Below, piece after piece: positions 1 to 64,000 of a stretch of DNA of 64,000 nucleotides. Every line of letters starts with the position of its first letter. Positions within the stretch are counted from its first letter, which is position 1. The stretch spans positions 1 through 64,000 of the forward strand of contig NZ_JACGWX010000001.1 of NCBI RefSeq assembly GCF_014137945.1, in the 5' to 3' direction. This DNA comes from Microcella alkalica. Its GTDB lineage: Bacteria > Actinomycetota > Actinomycetes > Actinomycetales > Microbacteriaceae. The position numbers were made by a program, and so were the translations under genes. The notes under the pieces were generated by a model. The model saw only the letters and a list, made by a program, of their open reading frames with translations, made no database searches and was not told the origin of the DNA.

Positions 1-1
1 C

Positions 2-2026
2 CTTCTCGGCAAGCGCCCGACGCGCGTGCTCGGCGAGTTCGGCGCCGCGTTCGCCATCGCGTTCTCGGGCGCGGCCATCCCCACTGCCCGCCGCCGCATC
101 GCGCGGTCGCGGTCCGTCGGATGGGCCGCGATCGACGCCTTGCGCATGACGCCGGACGAGGTGCGCCGCCGCCGGGCGATCGGCCGCGACGCCCTCCTCG
201 GCGCCGGTGAGGCGCAGGCCCGCCCCCGACCCGACTTCTTCCCCGGAGGCGGCCTCGTCGTCGCGGGCTTCGCCCTCACCGGCGGCCTCCTCATGTCCTC
301 ACTCCTCGCAGCGCCCGCCCTCGCGGGCGGCGCGCTCGGCCCCCTGGCGCCGGATGTCCCCGCGCTCTGGGCGGCGACCCTCGCGACCGACGACGGTCCC
401 GCCGACCCCTTCGCCTTCGTCCTGGCGGCCCTCGGGTCGCTGACCGTCTGGCAGCCATCGCTCGCGGTCGTCGCGCTGTGGGTCGTGGCTCCGGCGCTCG
501 CGGCGCTCGGCGCGTGGTGGGCCGCCGCTCACCTCGTCGAGCGGCGCGGCCCCGCGGCCGCGGTCGCCTCCGTCTACGCGCTCGCGCCCGCGGTCGCGGT
601 GTCGCTCGTCGACGGGCGGCTCCCCGCCCTCGTGGCACTGCTGGCTCTGCCGTGGCTCGTCGTCGCGGCCGCGCGCGCGCCGCGATCGTGGAGCGCGACC
701 GCGGTCGCGGGGCTCCTCGCGGCGGTGACCATCGCATCCGCCCCCTCTCTCGGCATCGCCCTCGTGGTGGTCTGGGCGGCCTGGATGGCCGCCAACCCGC
801 GGCGGGTCGTTCGACTGCTCACCCTCGTCGTGCCGACGGCGGCGCTCTTCGCGCCCCTCGCCGTTGCGCACGTGCTGAGGGGCACTCCGCTCGGCCTCCT
901 CGCCGACCCCGGCCTTCCCTCGCAGCCGGCGGGGATCGCTCCCACCGGGCTGCTCCTCGGCTGGCCCGACCTCTCGATCGCGCTGGGGCCGGTCGCCGCG
1001 CTCCTGCCCGCCGAGGCGCCGCCCCTCGTCGTCGCGGCGGTGCTCGCCGCTCTCGCCGCTCCGCTCGCGGCCCTCTCGCTCCTCGCCCTCGGGCTGCGCG
1101 GCGGGTCGCGCGCTGTCGTCCCCCTCGTCGCCGCCGCATCGGGCCTCGCCCTCGCCGTCCTGGTGTCGGGGGTCGCCGTGGTCACGGCCGAGGGGGTCGC
1201 GGTGCGCGTCGACCCCGCCCCTGCCCTCGGCCTCTACTGGCTCGGACTCGCGCTCGCCGCGGGCGTCGCCCTCGACGGTCTCCGCCGCGCCGCGGCCGTT
1301 CCCGCACTCGTCCTCGTGCTCGCGAGCGCGCTCGCCGCGAGCCCGGCCCTCGCGATGCTCCTCCTCGGCACGGCGAGCGTCGGACCGGGACCCGACCGCA
1401 CCCTGCCGGCGATCGTCGCGGCCGACGCGGTCGCCGACGCGAGCATCGCCACGCTCGTTCTCACGCCGGTCGACGTCGGCCTCGCGGCGCGCATCGAGCG
1501 GGGAGCCGGCGACTCTCTCGTCGTCCACCGCACCTTTCCCGCGACGGTCGGCCTCGCGAGCGATGCCGACGCCACCCCCGAGCAGGAGCGCCTCGCCGAG
1601 CTCGCCGCGAGCCTCGCCGTGCGCAGCGGACTCGACGTGGCCCCGCTCATCGAGCAGGAGGACGTGCGATTCGTCCTACTGGCCGAGCGCGCCCGCACGA
1701 CCGGTGTCGACGCCCCGCTCGACCCTTCCGGCTCGGTCGCCTCCGCCGACGTCTCCGCCGCCCTCGACGCGAACGTGCTCCTCGTCGCGGTCGGGGACAC
1801 GGATGCCGGCCGGCTGTGGCGGGTCGTCGCCGCCGACGAGACCCCGGCCGCGATCGCGGCGCTCCCCGCGACTGCGCTCCCGATCCTCGTCGGCCAGCTC
1901 GGCATCCTCGCTCTGACGCTGCTGCTCGCCGCGCCCACGGGGCCGCGCCCCCGCCGGATGCGCGCGGAGGACGGCACGATCGACGACCCCGCCACGACGT
2001 TCGACCCCGAGGACGACGATGACTGA
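2..2026 (+). CDS. Membrane glycosyltransferase, C-terminal part (truncated by window start)
   Basis: The frame is open from base 2, so the true start lies upstream. The visible ~674 residues hold many hydrophobic Ala/Leu/Val-rich segments consistent with a polytopic membrane domain, and an acidic Asp/Glu tail at the C-terminus. In this conserved actinobacterial neighbourhood (followed by DUF5719, an MMP-like protein, DUF3499 and phosphomannomutase) the gene is a large protein with an N-terminal family-2 glycosyltransferase domain. That domain would lie outside the window, so the glycosyltransferase role is inferred from context. It probably acts at the membrane in assembly of a cell-envelope glycan, supplied with sugars through the phosphomannomutase downstream. 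Its last 8 bases overlap the next start codon, implying translational coupling. Confidence 0.7.
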   Translation, partial: LLGKRPTRVLGEFGAAFAIAFSGAAIPTARRRIARSRSVGWAAIDALRMTPDEVRRRRAIGRDALLGAGEAQARPRPDFFPGGGLVVAGFALTGGLLMSSLLAAPALAGGALGPLAPDVPALWAATLATDDGPADPFAFVLAALGSLTVWQPSLAVVALWVVAPALAALGAWWAAAHLVERRGPAAAVASVYALAPAVAVSLVDGRLPALVALLALPWLVVAAARAPRSWSATAVAGLLAAVTIASAPSLGIALVVVWAAWMAANPRRVVRLLTLVVPTAALFAPLAVAHVLRGTPLGLLADPGLPSQPAGIAPTGLLLGWPDLSIALGPVAALLPAEAPPLVVAAVLAALAAPLAALSLLALGLRGGSRAVVPLVAAASGLALAVLVSGVAVVTAEGVAVRVDPAPALGLYWLGLALAAGVALDGLRRAAAVPALVLVLASALAASPALAMLLLGTASVGPGPDRTLPAIVAADAVADASIATLVLTPVDVGLAARIERGAGDSLVVHRTFPATVGLASDADATPEQERLAELAASLAVRSGLDVAPLIEQEDVRFVLLAERARTTGVDAPLDPSGSVASADVSAALDANVLLVAVGDTDAGRLWRVVAADETPAAIAALPATALPILVGQLGILALTLLLAAPTGPRPRRMRAEDGTIDDPATTFDPEDDDD

Positions 2027-3407
2027 TCGGCTCCTGCTCCTGGCGCGCGGACGCCACGTCGGCGTCGCGCTGCTCGGCGCGGGCGCCGCCGCCGCGCTCG
2101 TCGTCGGAGTGCTCGCCGTGCCGGGGCCGGTGATCACGGCGCGGCCGACGACGGTCGAGGTCACCCCGGTGCGCGCGACGCAGTCGCTCGTGTGCGGCGG
2201 CCCCGTCCTGGGGCTCTCGCGCGGGCCCGAGCCCGAGATCATCGCCGTGGGCGAGCCCGTCCGCCGCAGCGCGGGCGAGGGGCTCGTCGAGCGTGCGATC
2301 GGCGAGAGCGACGCGGTCGATGGGGGAGCGGTGATCGTCGAGCTCCCGGCCGAGGCGCCCGCCGACGACGTCTCCGCGACCGAGCGGCAGGAGCTCGACG
2401 AGCCCGAGCTGCGTGGCCTCGCCGTCGCCGAGTGCCTCCCTCCCGCACCGACCTCGTGGCTCGTCGGCGGGAGCACGACGACCGGCCGATCGAGCACGAT
2501 CGTGCTGAGCAACCCCGGAGAGGTCGCCGCGACCGTCGACCTCTCGGTCTGGGGCGCGGACGGGCCGCTCGACACCGCGGGCAGCTCGGGCCTCATCGTC
2601 CCGCCCGGCGCCCAGCGCGTCATCCCGCTGTCCGGGCTCGCCCCGGATCAGTCGTCGCCCGTGGTCGGCATCACGAGCCGCGGCGGCGCGGTCGCGGCGA
2701 CCCTCCAACAGTCGACGATCGTCGGACTCGAGCCCGCGGGAGTCGACATCGTCACGCCCGTGAGCGCGCCGAGAGAGCGCGTCGTCATCCCTGTGCTGCC
2801 CGTCGGCGACGGCGAGGGCCTCGCCGTCGCCGCGGCCGCCCTCGGCGCCACCGACTTCTCGACAGTGCTCCGAGTCCTCGCGCCCGGCGACGAGCCGGCC
2901 GACATCACCGTGAGCCTGCTGCCCGACGCCGGGGGAGCGGGAACGGCTCTCACCGCTCGCGTCGAGCCGGGCGCCGTCGTCGACATCGCCCTCGGCGACC
3001 TCGCCGACGGCGACTACAGCGTCATCATCGACGCGACCAGGCCGGTCGTCGCCGCCGCGCGCGCCTCGACGGCCAGCGACGGGGGCATCGACTCGGCGTG
3101 GTTCACCGCGGCGCCTCTCCTCGACGACGAGGACGGTGACATCGTGTTCGCCGTCGCTCCGGGTGCGGGAGCGCGCCTGCACCTCGTCGCCCCCGACGAT
3201 GGCGCGATCGTGACGGTCGACGACGCTCTCGTCGAGCTCGGTCCCCGATCGCGCACGAGCCTGGAGCTCGCGGGAAGCACGGCGCCTGTGATGATCGTGA
3301 GCGGGGAGGTGCGGGCGTCCGTCTCGTATCTGACGGATGCGGGGCTCGCGTCATCGCGCATCCTCGCCCCGATCGCCGCCCCGCGACCGATCACCGTCCT
3401 CCCGTAG
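2019..3407 (+). CDS. DUF5719 family envelope protein
   Basis: A 462-residue protein with a short basic N-terminus and one hydrophobic segment (about residues 15-36) that serves as signal anchor. The remaining ~420 residues are rich in Val, Thr, Gly and short beta-type stretches, as expected of an exported beta-rich domain. It resembles the DUF5719 family, always found next to the large membrane glycosyltransferase in actinobacteria; the function of that family is unknown to me. The ATG overlaps the upstream stop by 8 bases, so the pair is co-translated and may form a membrane complex. It converges on the MMP-like gene with only 21 bases between the two stops. Confidence 0.72.
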   Translation: MTDRLLLLARGRHVGVALLGAGAAAALVVGVLAVPGPVITARPTTVEVTPVRATQSLVCGGPVLGLSRGPEPEIIAVGEPVRRSAGEGLVERAIGESDAVDGGAVIVELPAEAPADDVSATERQELDEPELRGLAVAECLPPAPTSWLVGGSTTTGRSSTIVLSNPGEVAATVDLSVWGADGPLDTAGSSGLIVPPGAQRVIPLSGLAPDQSSPVVGITSRGGAVAATLQQSTIVGLEPAGVDIVTPVSAPRERVVIPVLPVGDGEGLAVAAAALGATDFSTVLRVLAPGDEPADITVSLLPDAGGAGTALTARVEPGAVVDIALGDLADGDYSVIIDATRPVVAAARASTASDGGIDSAWFTAAPLLDDEDGDIVFAVAPGAGARLHLVAPDDGAIVTVDDALVELGPRSRTSLELAGSTAPVMIVSGEVRASVSYLTDAGLASSRILAPIAAPRPITVLP

Positions 3408-3428
3408 CCCGGAGAGCGACGGATGGCG

Positions 3429-3887
3429 CTACCAGTGCCGGAACCGGTCGGGCGCGAGATCCCACGGATCCTTGCCGATGAGCTCGCCGACGGCGCGGAA
3501 CACGCACGACTCCACCATGAGCCGGCGGTGCCAGTCGTCCTCCCGGTGCAGGCGGCTCATGCGCTCGATCGGGATCCGGTAGAGCACGACGAGACGGTGC
3601 TGCGGGATCACCCGCCAGCGCGCAACGCCCGAGACTCCCGGCGGCTGATCGGGCATCGGCAGCACCTCGATGCGGAGGGCGGCGAGCTCGTCCGGCCAGA
3701 GGTCCTGCAGGTAGTCGGCGGTCGCCTGCACGGTCGCCTCGAAAGCGTCGAGACGGGTGTGGGCGAGGGGAAGGTCGGGCCCGGTCACGGGGGATCGGCC
3801 GTTGCGGCCGTGCCGCGCGCGCGCCCGTGCGCTCGGGAGCGCCCGGGGGCTCGCGTACGAGCGCGGACGACGCGAGGCGAACGGCAT
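3429..3887 (-). CDS. Metallopeptidase-like (minimal MMP/zincin-fold) family protein
   Basis: A 152-residue protein of the family annotated as minimal metallopeptidase-like or zincin-like in actinobacteria. The first ~40 residues are a basic Arg-rich tail. The conserved domain follows, with an LDAFEATVQ-like opening and an AVGELIG...LAPDRF ending. No HExxH zinc motif can be seen: the place where it would fall reads VESCVFRAVGEL, so peptidase activity is doubtful. A longer frame opens at 3980 but would run through the divergent DUF3499 promoter. The start at 3887 is preferred because TACGCT (3899-3894) lies exactly 6 nt upstream, the leaderless pattern. It is divergent from DUF3499 with 34 bases between the starts. 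Confidence 0.7.
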   Translation of the reverse strand: MPFASRRPRSYASPRALPSARARARHGRNGRSPVTGPDLPLAHTRLDAFEATVQATADYLQDLWPDELAALRIEVLPMPDQPPGVSGVARWRVIPQHRLVVLYRIPIERMSRLHREDDWHRRLMVESCVFRAVGELIGKDPWDLAPDRFRHW

Positions 3888-3893
3888 GGCTCC

Positions 3894-3914
3894 AGCGTAT
3901 CGCCGCCGTATGCT
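3894..3914. promoter_or_regulatory. Divergent overlapping leaderless promoters (MMP-like / DUF3499)
   Basis: On the minus strand TACGCT (3899-3894) is followed by 6 bases and the ATG at 3887. On the plus strand TATGCT (3909-3914) is followed by 7 bases and the ATG at 3922. Both fit a -10 hexamer whose transcription start coincides with the start codon. Each promoter's -35 region must lie in the other gene's first codons, so the two polymerases would compete. Confidence 0.55.
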
Positions 3915-3921
3915 GAAGGTG

Positions 3922-4134
3922 ATGAGCGGTCGAGGGTGCAGCAAGGTCGCGTGCGGCGAGACGGCGGTGAGCACGCTCACCTACGTGTACGCCGACTCGA
4001 TGGCCGTCCTCGGCCCCCTCAGCGCACGACCCGAACCGCACAGCTACGACCTGTGCTCGCGCCACTCGCAGTCGCTCTCCGCCCCGCAGGGCTGGCAGGT
4101 CGTGCGCTACTCGGCGCTCGGCGAGGTCGGCTGA
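3922..4134 (+). CDS. DUF3499 family protein (putative zinc-binding)
   Basis: A 70-residue protein matching the actinobacterial DUF3499 family: an N-terminal CSKVAC motif (Cys6, Cys11), a TLTYVYADSMAVLGPL core and a YDLCSRH motif (Cys45, His48). The spacing of Cys6/Cys11 and Cys45/His48 suggests a small zinc-binding fold; this is inference. The start is ATG 3922, because TATGCT ends 7 bases upstream and no good ribosome-binding site is present. A GTG at 3919 and an ATG at 3910 are in-frame alternatives. It lies 45 bases upstream of phosphomannomutase, in the standard actinobacterial order. Function unknown. Confidence 0.8.
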   Translation: MSGRGCSKVACGETAVSTLTYVYADSMAVLGPLSARPEPHSYDLCSRHSQSLSAPQGWQVVRYSALGEVG

Positions 4135-4167
4135 GCGACGCCCGCCGGTCGCCCGCCCGCGCCCCGG

Positions 4168-4173
4168 TACGGT
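4168..4173 (+). promoter_or_regulatory. -10 hexamer of leaderless phosphomannomutase promoter
   Basis: TACGGT is followed by six bases and the GTG at 4180. This is the spacing expected when transcription begins at the first base of the start codon. No Shine-Dalgarno sequence is convincing. Confidence 0.55.
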
Positions 4174-4179
4174 GGAGCG

Positions 4180-5595
4180 GTGAGCACCGCACCCGATCTC
4201 AGTCAGTTCATCAAGGCCTACGACGTCCGAGGGCTCGTCGGCTCCCAGCTGACTGACGAGGTCGTCGAGGCGCTCGGCGCCGGCTTCGTCGACGAGATCG
4301 GTTCGGCGGGGCTCGAGGTGATGGTCGGTCACGACATGCGCGACTCCTCGCCCGGCTTCGTCGCCGCCTTCGCCCGCGGCGCGCAGGCCCGCGGCGCTCA
4401 CGTCGTCAACCTCGGGCTGTGCTCGACCGACGAGTCCTACTTCGCCTCGGGCCGGTACGACGCGCCCGCCGCGATGTTCACCGCGAGCCACAACCCGGCG
4501 ACCTACAACGGCATCAAGTTCTCGCGGGCCGGTGCGCAGGGCATCAGCCTCGCGACGGGGCTCGCCGGTATCCGCGACCGCGCGCAGGCATACCTCGAGG
4601 CGGGGGCCGTCCCGGCCGTGGCCGAGCCGGGCGGCTACTCAGTGCGCGACGTGCTGGCCGACTACGCCGCGTACCTGAGATCCCTCGTCGATCTGTCGGG
4701 CATCCGCCCGCTGCGCATCGTCGTCGACGCCGGAAACGGCATGGGCGGGATGACCGCGCCCGCCGTCCTCGGAACCGCCGCGGGCCTCGCGCCGCTCCCG
4801 CTCGAGATCATCCCGCTCTACTTCGAGCTCGACGGCACCTTCCCCAACCACGAGGCGAACCCGCTCGAGCCCGCCAATCTCGTCGACCTGCAGAAGGCCG
4901 TGCTCGATCACGGCGCCGACCTCGGGCTCGCGTTCGACGGCGACGCCGACCGCTGCTTCGTCATCGACGAGCTCGGCCAGCCCGTGACGCCGAGCGCAGT
5001 CGCCGCGATCGTGGCGCAGCGCGAGATCGACCGCGTGCGCTCAGCAGGCGAGACGGGCGAGATCCACGTCATCCACAACCTCATCACCTCGCGCATCGTC
5101 GCCGAGACGATCGAGGCGGCGGGGGCCGAGCCCGTCCGCACGAACGTCGGGCACTCGCTCATCAAGGACCGCATGCGCGAGACGGGCGCGATCTTCGGCG
5201 GCGAGCACTCGGCGCACTACTACTTCCGCGACTTCTGGGGCGCGGACAACGGCATGCTCGCGGCGATGCACCTGCTATCCCAGTACGGTGCGTTCGACGG
5301 TCCGCTCTCGAAGCTCGCCGCGCAGTACACCCCGTACACCGCGAGCGGCGAGATCAACTCGACCGTGACCGACGTGCCCGCCGCGTACACGCGCATCGTC
5401 GAGGCCTTCGCCGGTCGCGCCGAGATCGACGAGCTCGACGGGCTCACCTTCACCGGCAGCGCCGATGACGGCTGGTTCTGGTTCAACGTGCGCCCCTCGA
5501 ACACCGAGCCGCTGCTGCGCCTCAACGCCGAGGCGCAGACGCCCGAGGTCATGGCGGCGATCCGCGACGAGGTGCTGGGCCTGATCCGCGCGTAG
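4180..5595 (+). CDS. manB: Phosphomannomutase/phosphoglucomutase
   Basis: A 471-residue alpha-D-phosphohexomutase that interconverts mannose-6-P and mannose-1-P (and/or the glucose equivalents) in the cytoplasm, feeding GDP-mannose and envelope glycans. Four family landmarks are present in order: the catalytic phosphoserine loop TASHNP near residues 100-105, the Mg-binding loop DGDADRC near 250, the sugar-binding FGGEHSAH near 345, and the phosphate-binding RPSNTEP near 440. Length is typical. It starts at a GTG with a leaderless-type -10 upstream. Neighbouring DUF3499, MMP-like and glycosyltransferase genes are its conserved partners. The exact sugar preference cannot be read from sequence. 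Confidence 0.93.
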
Positions 5596-5782
5596 CCGCG
5601 CGCCATCCGCGTCGAGCGCCTCTCGCACGGTTGAGTGCGTTCGCCACGGTTGCCCGCGAAGTTTCGGGCTCATTCGCCACTTATGTACTCGATCGCTCGG
5701 CCGCGCTTCTCTCACCCCCGCGCGGGCCGCACCCCCGGCTCGCGCTCAGCGGGCGTGCGCCGAGTCCTGCGAGAATGCCCGC

Positions 5783-7300
<1,518 letters not shown>

Positions 7301-7314
7301 CGCGTTGACGGATG

Positions 7315-7341
7315 CGGGCCCGGTGCGATGCACCGGGCCCG
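7315..7341 (+). terminator. Terminator hairpin of ahcY
   Basis: A perfect 12 bp stem, CGGGCCCGGTGC (7315-7326) with GCACCGGGCCCG (7330-7341) and a GAT loop, 14 bases after the ahcY stop. Only two T residues follow, as is common for high-GC terminators. Confidence 0.75.
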
Positions 7342-7407
7342 TTCCCGCACCTCGGCAGAGGCATCCCGGACCCTGATCGCCCGCGACACGCCCGAGCCGA
7401 CGAGGAT

Positions 7408-7436
7408 TTGCCCGACGCCCCGCTCGGCCGTAATGT
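7408..7436 (+). promoter_or_regulatory. rrn operon promoter
   Basis: TTGCCC (7408-7413), a 17 base spacer and TAATGT (7431-7436) form a sigma-70-like promoter about 440 bases upstream of the 16S gene. The rest of 7342-7873 is rRNA leader with no protein gene I can support. Confidence 0.7.
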
Positions 7437-7664
7437 ATCTACCTGTTGCCCCAAGCGGGCGGGAGAGCGAAAAGCCTCCCGAACCCCAAGCGGAAACGAA
7501 CCCCCTCCTTCTCAGCCAGAACGGCTCGCCGTTCCGATGCGTGGAGGAGCGGGAAGCGGATCCCCTCCGATGACAGCGGCTCTCTCGAGAGCCGGCCAGT
7601 CGACGGGGAGCCGGAAGGAAGAGCCCTGTTGCGAGCGCTGCGAAGCGCGAGGTCAGGTGCGCCC

Positions 7665-7691
7665 GATCCTTGAGAACTCAACAGCGTGCAC
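7665..7691 (+). promoter_or_regulatory. rrn leader boxA-like antitermination motif
   Basis: The leader holds CCTTGAGAACTCAACAGCG, which matches the conserved TTTGAGAACTCAATAGTG-type boxA region of actinobacterial rrn leaders (established in mycobacteria for Nus-dependent antitermination). A related TTGAGAACTACACAG occurs in the 16S-23S spacer. Confidence 0.65.
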
Positions 7692-7873
7692 TAAGTCAAT
7701 GCCAAATTATCCTCGTCGGTCGACATCGTCGGCCGGTTGAGATTCCTTTGGATTGAAACGAATGTCAGTAGATATTCGAACTTCAGTCAGACAAACTCGC
7801 GGCAGCTCATCACTTCGGTGGCGGTTGTCGCAACTAGATGTGTCGCTCGGCCTTCGGGTCGTTCGGCTATCAA

Positions 7874-13048
<5,175 letters not shown>

Positions 13049-13178
13049 AACACCCCACCCTTGTGGTGGGGGGAGTATGCGCTTGCGTCCACTTTGTGGT
13101 TCCTGATTGACGGTCGGGAATCGCGCACAGAAACACTTCTAGTGAGTTCTGTCCGTAAACGATTGATAAATCAATAGT

Positions 13179-13296
13179 GTTTCGGCGGCCATAGCGAAGG
13201 GGAAACGCCCGGTTACATTCCGAACCCGGAAGCTAAGACCTTCTGCGCCGATGGTACTGCGAGGGTGACCTCGTGGGAGAGTAGGACACCGCCGGA
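13179..13296 (+). rRNA. rrf: 5S ribosomal RNA
   Basis: About 117 nt beginning GTTTCGGCGGCCATAGCG and ending ACACCGCCGGAC; the two ends pair as helix I. It contains the conserved CCGAACCCGGAAGCTAAG loop. It is separated from the 23S by ~130 bases. Confidence 0.95.
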
Positions 13297-13306
13297 CTTC
13301 TTTCGA

Positions 13307-13338
13307 GAGAAGCCCCTCCATTCGTGGAGGGGCTTCTC
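13307..13338 (+). terminator. rrn operon terminator
   Basis: A perfect 14 bp stem, GAGAAGCCCCTCCA (13307-13320) with TGGAGGGGCTTCTC (13325-13338), closed by a stable TTCG tetraloop. It lies 10 bases after the 5S gene. Confidence 0.92.
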
Positions 13339-13340
13339 GT

Positions 13341-13348
13341 CGTTAATG
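13341..13348 (+). repeat. Left 8 bp target-site duplication of ISL3 remnant
   Basis: CGTTAATG directly precedes the left terminal repeat and is repeated exactly at 13843-13850 after the right terminal repeat. Eight bases is the usual duplication size for the ISL3 family. Confidence 0.75.
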
Positions 13349-13842
13349 GGCTCTTCGCATTTGAGGGGGTAGGTCGGTAGCGCGTCGATCCGTGCAGATG
13401 GGTCGAGGTCTTCCAGGATGGAATTTCTCACGCTGCCGATCCGAAAGACCTCGACGTGTTCAACGCTACCTTCGACCCTGCCGATCTGACCGTATTCTGC
13501 CGTCTTGATGAGCTCGGGCTCGTGGCCGTCGGGCAGCGGGTCCAGCGCCACCTGGCAGTGTTGGAGTGCCGGTTCGTCGAGGCCGACCAGTGGTGTCGGT
13601 GGTGCGGGGCTGAGGGCATCTCGCGCGGCACCGAGGCCAGACGGCTGGCGCATGTCCCGTTCGGTGGGCGGCCGACGGTCCTGTTGGTGCGGGTGCGCCG
13701 CTACCGGTGCTCGGGCTGCGGGAGGTCGTGGCGGCAGGACACCACCGCGGCGGCTGCGCCGAGGTTGAAGCTGTCCCGTGGAGCGCTCACCTGGGCGCTC
13801 ACCGCGCTCGTGGTGGACCATCTCACGATCTTACGAGGAGCC
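13349..13842 (+). mobile_element. Internally deleted ISL3-family insertion sequence (494 bp)
   Basis: The left end reads GGCTCTTCGCA (13349-13359), the type of end seen in ISL3 elements. The right end read inwards is GGCTCCTCGTA, matching at 9 of 11 positions. Both ends abut a perfect 8 bp direct repeat. Full ISL3 elements are ~1.3-1.6 kb; here only the N-terminal third of the transposase remains. The coding sequence runs straight into the last ~12 bases of the right end. It is therefore a deletion derivative that may be mobilisable in trans. It sits just after the rrn terminator. Confidence 0.75.
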
Positions 13843-13848
13843 CGTTAA
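13456..13848 (+). pseudogene. Truncated ISL3-family transposase (N-terminal zinc-finger region)
   Basis: A 130-codon frame that begins MFNATFDPADLTVFCRLDEL, the conserved N-terminus of ISL3-type transposases. It continues through a zinc-ribbon with WCRWCG and RRYRCSGCGRSW (two CxxC pairs) and a basic RLAH region. The frame breaks off after VVDHLTILRGAR, where family members continue into the helix-turn-helix and then the DDE catalytic core. The stop codon lies beyond the right IS end, in flanking DNA. No catalytic residues remain. Such an N-terminal fragment could still bind the IS ends and act as an inhibitor, but nothing in the sequence shows that it is expressed. Confidence 0.82.
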
Positions 13849-13850
13849 TG
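13843..13850 (+). repeat. Right 8 bp target-site duplication of ISL3 remnant
   Basis: CGTTAATG, an exact copy of 13341-13348, immediately after the right terminal repeat. Confidence 0.75.
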
Positions 13851-13861
13851 GCCCAACCCCC

Positions 13862-13911
13862 GGCACCGGAGTGTGCCCGCGGCCTGGATCGGGGCGGAGC
13901 GCCCCGGTGCC
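13862..13911 (-). terminator. Nested hairpin, probable terminator of the RDD gene
   Basis: Outer arms GGCACCGG (13862-13869) and CCGGTGCC (13904-13911) enclose an inner stem GGGGCG/CGCCCC (13891-13905). It lies 14 bases beyond the RDD stop on the minus strand. Confidence 0.5.
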
Positions 13912-13925
13912 ACGTCGACGTCGGT

Positions 13926-14789
13926 TCAGCCGCGGTCGGGGAACCCGTGGGGCAGCGCTCCGAGCGTCGGCGCGAGCTGCTCGAGGCGAGCCCGCTCGAG
14001 ATCGAGCGCCCGCGCCTCCCGCTCGCGGCGCAGCACTGCGACGGCGGCGAGGAAGAGCTCGGGGTCGGCGTCGGGAACGGGCGAGACGAACACGGCCGCA
14101 TCCCGCGCCAGGGCGGCGGCGAGCCTCTGGCGCGTGGCCGGGGTGTGCCCGCCGGCCTGCGCGAGGAACTGCGCGATTCGGCGGGAGAGCACATCGGGGA
14201 GGCGGGCAACATCGGCAGTCTCGGCCCAGTCGGCGAGGCTCCCCGGCACACCGAAAGTCCGAGGAGCGATCCGGGCGATGCGCTCGTACTGGCTGTACGT
14301 CCCTGCGATGAGGTCGCCGAGGCGCTTCGCCCGCGCGTTGAGCATCGCGATCATGACCGCAGCGCCTCCGAGCGTGAGGACGATCTCGAAGAGGCCGACG
14401 AAGGAGCGGATGAACGCGTGCCGGAACGACACGGCCCCGCCGTCGTCGCGCACGATGCGATCGCCGAGGGCCCACCGCCCGAGCGACTTCCCCTGCGAGG
14501 CGGTCTCGACCACGGCGGGGACGATCACGAGCCCGAGCACAGCGCTCGAGATCGCGACGGCGGCGTAGAGGTTCTCGGGCACGCCGAGCGACGGCGCCGT
14601 CTCGAGCAGCAGCCAGACGAGCAGCCCCGTGCCGACGACGTACACGAGATAGTCGATCGCGGCGCCCGCGGCGCGGAGGATGACGCTCGACGCCCGGAGC
14701 TGCAGGGCGACCGCTTCGCCGGTGAGGAGCTCTCGCTCCGCGTCGTAGTCCATCCCGTTCGCGATCGGGGCCGACGCAGAACCGGACAT
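13926..14789 (-). CDS. RDD family membrane protein
   Basis: A 287-residue protein with an N-terminal RDD-type membrane domain (hydrophobic segments near residues 45-70, 75-100 and 140-165, after the motif LRASSVILRAAGAAIDYLVY) and a ~120-residue soluble C-terminus rich in Ala and Arg. The canonical Arg-Asp-Asp is represented by the RAAGAAID region, so the charged signature is partly altered. RDD proteins of this type sit beside SpoIIM-like, DUF58 and MoxR genes in actinobacteria; their biochemical role is unproven. The frame opens at 14909, but a start at 14789 avoids running into the divergent SpoIIM gene. The two starts are only 16 bases apart. Confidence 0.8.
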   Translation of the reverse strand: MSGSASAPIANGMDYDAERELLTGEAVALQLRASSVILRAAGAAIDYLVYVVGTGLLVWLLLETAPSLGVPENLYAAVAISSAVLGLVIVPAVVETASQGKSLGRWALGDRIVRDDGGAVSFRHAFIRSFVGLFEIVLTLGGAAVMIAMLNARAKRLGDLIAGTYSQYERIARIAPRTFGVPGSLADWAETADVARLPDVLSRRIAQFLAQAGGHTPATRQRLAAALARDAAVFVSPVPDADPELFLAAVAVLRREREARALDLERARLEQLAPTLGALPHGFPDRG

Positions 14790-14805
14790 GCCATCATCTA
14801 AACAG

Positions 14806-15801
14806 ATGGATCTCGACGCGTACTCCGCCGCCCACTCCGACGAGTGGGACCGCCTTGATGCGCTCGCGCGCCGACGCCGCTTCGCCGGTCGCGACGCGGA
14901 CGAGCTCATCGACCACTATCAGGCGGCCGCCACCCACCTCTCGGCGATCTCGACGACCGCGGGCGACGTGCCGGAGCGCGAGCGCCTCTCCGTTGCGCTG
15001 TCGCGGGCGCGTCTGCGCTTCACCGGCGCGCAGGCCGAGCCGCTCGCGCAGCTCGCGCGGTACGCGACGCGGGAGGTCCCGGCGGCGCTGTACCGCATCC
15101 GGTTTCTGACGCTCGTGGTCGCCGCCCTCTTCACGATCGTCGCGGCGCTCTATGCAGTGTGGATCGGCTCGAACCCGGCGGTGCTCGCGAGCCTCGGCGA
15201 CTACGAGATGCTGCGCCGGTACGCCGAGCAGGATTTCGTCAACTACTACTCCGAGTCGTCCGAGGCGTCGTTCGCCGGCCAAGTGTGGGTCAACAACGCC
15301 TGGATCGCCGCGCAGTGCGTCGCGTTCGGCATCTCGGGGTTCTGGGTGCCGTTCGTCCTCCTGCAGAACGCTCAGGGAGTCGGCCAGAGCGCGGCGATCA
15401 TGGCCGAGTTCGACCGCCTCGACGTGTTCTTCCTCAACATCGCCCCGCACGGCCAGCTCGAGCTGTACTGCATCTTCGTCGCGGCGGCGGCGGGGCTCAT
15501 GATCTTCTGGGCCTGGGTCGCACCGGGCTCGCGCACCCGACTGCAGGCTCTTGCCGAGGACGGCCGCGCGCTCTTCGCGGTGATCGGCGGCCTCGTCGTC
15601 GGACTGCTCGTGAGCGGGATCGTCGAGGGGTACGTCACGCGGCAGGAGTGGCCCGACGTCATCCGCATCGGCATCGGCGCCCTCGCGCTCGCATGGTTCC
15701 TCTGGCTGCAGTGGGGCGTGGGCCGCGCCGCGACCCGCGACGGCGAGACCGGCGACCTCGACCCCATCAGCAGGGGCGCCCGCGTCGTCGTCGCCGACTG
15801 A
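14806..15801 (+). CDS. Stage II sporulation protein M (SpoIIM) family membrane protein
   Basis: A 331-residue protein. A soluble N-terminal ~95 residues (MDLDAYSAAHSDEW onward) are followed by about five membrane segments, near residues 98-118, 165-190, 215-240, 255-275 and 285-305. It matches the SpoIIM/DUF95 family. In non-sporulating actinobacteria it is encoded with RDD, MoxR and DUF58 genes and may form an envelope complex with them; the activity is unknown. ATG 14806 is preferred over 14788, which would overlap the divergent RDD start codon. The Fur-catalase cassette follows and separates it from the other members of the usual cluster. Confidence 0.83.
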   Translation: MDLDAYSAAHSDEWDRLDALARRRRFAGRDADELIDHYQAAATHLSAISTTAGDVPERERLSVALSRARLRFTGAQAEPLAQLARYATREVPAALYRIRFLTLVVAALFTIVAALYAVWIGSNPAVLASLGDYEMLRRYAEQDFVNYYSESSEASFAGQVWVNNAWIAAQCVAFGISGFWVPFVLLQNAQGVGQSAAIMAEFDRLDVFFLNIAPHGQLELYCIFVAAAAGLMIFWAWVAPGSRTRLQALAEDGRALFAVIGGLVVGLLVSGIVEGYVTRQEWPDVIRIGIGALALAWFLWLQWGVGRAATRDGETGDLDPISRGARVVVAD

Positions 15802-15826
15802 GTGAGCATCCTGAATCCATCATGTT

Positions 15827-15855
15827 TTGGACTCATTCACGAAAAGGGATAGGGT
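15827..15855 (+). promoter_or_regulatory. fur-katA promoter (leaderless)
   Basis: TTGGAC (15827-15832), a 17 base spacer and TAGGGT (15850-15855) form a strong promoter. The GTG of fur begins 6 bases after the -10 hexamer, so the transcript should be leaderless. The AT-richer stretch around 15815-15840 is a plausible autoregulatory Fur site, but I cannot define a box. Confidence 0.65.
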
Positions 15856-15861
15856 CGAGAG

Positions 15862-16290
15862 GTGCCCGTGACCGATGAGACGCTCCTCCGCGAGGCGGGC
15901 CTGCGGGTGACCGCCGGCCGCCTGGCGGTGCTGCGCACCATCGAGCGGATGCCGCACAGCGAGGCCGATCGCATCCACGCCGCCCTCGTGGCCGGCGGCG
16001 ATCGCCTCACGCTGCAGGCGGTGCACAACGTGCTCGGCGACCTGACGGCCGCCGGCCTCCTGCGGCGCATCGAACCCGCGCGGAGCCCCGCGCGCTACGA
16101 GCGCCGCACCGGCGACAACCACCACCACGTCGTCTGCACCCGGTGCGGCGCCGTTGGCGATGTCGACTGCGTCGTCGGCGAGGCCCCGTGCCTCGTGCCG
16201 TCGAGCACGGGCGGCTTCACGGTGACGACCGCCGAGGTGACGTTCTGGGGCCTGTGCCCCGCGTGCGCCGCATCGGCGGCCATCACCTAG
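15862..16290 (+). CDS. furA: Fur-family transcriptional regulator (FurA-like)
   Basis: A 142-residue metalloregulator. It has an N-terminal winged helix (about residues 1-80, [19 protein letters not shown] onward), then the [10 protein letters not shown] metal/dimerisation motif near residues 90-100 and a C-terminal LCPACAA; the two CxxC pairs form the structural zinc site. It lies 104 bases upstream of katA in the same direction. This arrangement matches actinobacterial furA-catalase pairs, in which Fur represses the catalase and itself and is relieved by peroxide. The GTG start is set by the leaderless promoter. Confidence 0.9.
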
Positions 16291-16394
16291 CGCGCTCTCC
16301 GACCGACGAGCGCCGCGGATGTCCGTGGCTCTCGGTCGATCGTGCGCGCCTCGAGCACAGTCCATTTCCCCACCCCCTGAAGGAGCCCTTCCGC

Positions 16395-17888
16395 GTGACG
16401 AACCGTACGACGACCACCTCCGGCGCCCCCGTGGCGAGCGATCAGCATTCGCAGACCGTCGGCGCCGACGGCGTCATCCCGCTCACCGACCACTACCTGG
16501 TCGAGAAGCTCGCCCAGTTCAATCGCGAGCGCGTGCCCGAGCGCGTCGTGCACGCCAAGGGCGGCGGGGCCTTCGGCGTGTTCGAGACCACCCACGACGT
16601 GTCGGCGTACACCCGGGCCGCGTTCCTGCAGCCGGGGGCGACGGCCGAGACGCTCGCGCGCTTTTCCTCGGTCGCCGGCGAGCAGGGCAGCCCTGACACG
16701 TGGCGCGATCCGCGCGGATTCGCGCTGAAGTTCTACACCTCCGAGGGCAACTACGACCTCGTGGGCAACAACACGCCCGTCTTCTTCATCAAGGACGGCA
16801 TCAAGTTCCCCGACTTCATCCGCTCGCAGAAGCGACTGCCGGGATCGGGACTCCGCGACCACAACATGCAGTGGGACTTCTGGACGCTGCAGCCGGAGTC
16901 GTCGCACCAGGTGACGTGGCTGATGGGCGATCGGGGCATCCCGTCGTCGTGGCGGCACATGGACGGCTTCGGGTCGCACACCTACCAGTGGATCAACGCC
17001 GCGGGCGAGCGATTCTGGGTGAAGTACCACTTCCGCACCGAGCAGGGCCACGAGACGCTCACGCAGGAGCAGGCGGACCGCATCGCCGGTGAGGACGCCG
17101 ACCTGCACCGCCGCGATCTCTTCGAGGCGATCGAGCGCGGCGAGCACCCCTCGTGGCAGCTGTCGGTGCAGGTCATGCCGTACGAGGAGGCGAAGACCTA
17201 CCGCTTCAACCCGTTCGACCTCACGAAGGTGTGGCCGAAGGCCGACTACCCGCTGATCCCGGTCGGGCGCCTGACGCTGAATCGCAACCCGGAGAACTTC
17301 TTCGCGCAGATCGAGCAGGCGACCTTCGCGCCGTCGAACTTCGTGCCCGGCATCGCCGCGAGCCCCGACCGCATGCTGCAGGCGCGCATCTTCAGCTACG
17401 CCGACGCGCACCGCTACCGCGTGGGCACCAACCACGCGCAGCTGCCGGTCAACGCGCCGAAGACCGAGGCGCACGCCTACTCGAAGGAAGGCGCGATGAC
17501 GTACTCCTTCCCGCCCGCGGACCAGCCCGTCTACGCGCCGAACTCGTTCGGCGGCCCGCACGCCGACGCGGCCGCGCACGGCCCCGACCGCGGCTGGGAG
17601 ATGGACGGCGAGCTCATCCGCACTTCGGCGACCGTGCACGCGGACGACGACGACTACGGCCAGGCGCGCGAGCTCATCACCCGGGTGATGGACGATGCCC
17701 AGCGCGACCGGCTCGTCGCGACGATCATCGGGCACGTCTCGGGCGTGACGATCCCCGAGTTGCGCGAGCGCGTCATCCAGTACTGGACGAGCATCGAGCC
17801 CACGATCGGTGCTCACGTCGCGGCCGGTCTTCCGGGGATCGCCGAGCCGCGGGAGACCCTCGTACCGGCGCCGACCGCCGCGAAGTAG
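16395..17888 (+). CDS. katA: Monofunctional haem catalase
   Basis: A 497-residue small-subunit clade catalase that converts hydrogen peroxide to water and oxygen in the cytoplasm. Catalytic His53 is in [12 protein letters not shown], Asn126 in [11 protein letters not shown], and the proximal haem ligand Tyr335 in [17 protein letters not shown]-region and C-terminal helices are present and the length is normal. The start is GTG 16395, with AAGGAG at 16379-16384. It is expected to be controlled by the Fur-type gene upstream. A hairpin terminator follows. Confidence 0.97.
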
Positions 17889-17904
17889 CGGGCATCCTCG
17901 ACTG

Positions 17905-17938
17905 ACGGGTCGCCTCTCCGCACGGAGGGGCGGCCCGT
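17905..17938 (+). terminator. katA terminator hairpin
   Basis: Arms ACGGGTCGCCTCTCC (17905-17919) and GGAGGGGCGGCCCGT (17924-17938) pair along 15 positions, including two G-T pairs, with a 4 base loop. The hairpin lies 16 bases after the katA stop. Confidence 0.75.
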
Positions 17939-17969
17939 TCGCGGGAGCGGCGACACGCCGATCCCGAGA

Positions 17970-18249
17970 ACCTCTCGACGCGACGAGGCGATCCTCGGGG
18001 CGATGGGTGCGACGCGTCGCCTGCGCCGCGCGGTGAGCTTCTGGCAGGCCGTGCTGCTCGCAGGCATCGGCGCCGTCGTCGGGGCGGGCCTCGGCCTCCT
18101 CGCGGCGGGTGCCCTCGCGCTGCCGGGCGGCCCGATGCCGTTCGCGCCGCCGCTCCTCCAGCTCGGGATCGCCGCCCTCGGCGTCCCCCTGGTCATCGCC
18201 GTCGGCGCCCGACCCGCACACGATGCGCTGTTCGACCAAGTGAAGGGAG
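17970..18249 (+). pseudogene. FtsX-like ABC permease C-terminal fragment
   Basis: A reading frame in the gap after katA encodes RRDEAILGAMGATRRLRRAV, then two hydrophobic segments (AVLLAGIGAVVGAGLGLLAA and LLQLGIAALGVPLVIAVGA). The (R/E)xAILxAMGATRR motif followed by a GAxxGxxLG helix is the hallmark of the last part of FtsX/MacB-type permeases. There is no start codon for a full protein and no partner ATPase nearby, so it is read as a remnant. An ATG at 18003 opens a frame that continues to 18569, but beyond ~18249 it is only antisense to the DUF58 gene. A small expressed membrane protein of ~85 residues cannot be excluded. Confidence 0.5.
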
Positions 18250-18312
18250 CGAGCGGTGTTCCGACGGCGTGTCGGCGTCGACACGCCGATCAGTGCGGCC
18301 CCGCTCCCTTCA
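18241..18312. terminator. Nested bidirectional hairpin between permease remnant and DUF58 gene
   Basis: Outer arms TGAAGGGAGCG (18241-18251) and CGCTCCCTTCA (18302-18312) enclose a perfect 10 bp hairpin, CGGCGTGTCG (18265-18274) and CGACACGCCG (18279-18288). It sits 42 bases beyond the DUF58 stop and probably terminates that operon on the minus strand. Confidence 0.6.
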
Positions 18313-18354
18313 TTTCGTCGAGGGCGGCTGTGTCTGGCCGACCGAGCATCGCCG

Positions 18355-19680
18355 CTACAGCCGCCCGGCGGCCTTGTACGCGAGATACCGGTCGGCGACG
18401 GCGGGCGGAAGATCGAGCGGTGCGGCCGTCACGACGTCGGCGCCGAGGCGCTTCACCGCCGCGGCCACGCGCTGAGCATCCAGCATCGCCCGCTCGGCCG
18501 CCGCGGCGCGGTAGACGGATGCTCGGTCCGAGCGATCCGCCGCCGCCGACAGCAGCGCGGGGTCGGTGACGGCCGCGACGAGCACGAGATGCTTGTGCGT
18601 CAGCTGCGGCAGCATCGCGAGGAGCCCCCGCGTGGATCCTGGCGAGTCGAGCGGCGTCGCGATGACGACGAGCGCGCGCTGCGATGTCATCGAGCGCACG
18701 AGCGAGGGCACGGCCGTCCAGTCGGTCTCGAGCAGCTCGGGGTCGATGGGCGCCATGGTGTCGACGAGCTTCGCGAGCAGGTCGGCGCCGCGCGCCCCCT
18801 GCACGCGCCCGCGCACGCGCCGGTCGAACACGGCGACGTCGACGCGGTCGCCCGCGCGGTCGGCGAGGGCCGACAGCAGCAGAGTCGACTCGAAGGCGGT
18901 GTCGATGCGCGTCTCATCGGCGATGCGCGCTGCGGCGGTTCGACCCGAGTCGACGATCACGACGACGTGCCGGTCGCGCTCGGGCCGCCAGGTCCGCACC
19001 ATGAGCGTCGGCGCGGGCGACCCCGCCGGTCCGGGTCCGCCGGCCCGCCGCGCCGTCGCGCGCCAGTCGATCGAGCGCACGTCGTCGCCGCGCACATACT
19101 CGCGCAGGCTGTCGAACTCGGTGCCCTGCCCTCGCACCATGAGCGAGGTGCGGCCGTCGAGCTCGCGCAGGCGGGCGAGCCGCGAGGGCAGGTGGCGCCG
19201 CGCGGAGAACTCGGGCAGCACCCGAATGCCTCCCGGCACGCGGATGCTCGCCTGCCGCCCCGCGAGCCGCATCGGCCCGATCGCGCGGATCGTCACCATC
19301 GCGGCCCGCCGCTCGCCGCGCCGCCACGGCCGCAGCACGCTGCGCACCGCGCGGCGCTCGCCCGCGGGCACGTCGATCCGCTGCCGTCGGGGAGTCGCTC
19401 CGGCCGAGGGCTCCCACGCGTCGCGGATCACGCCGCGCAAGCGGCGGCGCGAGCCGTTGGTGACGAGCAGGGTCACCTCGGCCTGCTCGGTCAGGCGCAC
19501 GCGATCGGGGCCGGACCGCGCGAGCGACGTGGCGCGCGGGGAGGCCGCGAGCGCGGCATCCACCGCCATGAGCACGAGGCAGAGTCCGACCCAGCCGACG
19601 TACGCCCACCCGTTCGCGAGCAGCACGACGGGCACGGCGCCGAGAGCGACGAGCGCGACGAACCACCCGGTGACGGCCAC
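18355..19680 (-). CDS. DUF58 domain-containing protein
   Basis: A 441-residue protein with two N-terminal membrane segments (about residues 2-40) and a long soluble part. The DUF58 signature GTEFDSLREYVRGDDVRSIDW lies near residues 210-230 (only this span is quoted). A following von Willebrand A-like fold has VVVIVDSGR in the position of the metal site. It is the last gene of a minus-strand operon with MoxR, DUF4350 and DUF4129 genes. The start is GTG 19680, two bases after the MoxR stop. MoxR ATPases and DUF58/VWA proteins are thought to act together as chaperone-like complexes at the membrane. The exact target is unknown. Confidence 0.85.
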   Translation of the reverse strand: MAVTGWFVALVALGAVPVVLLANGWAYVGWVGLCLVLMAVDAALAASPRATSLARSGPDRVRLTEQAEVTLLVTNGSRRRLRGVIRDAWEPSAGATPRRQRIDVPAGERRAVRSVLRPWRRGERRAAMVTIRAIGPMRLAGRQASIRVPGGIRVLPEFSARRHLPSRLARLRELDGRTSLMVRGQGTEFDSLREYVRGDDVRSIDWRATARRAGGPGPAGSPAPTLMVRTWRPERDRHVVVIVDSGRTAAARIADETRIDTAFESTLLLSALADRAGDRVDVAVFDRRVRGRVQGARGADLLAKLVDTMAPIDPELLETDWTAVPSLVRSMTSQRALVVIATPLDSPGSTRGLLAMLPQLTHKHLVLVAAVTDPALLSAAADRSDRASVYRAAAAERAMLDAQRVAAAVKRLGADVVTAAPLDLPPAVADRYLAYKAAGRL

Positions 19681-19682
19681 GG

Positions 19683-20636
19683 CTACAGCGGGACCTGGGT
19701 CTGCTGCACGACCGAGCGCAGGATGGTGTCGGCCGAGACGCCCTCCAGCTCGGCCTCGGGCCGCAGGCCGATGCGGTGCCGCCACACGGGCAGGATCATC
19801 TGCTGCACGTGGTCGGGAGTGATCGCCTCGGCGCCCGACAGCCACGCCCACGCCTTGGTCGCGGCGAGCAGCGCCGTCGTGCCGCGCGGGCTCACGCCCA
19901 GGCGCACCGAAGGGCTCTGGCGCGTGCCGCGCGCGAGGTCGACGAGGTAGGCGAGCAGCTCGGGCGTCGCGCCGACCTTCGCCACCTCGGCCCGCGCGGC
20001 CGTGATCTGCTCGGCGCCGAGCACGGGCCGCAGCCCCGCGGCGGCGAGGTCGCGCGCGCTGAAGCCGTCCGCGTGGCGCCGAAGCACCTCGACCTCGGCC
20101 TCCCGCGGCGGCAGGTCGAGCACGAGCTTGAGCAGGAAGCGGTCGAGCTGCGCCTCGGGCAGCGTGTACGTGCCTTCGTACTCGACGGGGTTCTGCGTCG
20201 CCGCGACGAGGAATGGATCCGGCAGCGGATGGGTCGTTCCATCGACGGTGACCTGCCGCTCCTCCATGGCCTCGAGCAGCGACGACTGCGTCTTCGGGGG
20301 AGTGCGGTTGATCTCGTCCGCGAGCAGGATGTTCGTGAAGACGGGCCCGCGCCGGAACTCGAAGTCGCCGTTCTTCGCGTCGTACACGACCGAGCCCGTG
20401 ACGTCGCCCGGCATGAGATCCGGCGTGAACTGCACGCGCGTCGTCGTGAGGCTGAGCGCGTGGCTGAGCGAGCGGACGAGGAGCGTCTTCGCCACGCCGG
20501 GAACGCCCTCGAGCAGCACGTGCCCGTTCGCGAGCAGCGCGACCATGAGCCCGCTCACGGCCGCGTCCTGGCCGACGACGGCCTTGCCCACCTCGCTCCG
20601 CACGTTCGCGAAGGATGCCCGCAGGTCGCTGTCCAT
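19683..20636 (-). CDS. MoxR family AAA+ ATPase
   Basis: A 317-residue AAA+ ATPase. Walker A GVPGVAKT is at residues 44-51, Walker B with ILLADEINR near 105-115, sensor-1 ATQNP near 150 and an arginine-finger region near 170. The family acts in assembly or maturation of protein complexes with VWA/DUF58 partners, and the DUF58 gene follows directly. The ATG is preceded by AGGAG. It lies between DUF4350 (14 bases upstream) and DUF58 (2 bases downstream) in one operon. Confidence 0.93.
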   Translation of the reverse strand: MDSDLRASFANVRSEVGKAVVGQDAAVSGLMVALLANGHVLLEGVPGVAKTLLVRSLSHALSLTTTRVQFTPDLMPGDVTGSVVYDAKNGDFEFRRGPVFTNILLADEINRTPPKTQSSLLEAMEERQVTVDGTTHPLPDPFLVAATQNPVEYEGTYTLPEAQLDRFLLKLVLDLPPREAEVEVLRRHADGFSARDLAAAGLRPVLGAEQITAARAEVAKVGATPELLAYLVDLARGTRQSPSVRLGVSPRGTTALLAATKAWAWLSGAEAITPDHVQQMILPVWRHRIGLRPEAELEGVSADTILRSVVQQTQVPL

Positions 20637-20650
20637 GGTCGTTCTCCTCT

Positions 20651-21934
20651 TTATCGGGTGGTCGGTTCGGGGCGGTCGTCGGAGAGCGCGACGCGACGCT
20701 GGACGAGGCGCTCGAGCTCGAGCAGCTCGTCGGAGAGCGCGATGAGCTCGCCGTCGTCCTGCGGCTCGCGGTCGACGAGCAGGGCGCGCAGGCCCGCCCG
20801 ATCGCGGCCGGTGATGCCCGCGACGGCGGTGATGATGTTGTCGAGGCCGGCGGCGCTGCCGAGCGCGAGGCCCTCGGCGAGGCGGCGCAGCGTGCCGACC
20901 CGAAGAGCGTCGAGCGCGCGTAGACGCGAGCCTTCGCGGGCGTAGAGGCGCGCGCGGCCCTCCATGGTCTCGGTCGTGCGCACGACGACCGGCAGGTTCT
21001 CGATCACGACAGGTCCGAGGCGACGGCCGCGCCATACGGCGGCGGCGAGCCCGACCGTGAGCGCGAGCCACGCGATCGGGTTCACCCAGCCGGGGTAGAG
21101 CTCCGACAGCTCGGTCGCCCCGTCCACGATGTCCGCCGTCGACGCGACGTACCAGACGAGGCGCGGATGCTCGCCCACGAGTCCGAGCGCGAGCGCGGCG
21201 TTGCCCTCCCGTCCGATGAGGCCGTTCTGCACGACGCCGCCCGCGCCGATCAGGTGCAGCGCGCCCCCGGCAGGCTGGTCGAGCGACACGAGCGCCGCGC
21301 CGCCTTCGCCCTCGCCGCCGGGGAAGCACACCTCGACGTCGGCTCCGGTCGAGGCCGCGCCCGTGGCGTCGAGGACCACGCCGTCGGTCGTGATCGACCC
21401 GGCGCGCTGAGCGGCCGGGAGCGAGCATCCCGGCTCATCCCTCACGCCGCCCAGGGAAGGGATCCCTGGCCCGACCGCGGGAGCGAGAGTTCCGACCGCG
21501 AGCGCTGGGGGCTCGACGAGGACGAGCGAGGGCGCGGCGCCGTCGAGGTCGCCCCACTGCTCAGCGGAGAGCACTGCACGCGGATCGGCGGCGACGAGCG
21601 TCGTCGCGGCCGGGTCGTCGACCGCAGCGAGGGCCGCGCCCAGGGTGTCGACCGTCACGACGTCGACTCCGGAGTCGCGCAGAACCTCGATGAGCGCGCG
21701 AGAGCCGGCCGGCGCGGCCTCATCGGCGGCGAAGCGATCGGCCTCCGCGGTCGATCGGCTCGTGAGTCCGTACACGGCGGCGAACGCGACGAGGAGGGCC
21801 GCGAGGACGATCCAGAAGAGCGCACGGCGGAGAGCCCGACGCGCGGTCGGGGTGACGACGTGCTGCGCCGAATGCACCGGCGCGCCGGTCACGACGCCGC
21901 GTGCGCTGCCCTCGTCCGTGCTCGTCGCCGTCAT
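20651..21934 (-). CDS. DUF4350 domain-containing membrane protein
   Basis: A 427-residue protein. A first membrane segment (about residues 38-58, ALFWIVLAALLVAFAAVYGL) is followed by an extracytoplasmic alpha/beta domain of ~220 residues that resembles DUF4350 (GSRALIEVLRDSGVDVVTVDTL near 78-100), then a second membrane segment near residue 300 and a cytoplasmic tail. It is conserved with MoxR, DUF58 and DUF4129 genes in actinobacteria. The start codon overlaps the DUF4129 stop by 4 bases (ATGA). Function unknown. Confidence 0.8.
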   Translation of the reverse strand: MTATSTDEGSARGVVTGAPVHSAQHVVTPTARRALRRALFWIVLAALLVAFAAVYGLTSRSTAEADRFAADEAAPAGSRALIEVLRDSGVDVVTVDTLGAALAAVDDPAATTLVAADPRAVLSAEQWGDLDGAAPSLVLVEPPALAVGTLAPAVGPGIPSLGGVRDEPGCSLPAAQRAGSITTDGVVLDATGAASTGADVEVCFPGGEGEGGAALVSLDQPAGGALHLIGAGGVVQNGLIGREGNAALALGLVGEHPRLVWYVASTADIVDGATELSELYPGWVNPIAWLALTVGLAAAVWRGRRLGPVVIENLPVVVRTTETMEGRARLYAREGSRLRALDALRVGTLRRLAEGLALGSAAGLDNIITAVAGITGRDRAGLRALLVDREPQDDGELIALSDELLELERLVQRRVALSDDRPEPTTR

Positions 21935-22614
21935 CGCGGAGCCTCGACGAGGTCGGGGGAGCCCGTCGCCCGCTCGAGGAGCGGCGTGGCCCCGACGAGC
22001 CGATCGTCCAGTGCACGGACCCGCTCGTAGCCGTCGCGATCGCCGTCATGCGCGAGGTAGCGCACGCCGTCGAACAGATCGGCCGCCGCCTCGAGGTCGG
22101 CGCCGGCGTCGGGGAACGCGCGCGCCGCCTGCCGGGCGACCGCGTGCGCGGTCGTGCCGGGGAGGAGCGCGACGAGCGTCCGCTCGTCGAGGGAGCGCGC
22201 GATCGCCCGGTAGCGGTCGGCGATGGCTGTATGCCAGTCGTCGCGCGCGGCCGCCGCCGCAGCATTCCGTCGCAGCTCGCGTGCCGAGCGCGCGTCGCTC
22301 TCGCCGAAGAGATCGTCGCCCGCCCGCGACCGGCGTCGCCAGCGCGGCAGGCCGTAGATGATCAGCGCGGCGATGACGGCCAGGGCGATGAGCACGCCGC
22401 CGACGAGGAGGACCCCGAGGGGCAGGCCGCCCGTCCCGCCGAACTCCAGATTCGCGAACCACTCGATGATCGACTGCGTCAGCAGGTCGAACCAGGTCGG
22501 CTGCGCCTGCGCGTACTCGAGCTTCGCCAGCTCGTCGAGCAGGAGGTCGCGCGCCCCGTCGGCATCGGGCTCGAGGGGTGCGGTGACGACCGGAGCGGCA
22601 GGGCGGGGGGTCAC
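21931..22614 (-). CDS. DUF4129 domain-containing protein
   Basis: A 227-residue protein with a short N-terminal part containing an LLLDELAKLEYAQAQPTWFD segment, one membrane span near residues 60-85, and a cytoplasmic C-terminal DUF4129 region (RYRAIARSLDERTLV...PGTTAHAVARQAA) near 140-180. The motif with ERTLV and PGxTAxE-like spacing is typical of the family, which is related to C-terminal domains of transglutaminase-like membrane proteins. The GTG start overlaps the upstream stop by 4 bases. It belongs to the MoxR-DUF58 operon; its role is not established. Confidence 0.8.
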   Translation of the reverse strand: MTPRPAAPVVTAPLEPDADGARDLLLDELAKLEYAQAQPTWFDLLTQSIIEWFANLEFGGTGGLPLGVLLVGGVLIALAVIAALIIYGLPRWRRRSRAGDDLFGESDARSARELRRNAAAAAARDDWHTAIADRYRAIARSLDERTLVALLPGTTAHAVARQAARAFPDAGADLEAAADLFDGVRYLAHDGDRDGYERVRALDDRLVGATPLLERATGSPDLVEAPR

Positions 22615-23747
22615 GACCGAGCGGGCAGGAACGGGTCGTCTGTACTCGCGCCGGCCGCCCTCGCCTCGACGGTGCGCTGCAGATCGAGATCGAGCCCCTC
22701 GTCGCGCATGCGGGCATCGACGTAGAGGAGCGTCGCGCCGCCGGAGAGCAGCACGGCGCCGACTGCGCCGACGACGGCGCTCAGCGCGATCGCGATGAGG
22801 TTGATGCCGATGAGGAAGCTCAGATCCGCCGTTAGGTCGCCGGTCGGGTTCACGAGTGCGCCGGCGAATCCGGAGACGAGGCTGAACGGGGCCGTGACGA
22901 CGCTCGCCGCGGTCTGGATCGCGACCGACAGCAGGAGCATGATGCCGAAGGTGCGCCAGAAGCGGCCGATGATGAGCCGCCAGGATCGGCCGACGGACTC
23001 GCGGAGGGGCCGGCGCTCGAGCACGAGGGCGGGCGGGACGAAGAGGAGCTTGATCCAGAGCCAGGAGGCGAGCACGGCCATCCCGAGACCGCCGAGGACG
23101 CCGACGACGACGCCGGCGACGATGCCGCCCACGTCGCCGATGGAGACCATGAGGACGACGAGCCCGACGAGGATCGCGATCGCGACCACCAGGAGGGCGC
23201 TCAGGAGGAGGGACCAGCCTACGAGGGCGCCCCAGCGGCCGCGCCCCCGCGCCCACAGCTGGCGGAAGGTCAGGCGCTCGCCGAGGGAGGCGGTCGCGAC
23301 CTCGATCGCGATGACCCCCTGGAGCAGCGCCCCGGCGACGACCGTGAGCGCGGCGGTGAGGAGAGCGGAGATCAGGACGACCGCGCCTGTGCCGATCGCG
23401 ATCGCTTCCATGTCCTCCGGAGCGGCGCGCGCGATGCGGTCGGTGCCGAGGAGGACGACGACCGTGACGACCGCACCGGCGATGAACGCGACGAGCGTGG
23501 TCAGTCCGATCGCGACGCCGAAGACGGGTCGCGGGTTGCGGCGGAGCACGCGGAAGGTCGTCCCGAAGATCGTGCCGAAGTCCAGGGGTCGCAGGGGGAT
23601 GAGGCCGGGACGCGGGGGCGGCGCCCAGCCGACGGCGGGCGGTGCGACCGCCGGGGCGGCCTGTGCCGCGTGCCACGGCGATTCGCTGCTCGGCGGAACA
23701 GGAGCGGCCGAGGCTCCGGGGGACTGCCACGTGGGGCTGTCGGTCAT
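22611..23747 (-). CDS. Multi-spanning membrane protein (glycerophosphodiesterase membrane-domain-like)
   Basis: A 378-residue protein with a Pro/Ala-rich cytoplasmic N-terminus (~50 residues), then a motif PLRPLDFGTIFGTTFRVLRRNP, which typifies the membrane domain annotated as GDPD membrane domain. About six to seven hydrophobic segments follow, up to residue ~345. No phosphodiesterase catalytic domain is present. It is the first gene of the minus-strand operon leading to DUF4129, DUF4350, MoxR and DUF58, with GTGA coupling to the next gene. The start ATG has GAAGGA upstream. The substrate or role cannot be inferred. Confidence 0.75.
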   Translation of the reverse strand: MTDSPTWQSPGASAAPVPPSSESPWHAAQAAPAVAPPAVGWAPPPRPGLIPLRPLDFGTIFGTTFRVLRRNPRPVFGVAIGLTTLVAFIAGAVVTVVVLLGTDRIARAAPEDMEAIAIGTGAVVLISALLTAALTVVAGALLQGVIAIEVATASLGERLTFRQLWARGRGRWGALVGWSLLLSALLVVAIAILVGLVVLMVSIGDVGGIVAGVVVGVLGGLGMAVLASWLWIKLLFVPPALVLERRPLRESVGRSWRLIIGRFWRTFGIMLLLSVAIQTAASVVTAPFSLVSGFAGALVNPTGDLTADLSFLIGINLIAIALSAVVGAVGAVLLSGGATLLYVDARMRDEGLDLDLQRTVEARAAGASTDDPFLPARS

Positions 23748-23879
23748 CGTCTCGCGTCCTTCACGGCGTGGTCGTTCCCTGACGAACGTATGGTGTCACA
23801 CTCGTCTAGGCTGTAGCGAACACCCCTCGGGTTCGCCTGATAGGCGCCCAGGATCGGCCAAGGAGGGCCTCAGAGCACC

Positions 23880-24560
23880 ATGACCCCGCGCATCCTCGTC
23901 GTCGATGACGACACGGCGCTCGCCGAGATGATCGGCATCGTGCTCCGCGGCGAGGGCTACGAGACCGTCTTCTCGCACGATGGGGCGGAGGCGGTCGGCG
24001 CGTTCGAGGAATCCAAGCCCGACCTCGTCCTCCTCGACCTCATGCTGCCGGGCATGGACGGCATCCAGGTGTGTCGCGCGATCCGCGAGACGAGCGGAAC
24101 GCCCATCATCATGCTCACCGCGAAGTCCGACACAGCGGATGTCGTGCAGGGCCTGGAGAGCGGAGCCGACGACTACGTCGTCAAGCCCTTCAACCCCAAG
24201 GAGCTCGTGGCGCGCATCAAGACGCGCCTGCGCCCCTCTCCCGAGGCCGCCGTCTCGACTCTGCCGATCGGTGACCTCGTCATCGACGTCACCGCCCACG
24301 AGGTCAAGCGCGGCGACCAGTCGATCTCGCTCACGCCGCTCGAATTCGACCTGCTGCTCGCGCTCGCGATGAAGCCGAACCAGGTGTTCACGCGCGAGAT
24401 GCTGCTCGAGCAGGTCTGGGGCTACCAGTACAAGGCCGACACGCGCCTGGTCAACGTCCACGTGCAGCGACTGCGCGCGAAGGTCGAGCTCGACCCCGAT
24501 GAGCCCCGCATCGTCATGACCGTGCGCGGCGTGGGCTACCGGGCCGGCGCCACGCTCTGA
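23880..24560 (+). CDS. mtrA: Response regulator MtrA
   Basis: A 226-residue OmpR-family regulator. The receiver domain (residues 1-~115) has the acidic pocket DDD at 9-11, phospho-acceptor Asp53 in LLDLMLPG and the conserved Lys near 103. The C-terminal winged helix (about 130-225) carries LTPLEFDLLLALA and RLVNVHVQRLRAK. It matches MtrA, the conserved actinobacterial regulator of cell division and envelope genes. Order and spacing (mtrB 4 bases downstream, then lpqB) are canonical. GGAGG precedes the ATG. A TAGGCT hexamer at 23807-23812 is a possible -10. Confidence 0.95.
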   Translation: MTPRILVVDDDTALAEMIGIVLRGEGYETVFSHDGAEAVGAFEESKPDLVLLDLMLPGMDGIQVCRAIRETSGTPIIMLTAKSDTADVVQGLESGADDYVVKPFNPKELVARIKTRLRPSPEAAVSTLPIGDLVIDVTAHEVKRGDQSISLTPLEFDLLLALAMKPNQVFTREMLLEQVWGYQYKADTRLVNVHVQRLRAKVELDPDEPRIVMTVRGVGYRAGATL

Positions 24561-24564
24561 TCCG

Positions 24565-26184
24565 ATGCCGCCCTTCGACTGGCGCGACTGGCTCGCCCGG
24601 GCCAGGAGGCTGTGGCGCACCTCCTTGCAGCTGCGCACGGTCGCGATCACGGTCGCGCTGTCGACGGTCGCGGTCACGATCATCTCTGGCTACATGTCGC
24701 TGAGCATCGCCACGAATCTGTACGAGGCACGCAAGCAGCAGGTGCTCGCCGAGGCGCGCCAGGCGACGGCGAGCGCGCAGCAGCTGTTCGACTCATCGGT
24801 GACCCAGACGGGCACGATCGACCTCGAGACGGCGAACTCGACCGCTCAGACGACGATCCGCGCCGCGACCTCTAACCCCGGAGGCACGCAGTACGCGATC
24901 CTCCGCAGCGAGGGGCAGTCCAGCGCCCAGATCATGCAGTCGGTGACGAGCCGTGAGCTCGACATCTCGGTGATCTCGTCCGAGCTCGAGTCGCAGGTTA
25001 CGCGGGGGGACGGCTCGGTGTACGCGCAGGCCGTCTCGCTCTCGACCGCCGCGGGCGTCGACCCCGGTATCGTCGTGGGCGGCGCGATCGAGGTGCCGAC
25101 GGCGGGGCAGTACGAGCTCTACCTCGTCTACAACGTGCGCGACGTGCAGCAGACCCTCGACTTCGTGCAGCAGACGCTCGTCATCGGCTCGCTCCTGCTC
25201 GTCCTCACGATCGGCCTCGTGACGTTCTTCGTCGTCCGGCTCGCGATCGCCCCGGTGCGCGTCGCCGCCGACACCGCCGAGAAGCTCGCCGCGGGCCAGC
25301 TGGAGGAGCGCATCCCCGAGAAGGGCGAGGACGTGATCGCGACCCTCGCGCGCTCGTTCAACCGCATGGCCGACAGCCTGCAGCGGCAGATCACGCAGCT
25401 CGCCGACCTGTCGCGCGTGCAGCAGCGCTTCGTCTCCGACGTCTCGCACGAACTGCGCACCCCGCTCACGACGATCCGCCTCGCGGGCGATGTCCTCTAC
25501 GACCAGCGCGACCAGTTCGCCCCGGCGACCGCGCGCACCGCCGAACTGCTGCACACGCAGGTCGAGCGCTTCGAGTCGATGCTCGGCGACCTGCTCGAGA
25601 TGAGCCGATTCGACGCCGGTGCCGCCCAGCTCGATATCGAGCCGACGAACCTCGTGCGCCTCGTGGAGGACTCGCTAGAGGGCATCCGGCCCCTCGCCGA
25701 GGAGAAGGGCAGCGAGCTACGGCTCGTGGCGCCGGGCGGCTACTTCGAGGCGGATGCCGATGCGCGCCGCCTGCGCCGCATCCTGCAGAATCTGCTCGGC
25801 AACGCCGTCGACCACGGCGAGGGCCGTCCGGTGGTCGTCTACGTCGACTCCGACGCGGACGCCGTCGCGATCGCCGTGCGGGACTACGGCGTCGGCATGA
25901 GCGCCGAGGAGCTCGAGCGGGTCTTCGACCGCTTCTGGCGCGCCGACCCCTCCCGTCAGCGATCGACGGGCGGGACGGGGCTCGGGCTCGCGATCGCGAC
26001 CGAGGACGCGCACCTGCACGGCGGCGCGCTCGACGTGTGGTCGATTGAGGGAGAGGGGTCGTGCTTCCGGCTCACGCTGCCCCGCCGACCGGGCCGGCCG
26101 CTCACCGGCTCGCCCATCGATCTGCCGCCGGTCGATCCGCTCGACGCGGCGCTCGCCGAGATCGGGGGAGGCCCCGATGACTGA
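24565..26184 (+). CDS. mtrB: Sensor histidine kinase MtrB
   Basis: A 539-residue membrane kinase. It has a first membrane span near residues 27-48, an extracytoplasmic sensor region to ~205, a second span near 207-232 and a HAMP linker. The HisKA domain has phospho-acceptor His295 in DVSHELRTPL. The HATPase has an N box (LLGNAVDHG), G1 (DYGVGMS) and G2 (GTGLGLAIA). It is the partner of MtrA, 4 bases upstream. The last 8 bases overlap the lpqB start (ATGACTGA). In mycobacteria and relatives LpqB binds the MtrB sensor region and modulates it, so the coupling is functionally meaningful. Confidence 0.95.
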   Translation: MPPFDWRDWLARARRLWRTSLQLRTVAITVALSTVAVTIISGYMSLSIATNLYEARKQQVLAEARQATASAQQLFDSSVTQTGTIDLETANSTAQTTIRAATSNPGGTQYAILRSEGQSSAQIMQSVTSRELDISVISSELESQVTRGDGSVYAQAVSLSTAAGVDPGIVVGGAIEVPTAGQYELYLVYNVRDVQQTLDFVQQTLVIGSLLLVLTIGLVTFFVVRLAIAPVRVAADTAEKLAAGQLEERIPEKGEDVIATLARSFNRMADSLQRQITQLADLSRVQQRFVSDVSHELRTPLTTIRLAGDVLYDQRDQFAPATARTAELLHTQVERFESMLGDLLEMSRFDAGAAQLDIEPTNLVRLVEDSLEGIRPLAEEKGSELRLVAPGGYFEADADARRLRRILQNLLGNAVDHGEGRPVVVYVDSDADAVAIAVRDYGVGMSAEELERVFDRFWRADPSRQRSTGGTGLGLAIATEDAHLHGGALDVWSIEGEGSCFRLTLPRRPGRPLTGSPIDLPPVDPLDAALAEIGGGPDD

Positions 26185-27874
26185 GCGCCGAGTGCGCGTT
26201 CGGCTGCGCCGCCGCTGGGTCGCGCTCGCCGCGGTCGTGCCTGCGCTGCTGCTCGCGGCCTGCGTGCAGGTGCCGTTCAGCGGCCCCGTCCAGCCCGGCG
26301 GCGAGGTGGAGGGGAACATCGACGCCGAGTTCGACTTCCTGCCATCGGGTCCCGCTGAAGGAGCGAGCCAGGAGGAGATCCTCGCCGGCTTCCTCGCCGC
26401 AACGACCGCGTCGCAGAACAACTACCGCATCGCCAGGCAGTACCTCGCGGAGGACGCGCAGCAGGTGTGGAACCCGTACGCCGGAACGCTCGTCCGCAGC
26501 CGCGAGGGCATCGTCGCCCGCGTCGACGACAGCACGCTGTCGTACACGGCCGCGGTGAGCGCCGAGGTCGACGGGCTGGGGCGCTACAGCTCGGCAGGCG
26601 AGAGCCCTCAGGAGCTCGCGCCGTTCCGCTTCGTGGAGGAGGAGGGCGAGTGGCGCATCGCCGAGCTGCAGGACGGCATCCTGATCTCGCAGCAGGCCTT
26701 CCCCTCCGCCTTCAGCCAGCACTCCGCCTACTACTACGACCCGGCGTTCCAGAACCTCGTCCCCGACCTGCGCTGGTTCCCGACCCGCGCTGAGGTCGCC
26801 TCGCGCATCGTGCGGGCCGTGCTCGAGGCGCCGACGAGCTGGCTGGAAGGGGCGGTCGTCTCCGCGGTGCCCGAGGGCGCTGCGCTCGCCGCCCCCGTCA
26901 CGGTCACGGGCGGCGTGGCTCAGGTCGACCTGACCGACGAAGTTCTGCTCATCGATGATGCGCAGCGCCGGGCGCTCAAGCGTCAGCTCGAGGCGAGCCT
27001 GCGCAATGTCTCCAACGTCGCGAGCGTGCAGCTCACGGTCGATCAGAACCCCGTCCAGGTGACGGACGGCCCTCTCGGGCTCGACGTGCCTCCCCAGGTC
27101 GACGCGCGCCTGCTGGTCCGCACCGAGGAGAGCTTCGGATTCGTCGGGGCGTCCGGCGTCGAGCCCCTCGGCCTCCTGAGCGAGCGCGTGCTCGATCTTC
27201 AGGCGACGGCCGTGACGCTCGGGCCGAGCGGGACCCTCGCGGCGGCGCTCACCGACGCCGGCGTCTGGTCGGTGCGCACGGGGGAGGCCCCCGCTGCGCT
27301 GCTCGACGCGCGCGCCGGACTCATCGCCCCGAGCGTCGACGGCTACAGCTTCCTCTGGACCACGACCGCGAGCGGGGCGGGCGGCATCCGGGCGACTGAG
27401 CTCAACGGCACGATCCACGCCGTCGAAGCGCCGATCGCGGAGGGGGATCGCGTCGTCTCGATCGACGTGTCGCGCGATGACGCGCGCATGCTCCTGCTTC
27501 TCGACGGCGGCAGCGGGCCGCGGCTCGTCGTCGCGGCGATCATCCGCGACGTGCAGTCGAACGTGCCCGTCCGGCTGGGCCGGTTCGAGGAGCTCCCGAT
27601 CGTCGGAGGCACCCCCATCGACGCCGCCTGGGTCGACGAGGTGAGGGTCGCCGCGCTCGTCTCCGATGTGGACGGTGCGCTCGCGCAGCTGCTCGAGATC
27701 GGCGGACGATCGCGCTCGCTCGGACGTCCGGCCGACGCCGTTCAGCTCGTCGGAGGCAATGGCGGGGCGGAGGGTCTGCGAGCCCTCACGGTCGATGGAG
27801 TGGTGCTCGAGCCCCGCGGGTCGGGCTGGCAGAGCACGGGCGCGCGCGCCGTGTTCCTCGGCATCCAGCAGTAG
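26177..27874 (+). CDS. lpqB: Lipoprotein LpqB
   Basis: A 565-residue lipoprotein. It has a basic N-terminus, a hydrophobic segment and lipobox LLAAC with Cys29 as the modified residue. A GerMN-like domain follows (about residues 60-300, including a repeated region around VTVTGGVAQVDLTDEVL) and then a beta-propeller-like C-terminal half. LpqB is the accessory protein of the MtrAB system and interacts with the outside domain of MtrB. The start is chosen at ATG 26177, overlapping the mtrB stop by 8 bases, because it leaves a normal lipoprotein signal; the frame upstream only mirrors mtrB. Confidence 0.95.
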   Translation: MTERRVRVRLRRRWVALAAVVPALLLAACVQVPFSGPVQPGGEVEGNIDAEFDFLPSGPAEGASQEEILAGFLAATTASQNNYRIARQYLAEDAQQVWNPYAGTLVRSREGIVARVDDSTLSYTAAVSAEVDGLGRYSSAGESPQELAPFRFVEEEGEWRIAELQDGILISQQAFPSAFSQHSAYYYDPAFQNLVPDLRWFPTRAEVASRIVRAVLEAPTSWLEGAVVSAVPEGAALAAPVTVTGGVAQVDLTDEVLLIDDAQRRALKRQLEASLRNVSNVASVQLTVDQNPVQVTDGPLGLDVPPQVDARLLVRTEESFGFVGASGVEPLGLLSERVLDLQATAVTLGPSGTLAAALTDAGVWSVRTGEAPAALLDARAGLIAPSVDGYSFLWTTTASGAGGIRATELNGTIHAVEAPIAEGDRVVSIDVSRDDARMLLLLDGGSGPRLVVAAIIRDVQSNVPVRLGRFEELPIVGGTPIDAAWVDEVRVAALVSDVDGALAQLLEIGGRSRSLGRPADAVQLVGGNGGAEGLRALTVDGVVLEPRGSGWQSTGARAVFLGIQQ

Positions 27875-27967
27875 CGCCGCTCCTCCCCGCTGGGGTCCAC
27901 GGCGTCGAATCCCCGACCGCCTGCTCCTCGGCGGCGCGCTCGCCACGCTGCGCGGCACACTCGCCGG

Positions 27968-28804
27968 ATGATCGAACCGCCTCATCCCGTTCGACGCGCG
28001 TCGCTTCCGAGCCCTCTGCGCTCCGCGCTCCTCGATGCGGCGGCGCTCATCGCGCCGATCGACTGCGCGGGATGCGGCTCGCCCGACCGCGCTCTGTGCC
28101 CAGCCTGCGAGGCGGCGCTGGCCCCCGATATCCGAACAGCGCCCCTCGCAGTCGCACCGGGATGGTCGCTCCCGCTCGTCGCCGGCCTCGCCTACGAGGG
28201 AACCGCTCGCGCCGTCGTGCTCGCGCTGAAGGAGGACGGCCGAACCGAGCTCGCTCGTTCGCTGCGAGTGCCGCTGCTCGCTGCGCTCGACCTCGCCTAC
28301 GCGCGGCCGGAGGCCCGGGGTGCCCTCCTCGTTCCCGTCCCCGGATCGCGCGGCGCGCTCGGCCGCCGCGGATTCCACCCGGTCGATCTCATCGCGCGCC
28401 GAGCCGGGCTCGCTACGACGCGGGCGCTCGACATCCGCGGTGAGTCCGGCACGCGCGCGCAGAAGCACAGGTCGCTCGCCGAGCGCACGCGAGAGAGCGC
28501 GGAGCCGGTGGTCGTGCGGGGTCTGCGCGGGTGCTCCGTCGTGCTGCTCGACGACGTCGTGACGAGCGGGGCGACCCTGCGCGCCGCGGCGCGCGCGCTC
28601 GCGCGAGCGGGCGCCGCGGTCGTGGGCTGCGCCGCGATCGCCGCGACGGATCGCCGGGCGGGGGAGTCGGCCATCCCCTGGACGCTCGCACCGGGTCCGG
28701 CGCGCACGGTCAGCACCTCCATAGGCGATGCGGAGGCGACCGCCACCGGCGCGGCGGTGACATTGCGCGCGGGGAGGACTAGCGTGTCGTCATGGAAGGC
28801 GTGA
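27968..28804 (+). CDS. ComF family phosphoribosyltransferase-like protein
   Basis: A 278-residue ComF-type protein. A zinc-finger region CAGCG...LCPAC (two CxxC pairs, residues ~37-51) is followed by a phosphoribosyltransferase fold with PRPP-binding motif VVLLDDVVTSGAT near residues 193-205. ComF proteins are linked to DNA uptake or recombination in competent bacteria, but the role in actinobacteria is unproven. It lies between lpqB (93 bases upstream) and the hibernation factor gene in the canonical order. The extra N-terminal 30 residues are variable, so a later start is possible. Confidence 0.87.
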   Translation: MIEPPHPVRRASLPSPLRSALLDAAALIAPIDCAGCGSPDRALCPACEAALAPDIRTAPLAVAPGWSLPLVAGLAYEGTARAVVLALKEDGRTELARSLRVPLLAALDLAYARPEARGALLVPVPGSRGALGRRGFHPVDLIARRAGLATTRALDIRGESGTRAQKHRSLAERTRESAEPVVVRGLRGCSVVLLDDVVTSGATLRAAARALARAGAAVVGCAAIAATDRRAGESAIPWTLAPGPARTVSTSIGDAEATATGAAVTLRAGRTSVSSWKA

Positions 28805-28838
28805 TCACCGCCTGACCGCAGGCGGCACGCTCAACGGT

Positions 28839-28845
28839 CAAGGAG
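28839..28845 (+). promoter_or_regulatory. Strong ribosome-binding site of hpf
   Basis: AAGGAGG lies 6 bases before the GTG at 28852 and fixes that start. Confidence 0.8.
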
Positions 28846-28851
28846 GTCGAC

Positions 28852-29532
28852 GTGGACATCAGCATCACGGGTCGGAACATCGGGATCACCGACAGGTTCC
28901 GGGACTACGCCACCGAGAAGGCGGAGAAGGTCTCCCACCTCGCCGATCGTGCGCTCGCGCTCGAGATCAAGGTCTCGCGCCACCACGAGAAGGCCGGCGG
29001 GCATGTGGGAGACGACCGTGTGGAGATGACCCTCGTCGGGCCCGGGCCGGTGGTGCGGGCCGAATCGGCGGGCAGCGACAAGTACGTGGCCTTCGATCTG
29101 GCGATCGACAAGCTCCTGGAACGGCTGAGACGAGCCAAGGACAAGAAGAAGGTGCATCGCGGCCAGCATCGGCCCGTGTCTCTGCGCGAGGCGTCCGCTG
29201 ATGGGTTCCGGGTCGTCGACATCACCCCCGCCGACGTCGAGACGATCGAGAAGGTCGCGACCGGCCAGCATCCGATCGTCGAGGAGCCGGCGGTCGAGGG
29301 CGAGGCGTCGTACTCGCCCGTCGTGGTCCGGCAGAAGGTCTTCCCTGCGGTGTCGATGACGGTCGACGAGGCGGTCGATCAGCTCGAGCTCGTGGGCCAC
29401 GACTTCTTCCTGTTCATCGACGCCGCGTCCGACCGCCCGAGCGTCGTCTACCGCCGCACCGGCTGGAACTACGGAGTCATCGGTCTCGAGATCGAGCAGG
29501 AGGCCCCGGCGAAGAGCCGCCGCCGCGGCTGA
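28852..29532 (+). CDS. hpf: Long-form ribosome hibernation promoting factor
   Basis: A 226-residue HPF. The N-terminal S30AE domain (residues 1-~105) binds the small subunit decoding region. A linker follows, then the C-terminal dimerisation domain (about 165-222, VVVRQKVFPAVSMTVDEAVDQ...FLFIDA) that joins two 70S ribosomes into 100S particles in stationary phase. Length and domain order are those of the long form. It precedes secA in the canonical actinobacterial order, but a strong hairpin (29567-29603) separates the two transcription units. Confidence 0.95.
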   Translation: MDISITGRNIGITDRFRDYATEKAEKVSHLADRALALEIKVSRHHEKAGGHVGDDRVEMTLVGPGPVVRAESAGSDKYVAFDLAIDKLLERLRRAKDKKKVHRGQHRPVSLREASADGFRVVDITPADVETIEKVATGQHPIVEEPAVEGEASYSPVVVRQKVFPAVSMTVDEAVDQLELVGHDFFLFIDAASDRPSVVYRRTGWNYGVIGLEIEQEAPAKSRRRG

Positions 29533-29566
29533 GCCGCCGTCGCGGCCGCCGCGTCGCAGGATGCCC

Positions 29567-29603
29567 GGAGCGCCGGGTGCGTAGCTCGCGCACCCGGCGC
29601 TCC
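29567..29603 (+). terminator. hpf terminator hairpin
   Basis: A perfect 15 bp stem, GGAGCGCCGGGTGCG (29567-29581) with CGCACCCGGCGCTCC (29589-29603), with a 7 base loop. It starts 35 bases after the hpf stop. Confidence 0.88.
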
Positions 29604-29637
29604 CGCGTCCGTCACCGGGCCTCCGCCGAGCGCACCT

Positions 29638-29646
29638 TGCTAGCAT
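29638..29646 (+). promoter_or_regulatory. secA promoter (extended -10)
   Basis: TGCTAGCAT is an extended -10 element (TGN plus TAGCAT) after the hpf terminator. It implies a 5' leader of ~105 bases before secA. The -35 region is weak. Confidence 0.5.
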
Positions 29647-29757
29647 GGGCCCGCCGCACCTCGCGGTGGGCCGCCGCATGTCCGGGAATGATCCGTCGCG
29701 GCGACCCCGAGACCTGAGGGCCCCGACTGCGCGGGCTCGATGAGTGGAGTTACCGAA

Positions 29758-32568
<2,811 letters not shown>

Positions 32569-32575
32569 TCGCGCA

Positions 32576-32623
32576 GGTCGCGCGCCCCGCGCCGCTGATC
32601 AGCGGAGGTCGGAGCGCGCGACC
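32576..32623. terminator. Nested inverted repeats between secA and the MFS gene
   Basis: Arms GGTCGCGCGC (32576-32585) and GCGCGCGACC (32614-32623) enclose the 14 bp palindrome CCGCTGATCAGCGG (32592-32605), which covers the MFS stop codon. It probably terminates both convergent genes. Confidence 0.55.
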
Positions 32624-33798
32624 GCGACCGAGGTGCTGCCGAAAAGGACGGCGAGCACCGCGAAGACCGCGCCGGATCCGGCGACCACGGTCGCGGCACC
32701 GATGGCGACGGGGATGATCGACTGGCCGAGCCGGTTGCCTGTCAGCCGGGCGGCGAGCGCCGTGGCGCGCAGCCGGTCCGGAGCGGATCGTGAGACCCAC
32801 GCCTTCGTCACGGGCTGGCCGATCCCGAGAACGACTCCGATGACGGCCATGAGCACGATCGCCGTCCACGCCGACCACGTCGGAGCCATGAGGACGAGCG
32901 CCGACGCGCCGATCCCGCACGCGCCCACGAGCAGCGGCCGACGCCCGAGACGCCGAACGAGCGGACCGATGCCGACGCGCACCGCGAACGAGAGCCCCGC
33001 CCGGATCGCGAGCAGGATGCTCACGAACGCGACCGACCACCCGCGGTCGGCGCCGATGGCCGGAAGGTGGACCGTGAGCACATCGGTCGCGGTGAGCACG
33101 ATGGCGCTGGCCCAGAGCGCCTTTCCCATGTGCGGTGCTCGCAGCACCATGAGGATCCACTCCGGACCGTCGGGCGCGGGTTCGGCCGCTCTCGCCGCAC
33201 CCGCGCCACCGGGATGATGGGGAAGGCGGGTCGCGGCGATGGCCGCCGCTGCGCACAGGCCGCCGGCGAGTAGGAAGGTCGGGGTGGTGCCGAACCGGTC
33301 GTCCGGCGCCGCGAGGTCGAGCGCGATGACGAGCTCGGCGAGCCCCCCCCCGGCGACGAACGGTCCGAGCATCTGTCCGAGCGAGATGGTCGCTCCGAAG
33401 GGGCCGAACCGAGCATCCGCCGCCTCGGAGGGGCCCGCATGCGCGACGATGGCCTGCAGTGTGACGACGGCGAAGATCAGGCCGAGACCGAGCAGCGCAT
33501 GGGCGGCGACGAGCTGGGGGATCGAGGCGGCGATCGCGTGCGCGGCCGCGGCTCCCGCCATGAGGGCGATGCCGCCGATGGTCGTCCCGCGCGCGCCGCG
33601 ACGGTCGACACGCCGGCCCACGGGGATGGCGATGAGGATCGAGAGGGCTCCGAAGGCGAAGGCGACGAGTCCGAGCTGCTCGACCGAGGCATCGGGGCCG
33701 AGCGCGCGATAGGAGGCCATGGGGCGCGACGCGTGCTGAGCGAACTGGACGAGCAGGGCGACGGCGAGCGCGAGGACGACCGTGGGGCGCGCCGCCAT
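32599..33798 (-). CDS. Major facilitator superfamily transporter
   Basis: A 399-residue protein with about 12 hydrophobic segments and the inter-helix 2-3 motif GRRVDRRGARG (near residues 61-71), typical of MFS drug/metabolite exporters. The second half has the equivalent GPLVRRLGRRPLL (near 278-290). The substrate cannot be inferred. It is convergent with secA. A run of nine G on the coding strand (plus-strand C at 33343-33351, residues ~149-152 GGG) is slip-prone: loss or gain of one base would truncate the protein. In this sequence the frame is intact. Confidence 0.87.
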   Translation of the reverse strand: MAARPTVVLALAVALLVQFAQHASRPMASYRALGPDASVEQLGLVAFAFGALSILIAIPVGRRVDRRGARGTTIGGIALMAGAAAAHAIAASIPQLVAAHALLGLGLIFAVVTLQAIVAHAGPSEAADARFGPFGATISLGQMLGPFVAGGGLAELVIALDLAAPDDRFGTTPTFLLAGGLCAAAAIAATRLPHHPGGAGAARAAEPAPDGPEWILMVLRAPHMGKALWASAIVLTATDVLTVHLPAIGADRGWSVAFVSILLAIRAGLSFAVRVGIGPLVRRLGRRPLLVGACGIGASALVLMAPTWSAWTAIVLMAVIGVVLGIGQPVTKAWVSRSAPDRLRATALAARLTGNRLGQSIIPVAIGAATVVAGSGAVFAVLAVLFGSTSVAVARSDLR

Positions 33799-33936
33799 CG
33801 AAGCCTGCCGTCCATCGGTCGTGATCGGCGCCGTGCGCGACCGAAGCTGAGCGAGACGTCGTCTTGCTCAGACGCTGGGCCGTTGGAGGACGTCGGGTCA
33901 ATCGAGGTGGCGCGGCGGTGCCCGACCGTGCGGTTC

Positions 33937-34431
33937 TCAGAGCACGTGGATGGCGCTCGCCCGCCAGCGGCGGTCGAGCCCTTCCAGTCGAACGGCGACG
34001 GCGCGCGACCGCGCGCGGGAGTTGACCACGACGACGGCCTCGATGATGCCGTCGCGGGGCTCGCAGATGATCGTGGAGCCGAGGGCGAACGCCGGCCGCA
34101 CCGCCGGGCGGCCGCGCGCGGCCCGGGCGCGTGCGGAGATGACCTGGCGCTTCAGCAGGGTGGAGTACACGTCATCAGTGACCCAGCGGGCGATCTGCTC
34201 TAGTTCTCGCGCTCCGGCGAGGATCTCGATGACGCACCGCGTGAGGTTCTCGACGAGGGGCCGCGGGTCGGGCAGATCGGCGGTGGAGGTCGGCTGGTAG
34301 TCGAAGAACTCCTCGTGCGCGATGCGGGCGTGGACGGTGCGACCGGATCGGGAGCGAGCGCGGGGCGCGACGGATTCGTCGCGGTCTGCGTCGATGGCGG
34401 GGGACTCCGCAGGTGCGGCGGCAGAGCTCAT
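33937..34431 (-). CDS. Rv3235 family protein
   Basis: A 164-residue protein with a disordered N-terminus, then a conserved domain beginning LVENLTRCVIEILAGARELEQIARWV (quoted to 20: LVENLTRCVIEILAGARELE) and ending in a basic beta-rich segment with WRASAIHVL. This matches the Rv3235-like family found near secA in many actinobacteria. The function is unknown, and a small basic fold without catalytic motif suggests a binding role. GAGGAG precedes the ATG by about 6 bases. Its neighbours run divergently (34617) and in parallel (MFS). Confidence 0.78.
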   Translation of the reverse strand: MSSAAAPAESPAIDADRDESVAPRARSRSGRTVHARIAHEEFFDYQPTSTADLPDPRPLVENLTRCVIEILAGARELEQIARWVTDDVYSTLLKRQVISARARAARGRPAVRPAFALGSTIICEPRDGIIEAVVVVNSRARSRAVAVRLEGLDRRWRASAIHVL

Positions 34432-34604
34432 TCCGACTCCTCATTCTCCGAGGGATCCAGGGGTGCCGCTCGCAGCGCGGGTGGCAGACCGTTGCGTTCA
34501 CCCCCCGTTCGGGGGGCTGGATCACTCAAGCAGAATGATTTCTCAGTGTCCAGGGGGTGGCGCGAACTGTGGAGAACCGTGTCGTGATCGTCGGAGGGCG
34601 TGGC

Positions 34605-34610
34605 TAGCGT
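34605..34610 (+). promoter_or_regulatory. -10 hexamer of leaderless promoter for 34617 gene
   Basis: TAGCGT is followed by six bases and ATG 34617. Confidence 0.55.
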
Positions 34611-34616
34611 CGCCGC

Positions 34617-35201
34617 ATGCGCTGGGACCATCTTTTCGACGACCTCGCCGCGCAGCTCGAGCACGAGCTGCGCGCGGAGGAGGCCGACCTGGAGCATGAG
34701 GAGGAGCGTCTGCGCCTCGGGCGTCTCGCGATCCGCGACCGCATCGCGGCGCTGCAGCGCGCGGCCGATCCCGGGGCGCGGCGCGTCCGCTACCGGTCAC
34801 GATCCGGTGAGGTGCACTCCCTGCGTCCTCTGACGGTCGGACGTGACTGGATGGCTGGCGACCTCGACGACCGGTCGGGAACGCAGGGTGTGGTGCCGTT
34901 CTCGGCTATCGAGGCGCTTCTGATCGACCGCGCGCATGTCGCCGAGTCCCTCGCCGCGAGCCCGGAGGCACCCATCCTCGCAGCGCGGCTCGGCATCGCC
35001 TTCCTGCTGCGCGATCTCTGCCGGCGCCGGACCCCCCTGACGGTCGAGACGACCACCACGAGCGTCACCGGCACGATCGATCGCGTCGGGCGCGACCACT
35101 TCGACGTCGCCGTGCACGAGCTCGACACGCCCCGACGCGAGCGGGACGTCGATCACGTCCGCGTGATCGCGCTCGATCAGGTGCTCGTGCTGCGTCTCTG
35201 A
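34617..35201 (+). CDS. Hypothetical protein with N-terminal coiled coil
   Basis: A 194-residue protein that I do not recognise at family level. Residues ~8-50 are a charged helix rich in Glu, Arg and Leu (LAAQLEHELRAEEADLEHEE) likely to form a coiled coil. Residues ~55-190 alternate hydrophobic and polar residues, as in small beta-barrels. Two segments (RVRYRSRSGEVHSLRPLTVG and TTTTSVTGTIDRVGRDHFDV) look like paired five-stranded OB/LSm-like modules. It is leaderless by promoter spacing. It lies between the Rv3235-like gene and a helix-turn-helix gene, converging on the latter with a 25 base overlap of the coding ends. Confidence 0.65.
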   Translation: MRWDHLFDDLAAQLEHELRAEEADLEHEEERLRLGRLAIRDRIAALQRAADPGARRVRYRSRSGEVHSLRPLTVGRDWMAGDLDDRSGTQGVVPFSAIEALLIDRAHVAESLAASPEAPILAARLGIAFLLRDLCRRRTPLTVETTTTSVTGTIDRVGRDHFDVAVHELDTPRRERDVDHVRVIALDQVLVLRL

Positions 35202-35461
35202 TCGGGGAAGATCTCGGCGACGTCGGCGTACTCCGCTTCGTGCCAAAGGGCGAGGCGACGGCTCTCGTCGTACTTGTCCGAAATGAATGACTCCAGAACG
35301 GCATGCTCGACCCGCCACTGACCGATCGACCCGAGCCGGATCGCCGGCAGCTCACCCGAGCGAACGAGGGCGAGCACTTCGGCCGCCGTGAGGCTGAGCA
35401 CCTCCGCGACATCGGTGAGGGTCAGGAAACGCCCCATCGAGTCTCCGGTCGGGTCAGGCAT
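35177..35461 (-). CDS. MerR/excisionase-type helix-turn-helix protein
   Basis: A 94-residue protein with a single helix-turn-helix of the excisionase/BldC type: FLTLTDVAEVLSLTAAEVLA then VRSGELPAIRLGSIGQWRV with the wing Arg. A short acidic C-terminal helix follows. Such proteins bind DNA as small, often multimeric regulators. The start at ATG 35461 is favoured because GAAGAT (35473-35468) ends 6 bases upstream, a weak leaderless arrangement; ATG 35437 is an alternative that would begin right before the conserved domain. The 3' end overlaps the convergent hypothetical gene by 25 bases. Confidence 0.8.
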   Translation of the reverse strand: MPDPTGDSMGRFLTLTDVAEVLSLTAAEVLALVRSGELPAIRLGSIGQWRVEHAVLESFISDKYDESRRLALWHEAEYADVAEIFPDQRRSTST

Positions 35462-35602
35462 GCACCGATCTTCGCATCACCGTCCGAGTGCGCGCCGAAG
35501 TGTGGATAACTGCGCTCGCCAGCCGCGGGCATTGCTCATCATCGTTCGCGTCTACCCGGGCGGCGCGCAGTCCGAGCCCGCCGCCCCTTCACGAGGAGCC
35601 CC

Positions 35603-36241
35603 ATGAGCCAGCGCGATCGCGACGACCGCCCCGCCCGACGCCGCGCGCCCGACCCGCGGCTCCTCATCGGTCTCGCGCTCGTGGTGGCCTCGATCGCGGG
35701 AGTGGTGGGCATCGTCGCCGCGAACGATGACGGGAGCGAGGTCTACGTCGCCCCTCGTCTGCTCACCGCGGGCGAGCTCATCACCTCCGACGATCTCGAG
35801 GTGCGTCGAGTGTCGTTGGGCGCGGATGTGTCGACGTACATCGCGATCGGCACGCTCCCCGAGGCGGGCGTGGTGGTCGCGCGCACGATCGGCGAGGGCG
35901 AGCTCGTCCCGCTCGGAGCGGTCGGGGATGAGCGAGGTCCGTCGACTACGACGATCGTCGTCGCGCTCACGACTCCTCTGGGTGCGACGGTGCGCCCCGG
36001 GGATCAGCTCGATCTGTGGGGATCGCCTCTGGAGGAGGCCGGGCGGTTCGGAGCCCCCGTCGTGATCAGCTCCGCCGCGCAGCTCGTGCGGGAGGTCGCC
36101 GAGGAGGGGCTCGTGGCGGGAGCGCAGGCGGCGCGCGTGGAGCTGCTCGTCCCCCGACGGGACGTCGCACGGATCCTGCATGCTCTTGCGAACGGCGACG
36201 CCCTCGCCGCTGTTCCCGTCTCGCTCGCGGTCGGCCGCTGA
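35603..36241 (+). CDS. SAF domain protein, CpaB/RcpC-like
   Basis: A 212-residue protein with one N-terminal membrane span (residues ~14-34) and a SAF domain (about 42-110) of the type in CpaB/RcpC, a periplasmic component of Flp/Tad pilus machines. A second beta-rich region follows (PGDQLDLWGSPLEEAGRFG near 130-150). It is followed 1 base later by a CpaE/ParA-like gene. No tadA, tadB, tadC or pilin gene lies within reach, so the pair is either an orphan or works with a distant tad locus. The ATG has AGGAG about 6 bases upstream. Confidence 0.75.
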   Translation: MSQRDRDDRPARRRAPDPRLLIGLALVVASIAGVVGIVAANDDGSEVYVAPRLLTAGELITSDDLEVRRVSLGADVSTYIAIGTLPEAGVVVARTIGEGELVPLGAVGDERGPSTTTIVVALTTPLGATVRPGDQLDLWGSPLEEAGRFGAPVVISSAAQLVREVAEEGLVAGAQAARVELLVPRRDVARILHALANGDALAAVPVSLAVGR

Positions 36242-36242
36242 C

Positions 36243-37829
36243 GTGCGAGTCGCCCTCGCCCTCCCCGGCCCGATCTCGGATGTGGTCGAGCTCGAGCTGC
36301 TGCGGGCCGGTCACCGCATCGCCTGGAGGGCGGAGGATCGAGAATCGCTCCTCACGCAGCTCGCGGAGTGCGTCCCTGACGTCGTCCTCGTCGCCGACGA
36401 CCCTGCGGTCGCGACCACGGAGGTCGTGGGAGCGTGCGATCTCCTCGGCGTCCGCACCTGTCTGGTGCGGGCGGACGAGGCCGTCTCGGCGACCGCCCGA
36501 CTGCTCGGAGTGCACGACATCCTCCGGGTCCTGCCCGAGGCGCCCATCGACCTGAGAGTGCTCGCGCCGCCCTTCGACGCCCTCGATGGGGGCATCGCCG
36601 ATGCCGCAGGCGTCCCCCCGGGGCTCGCGGCGGCACCCTCCTCCTCGCCGCCGGTCGGCCCGGATCCGCATTCGGCGACGGCACCGGGTCGGGCACCCGC
36701 TCCCGAGACGCCGTCTGATCCGGGTGGTGGGGCTCTGCCTCCCCACCGCATCGACCCCGCGGCTTCGCCGATCGATGCTGACGTCGGCCGCCGACGGACC
36801 CCGCGCGAGCCGGGAGCGAGCCGTCGCTGGCCGTGGGTCCGCCCGCCTCGATCGGAGCCCGCGCCCGTGGAGCGCGTCGTTGCGCGCCATGATGGCGTGC
36901 TCGACGGAAGGCAGGACATCGAGCGGCCGGACCGCACGACGGGTGTCGCCGCCGCGCCGCCGCAGCGCGTCGTCGCGATCTGGGGCCCCGCCGGCGCCCC
37001 GGGTCGCACGACGCTCGCGATCTCCCTGGCCGCGGAGCTCGCGGCCCGAGGACATCGGGTCTGCCTCGTGGATGCCGACACCTATGGAGGCACAGTCGCT
37101 CCTGCGCTCGGCCTGCTCGATGAGGCGCCGGGCTTCGCAGCCGCATGCCGGCTCGCCGGTTCGGATTCGCTCACCGAGGCCGAGCTCGATCGCATCGCCC
37201 TGACCTACGGGGGCACTGCTGCGCCTTTCCGCGTTCTCACCGGCATCGGTCGACCGCATCGTTGGCCGGAGCTGTCGCGCGACCGCGTCGCTCGCGCTCT
37301 CGAAGCCGCGCGTCGGTGGAACGACGTCGTCGTCGTCGACACCGGCTTCAACCTCGAGACCGACGAGGAGGTCTCGAGCGACATGCTCGCCCCGCGCCGG
37401 AACGCCGCCACGATCGCGGCGCTCCGCGCCGCCGACGAGGTCGTCGCCGTCGGCGCCGCTGACCCGGTGGGGCTCGCGCGCCTGCTGCGAACCCACGCGG
37501 ATCTGCTCGAGACGGTGACGACCGATCGCGTGCACGTCGTCGCGAACCGGGTGCGAGGGAGCGTGCTCGGCATCGACCCGGCCGGTCAGGTGCGGCAGAC
37601 GCTCGACCGCTTCGGCGGCATCGTCGATCCGATCCTCGTCGCCGATGACCCGAGCGCGGCGGACGCAGCGCTGCTGAGCGCCCGCACGGTGCTCGATGTC
37701 GCCCCGCGCTCGGCTCTGCGTCAGGGCGCAGCCGCTCTCACCGATCGGCTCGGCTTCGGCGCAGCCACCGCCCGGAGCCGCTCAGGGGCGGCGACCCGCG
37801 GGCGGGGGATGCTCCGGCGAACGGGGTAG
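36243..37829 (+). CDS. CpaE/ParA-like P-loop ATPase with degenerate receiver region
   Basis: A 528-residue protein. Residues 1-~115 have a receiver-like alternation (VPDVVLVADDP) but no clear phospho-acceptor site. Residues ~120-240 form a Pro/Ala/Arg-rich linker. The C-terminal ~285 residues are a ParA/MinD-type domain with deviant Walker A GPAGAPGRTT (near 248-257, Arg in place of the usual Lys), Walker A' VCLVDADTYGG and Walker B VVVVDTGFNLE. In Tad systems CpaE positions the secretion machine. GTG 36243 is chosen because it begins one base after the CpaB-like stop and keeps the conserved core. Confidence 0.75.
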   Translation: MRVALALPGPISDVVELELLRAGHRIAWRAEDRESLLTQLAECVPDVVLVADDPAVATTEVVGACDLLGVRTCLVRADEAVSATARLLGVHDILRVLPEAPIDLRVLAPPFDALDGGIADAAGVPPGLAAAPSSSPPVGPDPHSATAPGRAPAPETPSDPGGGALPPHRIDPAASPIDADVGRRRTPREPGASRRWPWVRPPRSEPAPVERVVARHDGVLDGRQDIERPDRTTGVAAAPPQRVVAIWGPAGAPGRTTLAISLAAELAARGHRVCLVDADTYGGTVAPALGLLDEAPGFAAACRLAGSDSLTEAELDRIALTYGGTAAPFRVLTGIGRPHRWPELSRDRVARALEAARRWNDVVVVDTGFNLETDEEVSSDMLAPRRNAATIAALRAADEVVAVGAADPVGLARLLRTHADLLETVTTDRVHVVANRVRGSVLGIDPAGQVRQTLDRFGGIVDPILVADDPSAADAALLSARTVLDVAPRSALRQGAAALTDRLGFGAATARSRSGAATRGRGMLRRTG

Positions 37830-37832
37830 CCT
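37827..37832 (+). promoter_or_regulatory. -10 hexamer of leaderless pdtaS-like promoter
   Basis: TAGCCT overlaps the stop codon of the upstream gene and is followed by six bases and GTG 37839. Confidence 0.55.
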
Positions 37833-37838
37833 TTCCGG

Positions 37839-39338
37839 GTGTCGACCCTCTCCGATCTCGTTCACGAGCATGCGGCTCTGAGCGACGCCGACATCGAGTG
37901 GCTCCACCTCCTCATCGCCGAGGGTCAGCTGCTCGCCGACCTCGCCTTCGCCGACATCGTGCTGTGGGTGCCGACCACCGCGGGTGGCTTCGTCGCCGTC
38001 GCGCACGCTCGGCCCTCGAGCTCGGCGACGCTCTTCTACCGCGACTTCGTGGGCCAGGAGATCAAGCCCGAGTGGCGCCGGCAGGTCACCCAGGCCTTCG
38101 AGTCGGCAAAGATCGTCGACTCGAGCGCGCCCGACTGGTACGAGGAGACTCCCACCAGAGTGCGGGCGGTTCCCGTCGTGCGGCGGCTGTCGCCGGGCGG
38201 CAAGGCCGTGAGCGAGCATCCCATCGCGGTCACGACGCGCCACACCAACTTGAGCGAAGCGCGCATGCCGAGCCGCCAGGAGCTCACCTTCAACGAGTGC
38301 GCCAACGATCTTTTCGAGATGATCGCGAGCGCCGACTTCCCCGACATGGCGGCGCCGAGCGGGCCGCGACGTGGCGCGCCGCGCGCCTCGGACGGCCTGA
38401 TCCGGCTCGACGTCGACGGCATGGTCACCTTCGCGAGCCCCAACGGTCTGAGCGCCTTCAACCGAATGGGATTCGCGGGCGAGCTCGAGGGCGAGTCGCT
38501 CGCCGACGTCACGACGCGCCTCCTGCACGGAAAGCTCGTCGTCGACGAGTCGCTGCCGCTCGTGGTCACGGGTCGCGCGCCGTGGCGCACCGATATCGAC
38601 GCCCGTGGCGTGACGGTGAGCCTGCGGGCGATCCCGCTCCGGCTCGGCGGCGTGCGGATCGGCGCGATCGTGCTCGTGCGCGACGTCACCGAGGTGCGCC
38701 ACCAGGAGCGCGAGCTCATCACCAAGGACGCGACGATCCGCGAGATCCATCACCGGGTGAAGAACAATCTGCAGACCGTCGCCTCGCTGCTGCGCATCCA
38801 AGCCCGCAGGACCCACAGCGAGGGGGCGAGGGATGCCCTGACGCAGGCCATGCGTCGCGTCGCGGCCATCGCCGTCGTGCACGACACCCTCTCGGAGGGC
38901 CTCAGTCAGAACGTCGACTTCGACGAGGTGTTCGCGCGCGTGCTCATGCTCATCGCCGAGGTCGCCTCGAGCCACAACACGGTCGTGCGGCCGAAGTCGA
39001 CGGGCAGCTTCGGCACTCTGCCGAGCGAGTACGCGACGCCTCTCGCGCTCGCCCTCACGGAGCTCGTCACGAATGCCGTAGAGCACGGTCTCGTCGGCCG
39101 CAGCGACGGTGAGGTCGAGATCGTCGCGAGCCGCACCGACGACAGACTCGCGGTCAAGGTCCGCGACAACGGGGGAGGGCTTCCGGAGGGCAAGGTCGGC
39201 TCGGGTCTCGGCACGCAGATCGTGCGCACGCTCATCCAGGGCGAGCTCGGCGGCACGATCGACTGGCACACGCTCGAGGGGGAGGGCACCGAGGTCACGA
39301 TCGAGGTGCCGCTGCTCTACCTCAAGCGCCGAGCCTGA
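37839..39338 (+). CDS. pdtaS: Soluble sensor histidine kinase of PdtaS type
   Basis: A 499-residue cytosolic kinase without membrane spans. It has an N-terminal GAF-like histidine-kinase N domain (residues ~1-150), a PAS domain (~190-290), a HisKA_2 domain with IREIHHRVKNNLQ (phospho-acceptor His304/305), and a HATPase with ELVTNAVEHG near 410 and DNGGGLP near 445. This layout is that of mycobacterial PdtaS, which signals to the RNA-binding antiterminator PdtaR. No pdtaR gene is nearby in the window. It lies beside WhiB1, as in many Microbacteriaceae. Transcription appears leaderless. Confidence 0.9.
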   Translation: MSTLSDLVHEHAALSDADIEWLHLLIAEGQLLADLAFADIVLWVPTTAGGFVAVAHARPSSSATLFYRDFVGQEIKPEWRRQVTQAFESAKIVDSSAPDWYEETPTRVRAVPVVRRLSPGGKAVSEHPIAVTTRHTNLSEARMPSRQELTFNECANDLFEMIASADFPDMAAPSGPRRGAPRASDGLIRLDVDGMVTFASPNGLSAFNRMGFAGELEGESLADVTTRLLHGKLVVDESLPLVVTGRAPWRTDIDARGVTVSLRAIPLRLGGVRIGAIVLVRDVTEVRHQERELITKDATIREIHHRVKNNLQTVASLLRIQARRTHSEGARDALTQAMRRVAAIAVVHDTLSEGLSQNVDFDEVFARVLMLIAEVASSHNTVVRPKSTGSFGTLPSEYATPLALALTELVTNAVEHGLVGRSDGEVEIVASRTDDRLAVKVRDNGGGLPEGKVGSGLGTQIVRTLIQGELGGTIDWHTLEGEGTEVTIEVPLLYLKRRA

Positions 39339-39440
39339 TCGCGAATCGCGTCAGCACGACGGCGAGCACCGCGCGGAGGGCAGAAGAACGCCCCGCCTCC
39401 GCGCGATGCTCGCAGCGACGACGGGGCGGTCGGTGCGGAG

Positions 39441-39689
39441 CTACGAGGCGCGTCGTGCGCGAGCGGCACGGCGCTTGAGGGCGCGGCGCTCGTCCTCGCT
39501 GAGACCGCCCCAGACGCCCGAGTCCTGATTGGTCTCGAGGGCGTACTGCAGGCACGTCTCGGTAACCGAGCAGCGACCGCACACCGTCTTGGCCTTCTCG
39601 ATCTGGTCGACCGCTGGGCCGGTGTTGCCGACCGGGAAGAACAGCTCGGGGTCAGCGGTGAGGCAGGCTGCCTTGTCACGCCAGTCCAT
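39441..39689 (-). CDS. whiB1: WhiB-family iron-sulfur transcription factor, WhiB1-like
   Basis: An 82-residue WhiB protein with the four cluster-binding cysteines at positions 9, 37, 40 and 46, the same spacing as mycobacterial WhiB1, followed by the GVWGG turn and a basic C-terminal tail (KRRAARARRAS) for DNA binding. WhiB1 is an essential, nitric-oxide-sensitive regulator that binds the principal sigma factor in mycobacteria. AGGAG precedes the ATG. It converges on the kinase gene. The 217 bases between its start and the next gene hold its promoter, which I cannot pin down. Confidence 0.93.
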   Translation of the reverse strand: MDWRDKAACLTADPELFFPVGNTGPAVDQIEKAKTVCGRCSVTETCLQYALETNQDSGVWGGLSEDERRALKRRAARARRAS

Positions 39690-39906
39690 GGGACAGTGCT
39701 CCTAGGGTTGGGGTTCGGGCGCCATGAAACGAAGTGCCGAGAAGTGCTGTGATTGGCGCACCGCGACCTCGTGCGAACGAGATCTTCGAGTGGGGAGTGA
39801 AGAGGGATCTTCAGGACGGCCCACGGCGTTGTAGGCGGCACTTCAACCGCAACTAGGCTCGCACGTAACACGACCGAAATCAAGAGTTTCCGCGAGAGGG
39901 GTTTGC

Positions 39907-40314
39907 GTGCAGGACACCGGCCGGACACCTCCCGTCATCCTTCTGGTCGTCATCCTGGCGGCGGAGGCCGCCCTCATGATCGGTGTCTCGATCTTTCTGC
40001 TGACCGAGCTGGTGACAGGCCCCGCAGCATCGGTCGGCACAGCCGTCGCCCTCCTCATCGCGTGCGTCATCGCCGCCGCCTGGCTCGTGGTCATCACCAT
40101 CGCCGCGTGGCGCGGGCGGCCCTGGACGCGCGGCGGCGCGCTCGTCTGGCAGTTCCTGCAGGTCGCGGTCGGCGTCGGCAGCATCCAGGGCTTCCTGCCG
40201 AGACCGGATATCGCGACGTGGCTTCTCATCCCGGCGATCGTCGCGATCGTCCTGCTGCTCACTCCCTCGGTGAGCGAGCACCTCGCTCGACGCGACGAAG
40301 GGCCCGAGTCGTAG
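39907..40314 (+). CDS. Small four-span membrane protein
   Basis: A 135-residue protein with four hydrophobic segments (residues ~8-32, 42-66, 75-100 and 105-123) and a short charged tail. I do not recognise a named function; small proteins like it are common next to whiB1 in Microbacteriaceae. It starts at a GTG with GAGAGGGG upstream. TAGGCT at 39855-39860 is a possible -10. Its stop codon lies in the loop of the terminator hairpin. Confidence 0.7.
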   Translation: MQDTGRTPPVILLVVILAAEAALMIGVSIFLLTELVTGPAASVGTAVALLIACVIAAAWLVVITIAAWRGRPWTRGGALVWQFLQVAVGVGSIQGFLPRPDIATWLLIPAIVAIVLLLTPSVSEHLARRDEGPES

Positions 40315-40326
40315 CGACTCGAGCCC
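40300..40326. terminator. Bidirectional terminator with stop codon in the loop
   Basis: Arms GGGCCCGAGTCG (40300-40311) and CGACTCGAGCCC (40315-40326), with one mismatch, flank the TAG stop codon (40312-40314) of the membrane protein. It also lies 21 bases after the bcp stop on the other strand. Confidence 0.65.
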
Positions 40327-40347
40327 GTCGGCGGTGCGATTGGCGGC

Positions 40348-40824
40348 TCAGGCGTCGAGACCGAGCTTCTTGCGCAGGCTCGCGACGTGGCCGGTGGCCT
40401 TTACGTTGTAGAGAGGGTGCGTGAGGACGCCGCTCTCGTCGATGACGAACGTGGATCGGATGACGCCCGTCACCGTCTTCCCGTACATCGACTTCTCGCC
40501 GTAGGCCCCGTAAGCGTGGTGCACGGCGAGATCGGGATCGCTCAGCAGCGGGAAGTTCAGGTTCTCCTCGTCGGCGAACTTCTGCAGGGCCGAGCCCTGA
40601 TCCTTCGAGACGCCCAGCACCTGGTAGCCGGCGGCCGCGAGTGAGTTGAGGTTGTCGCGGAAGTCGCACGCCTGCGTCGTGCAGCCGGGCGTGGAGGCGG
40701 CAGGGTAGAAGTAGAGAACGACCTTCTGGCCCGCGTAGTCGGCGAGCGAGACGTGCCGGCCATCCTTGTCGGCGAGAGTGAAAGCGGGGGCCGGCGTGCC
40801 GGCCTCGAGGCGGGCCTCGGTCAT
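40348..40824 (-). CDS. bcp: Thioredoxin-dependent thiol peroxidase (Bcp/PrxQ)
   Basis: A 158-residue atypical 2-Cys peroxiredoxin that reduces organic hydroperoxides and hydrogen peroxide using thioredoxin. Peroxidatic Cys48 is in PAASTPGCTTQACDF and the resolving Cys53 lies five residues later, the PrxQ arrangement. The catalytic Arg and Thr are conserved. The start at ATG 40824 is chosen for its AAGGAG ribosome site 7 bases upstream; a longer frame from 40863 adds 13 residues without a ribosome site. Confidence 0.93.
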   Translation of the reverse strand: MTEARLEAGTPAPAFTLADKDGRHVSLADYAGQKVVLYFYPAASTPGCTTQACDFRDNLNSLAAAGYQVLGVSKDQGSALQKFADEENLNFPLLSDPDLAVHHAYGAYGEKSMYGKTVTGVIRSTFVIDESGVLTHPLYNVKATGHVASLRKKLGLDA

Positions 40825-40956
40825 GGGGGCTCCTTGGGAGTGAGGGGTCTGCGTGCGCGTCACCCTCCGGGCGCCGGCGCTTCCTGGTCAGTGTATGGAT
40901 GCGCGCCCCGCGTCGGCTGGGCGCTCGCTGTGTAGAGGGGGCCTCTCGATCTCTGC

Positions 40957-40962
40957 TATCGT
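40957..40962 (+). promoter_or_regulatory. tRNA-Lys promoter -10 element
   Basis: TGCTATCGT contains an extended -10 (TATCGT at 40957-40962) 28 bases before the tRNA. The -35 region is not clear. Confidence 0.5.
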
Positions 40963-40989
40963 TTCCTCTCGGTTCGCTCGTCGAACTAC

Positions 40990-41062
<73 letters not shown>

Positions 41063-41064
41063 CG

Positions 41065-41100
41065 AAACCCCGGTTCGCTCTCGCCAGCTGCCGGGGTTTT
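41065..41100 (+). terminator. tRNA-Lys terminator
   Basis: AAACCCCGG (41065-41073) pairs with CCGGGGTTT (41091-41099) and is followed by a T. The first base is three bases after the tRNA. Confidence 0.8.
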
Positions 41101-41143
41101 CTCGTGCTCAGAGGCCCGTCCGCACACCCCTAGCATCGGGAGC

Positions 41144-41776
41144 GTGGTGTTCGGTCCCGAGTTCGCGGCGTTCCTCCTGACGTCGATCGTCGTCATCGTC
41201 GTGCCGGGGCCCGGTGTGCTCTTCGTCATCGGCCGCGCCCTGGCCCTCGGCACGCGCGCCGCCCTGCTGAGCGTGCTCGGCGGCGCCGCCGGTGTCGGGC
41301 TCCAGATCGTGTCAGTCGCGTTCGGGGTCGGTGTCGCGATCGCGCAGTCGGAGCTGCTGTTCACCGCGCTCAAGATCGCCGGCGCCCTCGTCCTCGTGTG
41401 GCTCGGCGTGCAGTCGATCCGGCACAGGAACGACTTCGGCGAGGAGGAGCTGGACCCCGTCACGCCGCGCGCCCGGACGATCGTGCGCGAGAGCGTGGTC
41501 GTCGGCATCACGAACCCCAAGACGATCGTCTTCTTCGTCGCGGCGCTGCCCCAGGCGGTGGTGCCGGGTGGAGCCGACCCGATCGTCCAGATGCTGCTGC
41601 TCGGCGCGATCTTCTTGGTCATCGGCATCGTGAGCGACGGGCTCTACGGCGTCGCGGCGGGCACCGCGCGCGAGTGGTTCGCCTCGAACAGAGGCCGCAT
41701 CGCCGCCGTGCGCGCGGCCGGCGGCGGGGCGCTCATCGCGCTCGGCCTCGTGATGGCCTTCGCGGCGCGCAGCTGA
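41144..41776 (+). CDS. LysE-family amino-acid exporter
   Basis: A 210-residue membrane protein of the LysE/RhtB translocator family. Six hydrophobic segments and the N-terminal PGPGVLFVIGRALALG motif (near residues 20-36), with ITNPKTIVFF near 122, are typical. It exports small amino acids or related metabolites; the substrate cannot be inferred. Transcription is leaderless by pattern: TAGCAT at 41131-41136 ends 7 bases before GTG 41144. Confidence 0.88.
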   Translation: MVFGPEFAAFLLTSIVVIVVPGPGVLFVIGRALALGTRAALLSVLGGAAGVGLQIVSVAFGVGVAIAQSELLFTALKIAGALVLVWLGVQSIRHRNDFGEEELDPVTPRARTIVRESVVVGITNPKTIVFFVAALPQAVVPGGADPIVQMLLLGAIFLVIGIVSDGLYGVAAGTAREWFASNRGRIAAVRAAGGGALIALGLVMAFAARS

Positions 41777-41818
41777 GCCGCGGGCATCCCCCCTCGGCGG
41801 AATCGCGGTCGGTGCGCC

Positions 41819-42025
41819 CTAGCTGTCGACGAGCTGGAAGGCGGGGTCGCCCGGGTTCTTCTGGTCCTCGATGATCGTGCCGACGGCGATCGCGACGCTG
41901 ATGCCCCAGCTCGCCCACATCAGGGCGAGGCGCCAGTCGTGAGGGCCCCGCCGGGTGGCGTTGATGACGCTGACGGCCGAGACCGCGGCGCTGATGATCG
42001 CTCCGTTGAACAGGTACTTGCGCAC
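41819..42025 (-). CDS. Small two-span membrane protein
   Basis: A 68-residue protein with two hydrophobic segments (residues ~6-22 and 33-52) separated by a basic TRRGPHDW loop. I do not recognise the family. The GTG start at 42025 has GGAGGTG (42037-42031) five bases upstream; a longer frame from 42055 has no such site. It is convergent with lysE and divergent from tetR. Confidence 0.6.
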   Translation of the reverse strand: MRKYLFNGAIISAAVSAVSVINATRRGPHDWRLALMWASWGISVAIAVGTIIEDQKNPGDPAFQLVDS

Positions 42026-42108
42026 GGATGCACCTCCATAAGATCGGTGGCCCACGCTACCGGGTGACCGGAGGGCCGTGCGGCGGGTGCTCAGGATCCC
42101 CTCAGCAT

Positions 42109-42126
42109 CCTGACCGATCGGTCAGG
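42109..42126. promoter_or_regulatory. Palindromic operator of the TetR-MMPL-YhgE operon
   Basis: CCTGACCGATCGGTCAGG is a perfect 18 bp palindrome. It ends directly before the -10 hexamer TATGGT (42127-42132) of the tetR promoter, so a bound repressor would block RNA polymerase. Size and position fit a TetR autorepressor. Confidence 0.75.
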
Positions 42127-42132
42127 TATGGT
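42127..42132 (+). promoter_or_regulatory. -10 hexamer of leaderless tetR promoter
   Basis: TATGGT is followed by six bases and GTG 42139, directly abutting the operator palindrome. Confidence 0.6.
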
Positions 42133-42138
42133 GCCGGG

Positions 42139-42699
42139 GTGTCCCGATCCGAAGATCTGCGCCTCATCGCGCTCACCGAGTTCGCGAGCGCGGGCTACGC
42201 CGCCACTTCGCTGCAGCGCATCGCCGACCTCGCCGGGTCGTCGAAGGCGAGCGTGCTGTACCACTACGACTCCAAGGAGCAGCTGCTCGAGGCGGCCCTC
42301 GCTCCTGCGCTCGACGACCTGTCCGCGCTCATCGACGAGACCGCCGCACGCGGCCTCGACCGCGAGCACCGCGCCGCCTTCGTCGAGCGATTCGTCGACT
42401 ACCTGCTCGCGCACCGGCAGGTCGTCCACCTCGTGATCAACCAGGGAGCGACGCTCGAGGACGTCCCCGTCATGCAGCGCGCCCTCGTCCAGATGCGCCG
42501 CGTCTCCGACCTCTTCGACGTCGCCGCGAGCTCGCCCGTGGAGAAGCTCCGCTACGGCATCGCCCTCGGCGGCGCTGCCTACTGCCTCGCCGCCGCCCGC
42601 CAGCTCGAGGTCGTCGAGGAGGAGCCCGAGGTGCTCCGCGCCGGCCTCCTCGCCGTCATCAGCGAGCTCCTCCTCCCCGTCACCGACCCCGCTCGCTAG
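42139..42699 (+). CDS. TetR/AcrR-family transcriptional repressor
   Basis: A 186-residue regulator. The N-terminal helix-turn-helix (residues ~5-50) includes EFASAGYAATSLQRIADLAG and the recognition helix SSKASVLYHYDSKEQLL. The C-terminal ligand domain is all-helical. It starts at GTG 42139, supported by the leaderless promoter; the longer frame from 42028 would run through the operator. It is followed 10 bases later by the MMPL gene, then YhgE, so it most likely controls this export operon and itself through the 18 bp palindrome. The ligand is unknown. Confidence 0.88.
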   Translation: MSRSEDLRLIALTEFASAGYAATSLQRIADLAGSSKASVLYHYDSKEQLLEAALAPALDDLSALIDETAARGLDREHRAAFVERFVDYLLAHRQVVHLVINQGATLEDVPVMQRALVQMRRVSDLFDVAASSPVEKLRYGIALGGAAYCLAAARQLEVVEEEPEVLRAGLLAVISELLLPVTDPAR

Positions 42700-42709
42700 G
42701 AGTCCGCCA

Positions 42710-45592
42710 GTGTCCACACTGCTGTACCGCATCGGGCGCGTCGCCTACCGCCGTGCCTGGCTCGTCCTCGTCTCCTGGGTGCTCCTGCTCGCCGCCGCGC
42801 TCGGCGGCGGCCTCGCCCTCGGCGGGCAGACGGAGGAGGCGTTCTCCATCCCCGGAACCGAATCGCAGGAGGCGCTCGACCAGCTCGAGCAGCTGTTCCC
42901 TGCCGCGGCGGGGGCGAGCGCTCAGGCGGTCGTCGTCGCCCCCGACGGCGCGTCGGTGACCGATCCGGGCATCCGCGCCGAGATCGACGACCTCGCGGCC
43001 GACCTCTCGCGCATCGACGGCGTTCGCAGCGTCCTCGGCCCGTTCGACGAGTTCGCCGACGGGCAGGTGAGCGACGACGAGGGGGTCGCGATCGTGCAGG
43101 TGCAGCTCGAGGGCACCTCGGAGGAGGTCGACGACACCACGCTCGAGGCGCTTATCGCGACCGGCGACGACCGAGACGCGCGCGTCGAGTTCGCCGGCCA
43201 GGTGTTCCAGGACACCACCGTGGGCCTCACCGTGAGCGAGGTCATCGGCGTGCTCGTGGCCGCCGCCGTCCTGATCGTCACCTTCGGCTCCCTCGCCGCG
43301 GCGGGTATGCCCCTGGTCACCGCGCTGATCGGCGTCGGCATCGTGATGGGCGGCATCCTCGCGCTCGCCGCGGTCATGCCCGTGTCGAGCTCGGCGCCCC
43401 TGCTGGCGCTCATGATCGGCCTCGCGGTCGGCATCGACTACGCGCTGTTCATCGTCTCCCGGCACCGCACGCAGCTCGCGCGCGGCATGGACCCGGCCGA
43501 GTCTGCCGCGGTCGCCGTCGGCACCGCGGGCAGCGCGGTCGTCTTCGCGGGTCTCACGGTCATCATCGCGCTCCTCGGCCTGCTCGTCGTGGGCATCCCG
43601 TTCCTCTCGGTCATGGGGGTCGGGGCCGCCTTCGCGGTCCTCGTCGCGATCGCCGGAGCCGTGACCCTGCTGCCCGCTCTGCTCGGGATCTGGGGCGCGC
43701 GGCTCGTGCCCAGGGCAGGATCCCGCGCCTGGCGCCGCGCCCAGCGCGAGGCCGAGCACGCCCGCACGATGGGGCGCCGCTGGGTTCGGGGCGTCATGAA
43801 GCGGCCCGTGCTCACGACGATCGCCGTGGTCGTCGTGCTCGGCACGCTGTCGATACCGACGTTCTCGCTCGATCTCAACCTGCCAGACGGCGGAAGCGAG
43901 CCCGCGGGCTCGACCCAGCGCGAGGCATACGACCTCATCGCCGGCGCCTTCGGACCGGGCACCGCTGGCCCGCTGCTCGTGACGGCCGACATCACGCAGA
44001 CCACCGACATCCTCGATGACCTGGATGGCATCCGCTCCGAGCTCGCGGACGTCGACGGCGTCGCGAGCGTCAGCCGCGGCATCCCCTCGCCCGGCCTGGA
44101 ACTCGCGATCTTCCGCGTCGCCCCCGTGACGGCTCCCGACGACCCCGCGACGAAGACCGTCGTCGCCGAGCTCCGCGATGCCGCAGCCGGAATCGAGAGC
44201 GAGTTCGGCACGCCGCTGTCGATCACGGGCACGACCGCGGTCGGGATCGACATCTCGACCCGCCTGACAAACGCGCTGGTCCCGTTCGCGCTCATCGTCA
44301 TGGGGCTGTCGGTCCTGCTGCTCATGGCGGTGTTCCGGTCGGTGCTCGTGCCGGTCAAGGCGGCGCTGGGCTTCCTGCTCACCGTCGGCACCGGCCTCGG
44401 CGTCTCGGTCGCCGTCTTCCAGTGGGGCTGGGGCGCCGAGCTCCTGCACACCGAGGCGGGTCCGATCCTTAGCTTCATGCCGATCATCCTCATGGCGGTG
44501 CTCTTCGGCCTCGCGATGGACTACGAGGTATTCCTCGTCTCGGGCATGCGCGAGGAGTTCGTCCGCACGGGCGACCCGCGCTCCGCCATCGAGGACGGCT
44601 TCGCCCACGGCGCCCGCGTCGTGACGGCCGCGGCGCTCATCATGTTCTTCGTCTTCGCGGCGTTCGTGCCGGAGGGCTCGAACCTCATCAAGCCCATCGC
44701 GCTCGGGCTCGCCGTCGGCATCGCCGTCGACGCGTTCGTCCTCCGCATGACGCTCGGCCCGGCGATCATGACGCTCCTCGGCCGCGCCGCGTGGTGGTTA
44801 CCGCGATCGCTCGATCGGGCGATGCCGGATCTCGACGTCGAGGGCGAGCAGCTGCGCGACCACCGCGAGCACGTCGTGTGGGCGAGCCAGCAGGGCGACG
44901 CCGTCGTCGTGGCCGATCGCCTCCAGCTCCAGGCGACGGATGCCGTGCTCTCCCTGCGCGCGCAGGCGGGCGACCGCGTCGCTCTCGTCGCCGACGCGGC
45001 AACGCGTCGCCTCGCGGGTGCGACTCTCGCCGGCTACCTGCCGGCGCTCGGCGGCCGCGCGGTCGTGGCCGGCGCCGTCCTCCCCTCGGAGGCGGGGCGC
45101 GCCTCGCGCCGCGTCAGTCTCGTGGACGTCGGCGGCGACCGGCTCACGGTGTCGACCACGGCGGGCGAGCTCGTACGGGAGAGACTCGCGCTCGCGCCGC
45201 GCGCCGCCCGCCGCGGGCGCGGCGGCCCGGGAGCGCGCTCGACCGACCGCTGGCTCGAGCGCCTAGCGACCCTCGCCGAGCGTCACGGCGCCTCGTCCGG
45301 CCCGATCTCCGCCGCCGACCTCGTCGCGGCCCTCCCCGCTCACTCGCGCGCACTGCTTCTCGCGGCGGTCGGCACCCTCGACGGCACGCCGATCCTCGTG
45401 CTCGACGCGCCCGACGGCGCGCTCGCGCCCGGCGAGGTCGACGCGATCGACGAGGTCGTGCGCGCTCTCGCCGGCGACGGCGTCGTCCGCGTCTGGGGCG
45501 TGGCGCCCGGATCCGCCGACGGCCTCGACCCGGCCGACGAGCTCGCGCTGCTGCTGGATACCGCCCTCTCGACCACGGAGGCCTTCCGATGA
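42710..45592 (+). CDS. MMPL-family transporter with C-terminal degenerate ABC-ATPase-like domain
   Basis: A 960-residue RND/MMPL exporter. Two repeats each have one membrane helix, an outside domain and five helices (about residues 12-320 and 365-690), with the GLAVGIDYALFI and GLAMDYEVFLV motifs of the proton path. The last ~245 residues are soluble. GDRVALVADAATRRLAG (near 752-768) stands where an ABC Walker A would be, LPAHSRALLLA near 880 where the signature LSGGQ would be, and PILVLDAPDGAL near 897-908 where Walker B would be. The P-loop Lys and catalytic Glu are absent, so it should not hydrolyse ATP. AGGAG precedes the GTG. The stop overlaps the yhgE start by 4 bases. Confidence 0.85.
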   Translation: MSTLLYRIGRVAYRRAWLVLVSWVLLLAAALGGGLALGGQTEEAFSIPGTESQEALDQLEQLFPAAAGASAQAVVVAPDGASVTDPGIRAEIDDLAADLSRIDGVRSVLGPFDEFADGQVSDDEGVAIVQVQLEGTSEEVDDTTLEALIATGDDRDARVEFAGQVFQDTTVGLTVSEVIGVLVAAAVLIVTFGSLAAAGMPLVTALIGVGIVMGGILALAAVMPVSSSAPLLALMIGLAVGIDYALFIVSRHRTQLARGMDPAESAAVAVGTAGSAVVFAGLTVIIALLGLLVVGIPFLSVMGVGAAFAVLVAIAGAVTLLPALLGIWGARLVPRAGSRAWRRAQREAEHARTMGRRWVRGVMKRPVLTTIAVVVVLGTLSIPTFSLDLNLPDGGSEPAGSTQREAYDLIAGAFGPGTAGPLLVTADITQTTDILDDLDGIRSELADVDGVASVSRGIPSPGLELAIFRVAPVTAPDDPATKTVVAELRDAAAGIESEFGTPLSITGTTAVGIDISTRLTNALVPFALIVMGLSVLLLMAVFRSVLVPVKAALGFLLTVGTGLGVSVAVFQWGWGAELLHTEAGPILSFMPIILMAVLFGLAMDYEVFLVSGMREEFVRTGDPRSAIEDGFAHGARVVTAAALIMFFVFAAFVPEGSNLIKPIALGLAVGIAVDAFVLRMTLGPAIMTLLGRAAWWLPRSLDRAMPDLDVEGEQLRDHREHVVWASQQGDAVVVADRLQLQATDAVLSLRAQAGDRVALVADAATRRLAGATLAGYLPALGGRAVVAGAVLPSEAGRASRRVSLVDVGGDRLTVSTTAGELVRERLALAPRAARRGRGGPGARSTDRWLERLATLAERHGASSGPISAADLVAALPAHSRALLLAAVGTLDGTPILVLDAPDGALAPGEVDAIDEVVRALAGDGVVRVWGVAPGSADGLDPADELALLLDTALSTTEAFR

Positions 45593-47487
45593 GCACCCCC
45601 ATCCCCGACCCCGATTCACGGCGTCGTCCGAGCGGCGCTCGCCGCTGGGCGGGCATCATCGCCGCCGTCATGGTCCCGCTCGGGCTCGTCGGCGCCGCGC
45701 TCGCCGCCGTCGGCGACGCGGACGACGCGCTCGACCGCATCCCCGCCGCCGTCGTCAACGCGGATGAGCTCGTCACGACGACGGGCCCCGACGGCGAGGA
45801 GCAGCCCGTCTTCGCCGGGCGCCAGCTCGTCACCGAGCTGACCGGCCCCGACGCATCGGGGTTCGACTGGCGCGCGATGAGCGCCGAGCAGGCCGCGGCC
45901 GATCTCGCCTCGGGCGAGGTTCTCGCCGTTCTTACGATCCCCGAGGGCTTCTCGCGCTCGCTGCTCACGGTGGGCTCGCCCGACCAGGAGCTCGCCGAGC
46001 TCGTGATCGAGACCGACGACGCGCACAGCTATCTCGCCGGGACGATCGTGCAGGCGGTCGGCTCGAGCCTCGCGACGCAGATCGGCGACACCGTGACCGG
46101 GCAGTACCTCGCGGGCTTGCAGTCCGGGCTGGGCGAGCTGGGCTCCGCGCTCGGCGACGCCTCCGAGGGCGCCGAGCAGCTCGGCGACGGCGTCGGCGAG
46201 GTCGGCGCGGGCGTCGCCTCGCTCGGCGACGGCATCGCGGCGCTCGGATCGGGTGCCGACGCGTCAGCCGCGGGAGCCCGCGACTTCGCGGCAGGGCTCG
46301 AGCAGTACACGGGCGGCGTGGCGAGCCTGTCGACCGGTCTCGCGCAGCTCGATCAGGGCGCGGCGGGGCTCGACCAGCTCGCGACCGCCGTCGCCTCGGC
46401 CGATGCTGCCGCGTCCTTCGCTGCCGGCCAGCTCGCGGCGCTCGTCCCCGCCGTGCAGGCGTCGAGCCTGGCCGACGCCGAGAAGCAGGCGTTCATCGCC
46501 GCGCTCACCCAGGCGCAGATCGCGGCAGGCACCACGACCGCGGTCGCCCCCCAGATCAAGGGAGCCGTCGACGGCATCCAGGGCGGCATCGCCGAGAGCG
46601 CGGTCGGAGCGGCAGCCCTCGCGGGCGGCGGCCCGGCCCTCGTTCAGGGCGCGGATGCTCTCGCCGACGGTCTCGGAGCCCTCGGGTCGGGCGCCGCCGA
46701 GGCGAGCGCAGGGGCCGGAGAGCTCGCCGCCGGGGCCGACGCCCTCGCCGCGGGCGCCGACGCCCTCGCCGCGGGGCTCGCCGACGGCGCTGCGCAGGTG
46801 CCCGAGTCGGGAGACGCCGAGCTCGCGAGCTCTCCCGTCGCCGTCGAGTCGACGCGCGCCAACGCCGTCGACGGCCTCGGGGGAGTCCTCGCGGGCACCC
46901 TCGTGCCCGTCGGTCTCTGGCTGGGGGCTCTCGCCACGATGATCGTCGTGCGCCCCGCGGCCTCGGGCGTGGTCGGGACGGCCGCATCGGCGGGCGCGAT
47001 CCTGCGTCGGGTGCTGGGGCGGGCATCCCTTCTCGCGGTGGCGCAGGCGGTGCTAGTGACGGCCCTCCTGCACACCGCCGGGGGAGTGGACCTCGCTCTC
47101 GCGCCCGCCGTGCTCGCCCTCACGGCGCTCATCGCGCTCGCCCTCACGGCGCTGCACGCGGCGCTCGTGCTGGGGCTCGGGCGCGCAGGCCTCGTCGTGT
47201 CGATCCTGATGCTGGGCGTGCAGCTCGTGGCGATCGGCGGGCTCATCCCCGTCGTCGCGCTCGCCGAGCCGTTCCCCACCCTGAGCGCCGTGCTTCCGCT
47301 GTCGTACGCGGTGGACGGGCTGCAGGCGCTGCTCGCGGGAGGCGACGGAGCGCGCATCGCGGGCGCGGTCGGCGCGATGCTCGTGGTCGGGGTCCTCTCT
47401 CTCGTCGTCGCGCGCGTCGCGGTCGGTCGCGCCCGCCGCCGCTCGGCGCTCGCGGGGTTCGCGCCGGGAGCGCTCGCGCGGGCCTGA
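45589..47487 (+). CDS. YhgE/Pip family membrane protein (ABC-2-type permease-like)
   Basis: A 632-residue protein. It has a first membrane span near residues 20-40, a conserved outside segment PAAVVNADEL (near 53-62) typical of YhgE/Pip, and a long Gly/Ala/Leu-rich periodic region (about 180-410) of the coiled, repeat-like type. About six C-terminal membrane segments follow (420-610) that resemble ABC-2 permeases. Members sit with MMPL or ABC genes and are implicated in envelope export or secretion; some are phage infection proteins. The start ATG overlaps the MMPL stop (ATGA), so the two are translationally coupled. Confidence 0.82.
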   Translation: MSTPIPDPDSRRRPSGARRWAGIIAAVMVPLGLVGAALAAVGDADDALDRIPAAVVNADELVTTTGPDGEEQPVFAGRQLVTELTGPDASGFDWRAMSAEQAAADLASGEVLAVLTIPEGFSRSLLTVGSPDQELAELVIETDDAHSYLAGTIVQAVGSSLATQIGDTVTGQYLAGLQSGLGELGSALGDASEGAEQLGDGVGEVGAGVASLGDGIAALGSGADASAAGARDFAAGLEQYTGGVASLSTGLAQLDQGAAGLDQLATAVASADAAASFAAGQLAALVPAVQASSLADAEKQAFIAALTQAQIAAGTTTAVAPQIKGAVDGIQGGIAESAVGAAALAGGGPALVQGADALADGLGALGSGAAEASAGAGELAAGADALAAGADALAAGLADGAAQVPESGDAELASSPVAVESTRANAVDGLGGVLAGTLVPVGLWLGALATMIVVRPAASGVVGTAASAGAILRRVLGRASLLAVAQAVLVTALLHTAGGVDLALAPAVLALTALIALALTALHAALVLGLGRAGLVVSILMLGVQLVAIGGLIPVVALAEPFPTLSAVLPLSYAVDGLQALLAGGDGARIAGAVGAMLVVGVLSLVVARVAVGRARRRSALAGFAPGALARA

Positions 47488-47570
47488 TCGGCGCGGATCA
47501 CACCCGCCGGTCGCATCCGGTCGCGCCGACGCCGGGCCCCACCGTCGCCCTCGCCCCTGCGACGGTCGCA

Positions 47571-47683
47571 CGGCGTGCACGTTCTCCGGAGTCCCGGGAT
47601 GACCGCCGCGTCGTGCTGCGGTCCGATCGCCGCCCCGCGCCGGAAATCCGGAGAACGTGCACGCCGCGGGTCGGCGATCGGAC
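47571..47683. repeat. Two interleaved inverted repeats (pseudoknot topology)
   Basis: CGGCGTGCACGTTCTCCGGA (47571-47590) is inverted perfectly at 47647-47666. GTCCGATCGCCG (47621-47632) is inverted perfectly at 47672-47683. Arms are ordered A, B, A', B', which would give an H-type pseudoknot rather than nested hairpins. It lies in the 293 base gap between the convergent yhgE and permease genes and has no coding content. Confidence 0.7.
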
Positions 47684-47735
47684 GGGCCCGGAGCCCCAGC
47701 CACTCGATGAGCCGGACCAGCAGGCGGGCACGCGA

Positions 47736-47767
47736 ACGGGCCGCGGAGAACGATCACCGCGGCCCGT
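47736..47767 (-). terminator. Permease terminator hairpin
   Basis: ACGGGCCGCGG (47736-47746) pairs perfectly with CCGCGGCCCGT (47757-47767), with a 10 base loop, 13 bases after the permease stop on the minus strand. Confidence 0.75.
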
Positions 47768-47780
47768 CGTGAAGCGAGCG

Positions 47781-49343
47781 TCAGCTGCGATTGAGCTCCG
47801 GGTCCCGCTCCGGGTCACCCTCGGAGTCGAGCTCCCTCGTGAGCTCGTGGGTGCCGCCGCTCATCGCGTACTCCTCCTCGGGGGACAGGACGAGCTGCTT
47901 GCGGTAGTGCAGGCCGAACCCGAGCAGGATGAGCGCGTAGACGATGATGATCGCGACGATCGCCGCCTGGAAGGCGGGGTTCAGGAGAAGACCCACGAAC
48001 ACGAGCGCGGCGATCGCGGCGGCGCTGTACGCCCCGAACGTTCCCATCGGGCTCTTGTACGGGCGGGGGACGTTCGGGAACTTTCTCCGCAAGATGAGGA
48101 ACGCCACCATCTGCAGGAAGTACGCCACGACCGCGCCCCACACCGCGATGTTGAGGATGATCGCTCCGGCGACCGCGCCGATGCCCTCAGGGTCGACGCG
48201 ACCGAGCAGGTCGAGCACGACGATCGCGATGAAGCCGACCATGGCGCCCACCGTGAGCGCGACCCACGGGGTCTTGTTCTTGCCGGTGAGCGACATGAAC
48301 TTCGGGTAGTATCCTGCGCGCGATAGCGAGTACATGTTGCGCCCGTAGGCGAACATGATGCCGTGGAGCGAGGCGAGCAGCCCGATGAGGGCGAAGATCG
48401 CGAGCACGGCAGCCAGCTCGGGGCCCACGATCGAAGCGAAGCCCTCGACGAGCGGCTCGAGCGAGACACCCGTGGCCTCCGCCCCGAGAACGCCGGTGTT
48501 GAGGAAGAGCACGAGGAGGCCCGTGATGATGAGCGTCGCGCGAGCGAGCACCGCGGCGCGCGGGATGTCCTTCTCGGGGGAGTGCGACTCCTCGGCCGCG
48601 AGGGGGAGCTCCTCGATGCCCAGGAAGAACCACATCGCGAACGGCAGCGCGAACAGGATCGCGACCCAGCCCTCCGGCAGGAACACCGTCGATCCGGCGA
48701 CCTCGGGATTGGGCGCCATGTCCCACAGCTTGTCCCACGAGAACGCGCCGGAGGCGAGCGCCATGACCGAGAACACCAGGATGATGCCGATCGCGATGAT
48801 GGAGACGACGATCGCGAAGCGGAACGAGATGGCCGCGCCGGCCGCATTGAGCCCGACGAACGCTGCGTAGAGGAGGATCCACCAGATCCACATCAAGTTC
48901 TGATCGGCGAGCGAGAAGCCGAGGAGCCCGCCGGTCACGAAGTCCAGGTACTGGGCCGAGAAGAACACGACGACGGCGGTCGTCGCGACGTACTCGATCG
49001 TCTCGGCGGCTCCCGTGATCAGGCCGCCCCATGGGCCCATGGCCGAGCGGCCGAAGGAGTACGCGCCTCCCGTGTGCGGCATTGCGGCCGACATCTCGCT
49101 GATGGAGAAGGTCAGGCCGTAGTACATGAGCACGAGGACGGCAAAGGCGATGAGCATGCCGCCGAAGCCCGCGAAGTCGATGCCGAAGTTCCAGCCGGAG
49201 AAGTCGCCGGAGATGACCGCAGCGACGGCGAGGCCCCAGAGGCCCCACACTCCCGCTGATCGGCGCAGGCCGCGCTTCTCGAAGTAGCCCTTGTCGACGC
49301 TGGTGTACGTGACACCGCCCGTCGCCTTGGTCGTTTCCGCCAT
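47781..49343 (-). CDS. eat: APC-family permease, ethanolamine permease type
   Basis: A 520-residue protein with about 12 membrane segments. The N-terminus YFEKRGLRRSAGVWGLWGLA followed by VISGDFSGWNFGI is characteristic of the Eat ethanolamine permease group of the APC superfamily. The permease is transcribed divergently from a glutamine synthetase-like operon, with 221 bases between the starts. AGGAGG lies 5 bases before the ATG. Likely role: uptake of ethanolamine or a similar small amine for the neighbouring pathway. A polyamine or amino-acid substrate is possible and is not excluded by sequence. Confidence 0.82.
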   Translation of the reverse strand: MAETTKATGGVTYTSVDKGYFEKRGLRRSAGVWGLWGLAVAAVISGDFSGWNFGIDFAGFGGMLIAFAVLVLMYYGLTFSISEMSAAMPHTGGAYSFGRSAMGPWGGLITGAAETIEYVATTAVVVFFSAQYLDFVTGGLLGFSLADQNLMWIWWILLYAAFVGLNAAGAAISFRFAIVVSIIAIGIILVFSVMALASGAFSWDKLWDMAPNPEVAGSTVFLPEGWVAILFALPFAMWFFLGIEELPLAAEESHSPEKDIPRAAVLARATLIITGLLVLFLNTGVLGAEATGVSLEPLVEGFASIVGPELAAVLAIFALIGLLASLHGIMFAYGRNMYSLSRAGYYPKFMSLTGKNKTPWVALTVGAMVGFIAIVVLDLLGRVDPEGIGAVAGAIILNIAVWGAVVAYFLQMVAFLILRRKFPNVPRPYKSPMGTFGAYSAAAIAALVFVGLLLNPAFQAAIVAIIIVYALILLGFGLHYRKQLVLSPEEEYAMSGGTHELTRELDSEGDPERDPELNRS

Positions 49344-49469
49344 GCATTCCTCCTGGGGGGATGGACATCGAGTCCGGGGTGGACAGGGGTGGAGCTGTCA
49401 TGCGCGTTCGATGGCACGGCGCCACGGTGCGCTTGTGGGGAAGCATGCCGCTAAAGGTGGTTCCTGTCT

Positions 49470-49534
49470 ACCATTAACGCGCGAGCGGCCCGTAAACGGG
49501 CCGTTGCAGGTGCGCCGCGTGTGGTACTAATGGT
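49470..49534. promoter_or_regulatory. Divergent control region with paired TAATGGT sites and an 18 bp palindrome
   Basis: ACCATTA (49470-49476) and TAATGGT (49528-49534) are inverted copies of one motif, one beside each divergent gene. Between them lies CGGCCCGTAAACGGGCCG (49486-49503), a perfect 7 bp inverted repeat around TAAA. TTGCAG at 49504-49509 is a possible -35 for the synthetase operon, placing the right TAATGGT over its -10. The FCD regulator encoded at 53850 is the natural candidate to bind here. Confidence 0.45.
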
Positions 49535-49564
49535 CGAAACCGCGCCAGTCGAAGGAGACGAGCC

Positions 49565-50944
49565 ATGACCGCTGCACCCTCCGGAGTCCGCTCGGGGAAC
49601 CTGAGCGCCCACGATCTCGAGAAGAGCATCCGGGCCGGGGAGATCGACACGGTCATCGTCGCCTTCACCGACATGCAGGGCCGGCTCGTCGGGAAGCGCG
49701 TCTCGGCGCGCCTGTTCAGCGAGGAGGTCGGCTCGCACGGAGCGGAGTGCTGCAACTACCTGCTCGCGGTCGACGTCGAGATGAACACCGTCGACGGGTA
49801 CGCCATCTCGAGCTGGGAGCGCGGCTACGGCGATATGGTCATGCAGCCCGACCTCGACACCCTCCGGCTCATTCCATGGCTGCCAGGCACCGCGATGGTG
49901 CTCGCCGATCTGCTCTTCCTCGACGGCACGCCGGTCGCCCCGAGCCCGCGCGCGGTCCTCCGCCGCCAGGTCGACCGCCTCGCCGCCCACGGCCTAGAGC
50001 CCTTCGTCGGCACCGAGCTCGAGTTCATCGTCTTCGACGACGGCTACCGCGACGCCTGGCGCAAGGGCTACCGCGACCTCACGCCCGCGAGCGACTACAA
50101 CATCGACTACGCGCTCATGGCATCGACGCGCATGGAGCCGCTGCTGCGCGACATCCGCCTGAGCATGGACGGCGCGGGCATGTACTGCGAGGGCGTCAAG
50201 GGCGAGTGCAACCTCGGCCAGCAGGAGATCGCCTTCCGCTACGCTCACGCGCTCGCGACGTGCGACAACCACTCGATCTACAAGAACGGCGCGAAGGAGA
50301 TCGCCGACCGTCACGGCAAGTCACTGACGTTCATGGCGAAGTTCAACGAGCGCGAGGGCAACAGCTGCCACATCCACCTCAGCGTGCGCGGCACAGACGG
50401 CGCCCCCGTCATGGCGGGCGATCGCGAGCACGGGTTCTCGCCCCTCATGGAGCACTGGCTCGCCGGCCAGCTCGCCGCAATGCGCGAGCTCACCCTGTTC
50501 TTCGCCCCCGCGATCAACTCGTACAAGCGCTACGTCGAGGGCAGCTTCGCCCCCACCGCGATCGCGTGGGGCTTCGACAACCGCACGTGCGCGCTCCGCG
50601 TCGTCGGCCACGGTCAGAGCCTGCGCGTCGAGAACCGCGTGCCGGGCGGCGACGTCAACCAGTACCTCGCGACGGCCGCGATCATCGCGGCGGGCATCCA
50701 CGGGATCGAGAACGAGCTCACCCTCGAGGAGGCCTTCACGGGGAACGCCTACGGCTCCGACAAGCCGCGCGTGCCCGCGACGCTGCGCGAGGCCGCCGAG
50801 CTGTTCGCCGGCTCCGCGATCGCGCGGAGCGCGTTCGGGCAGGATGTCGTCGACCACTACCTGAACACGGCGCGCGTCGAGCAGAAGGCATTCGACGCGG
50901 CCGTCACCGACTGGGAGCGCTTCCGTGGCTTCGAACGATTCTGA
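49565..50944 (+). CDS. Glutamine synthetase-like gamma-glutamyl-amide ligase
   Basis: A 459-residue GS-fold enzyme. The N-terminal beta-grasp (DTVIVAFTDMQGRLVGKRV, near residues 20-40) and the catalytic barrel are present: GTELEFIVFD with metal-binding Glu (~148), GECNLGQQE (~217), CHIHLSV with the metal His (~275), NSYKRY and NRTCALRVV. It lacks the adenylylation loop and extra length of housekeeping GlnA. With a permease, glutamine-amidotransferase-like hydrolase, aldehyde dehydrogenase and SDR around it, it resembles gamma-glutamylethanolamide synthetase (Streptomyces GlnA4 type) or gamma-glutamylpolyamine synthetase. The ATG has GAAGGAG upstream. Confidence 0.85.
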   Translation: MTAAPSGVRSGNLSAHDLEKSIRAGEIDTVIVAFTDMQGRLVGKRVSARLFSEEVGSHGAECCNYLLAVDVEMNTVDGYAISSWERGYGDMVMQPDLDTLRLIPWLPGTAMVLADLLFLDGTPVAPSPRAVLRRQVDRLAAHGLEPFVGTELEFIVFDDGYRDAWRKGYRDLTPASDYNIDYALMASTRMEPLLRDIRLSMDGAGMYCEGVKGECNLGQQEIAFRYAHALATCDNHSIYKNGAKEIADRHGKSLTFMAKFNEREGNSCHIHLSVRGTDGAPVMAGDREHGFSPLMEHWLAGQLAAMRELTLFFAPAINSYKRYVEGSFAPTAIAWGFDNRTCALRVVGHGQSLRVENRVPGGDVNQYLATAAIIAAGIHGIENELTLEEAFTGNAYGSDKPRVPATLREAAELFAGSAIARSAFGQDVVDHYLNTARVEQKAFDAAVTDWERFRGFERF

Positions 50945-51680
50945 CCATCGCCGACCCGTCATCGGGCTCACGACCTACCTCGAGCAGGCGCAGACGGGCG
51001 TGTGGGATGTCCCCGCCGCGTTCCTGCCGAAGTTCTACTTCGAGGCGGTGACGCGCGCCGGCGGAACCGTCGTCCTGCTGCCTCCCCAGCCGGTGGACCA
51101 GGCCGTCGCCGACAGCGTCCTCGATGGGCTCGACGGGCTCATCATCACGGGAGGCAAGGACGTGGAGGCCGCCCGGTACGGGGAGGCTCCGCACCCGACC
51201 AACGACGTGCCGCGCACCGATCGCGACGACTTCGAGTTCGCGCTCCTGGAGCGCGCGATCGCCCGCGACATCCCCTTCTTCGGCATCTGCCGGGGCATGC
51301 AGGTTCTCAACGTGCTGCGTGGCGGCACGCTCATCCAGCACCTGCCGGACGTCATCGGCACCGACAGGTACAACGCGGGCGGCGGCGTCTTCACGCCGAA
51401 CCCGGCGATCACCGTCCCGGGCACCCGCCTGGCCGAGCTCGTCGGCGGCGAGGTGACCGTGCAGAGCTACCACCACCAGGCGCTCGACGAGGTCGGCGAT
51501 GGCCTGACGGTGAGCGCGCGCGGCGACGACGGCATCATCCAGGCCGTCGACGTCGACGGCATGAGCTTCGGCGTCGCCGTGCAGTGGCACCCCGAGATGT
51601 CGCAGGACGACCTCCGTCTGTTCGCGGGCCTCGTCGAGGCGGCGGCCGAGCGCGCCGAGAGCCGCCGGGTGCGCGCGTGA
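50925..51680 (+). CDS. Gamma-glutamyl-gamma-aminobutyrate hydrolase-like class I amidotransferase
   Basis: A 251-residue PuuD-type hydrolase. The catalytic triad is visible: the nucleophile Cys in FFGICRGMQVLNVLRGG (near residue 122), and His and Glu in QWHPEM (near 222-226). The family cleaves the gamma-glutamyl amide bond and releases glutamate. In this operon it would remove the glutamyl tag after oxidation of the amine carbon chain. The GTG start lies inside the end of the synthetase gene (20 base overlap), and the stop overlaps the next start by 4 bases. Both overlaps point to tight coupling. Confidence 0.88.
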   Translation: MASNDSDHRRPVIGLTTYLEQAQTGVWDVPAAFLPKFYFEAVTRAGGTVVLLPPQPVDQAVADSVLDGLDGLIITGGKDVEAARYGEAPHPTNDVPRTDRDDFEFALLERAIARDIPFFGICRGMQVLNVLRGGTLIQHLPDVIGTDRYNAGGGVFTPNPAITVPGTRLAELVGGEVTVQSYHHQALDEVGDGLTVSARGDDGIIQAVDVDGMSFGVAVQWHPEMSQDDLRLFAGLVEAAAERAESRRVRA

Positions 51681-53035
51681 GCGAGACGACCCTCATCAAC
51701 CCGGCCGACGAGACCGTCATCGCGGCGGTGCAGCACACGACGCTCGAGGAGGTCGACGAGGCCGTCGCGCGCGCAGTGGTCGCGCAGCGCGCCTGGTCCG
51801 CTCTCGCACCCGTCGACCGCGCGAGGGCCCTGCGCCGCTTCGCCGCCGTCGTCGACGCGCACATCGAGGAGCTCGCTCTGCTCGAGGTGCGCAACTCTGG
51901 CCACCCGATCGGCGCGGCCCGCTGGGAGGCGGGCAACGTGCGCGACGTGCTCGACTACTACAGCGGCGCACCCGAGCGGCTCATCGGCCAGCAGATCCCC
52001 GTCGCGGGCGGTCTCGACGTCACCTTCCACGAGCCGCTCGGCGTCGTCGGGGTGATCGTGCCGTGGAACTTCCCCATGCCGATCGCGGCATGGGGCTTCG
52101 CGCCGGCGCTCGCCGCGGGCAACGCCGTGCTCCTGAAGCCCGCCGACTGGACGCCGCTCACCGCCATCCGCCTCGGCGAGCTCGCGCTCGAGTCGGGCCT
52201 GCCGGAGCACCTCTTCCAGGTGCTCCCGGGCCGCGGCTCGGTCGTCGGCGACCGGTTCGTCACGCACGAGCAGGTGCGCAAGGTCGTCTTCACCGGCTCG
52301 ACCGAGGTCGGCAAACGCGTGATGGCCGGATGCGCGGCGCAGGTGAAGCCCGTGACGCTCGAGCTCGGCGGCAAGAGCGCGAACATCGTGTTCGCCGACG
52401 CCGACCTCGAGGCCGCGGCATCCGGCGCCCCCGGATCGGTCTTCGACAACGCCGGCCAGGACTGCTGCGCCCGCTCGCGACTGCTCGTCGAGCGCAGCGT
52501 GCTCGACCGCTTCCTCGAGCTCCTCGAGCCCGCGGTGCGAGGCTTCCGCGTGGGCGACCCGAACGACGAGTCGACCGAGATGGGTCCGCTCGTGTCGAAG
52601 GGGCACTTCGAGAACGTCGCGGCCTTCCTCGACGACGACGTGACGGTCGCCTTCCGCGGCAGGGCACCCGACGGCCCCGGCTACTGGATGGCGCCCACCG
52701 TCCTCCTCCCCAGCCGCACCGACCGCGTCGCGACGGAGGAGATCTTCGGCCCCGTCGTCTCGGTGCTGCCGTTCGACGACGAAGCCGATGCGATCGCTCT
52801 GGCGAACGACTCGATCTTCGGGCTCTCCGGCTCGATCTGGACGCGCGACCTCGGCAGGGGCATCCGCGTCGCCCGCGGGGTCGAGAGCGGCGCGCTCAGC
52901 GTCAACTCGCACTCGTCCGTGCGGTACGCCACGCCCTTCGGCGGCTTCAAGCAGTCGGGTCTCGGGCGCGAGCTCGGCCCGGACGCCCCGCTCGCCTTCA
53001 CCGAGACCAAGAACGTCTTCTTCTCCCACAGCTGA
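51677..53035 (+). CDS. NAD-dependent aldehyde dehydrogenase
   Basis: A 452-residue ALDH. VPWNFPMPIAAW holds the catalytic Asn, ELGGKSANIV the general-base Glu (near 242), and NAGQDCCARSRL the nucleophilic Cys (near 263-264). EEIFGPVVSV is the cofactor site. It is short at the N-terminus compared with ~480-residue relatives, though the core is complete. In context it should oxidise a gamma-glutamylated aldehyde to the acid. It is coupled by GTGA to the hydrolase gene and is 14 bases upstream of the SDR gene. Confidence 0.9.
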   Translation: MSETTLINPADETVIAAVQHTTLEEVDEAVARAVVAQRAWSALAPVDRARALRRFAAVVDAHIEELALLEVRNSGHPIGAARWEAGNVRDVLDYYSGAPERLIGQQIPVAGGLDVTFHEPLGVVGVIVPWNFPMPIAAWGFAPALAAGNAVLLKPADWTPLTAIRLGELALESGLPEHLFQVLPGRGSVVGDRFVTHEQVRKVVFTGSTEVGKRVMAGCAAQVKPVTLELGGKSANIVFADADLEAAASGAPGSVFDNAGQDCCARSRLLVERSVLDRFLELLEPAVRGFRVGDPNDESTEMGPLVSKGHFENVAAFLDDDVTVAFRGRAPDGPGYWMAPTVLLPSRTDRVATEEIFGPVVSVLPFDDEADAIALANDSIFGLSGSIWTRDLGRGIRVARGVESGALSVNSHSSVRYATPFGGFKQSGLGRELGPDAPLAFTETKNVFFSHS

Positions 53036-53049
53036 CAGGAGCCGGCACC

Positions 53050-53838
53050 ATGAACATCACCCCCATCGACCTCACCCAGCGGCTCGGCGGCAAGGTCGCC
53101 GTCATCACCGGCGGTGCGAGCGGCATCGGCTTCGCGACCGCGCGCCGCTTCGCCGCGGAGGGCGCGCGCGTCGTGATCGGCGACATGAACCCGGAGGCGG
53201 GGGAAGCGGCCGCGTCCGAGGTCGACGGGCTCTTCGTGCAGGTCGACGTGACCGACGAGGCCCAGGTCAACGCCCTGTTCGACACCGCGCAGAGGACGTA
53301 CGGCTCGCTCGACATCGCCTTCAACAACGCCGGGATCTCGCCGCCCGACGACGACTCGATCGAGACCACGGAGCTTCCGGCGTGGGATCGCGTGCAGGAG
53401 GTCAATCTCAAGAGCGTCTACCTGTGCTCGCGCGCAGCGCTGCGACACATGGTCGCCCAGCAGTCCGGCTCGATCATCAACACCGCGTCCTTCGTCGCCG
53501 TCATGGGCAGCGCAACGAGCCAGATCTCGTACACGGCGTCCAAGGGCGGCGTGCTCGCGATGACGCGCGAGCTCGGGGTGCAGTTCGCCCGTCAGGGCAT
53601 CCGCGTCAACGCTCTGTGCCCTGGCCCCGTCAACACGCCGCTGCTGCAGGAGTTGTTCGCCAAAGACCCCGAGCGCGCCCAGCGCCGCCTCGTGCACATC
53701 CCGAAGGGCCGCTTCGCCGAGGCGGAGGAGCTCGCCGCCGCCGTCGCGTTCCTCGCGAGCGACGACGCGTCGTTCATCACGGGCTCCACCTTCCTCGTCG
53801 ACGGCGGCATCAGCGCCGCCTACGTGACGCCCCTCTGA
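53050..53838 (+). CDS. Short-chain dehydrogenase/reductase (SDR)
   Basis: A 262-residue classical SDR. The cofactor motif TGGASGIG is near residues 21-28 and NNAG near 93-96. The catalytic residues are the Ser in INTASFVA and Tyr and Lys in SYTASKGG (YxxxK). The acidic Asp after beta-2 (IGDMNP) suggests NAD preference. It would fit oxidation of the alcohol of a gamma-glutamylethanolamide-type intermediate to the aldehyde used by the upstream dehydrogenase; this is inference. ATG 53050 has AGGAG at 53037-53041. Confidence 0.9.
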   Translation: MNITPIDLTQRLGGKVAVITGGASGIGFATARRFAAEGARVVIGDMNPEAGEAAASEVDGLFVQVDVTDEAQVNALFDTAQRTYGSLDIAFNNAGISPPDDDSIETTELPAWDRVQEVNLKSVYLCSRAALRHMVAQQSGSIINTASFVAVMGSATSQISYTASKGGVLAMTRELGVQFARQGIRVNALCPGPVNTPLLQELFAKDPERAQRRLVHIPKGRFAEAEELAAAVAFLASDDASFITGSTFLVDGGISAAYVTPL

Positions 53839-53849
53839 ACGAGCACGCC

Positions 53850-54581
53850 GTGACCGAGCCCGCACCGACGCCCGAGGGGCTCGCTCTCGAGGCCTTCAGC
53901 CGACCGGTGCGGGGCGGCAACGCCTTCGAGGAGACCCTCGCGCGGCTCCTGCAGCTCATCCGGCTCGGCGTCGTGCCGCCCGGCGAGGCCCTGGCCCCCG
54001 AGCGCGAGCTCGCGGCGCGGCTCGAGGTGAGTCGCGACACCGTGCGCGAGGCGATCAGGGCGCTCGCCGAGGCCGGCTACGTCGAGTCGCGGCGGGGCCG
54101 CTACGGAGGGACGTTCGTGCGCGAGCCGCTTCCGCACCCCGAGGAGGGCCCGGGCGAACGCGTGTCGGCCGACGAGGTGCGGGATGCTTTGCTCGTTCGC
54201 GCGGTGCTCGAGGTCGGCGCAGCGAGGGCGGCGGCATCCACGCCCCTGACGGCGGCGCAGCGCGACGATCTGGCGACCCGCATGCGCGAGGTCGCAGCCG
54301 CGGACGGCGCCGAGTACCGTCGCCTCGACTCGCGACTGCACCTCACCCTCGCCGAGCTCGCCGGCAGCCCCACGCTCGTCTCGCTCATGGCCGACAACAG
54401 GATGCGCGTCAACGTGCTGCTCGACCGGATCCCGCTGCTCCCGCCGAACATCGCGCACTCGAACGAGCAGCACGAGCGCATCGTGTGGGCCGTGCTGTCG
54501 GGCGATGCGGACGGCGCCGCGGCCGCGATGGCCGAGCACCTCGAGGGCACGGCGTCGCTCCTGCGGGGGTTCCTCGCGTAG
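53850..54581 (+). CDS. GntR-family regulator, FadR/FCD subfamily
   Basis: A 243-residue regulator. The N-terminal winged helix (residues ~22-90) includes LAPERELAARLEVSRDTVREAIRAL (quoted to LAPERELAARLEVSRDTVRE) and ESRRGRYGGTFV. The all-helical FCD ligand domain (~105-235) has the metal-binding Asp/His pattern RLDSRLHLTLAEL...NEQHERI. FCD proteins sense organic acids or amino-acid derivatives. It is 11 bases behind the SDR gene, so it probably regulates the operon and the divergent permease. The GTG start is the first sensible one; a slightly longer N-terminus is possible. Confidence 0.87.
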   Translation: MTEPAPTPEGLALEAFSRPVRGGNAFEETLARLLQLIRLGVVPPGEALAPERELAARLEVSRDTVREAIRALAEAGYVESRRGRYGGTFVREPLPHPEEGPGERVSADEVRDALLVRAVLEVGAARAAASTPLTAAQRDDLATRMREVAAADGAEYRRLDSRLHLTLAELAGSPTLVSLMADNRMRVNVLLDRIPLLPPNIAHSNEQHERIVWAVLSGDADGAAAAMAEHLEGTASLLRGFLA

Positions 54582-54625
54582 GGGCCTCCCGCCCGACGTG
54601 CCCGCCGACCCGATCGGCCCGCGGC

Positions 54626-55417
54626 TCAGGCGAGGTGCTCGCGCGCGAACGCGACCGTCTCGCGCAGCTCGGCGAGCCGAGCGCGGTCGTCGCGGCCGCA
54701 GTGCCGCGTGTTGAGCTCGGCGACGACGTCGCCCGCGAACCCGCTCGCGACCAGGTGCCGCAGGAGCGCCGCGACCGGCTGCCCACCCCGCCCCGGAACG
54801 AGATGCGCGTCGACGAGGCGGCCTCCCGCGTCTGGCGCCGCAGCGTCGCACAGATGGACGTGGTGCAGGCGATCGCCCCACGCGCGCGCCAGCTCGAGGG
54901 CCGAGACGCGCGCCATGCTCGCGTGCGAGACGTCGAGCACGAGGCGGTCGACGGCGAGCTCGCCCGGGTTCCAGTGCGGGGCGAAGGCGTCGCGCGCGCG
55001 GCCGCCCGCCGCGACGGGGAACATGTTCTCGACCGCGATCGTCACCCCCGAGGCGGTGGCGATCTCGGCGACGGCGGCTTCGAACACCGCGGCCCAGCGG
55101 CCCTGCCAGCGCCAGGGCGGGTGGGCGACGACCGTGGTCGCTCCCAGCTCTTCGGCGAGGGCGGCGGCCCGCTCGAGCTTCGTGCGCGGGTTGCGCCCGA
55201 AGACCAGAGTGCTGAAGAGCAGGACGGGGGCGTGGATGCTCAGCACGGGCATCCCGTACCGCGTCGACAGCGCACCGATCGTGCGAGCGCTCTGCGTCGC
55301 GCGGTCGCTCGTGATCATGACCTCGACGCCGTCGAACCCGGCATCGCGAGCCAGCAGGAAGGCGGGCTCGAGGCGGCGGGGGAGCACGCTCGTGGTGCCC
55401 ATGCCGACCCGGATCAT
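54626..55417 (-). CDS. Sugar phosphate isomerase/epimerase-like TIM-barrel protein
   Basis: A 263-residue xylose-isomerase-like/AP-endonuclease-2-like barrel with metal ligands visible in the usual strands: EVMITSD, VAVENMFP (Glu), LDVSHASM (Asp, His), HHVHLCDA (His) and VVAELNTR (Glu). The family includes sugar isomerases, inosose dehydratases and endonuclease IV, and the substrate cannot be read here. It converges on the FCD regulator gene. The start ATG 55417 has TAGGGT (55429-55424) ending 6 bases upstream, the leaderless arrangement. Confidence 0.8.
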   Translation of the reverse strand: MIRVGMGTTSVLPRRLEPAFLLARDAGFDGVEVMITSDRATQSARTIGALSTRYGMPVLSIHAPVLLFSTLVFGRNPRTKLERAAALAEELGATTVVAHPPWRWQGRWAAVFEAAVAEIATASGVTIAVENMFPVAAGGRARDAFAPHWNPGELAVDRLVLDVSHASMARVSALELARAWGDRLHHVHLCDAAAPDAGGRLVDAHLVPGRGGQPVAALLRHLVASGFAGDVVAELNTRHCGRDDRARLAELRETVAFAREHLA

Positions 55418-55493
55418 GCGCTCACCCTACGCAGACGGCCCCGCGCATCCGCCCTGCGTCCGTGTCTGAGAGAAAGGTGATATTCGGCTGATA

Positions 55494-55543
55494 CCGTATC
55501 GAGCCGGCCGGGCGCGAAAGCGCGAGAGCCGTGATCGATACGG
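55494..55543 (+). promoter_or_regulatory. Nested hairpin before otsA
   Basis: CCGTATCGA (55494-55502) pairs with TCGATACGG (55535-55543). Inside it GCGC-GAAA-GCGC (55512-55523) forms a GNRA-capped hairpin. The left arm overlaps a possible -10 TACCGT (55492-55497). It could be an operator or a leader RNA structure for otsA. Confidence 0.45.
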
Positions 55544-55568
55544 AACGAGCGTGCGGAAAGCGAGAGAC

Positions 55569-56990
55569 ATGAGCCAGCGCGAGGGCAGATTCGACTTCGT
55601 CGTCGTCTCCAACCGACTCCCCGTCGACAGAGTCGTCGAGGCCGACGGATCGACGACCTGGCAGCGGTCTCCCGGCGGACTCGTCACCGCTCTCGAGCCC
55701 GTCATGCGCGCCGCGGACGGCGCGTGGGTCGGCTGGCCGGGGAAGCCCGACGTCGAGGTCGAGCCCTTCGAGGCCGACGACATGCACCTCGTGCCGGTCT
55801 CGCTCACCTCGGGCGAGGTCGAGCGCTACTACGAGGGCTTCAGCAACGACACGCTCTGGCCGCTCTACCACGACGTCATCTCGCCGCCGGCGTTCCATCG
55901 CGAATGGTGGGAGACCTACAAGGAGGTCAACGAGCGCTTCGCCCGCGCGAGCGCCGAAGTCGCCGCCCCGAACGCGACGGTGTGGGTCCAGGACTACCAG
56001 CTGCAGCTTGTCCCGGCCCTCCTGCGATCGCTGCGCCCCGACCTGACGATCGGCTTCTTCAACCACATCCCCTTCCCGCCCTACGGCATCTACTCGCAAC
56101 TGCCGTGGCGGCGCGCGATCGCCGAGGGACTCCTGGGCGCGGACGTCATCGGCTTCCAGCGCTCCTCCGACGCGGCGAACTTCTTCAGCGCGGTGCGGCG
56201 ACTGTTCGGCTACGGTACGCGAAGTCCTGAGATTCGCGTGCCCGACGGAGCGGGTGGGCACCGGTCGGTCATCGCGAAGGCCTTCCCGATCTCGATCGAC
56301 GTCGAGAGCTTCGAGGAGGTCGCCCGCCGACCCGAGGTCATCGAGCGCGCGCGCCGGATCCGGCAGGATCTCGGCGACCCAGCGACCATCATGCTCGGCG
56401 TCGACCGGCTCGACTACACGAAGGGCATCGGGCATCGCCTGAAGGCGTTCGGCGAGCTCCTGCGCGACAAGTCGGTGAGCACGGGGGACGTCACTCTCGT
56501 CCAGGTCGCGAGTCCCAGCCGTGAGCGCGTCGAGGCGTACATGCAGCTGCGCGACGAGATCGAGCTCACGGTCGGCCGGATCAACGGCGACTTCTCCACC
56601 ATCAGCCACCCCGCCATCGCCTACCTGCACCACGGGTATCCGCGCGAGGAGATGGTCGCGCTCTACCTCGCAGCCGACGTCATGCTCGTGACGGCGCTTC
56701 GTGATGGCATGAACCTCGTCGCGAAGGAGTACGTCGCCTGCCGGCACGATGAGGACGGCGTGCTGATCCTGAGCGAGTTCGCGGGTGCCGCCGATGAGCT
56801 GCGCAACGCGCTCCTGGTGAACCCGCACGACATCGAGGGCATCAAGGAGGCCATGCTCCAGGCGATCGAGATGCCCAAACGCGAGCGCTCGACGCGCATG
56901 CGGGCCCTCCGCCGCCGCGTCCGCGAGAACGATGTCGCCCGCTGGTCGCAGACTTTCCTCGACACGCTCCGCCACGTCGGGCACCGCTGA
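55569..56990 (+). CDS. otsA: Alpha,alpha-trehalose-phosphate synthase
   Basis: A 473-residue GT20 glycosyltransferase that joins UDP-glucose (or GDP-glucose) and glucose-6-P to trehalose-6-P in the cytoplasm. Motifs are SNRLPVDR and SPGGLVTALEP at the N-terminus, WVGWPG, VQDYQLQLVPALLR with the acceptor site, NHIPFPP, LGVDRLDYTKGI and RDGMNLVAKE. ATG 55569 is chosen with GGAAAG upstream; a GTG at 55551 is in frame but poorly placed. It is followed 3 bases later by otsB, and the pair makes the compatible solute trehalose. Confidence 0.96.
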   Translation: MSQREGRFDFVVVSNRLPVDRVVEADGSTTWQRSPGGLVTALEPVMRAADGAWVGWPGKPDVEVEPFEADDMHLVPVSLTSGEVERYYEGFSNDTLWPLYHDVISPPAFHREWWETYKEVNERFARASAEVAAPNATVWVQDYQLQLVPALLRSLRPDLTIGFFNHIPFPPYGIYSQLPWRRAIAEGLLGADVIGFQRSSDAANFFSAVRRLFGYGTRSPEIRVPDGAGGHRSVIAKAFPISIDVESFEEVARRPEVIERARRIRQDLGDPATIMLGVDRLDYTKGIGHRLKAFGELLRDKSVSTGDVTLVQVASPSRERVEAYMQLRDEIELTVGRINGDFSTISHPAIAYLHHGYPREEMVALYLAADVMLVTALRDGMNLVAKEYVACRHDEDGVLILSEFAGAADELRNALLVNPHDIEGIKEAMLQAIEMPKRERSTRMRALRRRVRENDVARWSQTFLDTLRHVGHR

Positions 56991-56993
56991 GAG

Positions 56994-57824
56994 ATGAGCG
57001 CGATGACCCCCGCCCCCGACTCGTCGCCGAGCCCCGGGCTCGACCCCGTTCTCATCGCCGAGCTCGACCGCATCGCCGCCGTTCCGACCCTCCTCGTCGC
57101 CCTCGACTTCGACGGCACTCTCGCGCCGCTCGTCGACGACCCCGATGACGCGCGCGCGCATCCCGCGGCCCGAGCCGCACTGGACGCCCTCGCCGCTCTG
57201 CCCGGCACGATCGTCGCGCTCGTCTCCGGCCGCTCGCTCGAGAGCCTCGCGCGAGTCGGCGAGGCGGCAGCCGCTCAGCCGCTCGTCGGCTCGCACGGCC
57301 TCGAGGTGCGCTTCGGGTCGGGGGATGCCCGCCCCGCCGTCGACGCCGCCGACGCCGATCGCGCGTCCGCTCTGCGATCGCGGCTCGAGCCCGTTGTGGT
57401 CGCCGTGCCGGGGGCGTGGATCGAGCCGAAGCCCGCAGGCCTCGCCGTGCATTCGCGACGCGTCGACGACCCCGAGTCGGTGCGCGCGCTCGTCGAGGCG
57501 CTGCACGCCGAGGCGGCCGCCGTCGACGCCGATCTGACCGTGCGCGACGGCCGCGATGTCGTCGAGTTCGCCGTCCGCGACGCGACGAAGGGAGACGGGC
57601 TGCGCGCGCTCGTCGAGCGCTTCGCGCCGGACGCAGTGCTCTTCGCCGGCGACGATGTGACGGATGAGGACGCGCTCGCCGCGCTCGGACCGGGCGACCT
57701 CGGCATCAAGGTGGGGGAGGCCGAATCCGTTGCCCGCCTGCGGGTGGCCGACGTCGCCGCGATGGCGACCGCTCTCGAGCGTCTCCTCCGCTCCCGCGAA
57801 CGACTCACAGGCGCCGTTCGGTAA
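56994..57824 (+). CDS. otsB: Trehalose-phosphatase
   Basis: A 276-residue HAD-superfamily phosphatase that dephosphorylates trehalose-6-P. It has the motif I nucleophile in ALDFDGTLAPLVDDP (near residues 36-50), motif II with VSGRS, and motif IV GDDVTDEDA near 222-230. Length is normal. It starts 3 bases after the otsA stop, with a second in-frame ATG at 57003. Its stop overlaps a TAAACT that may serve as -10 for mrpA downstream. Confidence 0.95.
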   Translation: MSAMTPAPDSSPSPGLDPVLIAELDRIAAVPTLLVALDFDGTLAPLVDDPDDARAHPAARAALDALAALPGTIVALVSGRSLESLARVGEAAAAQPLVGSHGLEVRFGSGDARPAVDAADADRASALRSRLEPVVVAVPGAWIEPKPAGLAVHSRRVDDPESVRALVEALHAEAAAVDADLTVRDGRDVVEFAVRDATKGDGLRALVERFAPDAVLFAGDDVTDEDALAALGPGDLGIKVGEAESVARLRVADVAAMATALERLLRSRERLTGAVR

Positions 57825-57827
57825 ACT
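57822..57827 (+). promoter_or_regulatory. Possible mrp operon -10
   Basis: TAAACT overlaps the otsB stop codon, 72 bases before mrpA. No convincing -35 is visible, so read-through from otsAB is also possible. Confidence 0.3.
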
Positions 57828-57899
57828 GGAGGCCGAGAGCGCCGGAACCGACGCCAGCCCTCTCCCGCCCGTGCCGCATCGACACTCGAGGGAGGACCC

Positions 57900-60809
57900 G
57901 TGTTCGTCCTCCTCGTGCTGTTCGGCATCGTCGCCCTCCTGCTGCCTGCGCTCACCCGGGGGCTCAAGAACCGCGTGTTCCTCCTCGCGGCGCTCGTGCC
58001 CTTCGCGGCCTTCGTCCACGCGCTCGCGTCCGGCCCCGGCATCCTCGCCGGTGAGAACCTCGCCGAGCGCGCCCCCTGGGTTCCTCAGCTCCAGCTCACG
58101 CTCGACCTGTTCATGGATCCGCTAGCGTGGGTCATCACGCTCATCGTCACGGGCGTCGGTGCTCTCGTCCTGCTCTACTGCGCCTCCTACTTCACGCCAG
58201 AGAGCGAGGGGATCGGTCGCTTCGCGGCGACGCTCACGGCGTTCGCCGGAGCGATGTACGGCCTCGTCCTCGCGGAGGACGTCTTCCTGCTCTTCGTCTT
58301 CTGGGAGCTCACGAGCGTCTTCTCCTACCTCCTGATCGGCCACTACCAGGGCAGGAAGGCCAGCCGAGGCGCGGCGCTGCAGGCGCTCATCACGACGACG
58401 CTCGGTGGGCTCGTCATGCTCGTCGGGCTCGTCCTCCTCGCCCACCAGTCCGGGAGCGCGAGCATCCCCGTCATCCTCGCCACGGCCCCGGACGGCCCGC
58501 TCACGACGACCGCGATCGTGCTCGTCCTCGTCGGGGCCCTCTCGAAGTCCGCCATCCTCCCCTTCCACTTCTGGCTGCCGGGCGCGATGGCGGCGCCGAC
58601 CCCCGTGAGCGCGTACCTCCACGCCGCCGCGATGGTCAAGGCCGGCGTCTATCTCATCGCCCGCCTCGCCCCCGGCTTCGCCGACGTGGCGTCGTGGCGC
58701 GAGATCCTCGTCGCGCTCGGGCTCGCCACGATGATCCTCGGCGGATGGGTCGCGCTGCGCCAGACCGACCTCAAGCTGCTCCTCGCGTACGGCACGGTCA
58801 GCCAGCTCGGCTTCCTCGTCGTGATCACCGGCTGGGGGACGCGCGACGCGGCCCTCGCGGCCGGGGCGCTTCTCGTCGCTCACGCGCTCTTCAAGTCCAC
58901 GCTCTTCCTCGTCGTCGGCATCATCGACCACGGCGCGGGCACGCGCGATCTCAGATCGCTCTCCGGCCTCGGACGGCGCGCGCCCGTGCTCGCGGGCATC
59001 GCGGCGCTCGCGCTCGCGTCGATGGCGGGCCTGCCCCCGCTCTTCGGATTCGTCGCCAAGGAGGCGGTGCTGCACGCGCTGGTCGTCGACGCGCGCGACG
59101 GCATGGCTCTCGCCGCGATCGCGGTCGTGGGCGTCGTCGTCGGCTCCGCGCTCACGGCCGCGTACAGCATCCGCTTCTTCTGGGGCGCGTTCGCGACGAA
59201 GCGCGACGTCGAGGATGTCGCGGCGCTCGATCACGTCGGCCCCGGCTTCCTCTTCGCGCCCGCCGTGCTCGCGATCGCGGGGCTCGCGCTCGGGCCCCTC
59301 GCCGCGCTAGCCGACGCCGGCATCGCTCCCGCCGCGGCCGAGCTGCCGGCGGTCGAGAGCGCCTCAGCCGAGGCTTACCACCTCGCCCTCTGGCACGGGC
59401 TCACGCTCGAGCTCGGCCTGTCGCTCGTTGCCGTTCTCGCGGGCCTCGCGATCTTCCTCGCGCGCGAGTCCATCGCTCGTCTCCACGCGCGCGTGCACAG
59501 CCCGGTGAGCGCCTCCGAGCTGTACTGGGACGCCATCGGCGGCGTCGACCGTCTCGCCGTCCGCGTCACGACGCTCACGCAGCGCGGCTCGCTGCCGTTC
59601 TACCTCGGCGTCATCCTCGTCGTCTTCGTGGCGGGCACCGGAGCGACTCTCCTCATCGGCTCGAGCGGACTCGGTGAGGTGCGGCTGTGGGACACTCCGG
59701 CTCAGGTCGCGATCGGGGTCGTCATGATCGCCTCCGCGGTCGCGGCGACGCGCGCTCAGAAGCGCTTCACCGCCGTCCTGGTGGTCGGTGTCACCGGGTT
59801 CGGGATGTCGGCCCTCTTCGCGATCATGGGCGCGCCCGACCTCGCGATCACCCAGATCCTCGTCGAGCTCGTGACGCTCATCGCCTTCGTGCTCGTGCTG
59901 CGTCGCCTGCCCGCTCAGCTCGGCGACCGGCACGGCAGCACGCGCAGAGTCCTGCGCGCGATCATCGCCATCGCCGCCGGCGCGACGATGGGCGTCATCG
60001 CCCTGGTCGCGGCTGGCGCGAGGACCGAGCAGCCCATCTCCCGGCAGTGGCCGGAGCTCGCCTACGTCATCGGCCACGGCAGGAACACCGTCAACGTCGC
60101 CCTCGTCGACCTCCGCGCGTGGGACACCCTCGGCGAGCTCGCCGTGGTCATCGCCGCGGCGACGGGCGTCGCGAGCCTCCTGTTCATCCGCGGTCGCGAC
60201 GACGCTCTCCCGCGACCGGCGCGCGGTGCAGTGCGGCGCCGCGTCGAGCAGCGACTGGACCGCGTGCGCGAGCAGGGCCGCCCAGGGGAGGTGCGTAACG
60301 CCTGGATCCTGGCCGGGCCCTCGCTCGATCCTCGCAACCGCTCGATCCTGCTCGAGGTCGTCGTGCGGCTCACCTTCCACGCGACGATCGTTGTCTCCCT
60401 CTACCTGCTGTTCGCGGGCCACAATCTGCCGGGCGGCGGCTTCGCGGGCGGTCTCGTCGCAGGCCTCGCGCTCGTCGGCCGCTACCTCGCCGGCGGTCGC
60501 TACGAACTCGGGGCCGCTGCCCCGGTGGGCGCTGGCACCGTCCTCGGCACCGGCATGCTCCTCGCGGCCGGCACGGCGGCCGTTCCGCTGCTTCTGGGGG
60601 CGGATGCCCTGACCTCCGCCTTCGTCGAGGCCGAGCTGCCCGTCCTCGGGCACGTGGAGTTCGTCACGTCGACGATCTTCGACGTCGGCGTCTACCTCAT
60701 CGTCGTGGGTCTCGTCCTCGACGTGCTCCGCAGCTTGGGCGCGGAGGTCGATCGCCAGGGCGACCCGGTCGAGCGCGCCGCGGCCCCCGCGGAGGGAGCC
60801 CGCTCATGA
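57900..60809 (+). CDS. mrpA: Na+/H+ antiporter subunit MrpA (A and B domains fused)
   Basis: A 969-residue multi-spanning subunit related to NuoL/NuoN of complex I. The N-terminal ~500 residues hold the proton channel, with the key Glu in VFWELTSVFSYLLI (near 140) and conserved Lys and His residues in LSKSAILPFHFWLPGAMAAP (quoted LSKSAILPFHFWLP). The C-terminal ~190 residues (VVSLYLLFAGHNLPGGGFAG, then VTSTIFDVGVYLIVVGLVLD) correspond to MrpB. The fusion explains the absence of a separate mrpB gene. GGAGG precedes the GTG. The complex exports Na+ or K+ in exchange for protons. Confidence 0.95.
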   Translation: MFVLLVLFGIVALLLPALTRGLKNRVFLLAALVPFAAFVHALASGPGILAGENLAERAPWVPQLQLTLDLFMDPLAWVITLIVTGVGALVLLYCASYFTPESEGIGRFAATLTAFAGAMYGLVLAEDVFLLFVFWELTSVFSYLLIGHYQGRKASRGAALQALITTTLGGLVMLVGLVLLAHQSGSASIPVILATAPDGPLTTTAIVLVLVGALSKSAILPFHFWLPGAMAAPTPVSAYLHAAAMVKAGVYLIARLAPGFADVASWREILVALGLATMILGGWVALRQTDLKLLLAYGTVSQLGFLVVITGWGTRDAALAAGALLVAHALFKSTLFLVVGIIDHGAGTRDLRSLSGLGRRAPVLAGIAALALASMAGLPPLFGFVAKEAVLHALVVDARDGMALAAIAVVGVVVGSALTAAYSIRFFWGAFATKRDVEDVAALDHVGPGFLFAPAVLAIAGLALGPLAALADAGIAPAAAELPAVESASAEAYHLALWHGLTLELGLSLVAVLAGLAIFLARESIARLHARVHSPVSASELYWDAIGGVDRLAVRVTTLTQRGSLPFYLGVILVVFVAGTGATLLIGSSGLGEVRLWDTPAQVAIGVVMIASAVAATRAQKRFTAVLVVGVTGFGMSALFAIMGAPDLAITQILVELVTLIAFVLVLRRLPAQLGDRHGSTRRVLRAIIAIAAGATMGVIALVAAGARTEQPISRQWPELAYVIGHGRNTVNVALVDLRAWDTLGELAVVIAAATGVASLLFIRGRDDALPRPARGAVRRRVEQRLDRVREQGRPGEVRNAWILAGPSLDPRNRSILLEVVVRLTFHATIVVSLYLLFAGHNLPGGGFAGGLVAGLALVGRYLAGGRYELGAAAPVGAGTVLGTGMLLAAGTAAVPLLLGADALTSAFVEAELPVLGHVEFVTSTIFDVGVYLIVVGLVLDVLRSLGAEVDRQGDPVERAAAPAEGARS

Positions 60810-61240
60810 CCGTCTCGCTCGTGCTCGTCGTCATCATGTCCGCGATGTACGCGTGCGCCGTGTACCTGCTCCTCGAGCGCAGCCTCACGAGGGTGCTCCT
60901 CGGGTTCCTGCTCGCGGGCAACGCGACCAACCTGCTCATCCTGATCATGGTGGGTGAGGCGGGCATCGCCCCGATCTACGACGAGTCGGTGGACCCGTCC
61001 GAGTACACCGATCCGCTTCCGCAGGCGCTCATCCTCACCGCGATCGTCATCACCTTCGCCGTCTCCGCATTCCTCCTCGCGCTCATCTACCGCTCGTGGC
61101 GCCTGGCGAACGCCGATGACTTCAGCGACGACGCGGATGATCTCGCCCTGCGAGAGGGGACCGTGCTGATCGAGGCGGAGGAGACCCTCCCCGAGGCATC
61201 CACCACCGACTTCCCGCTCGACCGGGAGGACTCGCGATGA
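60806..61240 (+). CDS. mrpC: Antiporter subunit MrpC
   Basis: A 144-residue NuoK-like subunit with three membrane segments (about residues 2-20, 27-47 and 70-92), the conserved GFLLAGNATNLLIL motif and DPLPQALILTAIVI. An acidic C-terminal tail of ~45 residues extends beyond the usual length. The ATG overlaps the mrpA stop by 4 bases, and the stop overlaps mrpD by 4 bases. Confidence 0.95.
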   Translation: MTVSLVLVVIMSAMYACAVYLLLERSLTRVLLGFLLAGNATNLLILIMVGEAGIAPIYDESVDPSEYTDPLPQALILTAIVITFAVSAFLLALIYRSWRLANADDFSDDADDLALREGTVLIEAEETLPEASTTDFPLDREDSR

Positions 61241-62817
61241 CAGCCCTCGTCCCCCTCGTCGTCCTGGTGCCGCTGCTCGGAGCGGCGCTCACGCTCGTCG
61301 TCGGCCGCCGCCCCCGCCCGCAGCGCATCATCGCGATCGGCGCCCTCGTCATCGAGCTCGTCATCGGCATCGTCCTGCTCATCCACGTCGACCAGGTCGC
61401 GCCGCTCGTGATGGAGGTCGGCGGCTGGCAGGCGCCGTTCGGCATCGTGCTCGTGGTCGACCGGCTCGCGGCGCTCATGATCGTCGTCTCGGCGATCGTT
61501 CTGCTCGCGGTCCTCGTATTCTCGGTCGGGCAGGGACTTGCCGACGGCGACGAGGAGACCCCGGTCTCGATCTACAACCCCACCTACCTCATCCTCACCA
61601 CGGGCGTCATGGTGGCCTTCATCGCGGGCGACCTGTTCAACCTCTACGTCGGCTTCGAGATCCTGCTCGTCTCCAGCTACGTGCTCATCACGCTCGGCGG
61701 GACCGAATCCCGCATCCGGGCGGGCGTCACCTACGTGGTCGTGAGCCTGCTGTCGTCGCTGCTCTTCCTCGCGTCGATCGCGATGATCTACGGCGCGCTC
61801 GGCACCGTGACGATCGCCCAGATCGCGCAGCGCATCGACGAGCTGCCGGTCGACGTGCAGATCCTGCTGCACGTCATGCTCCTCGTCGCCTTCGGCATCA
61901 AGGCAGCCGTGTTCCCTCTGTCGTTCTGGCTTCCCGACTCCTACCCGACGGCGCCCGCTCCCGTCACCGCCGCTTTCGCTGGCCTCCTGACGAAGATCGG
62001 CGTCTACGCCATCATCCGCGTCGAGACGGTCATCTTCCCCGGGCCCGAGCTCAATCCGGCCCTCATGGTGCTCGCGCTGCTCACGATGGTCGTCGGCGCG
62101 CTCGGCGCGGTCGCGCAGGCCGACATCAAGCGGATCCTCTCATTCACCCTCGTGAGCCACATCGGGTACATGATCCTGGGCGTCGCGCTCGGCACGGCGG
62201 AGGGCACCGCGGCGGCGATCTTCTACATCGTCCATCACATCGTCGTCCAGACCACACTCTTCCTCGCCGCCGGTCTCATCGAGCGCGAGGCGGGCAGCAC
62301 CTCCATCACGCGCATCGGCGGGCTGCTCGCGAGCGCGCCCGTCGTCGCCGCTCTCTTCTTCATCCCCGCCCTGAATCTCGGGGGCATCCCGCCCTTCTCC
62401 GGCTTCCTCGGCAAGCTCGGACTCTTCCAGGCGACCGCGCAGCAAGGGGATGCCCTGGCCTACGCCCTCATCGGCGCCGGAGCCCTCGTCTCCCTGCTCA
62501 CCCTCTACGCCCTCGTTCGCGTCTGGAACCTCGCGTTCTGGCGCTCGTCCGACGCCGTGGAGGGTGACGAGTCGCGCCTCCTCCGCTCGGTCGAGGAGGC
62601 GCCATTGAGCACGTCGACCGTCTCGGGAGCCCGCACCACCCCGCGCCTCATGACCCTCTCGACGGCGGGTATGGTCGTGGTCGGCATCGGGCTCACCGTC
62701 TTCGCCGGCCCGGTCTACGGCGTTGCGACCCGCGCGGGCGAGAAACTCGACGGGCCGGGCGCGTACATCCAGATGGTATTCCCGCTCTCGACCGAGGAGG
62801 GGAGCCCGCGTGACTGA
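61237..62817 (+). CDS. mrpD: Antiporter subunit MrpD
   Basis: A 526-residue NuoN/NuoM-like proton-channel subunit with about 14 membrane segments. Landmarks are LFNLYVGFEILLVSSYVLI with the conserved Glu (near residue 137), FGIKAAVFPLSFWLPDSYPTAP with the channel Lys (near 220; only the core is quoted), and a second Lys near 340. ATGA coupling links it to mrpC, and an 8 base overlap links it to mrpE. Confidence 0.95.
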   Translation: MTALVPLVVLVPLLGAALTLVVGRRPRPQRIIAIGALVIELVIGIVLLIHVDQVAPLVMEVGGWQAPFGIVLVVDRLAALMIVVSAIVLLAVLVFSVGQGLADGDEETPVSIYNPTYLILTTGVMVAFIAGDLFNLYVGFEILLVSSYVLITLGGTESRIRAGVTYVVVSLLSSLLFLASIAMIYGALGTVTIAQIAQRIDELPVDVQILLHVMLLVAFGIKAAVFPLSFWLPDSYPTAPAPVTAAFAGLLTKIGVYAIIRVETVIFPGPELNPALMVLALLTMVVGALGAVAQADIKRILSFTLVSHIGYMILGVALGTAEGTAAAIFYIVHHIVVQTTLFLAAGLIEREAGSTSITRIGGLLASAPVVAALFFIPALNLGGIPPFSGFLGKLGLFQATAQQGDALAYALIGAGALVSLLTLYALVRVWNLAFWRSSDAVEGDESRLLRSVEEAPLSTSTVSGARTTPRLMTLSTAGMVVVGIGLTVFAGPVYGVATRAGEKLDGPGAYIQMVFPLSTEEGSPRD

Positions 62818-63364
62818 CCGGGAGCCGCGAGTGCTCGAGCGCGAGCGCGTGCCCATCCGGCAGCAGCTGCCGCTGCTGATCGCGCTCGTCCTGCTCTGGA
62901 TGACGCTGTGGGGCTCCGTGGCTCCGCTCACGATCCTCACCGGAGTGATCGTGGCCCTCCTCGTCACCCGCGCGCTCTACCTGCCGCCCGTCGCGCTCTC
63001 CGGACGGTTCCACCTCGGCTGGATGCTCGCCTTCCTCGTCCGCTTCGCCGCCGATCTCGTCGTCGCCTCCTTCGAGGTCGCCTGGTACGCCTTCCGACCA
63101 CGAGGGGTGAGCCGCAATGCCGTCATCCGCGTCGATCTCACCACCCGCAGCGATCTCGTGCTCACCGGCACGGCGCTCGCCGTCTCGCTCGTCCCCGGCT
63201 CGGTCGTGCTCGAGGTCGATCGGCCGAACTCGGTGCTCTACGTGCATTCGCTCGGCGTCGACTCTCCTGAGCGCGTCGAGCGCACGCGCGCCCATGTGCT
63301 CGACTACGAGCGGCGCCTCCTGCGAGCGATCGGCTCGCCCGAGGAATGGGAGGCGGTGCGGTGA
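62810..63364 (+). CDS. mrpE: Antiporter subunit MrpE
   Basis: A 184-residue subunit with two or three membrane segments near residues 15-60 and a cytoplasmic alpha/beta domain. The motifs VIRVDLTTRSDLVLTGTALA and LVPGSVVLEVD are family-typical. GTG 62810 overlaps the mrpD stop (GTGACTGA). MrpE is needed for assembly and stability of the antiporter in other bacteria. Confidence 0.93.
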   Translation: MTDREPRVLERERVPIRQQLPLLIALVLLWMTLWGSVAPLTILTGVIVALLVTRALYLPPVALSGRFHLGWMLAFLVRFAADLVVASFEVAWYAFRPRGVSRNAVIRVDLTTRSDLVLTGTALAVSLVPGSVVLEVDRPNSVLYVHSLGVDSPERVERTRAHVLDYERRLLRAIGSPEEWEAVR

Positions 63365-63690
63365 GCACTCTCGTCATCGTCGCGAGCTCGATCCTGGCGA
63401 TCGCCGCCGTCGTCGCGCTGTGGCGGGTGATCCGCGGCCCGAGCATCGTCGACCGGGTCATCGGCTCCGACGTGCTGCTGACCACGCTGATCCTCGTCGT
63501 GGGCACAGAGATGGTCGCCACCGGTCACACCCGCACGATCCCGCTCATGGTCGTGCTCGCCGCGACGGCGCTCCTCGGCACGGTCGCCGTCGCCCGGTTC
63601 GTGACCCGCCCGGAGGGGACGGCGACGAACGCCGACGCCTCGACCCCCGCATCCTCCCGTCCTGACGAGACCGAGAAGGGAATGGACTGA
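63361..63690 (+). CDS. mrpF: Antiporter subunit MrpF
   Basis: A 109-residue subunit with three membrane segments (about residues 2-20, 35-52 and 58-80) and the conserved RGPSIVDRVIGSDVL motif carrying the buried Asp. A disordered C-terminal tail of ~25 residues follows. The GTG overlaps the mrpE stop (GTGA). The stop overlaps the mrpG start by one base (TGATG). Confidence 0.93.
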   Translation: MSTLVIVASSILAIAAVVALWRVIRGPSIVDRVIGSDVLLTTLILVVGTEMVATGHTRTIPLMVVLAATALLGTVAVARFVTRPEGTATNADASTPASSRPDETEKGMD

Positions 63691-64000
63691 TGGCCGACGC
63701 CGAACCCCTCTCGAGCATCCTCGACAGTGCCGCGGGCGTCCTGCTCGTCGGCGGGGCGCTCCTGTCGCTCGCGGCCGCGGTCGGTCTCGTCCGCTTCCCC
63801 GACGCGCTCAGCCGCCTGCACGCCGCCACCAAGCCGCAGATCCTCGGCCTCGTGCTCGTCGTCGTCGCGCTCGCGCTCAGCCAGCGCAGCTGGTCGGCGC
63901 TCCTGCTGCTCACGCCGGTGATCGTGCTGCAAATGCTCACCGCGCCCATCTCGGCGCACATGGTGGGTCGCGCCGGCTACCGCACGGGCGATTTCGACGC
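63690..64000 (+). CDS. mrpG: Antiporter subunit MrpG (truncated by window end)
   Basis: The first 103 residues of MrpG. Three hydrophobic segments are visible, together with the conserved GLVRFPDALSRLHAATKPQ motif (near residues 31-49) and PISAHMVGRAGY near the end. The gene continues beyond the window. It is the last subunit of the operon, coupled to mrpF by TGATG. Confidence 0.93.
   Translation, partial: MADAEPLSSILDSAAGVLLVGGALLSLAAAVGLVRFPDALSRLHAATKPQILGLVLVVVALALSQRSWSALLLLTPVIVLQMLTAPISAHMVGRAGYRTGDFD

What the first reader, a model, noticed from the sequence alone, without database searches (positions are those of the whole stretch)
47781..54581. Complete microcompartment-free amine (ethanolamine-type) catabolic cluster using a glutamine-synthetase-like ligase
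Seen: an Eat-type permease divergent from an operon encoding a GS-fold ligase, SDR, aldehyde dehydrogenase, PuuD-like gamma-glutamyl hydrolase and an FCD regulator, with overlapping genes. Known: Streptomyces coelicolor GlnA4 makes gamma-glutamylethanolamide, and PuuA/GlnA3 glutamylate polyamines. Inferred: ethanolamine is imported, glutamylated, oxidised at the alcohol (SDR) and aldehyde (ALDH), then hydrolysed to glutamate plus glycine. The SDR step and the Eat permease favour ethanolamine over polyamines. All steps sit in one locus, and no ammonia-lyase (EutBC) or shell proteins are needed.
Basis: partly seen in the sequence, partly recalled or inferred. Interest (0 to 1): 0.75.

Follow-up and report, generated by a model that had tools for sequence, protein, structure and literature searches.

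The report
Known glutamylation-type ethanolamine-eating gene cluster
Six neighbouring genes most likely let this bacterium take up ethanolamine, tag it with glutamate, oxidise it and release glycine; the route is already published in Streptomyces and marine bacteria, and what is added here is the same gene set in another family plus a predicted DNA switch that controls it.

Summary
An Eat-like permease (47781-49343, -) diverges from an operon: GS-like ligase, PuuD-like hydrolase, aldehyde dehydrogenase, SDR, FCD-GntR regulator (49565-54581, +), all with open frames and expected catalytic residues.

The same gene types and steps were published for Streptomyces coelicolor SCO1610-SCO1615 in 2019, and a variant for Chromohalobacter, Agrobacterium and Phaeobacter. 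The window ligase falls in a clade (100/97) with Streptomycetaceae and Nonomuraea homologues in epu-type clusters, outside GlnA, PuuA and its own paralogues. All 13 listed GlnA4 residues are kept; only two of them discriminate.

Synteny: 62 of 66 closely related loci with enough flank carry all six genes in order. Of 150 same-family genomes, 67 have a full-length ligase at least 57% identical and none has EutB. The own genome has no EutB or BMC match.

Added here: a 23-bp inverted repeat, AWWGGT-N11-ACCWWT, in the divergent promoter region (49453-49475). It, or an N10 form, occurs in 68 of 76 such regions; the N11 form matches once in the 2.74-Mb own genome. It is the likely operator of the EpuRI-type regulator. 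Not tested: substrate, later enzyme steps, regulator binding.

The parts
47781..49343 (-). APC-superfamily permease, Eat-like; proposed ethanolamine importer
   Evidence: (TIGR00908 best model, below cut-off); conserved divergent neighbour
49453..49475 (.). predicted operator AWWGGT-N11-ACCWWT of the FCD regulator, in the divergent promoter region
   Evidence: only exact match to this pattern in the 2.74-Mb own genome and in the window
49522..49536 (+). TGGTACTAATGGTCG element about 37 bp before the ligase start; possibly promoter -10 region overlapping an operator half-site (TAATGGT)
   Evidence: TAATGGT on either strand in 66 of 76 divergent intergenic regions; context; promoter reading is inference (the sigma-70 scan found none)
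49565..50944 (+). GS-fold gamma-glutamyl-amine ligase of the GlnA4 clade; proposed gamma-glutamylethanolamide synthetase
50925..51680 (+). PuuD-like class-I amidotransferase / Peptidase C26; proposed gamma-glutamylglycine hydrolase; Cys122, His222
   Evidence: catalytic motifs recalled
51677..53035 (+). aldehyde dehydrogenase; proposed gamma-glutamylaminoacetaldehyde dehydrogenase; Glu229 and Cys263 (numbered from GTG 51677; the script printed 264, the second of two neighbouring Cys)
   Evidence: catalytic motifs recalled
53050..53838 (+). SDR, NF004713 family; proposed gamma-glutamylethanolamide dehydrogenase; Ser147-Tyr161-Lys165
   Evidence: catalytic motifs recalled
53850..54581 (+). FCD-domain GntR regulator, EpuRI-like; proposed ethanolamine-responsive repressor (start GTG 53850 likely)

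Best explanation
It is a complete gamma-glutamylation (Epu/GlnA4-type) ethanolamine catabolic cluster. The permease imports ethanolamine. The GlnA4-type ligase joins it to the gamma-carboxyl of glutamate at the cost of one ATP. The SDR oxidises the alcohol to gamma-glutamylaminoacetaldehyde, the aldehyde dehydrogenase makes gamma-glutamylglycine, and the PuuD-like hydrolase splits that into glycine and glutamate, so glutamate is recycled. The amine stays acylated and no free acetaldehyde arises, so no shell is needed. The FCD regulator, last gene of the operon, most likely represses both divergent promoters through the palindrome at 49453-49475 until ethanolamine or a derivative releases it. 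Shown here: gene content, catalytic residues, clade, synteny, no EutB/BMC match, operator conservation. Shown by others on homologues: ethanolamine specificity of S. coelicolor GlnA4, its repression by EpuRI, EpuRI binding to the glnA4 promoter. Inferred: substrate in this organism, steps 2-4, regulator-operator pairing.
For: Ligase in a 30-row clade (100/97) with Embleya, Nonomuraea and unnamed large-genome homologues in epu-type clusters, apart from E. coli GlnA, PuuA and four own paralogues. 13 of 13 GlnA4 residues listed in the paper are kept; 10 of these are the same in all 43 rows and an 11th in 42, so they do not discriminate, but the pair E269+F331 (GlnA4 numbering) is in 30 of 30 clade rows and 0 of 13 others (hand count; 28 distinct sequences in the clade). 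Same gene set as SCO1610-1615 with proved first step; loci L125 and L126 reproduce the SDR-ALDH-ligase // regulator-(permease)-hydrolase layout of Streptomyces. SDR NF004713 over cut-off in 28 of 198 phylum genomes, 27 of them with a ligase of at least 60% identity, in 25 of these 27 within 6 kb on the same contig (hand count). No EutB, no BMC match in the own genome; 0 of 150 family genomes with EutB, 67 of 150 with a full-length ligase of at least 57% identity (hand count). Operator.
Against: No assay. The permease scores under the TIGR00908 cut-off and is only 37-38% identical to the permease in Streptomyces-type loci, and the 2019 paper says that the tested Streptomyces permease is unlike Eat, so it may not be its orthologue. 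One clade ligase (L106, second copy of genome G161) has no match to hydrolase, ALDH or SDR in its 4.35-kb locus. The proposed operator is reduced to a half-site in Streptomyces-type loci, and 8 of 76 intergenic regions lack it. Steps 2-4 are predictions in S. coelicolor too.
Confidence: 0.88

Rival explanations
1. Same chemistry, other primary amino alcohol: the cluster handles 3-amino-1-propanol, serinol or a similar compound, ethanolamine being secondary.
For: SDR plus ALDH only demand a primary amino alcohol (inference); the pocket residue at GlnA4 V189 is Leu here and varies (V, I, M, L) across the clade; the permease differs from the Streptomyces one.
Against: GlnA4 of S. coelicolor was specific for ethanolamine among the compounds tested in vitro; ethanolamine is the abundant natural amino alcohol (general knowledge).
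Confidence: 0.08
2. Polyamine or monoamine catabolism of the Puu type.
For: Ligase, PuuD-like hydrolase and ALDH types are shared with the puu operon.
Against: No PuuB-type oxidase or PuuE transaminase in the operon (compare; the rest of the genome was not searched for them); NF045547 gamma-glutamylputrescine synthetase scores 178.7 against a cut-off of 650; PuuA is outside the ligase clade in the tree (its own place is weakly supported, 85/54); an SDR is not needed for an amine without hydroxyl.
Confidence: 0.02
3. Housekeeping or spare glutamine synthetase with an accidental neighbourhood.
For: GS fold; three glutamate-ammonia ligase models match below their cut-offs.
Against: Four other GS genes in the genome, one grouping with E. 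coli GlnA; flap Glu replaced by Phe; 62 of 66 loci keep the six-gene order.
Confidence: 0.01

Closest known systems
S. coelicolor/Streptomyces epu (glnA4) cluster SCO1610-SCO1615 (PMC6529630)
   Same: Same gene types: SDR, ALDH, GlnA4 ligase, EpuRI-type regulator, amidotransferase-type hydrolase, permease in some species; same proposed steps.
   Different: Here the hydrolase is second in the ligase operon, the regulator is its last gene, the permease is divergent; in Streptomyces the regulator is divergent from glnA4 and the hydrolase lies beyond it. Palindromic operator candidate here, half-site at most in Streptomyces-type loci. The Streptomyces permease is described as unlike Eat.
Phaeobacter/Paracoccus eto operon and Chromohalobacter/Agrobacterium route (PMC10132767)
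   Same: GS-like ethanolamine glutamylase plus two dehydrogenases and an amidohydrolase.
   Different: TRAP transporter, iron-containing alcohol dehydrogenase, N-formylglutamate-type amidohydrolase, RpiR regulator (L118); ligase about 50% identical.
E. coli puu operon
   Same: gamma-glutamyl ligase, PuuD, ALDH logic.
   Different: Putrescine, oxidase PuuB, aminotransferase PuuE, PuuR; ligase 32% identical.
eut (EutBC, with or without microcompartment)
   Same: Substrate.
   Different: No EutB and no BMC shell match in the genome.

Membership tests
GlnA4-type gamma-glutamylethanolamide synthetase | Groups with GlnA4-clade ligases, not GlnA/PuuA | tested here: met
   SCO1613 itself not in the tree, Streptomycetaceae homologues used
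GlnA4-type gamma-glutamylethanolamide synthetase | Metal, glutamate and ADP residues, and Phe in place of the Glu327 flap residue | tested here: met
   13 of 13, against numbers; only E269 and F331 discriminate among the 43 rows
GlnA4-type gamma-glutamylethanolamide synthetase | Amine-pocket residues D81/D69 and V189/D186 (model-dependent in the paper) | tested here: inconclusive
   D186 position Asp, V189 position Leu; D81/D69 could not be placed with certainty
GlnA4-type gamma-glutamylethanolamide synthetase | Activity with ethanolamine, not ammonia or polyamines | not testable with these tools
   needs enzyme assay
gamma-glutamyl ethanolamine pathway (epu) | Ligase, alcohol dehydrogenase, aldehyde dehydrogenase, gamma-glutamyl hydrolase in one cluster | tested here: met
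gamma-glutamyl ethanolamine pathway (epu) | EpuRI-type FCD regulator | tested here: met
   50-55% identical to regulators next to the ligase in Streptomyces-type loci; EpuRI's own sequence not held
gamma-glutamyl ethanolamine pathway (epu) | Induction by ethanolamine, growth on it | not testable with these tools
   needs culture
Eat ethanolamine permease (TIGR00908) | Score above curated cut-off 381.75 | tested here: not met
   318.9 bits; Eat-like only
eut pathway | EutB ammonia-lyase | tested here: not met
   control E. coli rang
BMC microcompartment | BMC-domain shell protein | tested here: not met
   controls E. coli and Synechococcus rang
PuuA / puu operon | NF045547 over cut-off, PuuB oxidase in the operon | tested here: not met
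   (178.7 of 650); no oxidase among the genes

The most novel reading that the evidence does not exclude
In Microbacteriaceae this six-gene unit is the main or only ethanolamine route and is run as a self-contained, single-target switch: the FCD regulator at the operon's end binds one palindrome per genome, AWWGGT-N10/11-ACCWWT, between the divergent promoters, unlike the multi-target EpuRI network reported in Streptomyces. (EutB is absent from 150 of 150 family genomes; other routes were not searched. Single occurrence was checked in the own genome only, N11 form only.)
Probability: 0.5. Interest if true: 0.35.

Novelty: new member of a known kind. Interest (0 to 1): 0.25.

Why it matters
It suggests that the published shell-free ethanolamine route is common in a large environmental family (67 of 150 genomes by ligase; none with EutB), gives the SDR family NF004713 a likely real function in place of its generic name, and offers one precise operator site to test. 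It does not open a new kind of system.

Tried and rejected
Housekeeping GS: rejected. Polyamine route: rejected as best reading. Eut route: no match. Sigma-70 promoter scan: 0 hits (mean 0.2 in shuffles), uninformative; the terminator scan gave 5 hits (1.6 expected), all inside the permease gene, ignored. Exact-dyad counting of intergenic regions gave weak signals, and a Gibbs sampler forced to symmetric motifs of 14-18 bp gave mixed alignments; k-mer counting and context reading gave the operator. Because the pattern was written after reading the same regions, the control (50 shuffles of dinucleotide blocks, mean 0.04 of 76, max 1) flatters it. Partly independent checks: the single genome-wide match of the N11 form, and 3 of 21 loci outside the discovery set that carry it (L076, L083, L088), 18 of 21 not (two pairs among the 21 are the same place, so 19 distinct). 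A first residue-number test with a single offset gave 6 of 8 until a two-residue shift after residue 276 was allowed. A PDB search with E. coli PuuA added nothing used here. A phrase search for glutamine synthetase, ethanolamine and Microbacteriaceae found 0 papers. No structure prediction was run: the PDB already holds close sequence relatives 5dm3 and 11zs; that 5dm3 is from Chromohalobacter is recalled.
Full report
What is there. The permease (47781-49343, minus) is 221 bp away from the ligase start (49565). The ligase, hydrolase and aldehyde dehydrogenase overlap (20 bp and 4 bp); the SDR follows after 14 bp and the FCD regulator 11 bp after it, if GTG 53850 is its start. Catalytic residues are in place: SDR Ser147/Tyr161/Lys165, ALDH Glu229/Cys263, hydrolase Cys122/His222 (which printed 264 for the second of two neighbouring ALDH cysteines; the motifs are recalled from general knowledge). 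The convergent gene beyond the regulator (54626-55417, minus) is a TIM-barrel protein of the xylose-isomerase type and is not part of the operon.

The organism. The nearest ligase homologues are from Microcella and Yonghaparkia, 96-97% identical, so the window is from Microbacteriaceae. The genome is 2.74 Mb and 99.99% complete by the tool's figure.

The ligase. The genome holds five GS-type genes. In a maximum-likelihood tree of 43 rows (41 different) the window ligase falls in a 30-row clade (support 100/97) with Embleya, Nonomuraea, an Arthrobacter plasmid, Mycobacteriaceae and Microbacteriaceae homologues. E. coli GlnA, E. coli PuuA and the four own paralogues lie outside; the Paracoccus eto ligase is a near neighbour outside the clade. 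The tool warned of long branches among the outside rows, and PuuA's place has weak support, so their mutual order is not relied on. Thirteen residues that the 2019 paper lists for GlnA4 (metal, glutamate, ADP and flap Phe331) are all conserved, allowing a two-residue shift after residue 276. Ten of them are the same in all 43 rows and Gly270 in 42, so they only show an intact GS-type site; Glu269 together with Phe331 is found in 30 of 30 clade rows and 0 of 13 others (counted by hand; 28 of the 30 are distinct sequences). The pocket position V189 is Leu here. The sequence of SCO1613 itself was not available. The closest solved chains are 11zs and 5dm3.

Cluster conservation. Of the 80 best loci from named genome contigs (mostly Microbacteriaceae), 66 had enough flank; 62 of these show permease, ligase, hydrolase, ALDH, SDR and regulator in this order, 3 lack the permease at that place, and 1 (L077) lacks ALDH, SDR and regulator at the expected places (in one search its SDR lies nearer). 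These 80 were the most similar of 567 hits, so the figure describes close relatives. In 80 of 80 the hydrolase frame is open across the ligase stop. Wider out, loci L125 and L126, from an unnamed genus with 7-10 Mb genomes, show SDR-ALDH-ligase divergent from regulator, permease (L126 only), hydrolase, which is the layout described for Streptomyces. The Paracoccus plasmid locus L118 has the layout described for the Phaeobacter eto operon. Against this, L106, a second ligase copy in genome G161, has no match to the other five proteins in its 4.35-kb locus.

Distribution. In 150 genomes of the same family (own included), 67 have a full-length ligase at 57% identity or more, two more have fragments (G235, G221), and the next matches are at 37% or less (counted by hand from the listing); EutB was found in 0 of the 150. 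Other ethanolamine routes were not searched. One of the two other genomes of the same genus lacks the ligase (G334), so the cluster is accessory. In 198 genomes across the phylum (own included), 29 carry a listed ligase match of at least 60% identity (27 whole, 2 in pieces), 28 carry the SDR family NF004713 over its cut-off, and 27 carry both; in 25 of those 27 they are within 6 kb on one contig, in 2 (G013, G184) on separate contigs. The exceptions are G166 (SDR, ligase 48%), G165 (SDR 378.6 bits, under the 404 cut-off) and G141 (SDR cut by a contig end). These are hand counts from the two listings. This ties the SDR to the pathway and suggests that its NCBIfam name, 3-oxoacyl-ACP reductase, is a generic label.

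Regulation. The divergent intergenic regions of 76 loci (window included) share TAATGGT on either strand in 66 and an inverted repeat AWWGGT-N10/11-ACCWWT in 68, 61 of them with N11; 50 shuffles of dinucleotide blocks gave a mean of 0.04 and at most 1 of 76. The pattern was defined on these data, so this control is lenient. Eight regions lack it, two of them (L058, L062) without even a half-site. In the own genome the N11 form matches once, at 49453-49475; the N10 form was not searched there. Of 21 loci outside the 76 (19 distinct), three have it upstream of the ligase (L076, L083, L088). Several Streptomyces-type loci have only one AATGGT or AAAGGT half-site between -37 and -67. The Arthrobacter locus L117 (no match to this FCD regulator, though a GntR-family gene lies near) has no half-site, and Paracoccus L118 only two distant half-sites. 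His-EpuRI of S. coelicolor gave eight positive gel shifts, the glnA4 promoter among them (passage in PMC8998196). The terms palindrom, operator, motif and inverted repeat do not occur in the main text of PMC6529630, nor palindrom and binding motif in PMC8998196; no wider claim of novelty is made for the operator.

Prior art. PMC6529630 (sections Results and Discussion read) reports that GlnA4 makes gamma-glutamylethanolamide, that the glnA4 mutant did not grow on ethanolamine in liquid culture and was strongly delayed on plates, that deletion of epuRI releases glnA4 expression, and proposes SCO1611, SCO1612 and SCO1615 for the later steps. PMC9397018 (passages) repeats this. PMC10132767 (passages) reports induction of the homologous operon on phosphorylethanolamine in Phaeobacter and says that the pathway was demonstrated in Chromohalobacter and Agrobacterium, while PMC6529630 calls the Chromohalobacter pathway an in silico prediction; the cited original was not seen. 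So the pathway is known and this is a further member. Literature searches.

Verdict.

Noticed in passing
L117 (Arthrobacter sp. U41 plasmid, NZ_CP015733.1) 2554-12275: Ligase-hydrolase-ALDH-SDR quartet on a plasmid typed as conjugative, preceded by an amidase and an inositol monophosphatase-family gene, with a GntR regulator and a choline kinase-family gene on the other strand; hints at mobile spread and an acyl- or phospho-ethanolamine feed.
   Followed up: no
L077 (Cryobacterium melibiosiphilum): Ligase and hydrolase kept, but ALDH and regulator have no match in the locus and the SDR lies directly after the hydrolase; a pathway missing its third step or using another dehydrogenase.
   Followed up: no
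G221:C1:2741456-2742516: Family member with only fragments of the ligase, one with two in-frame stops: looks like a decaying copy.
   Followed up: no
L124 (G128:C1:3073900-3075700): A large-genome relative carries a second GlnA4-like ligase, 45% identical, with Arg-Ala in place of the glutamate-site Glu-Gly; substrate unknown.
   Followed up: partly
G007:C41, G061:C9, G037:C89, G127:C125 (family f13): These four genomes of one actinobacterial family each have 7 or 8 GS-like matches, three of them within about 20 kb; looks like arrays of amine ligases.
   Followed up: no
window 53050-53838: NCBIfam NF004713 names this SDR 3-oxoacyl-ACP reductase, although across the phylum it tracks the ethanolamine ligase.
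   Followed up: yes
window 54626-55417 (-): Xylose-isomerase-like TIM barrel gene convergent with the regulator; no link to the operon seen.
   Followed up: no
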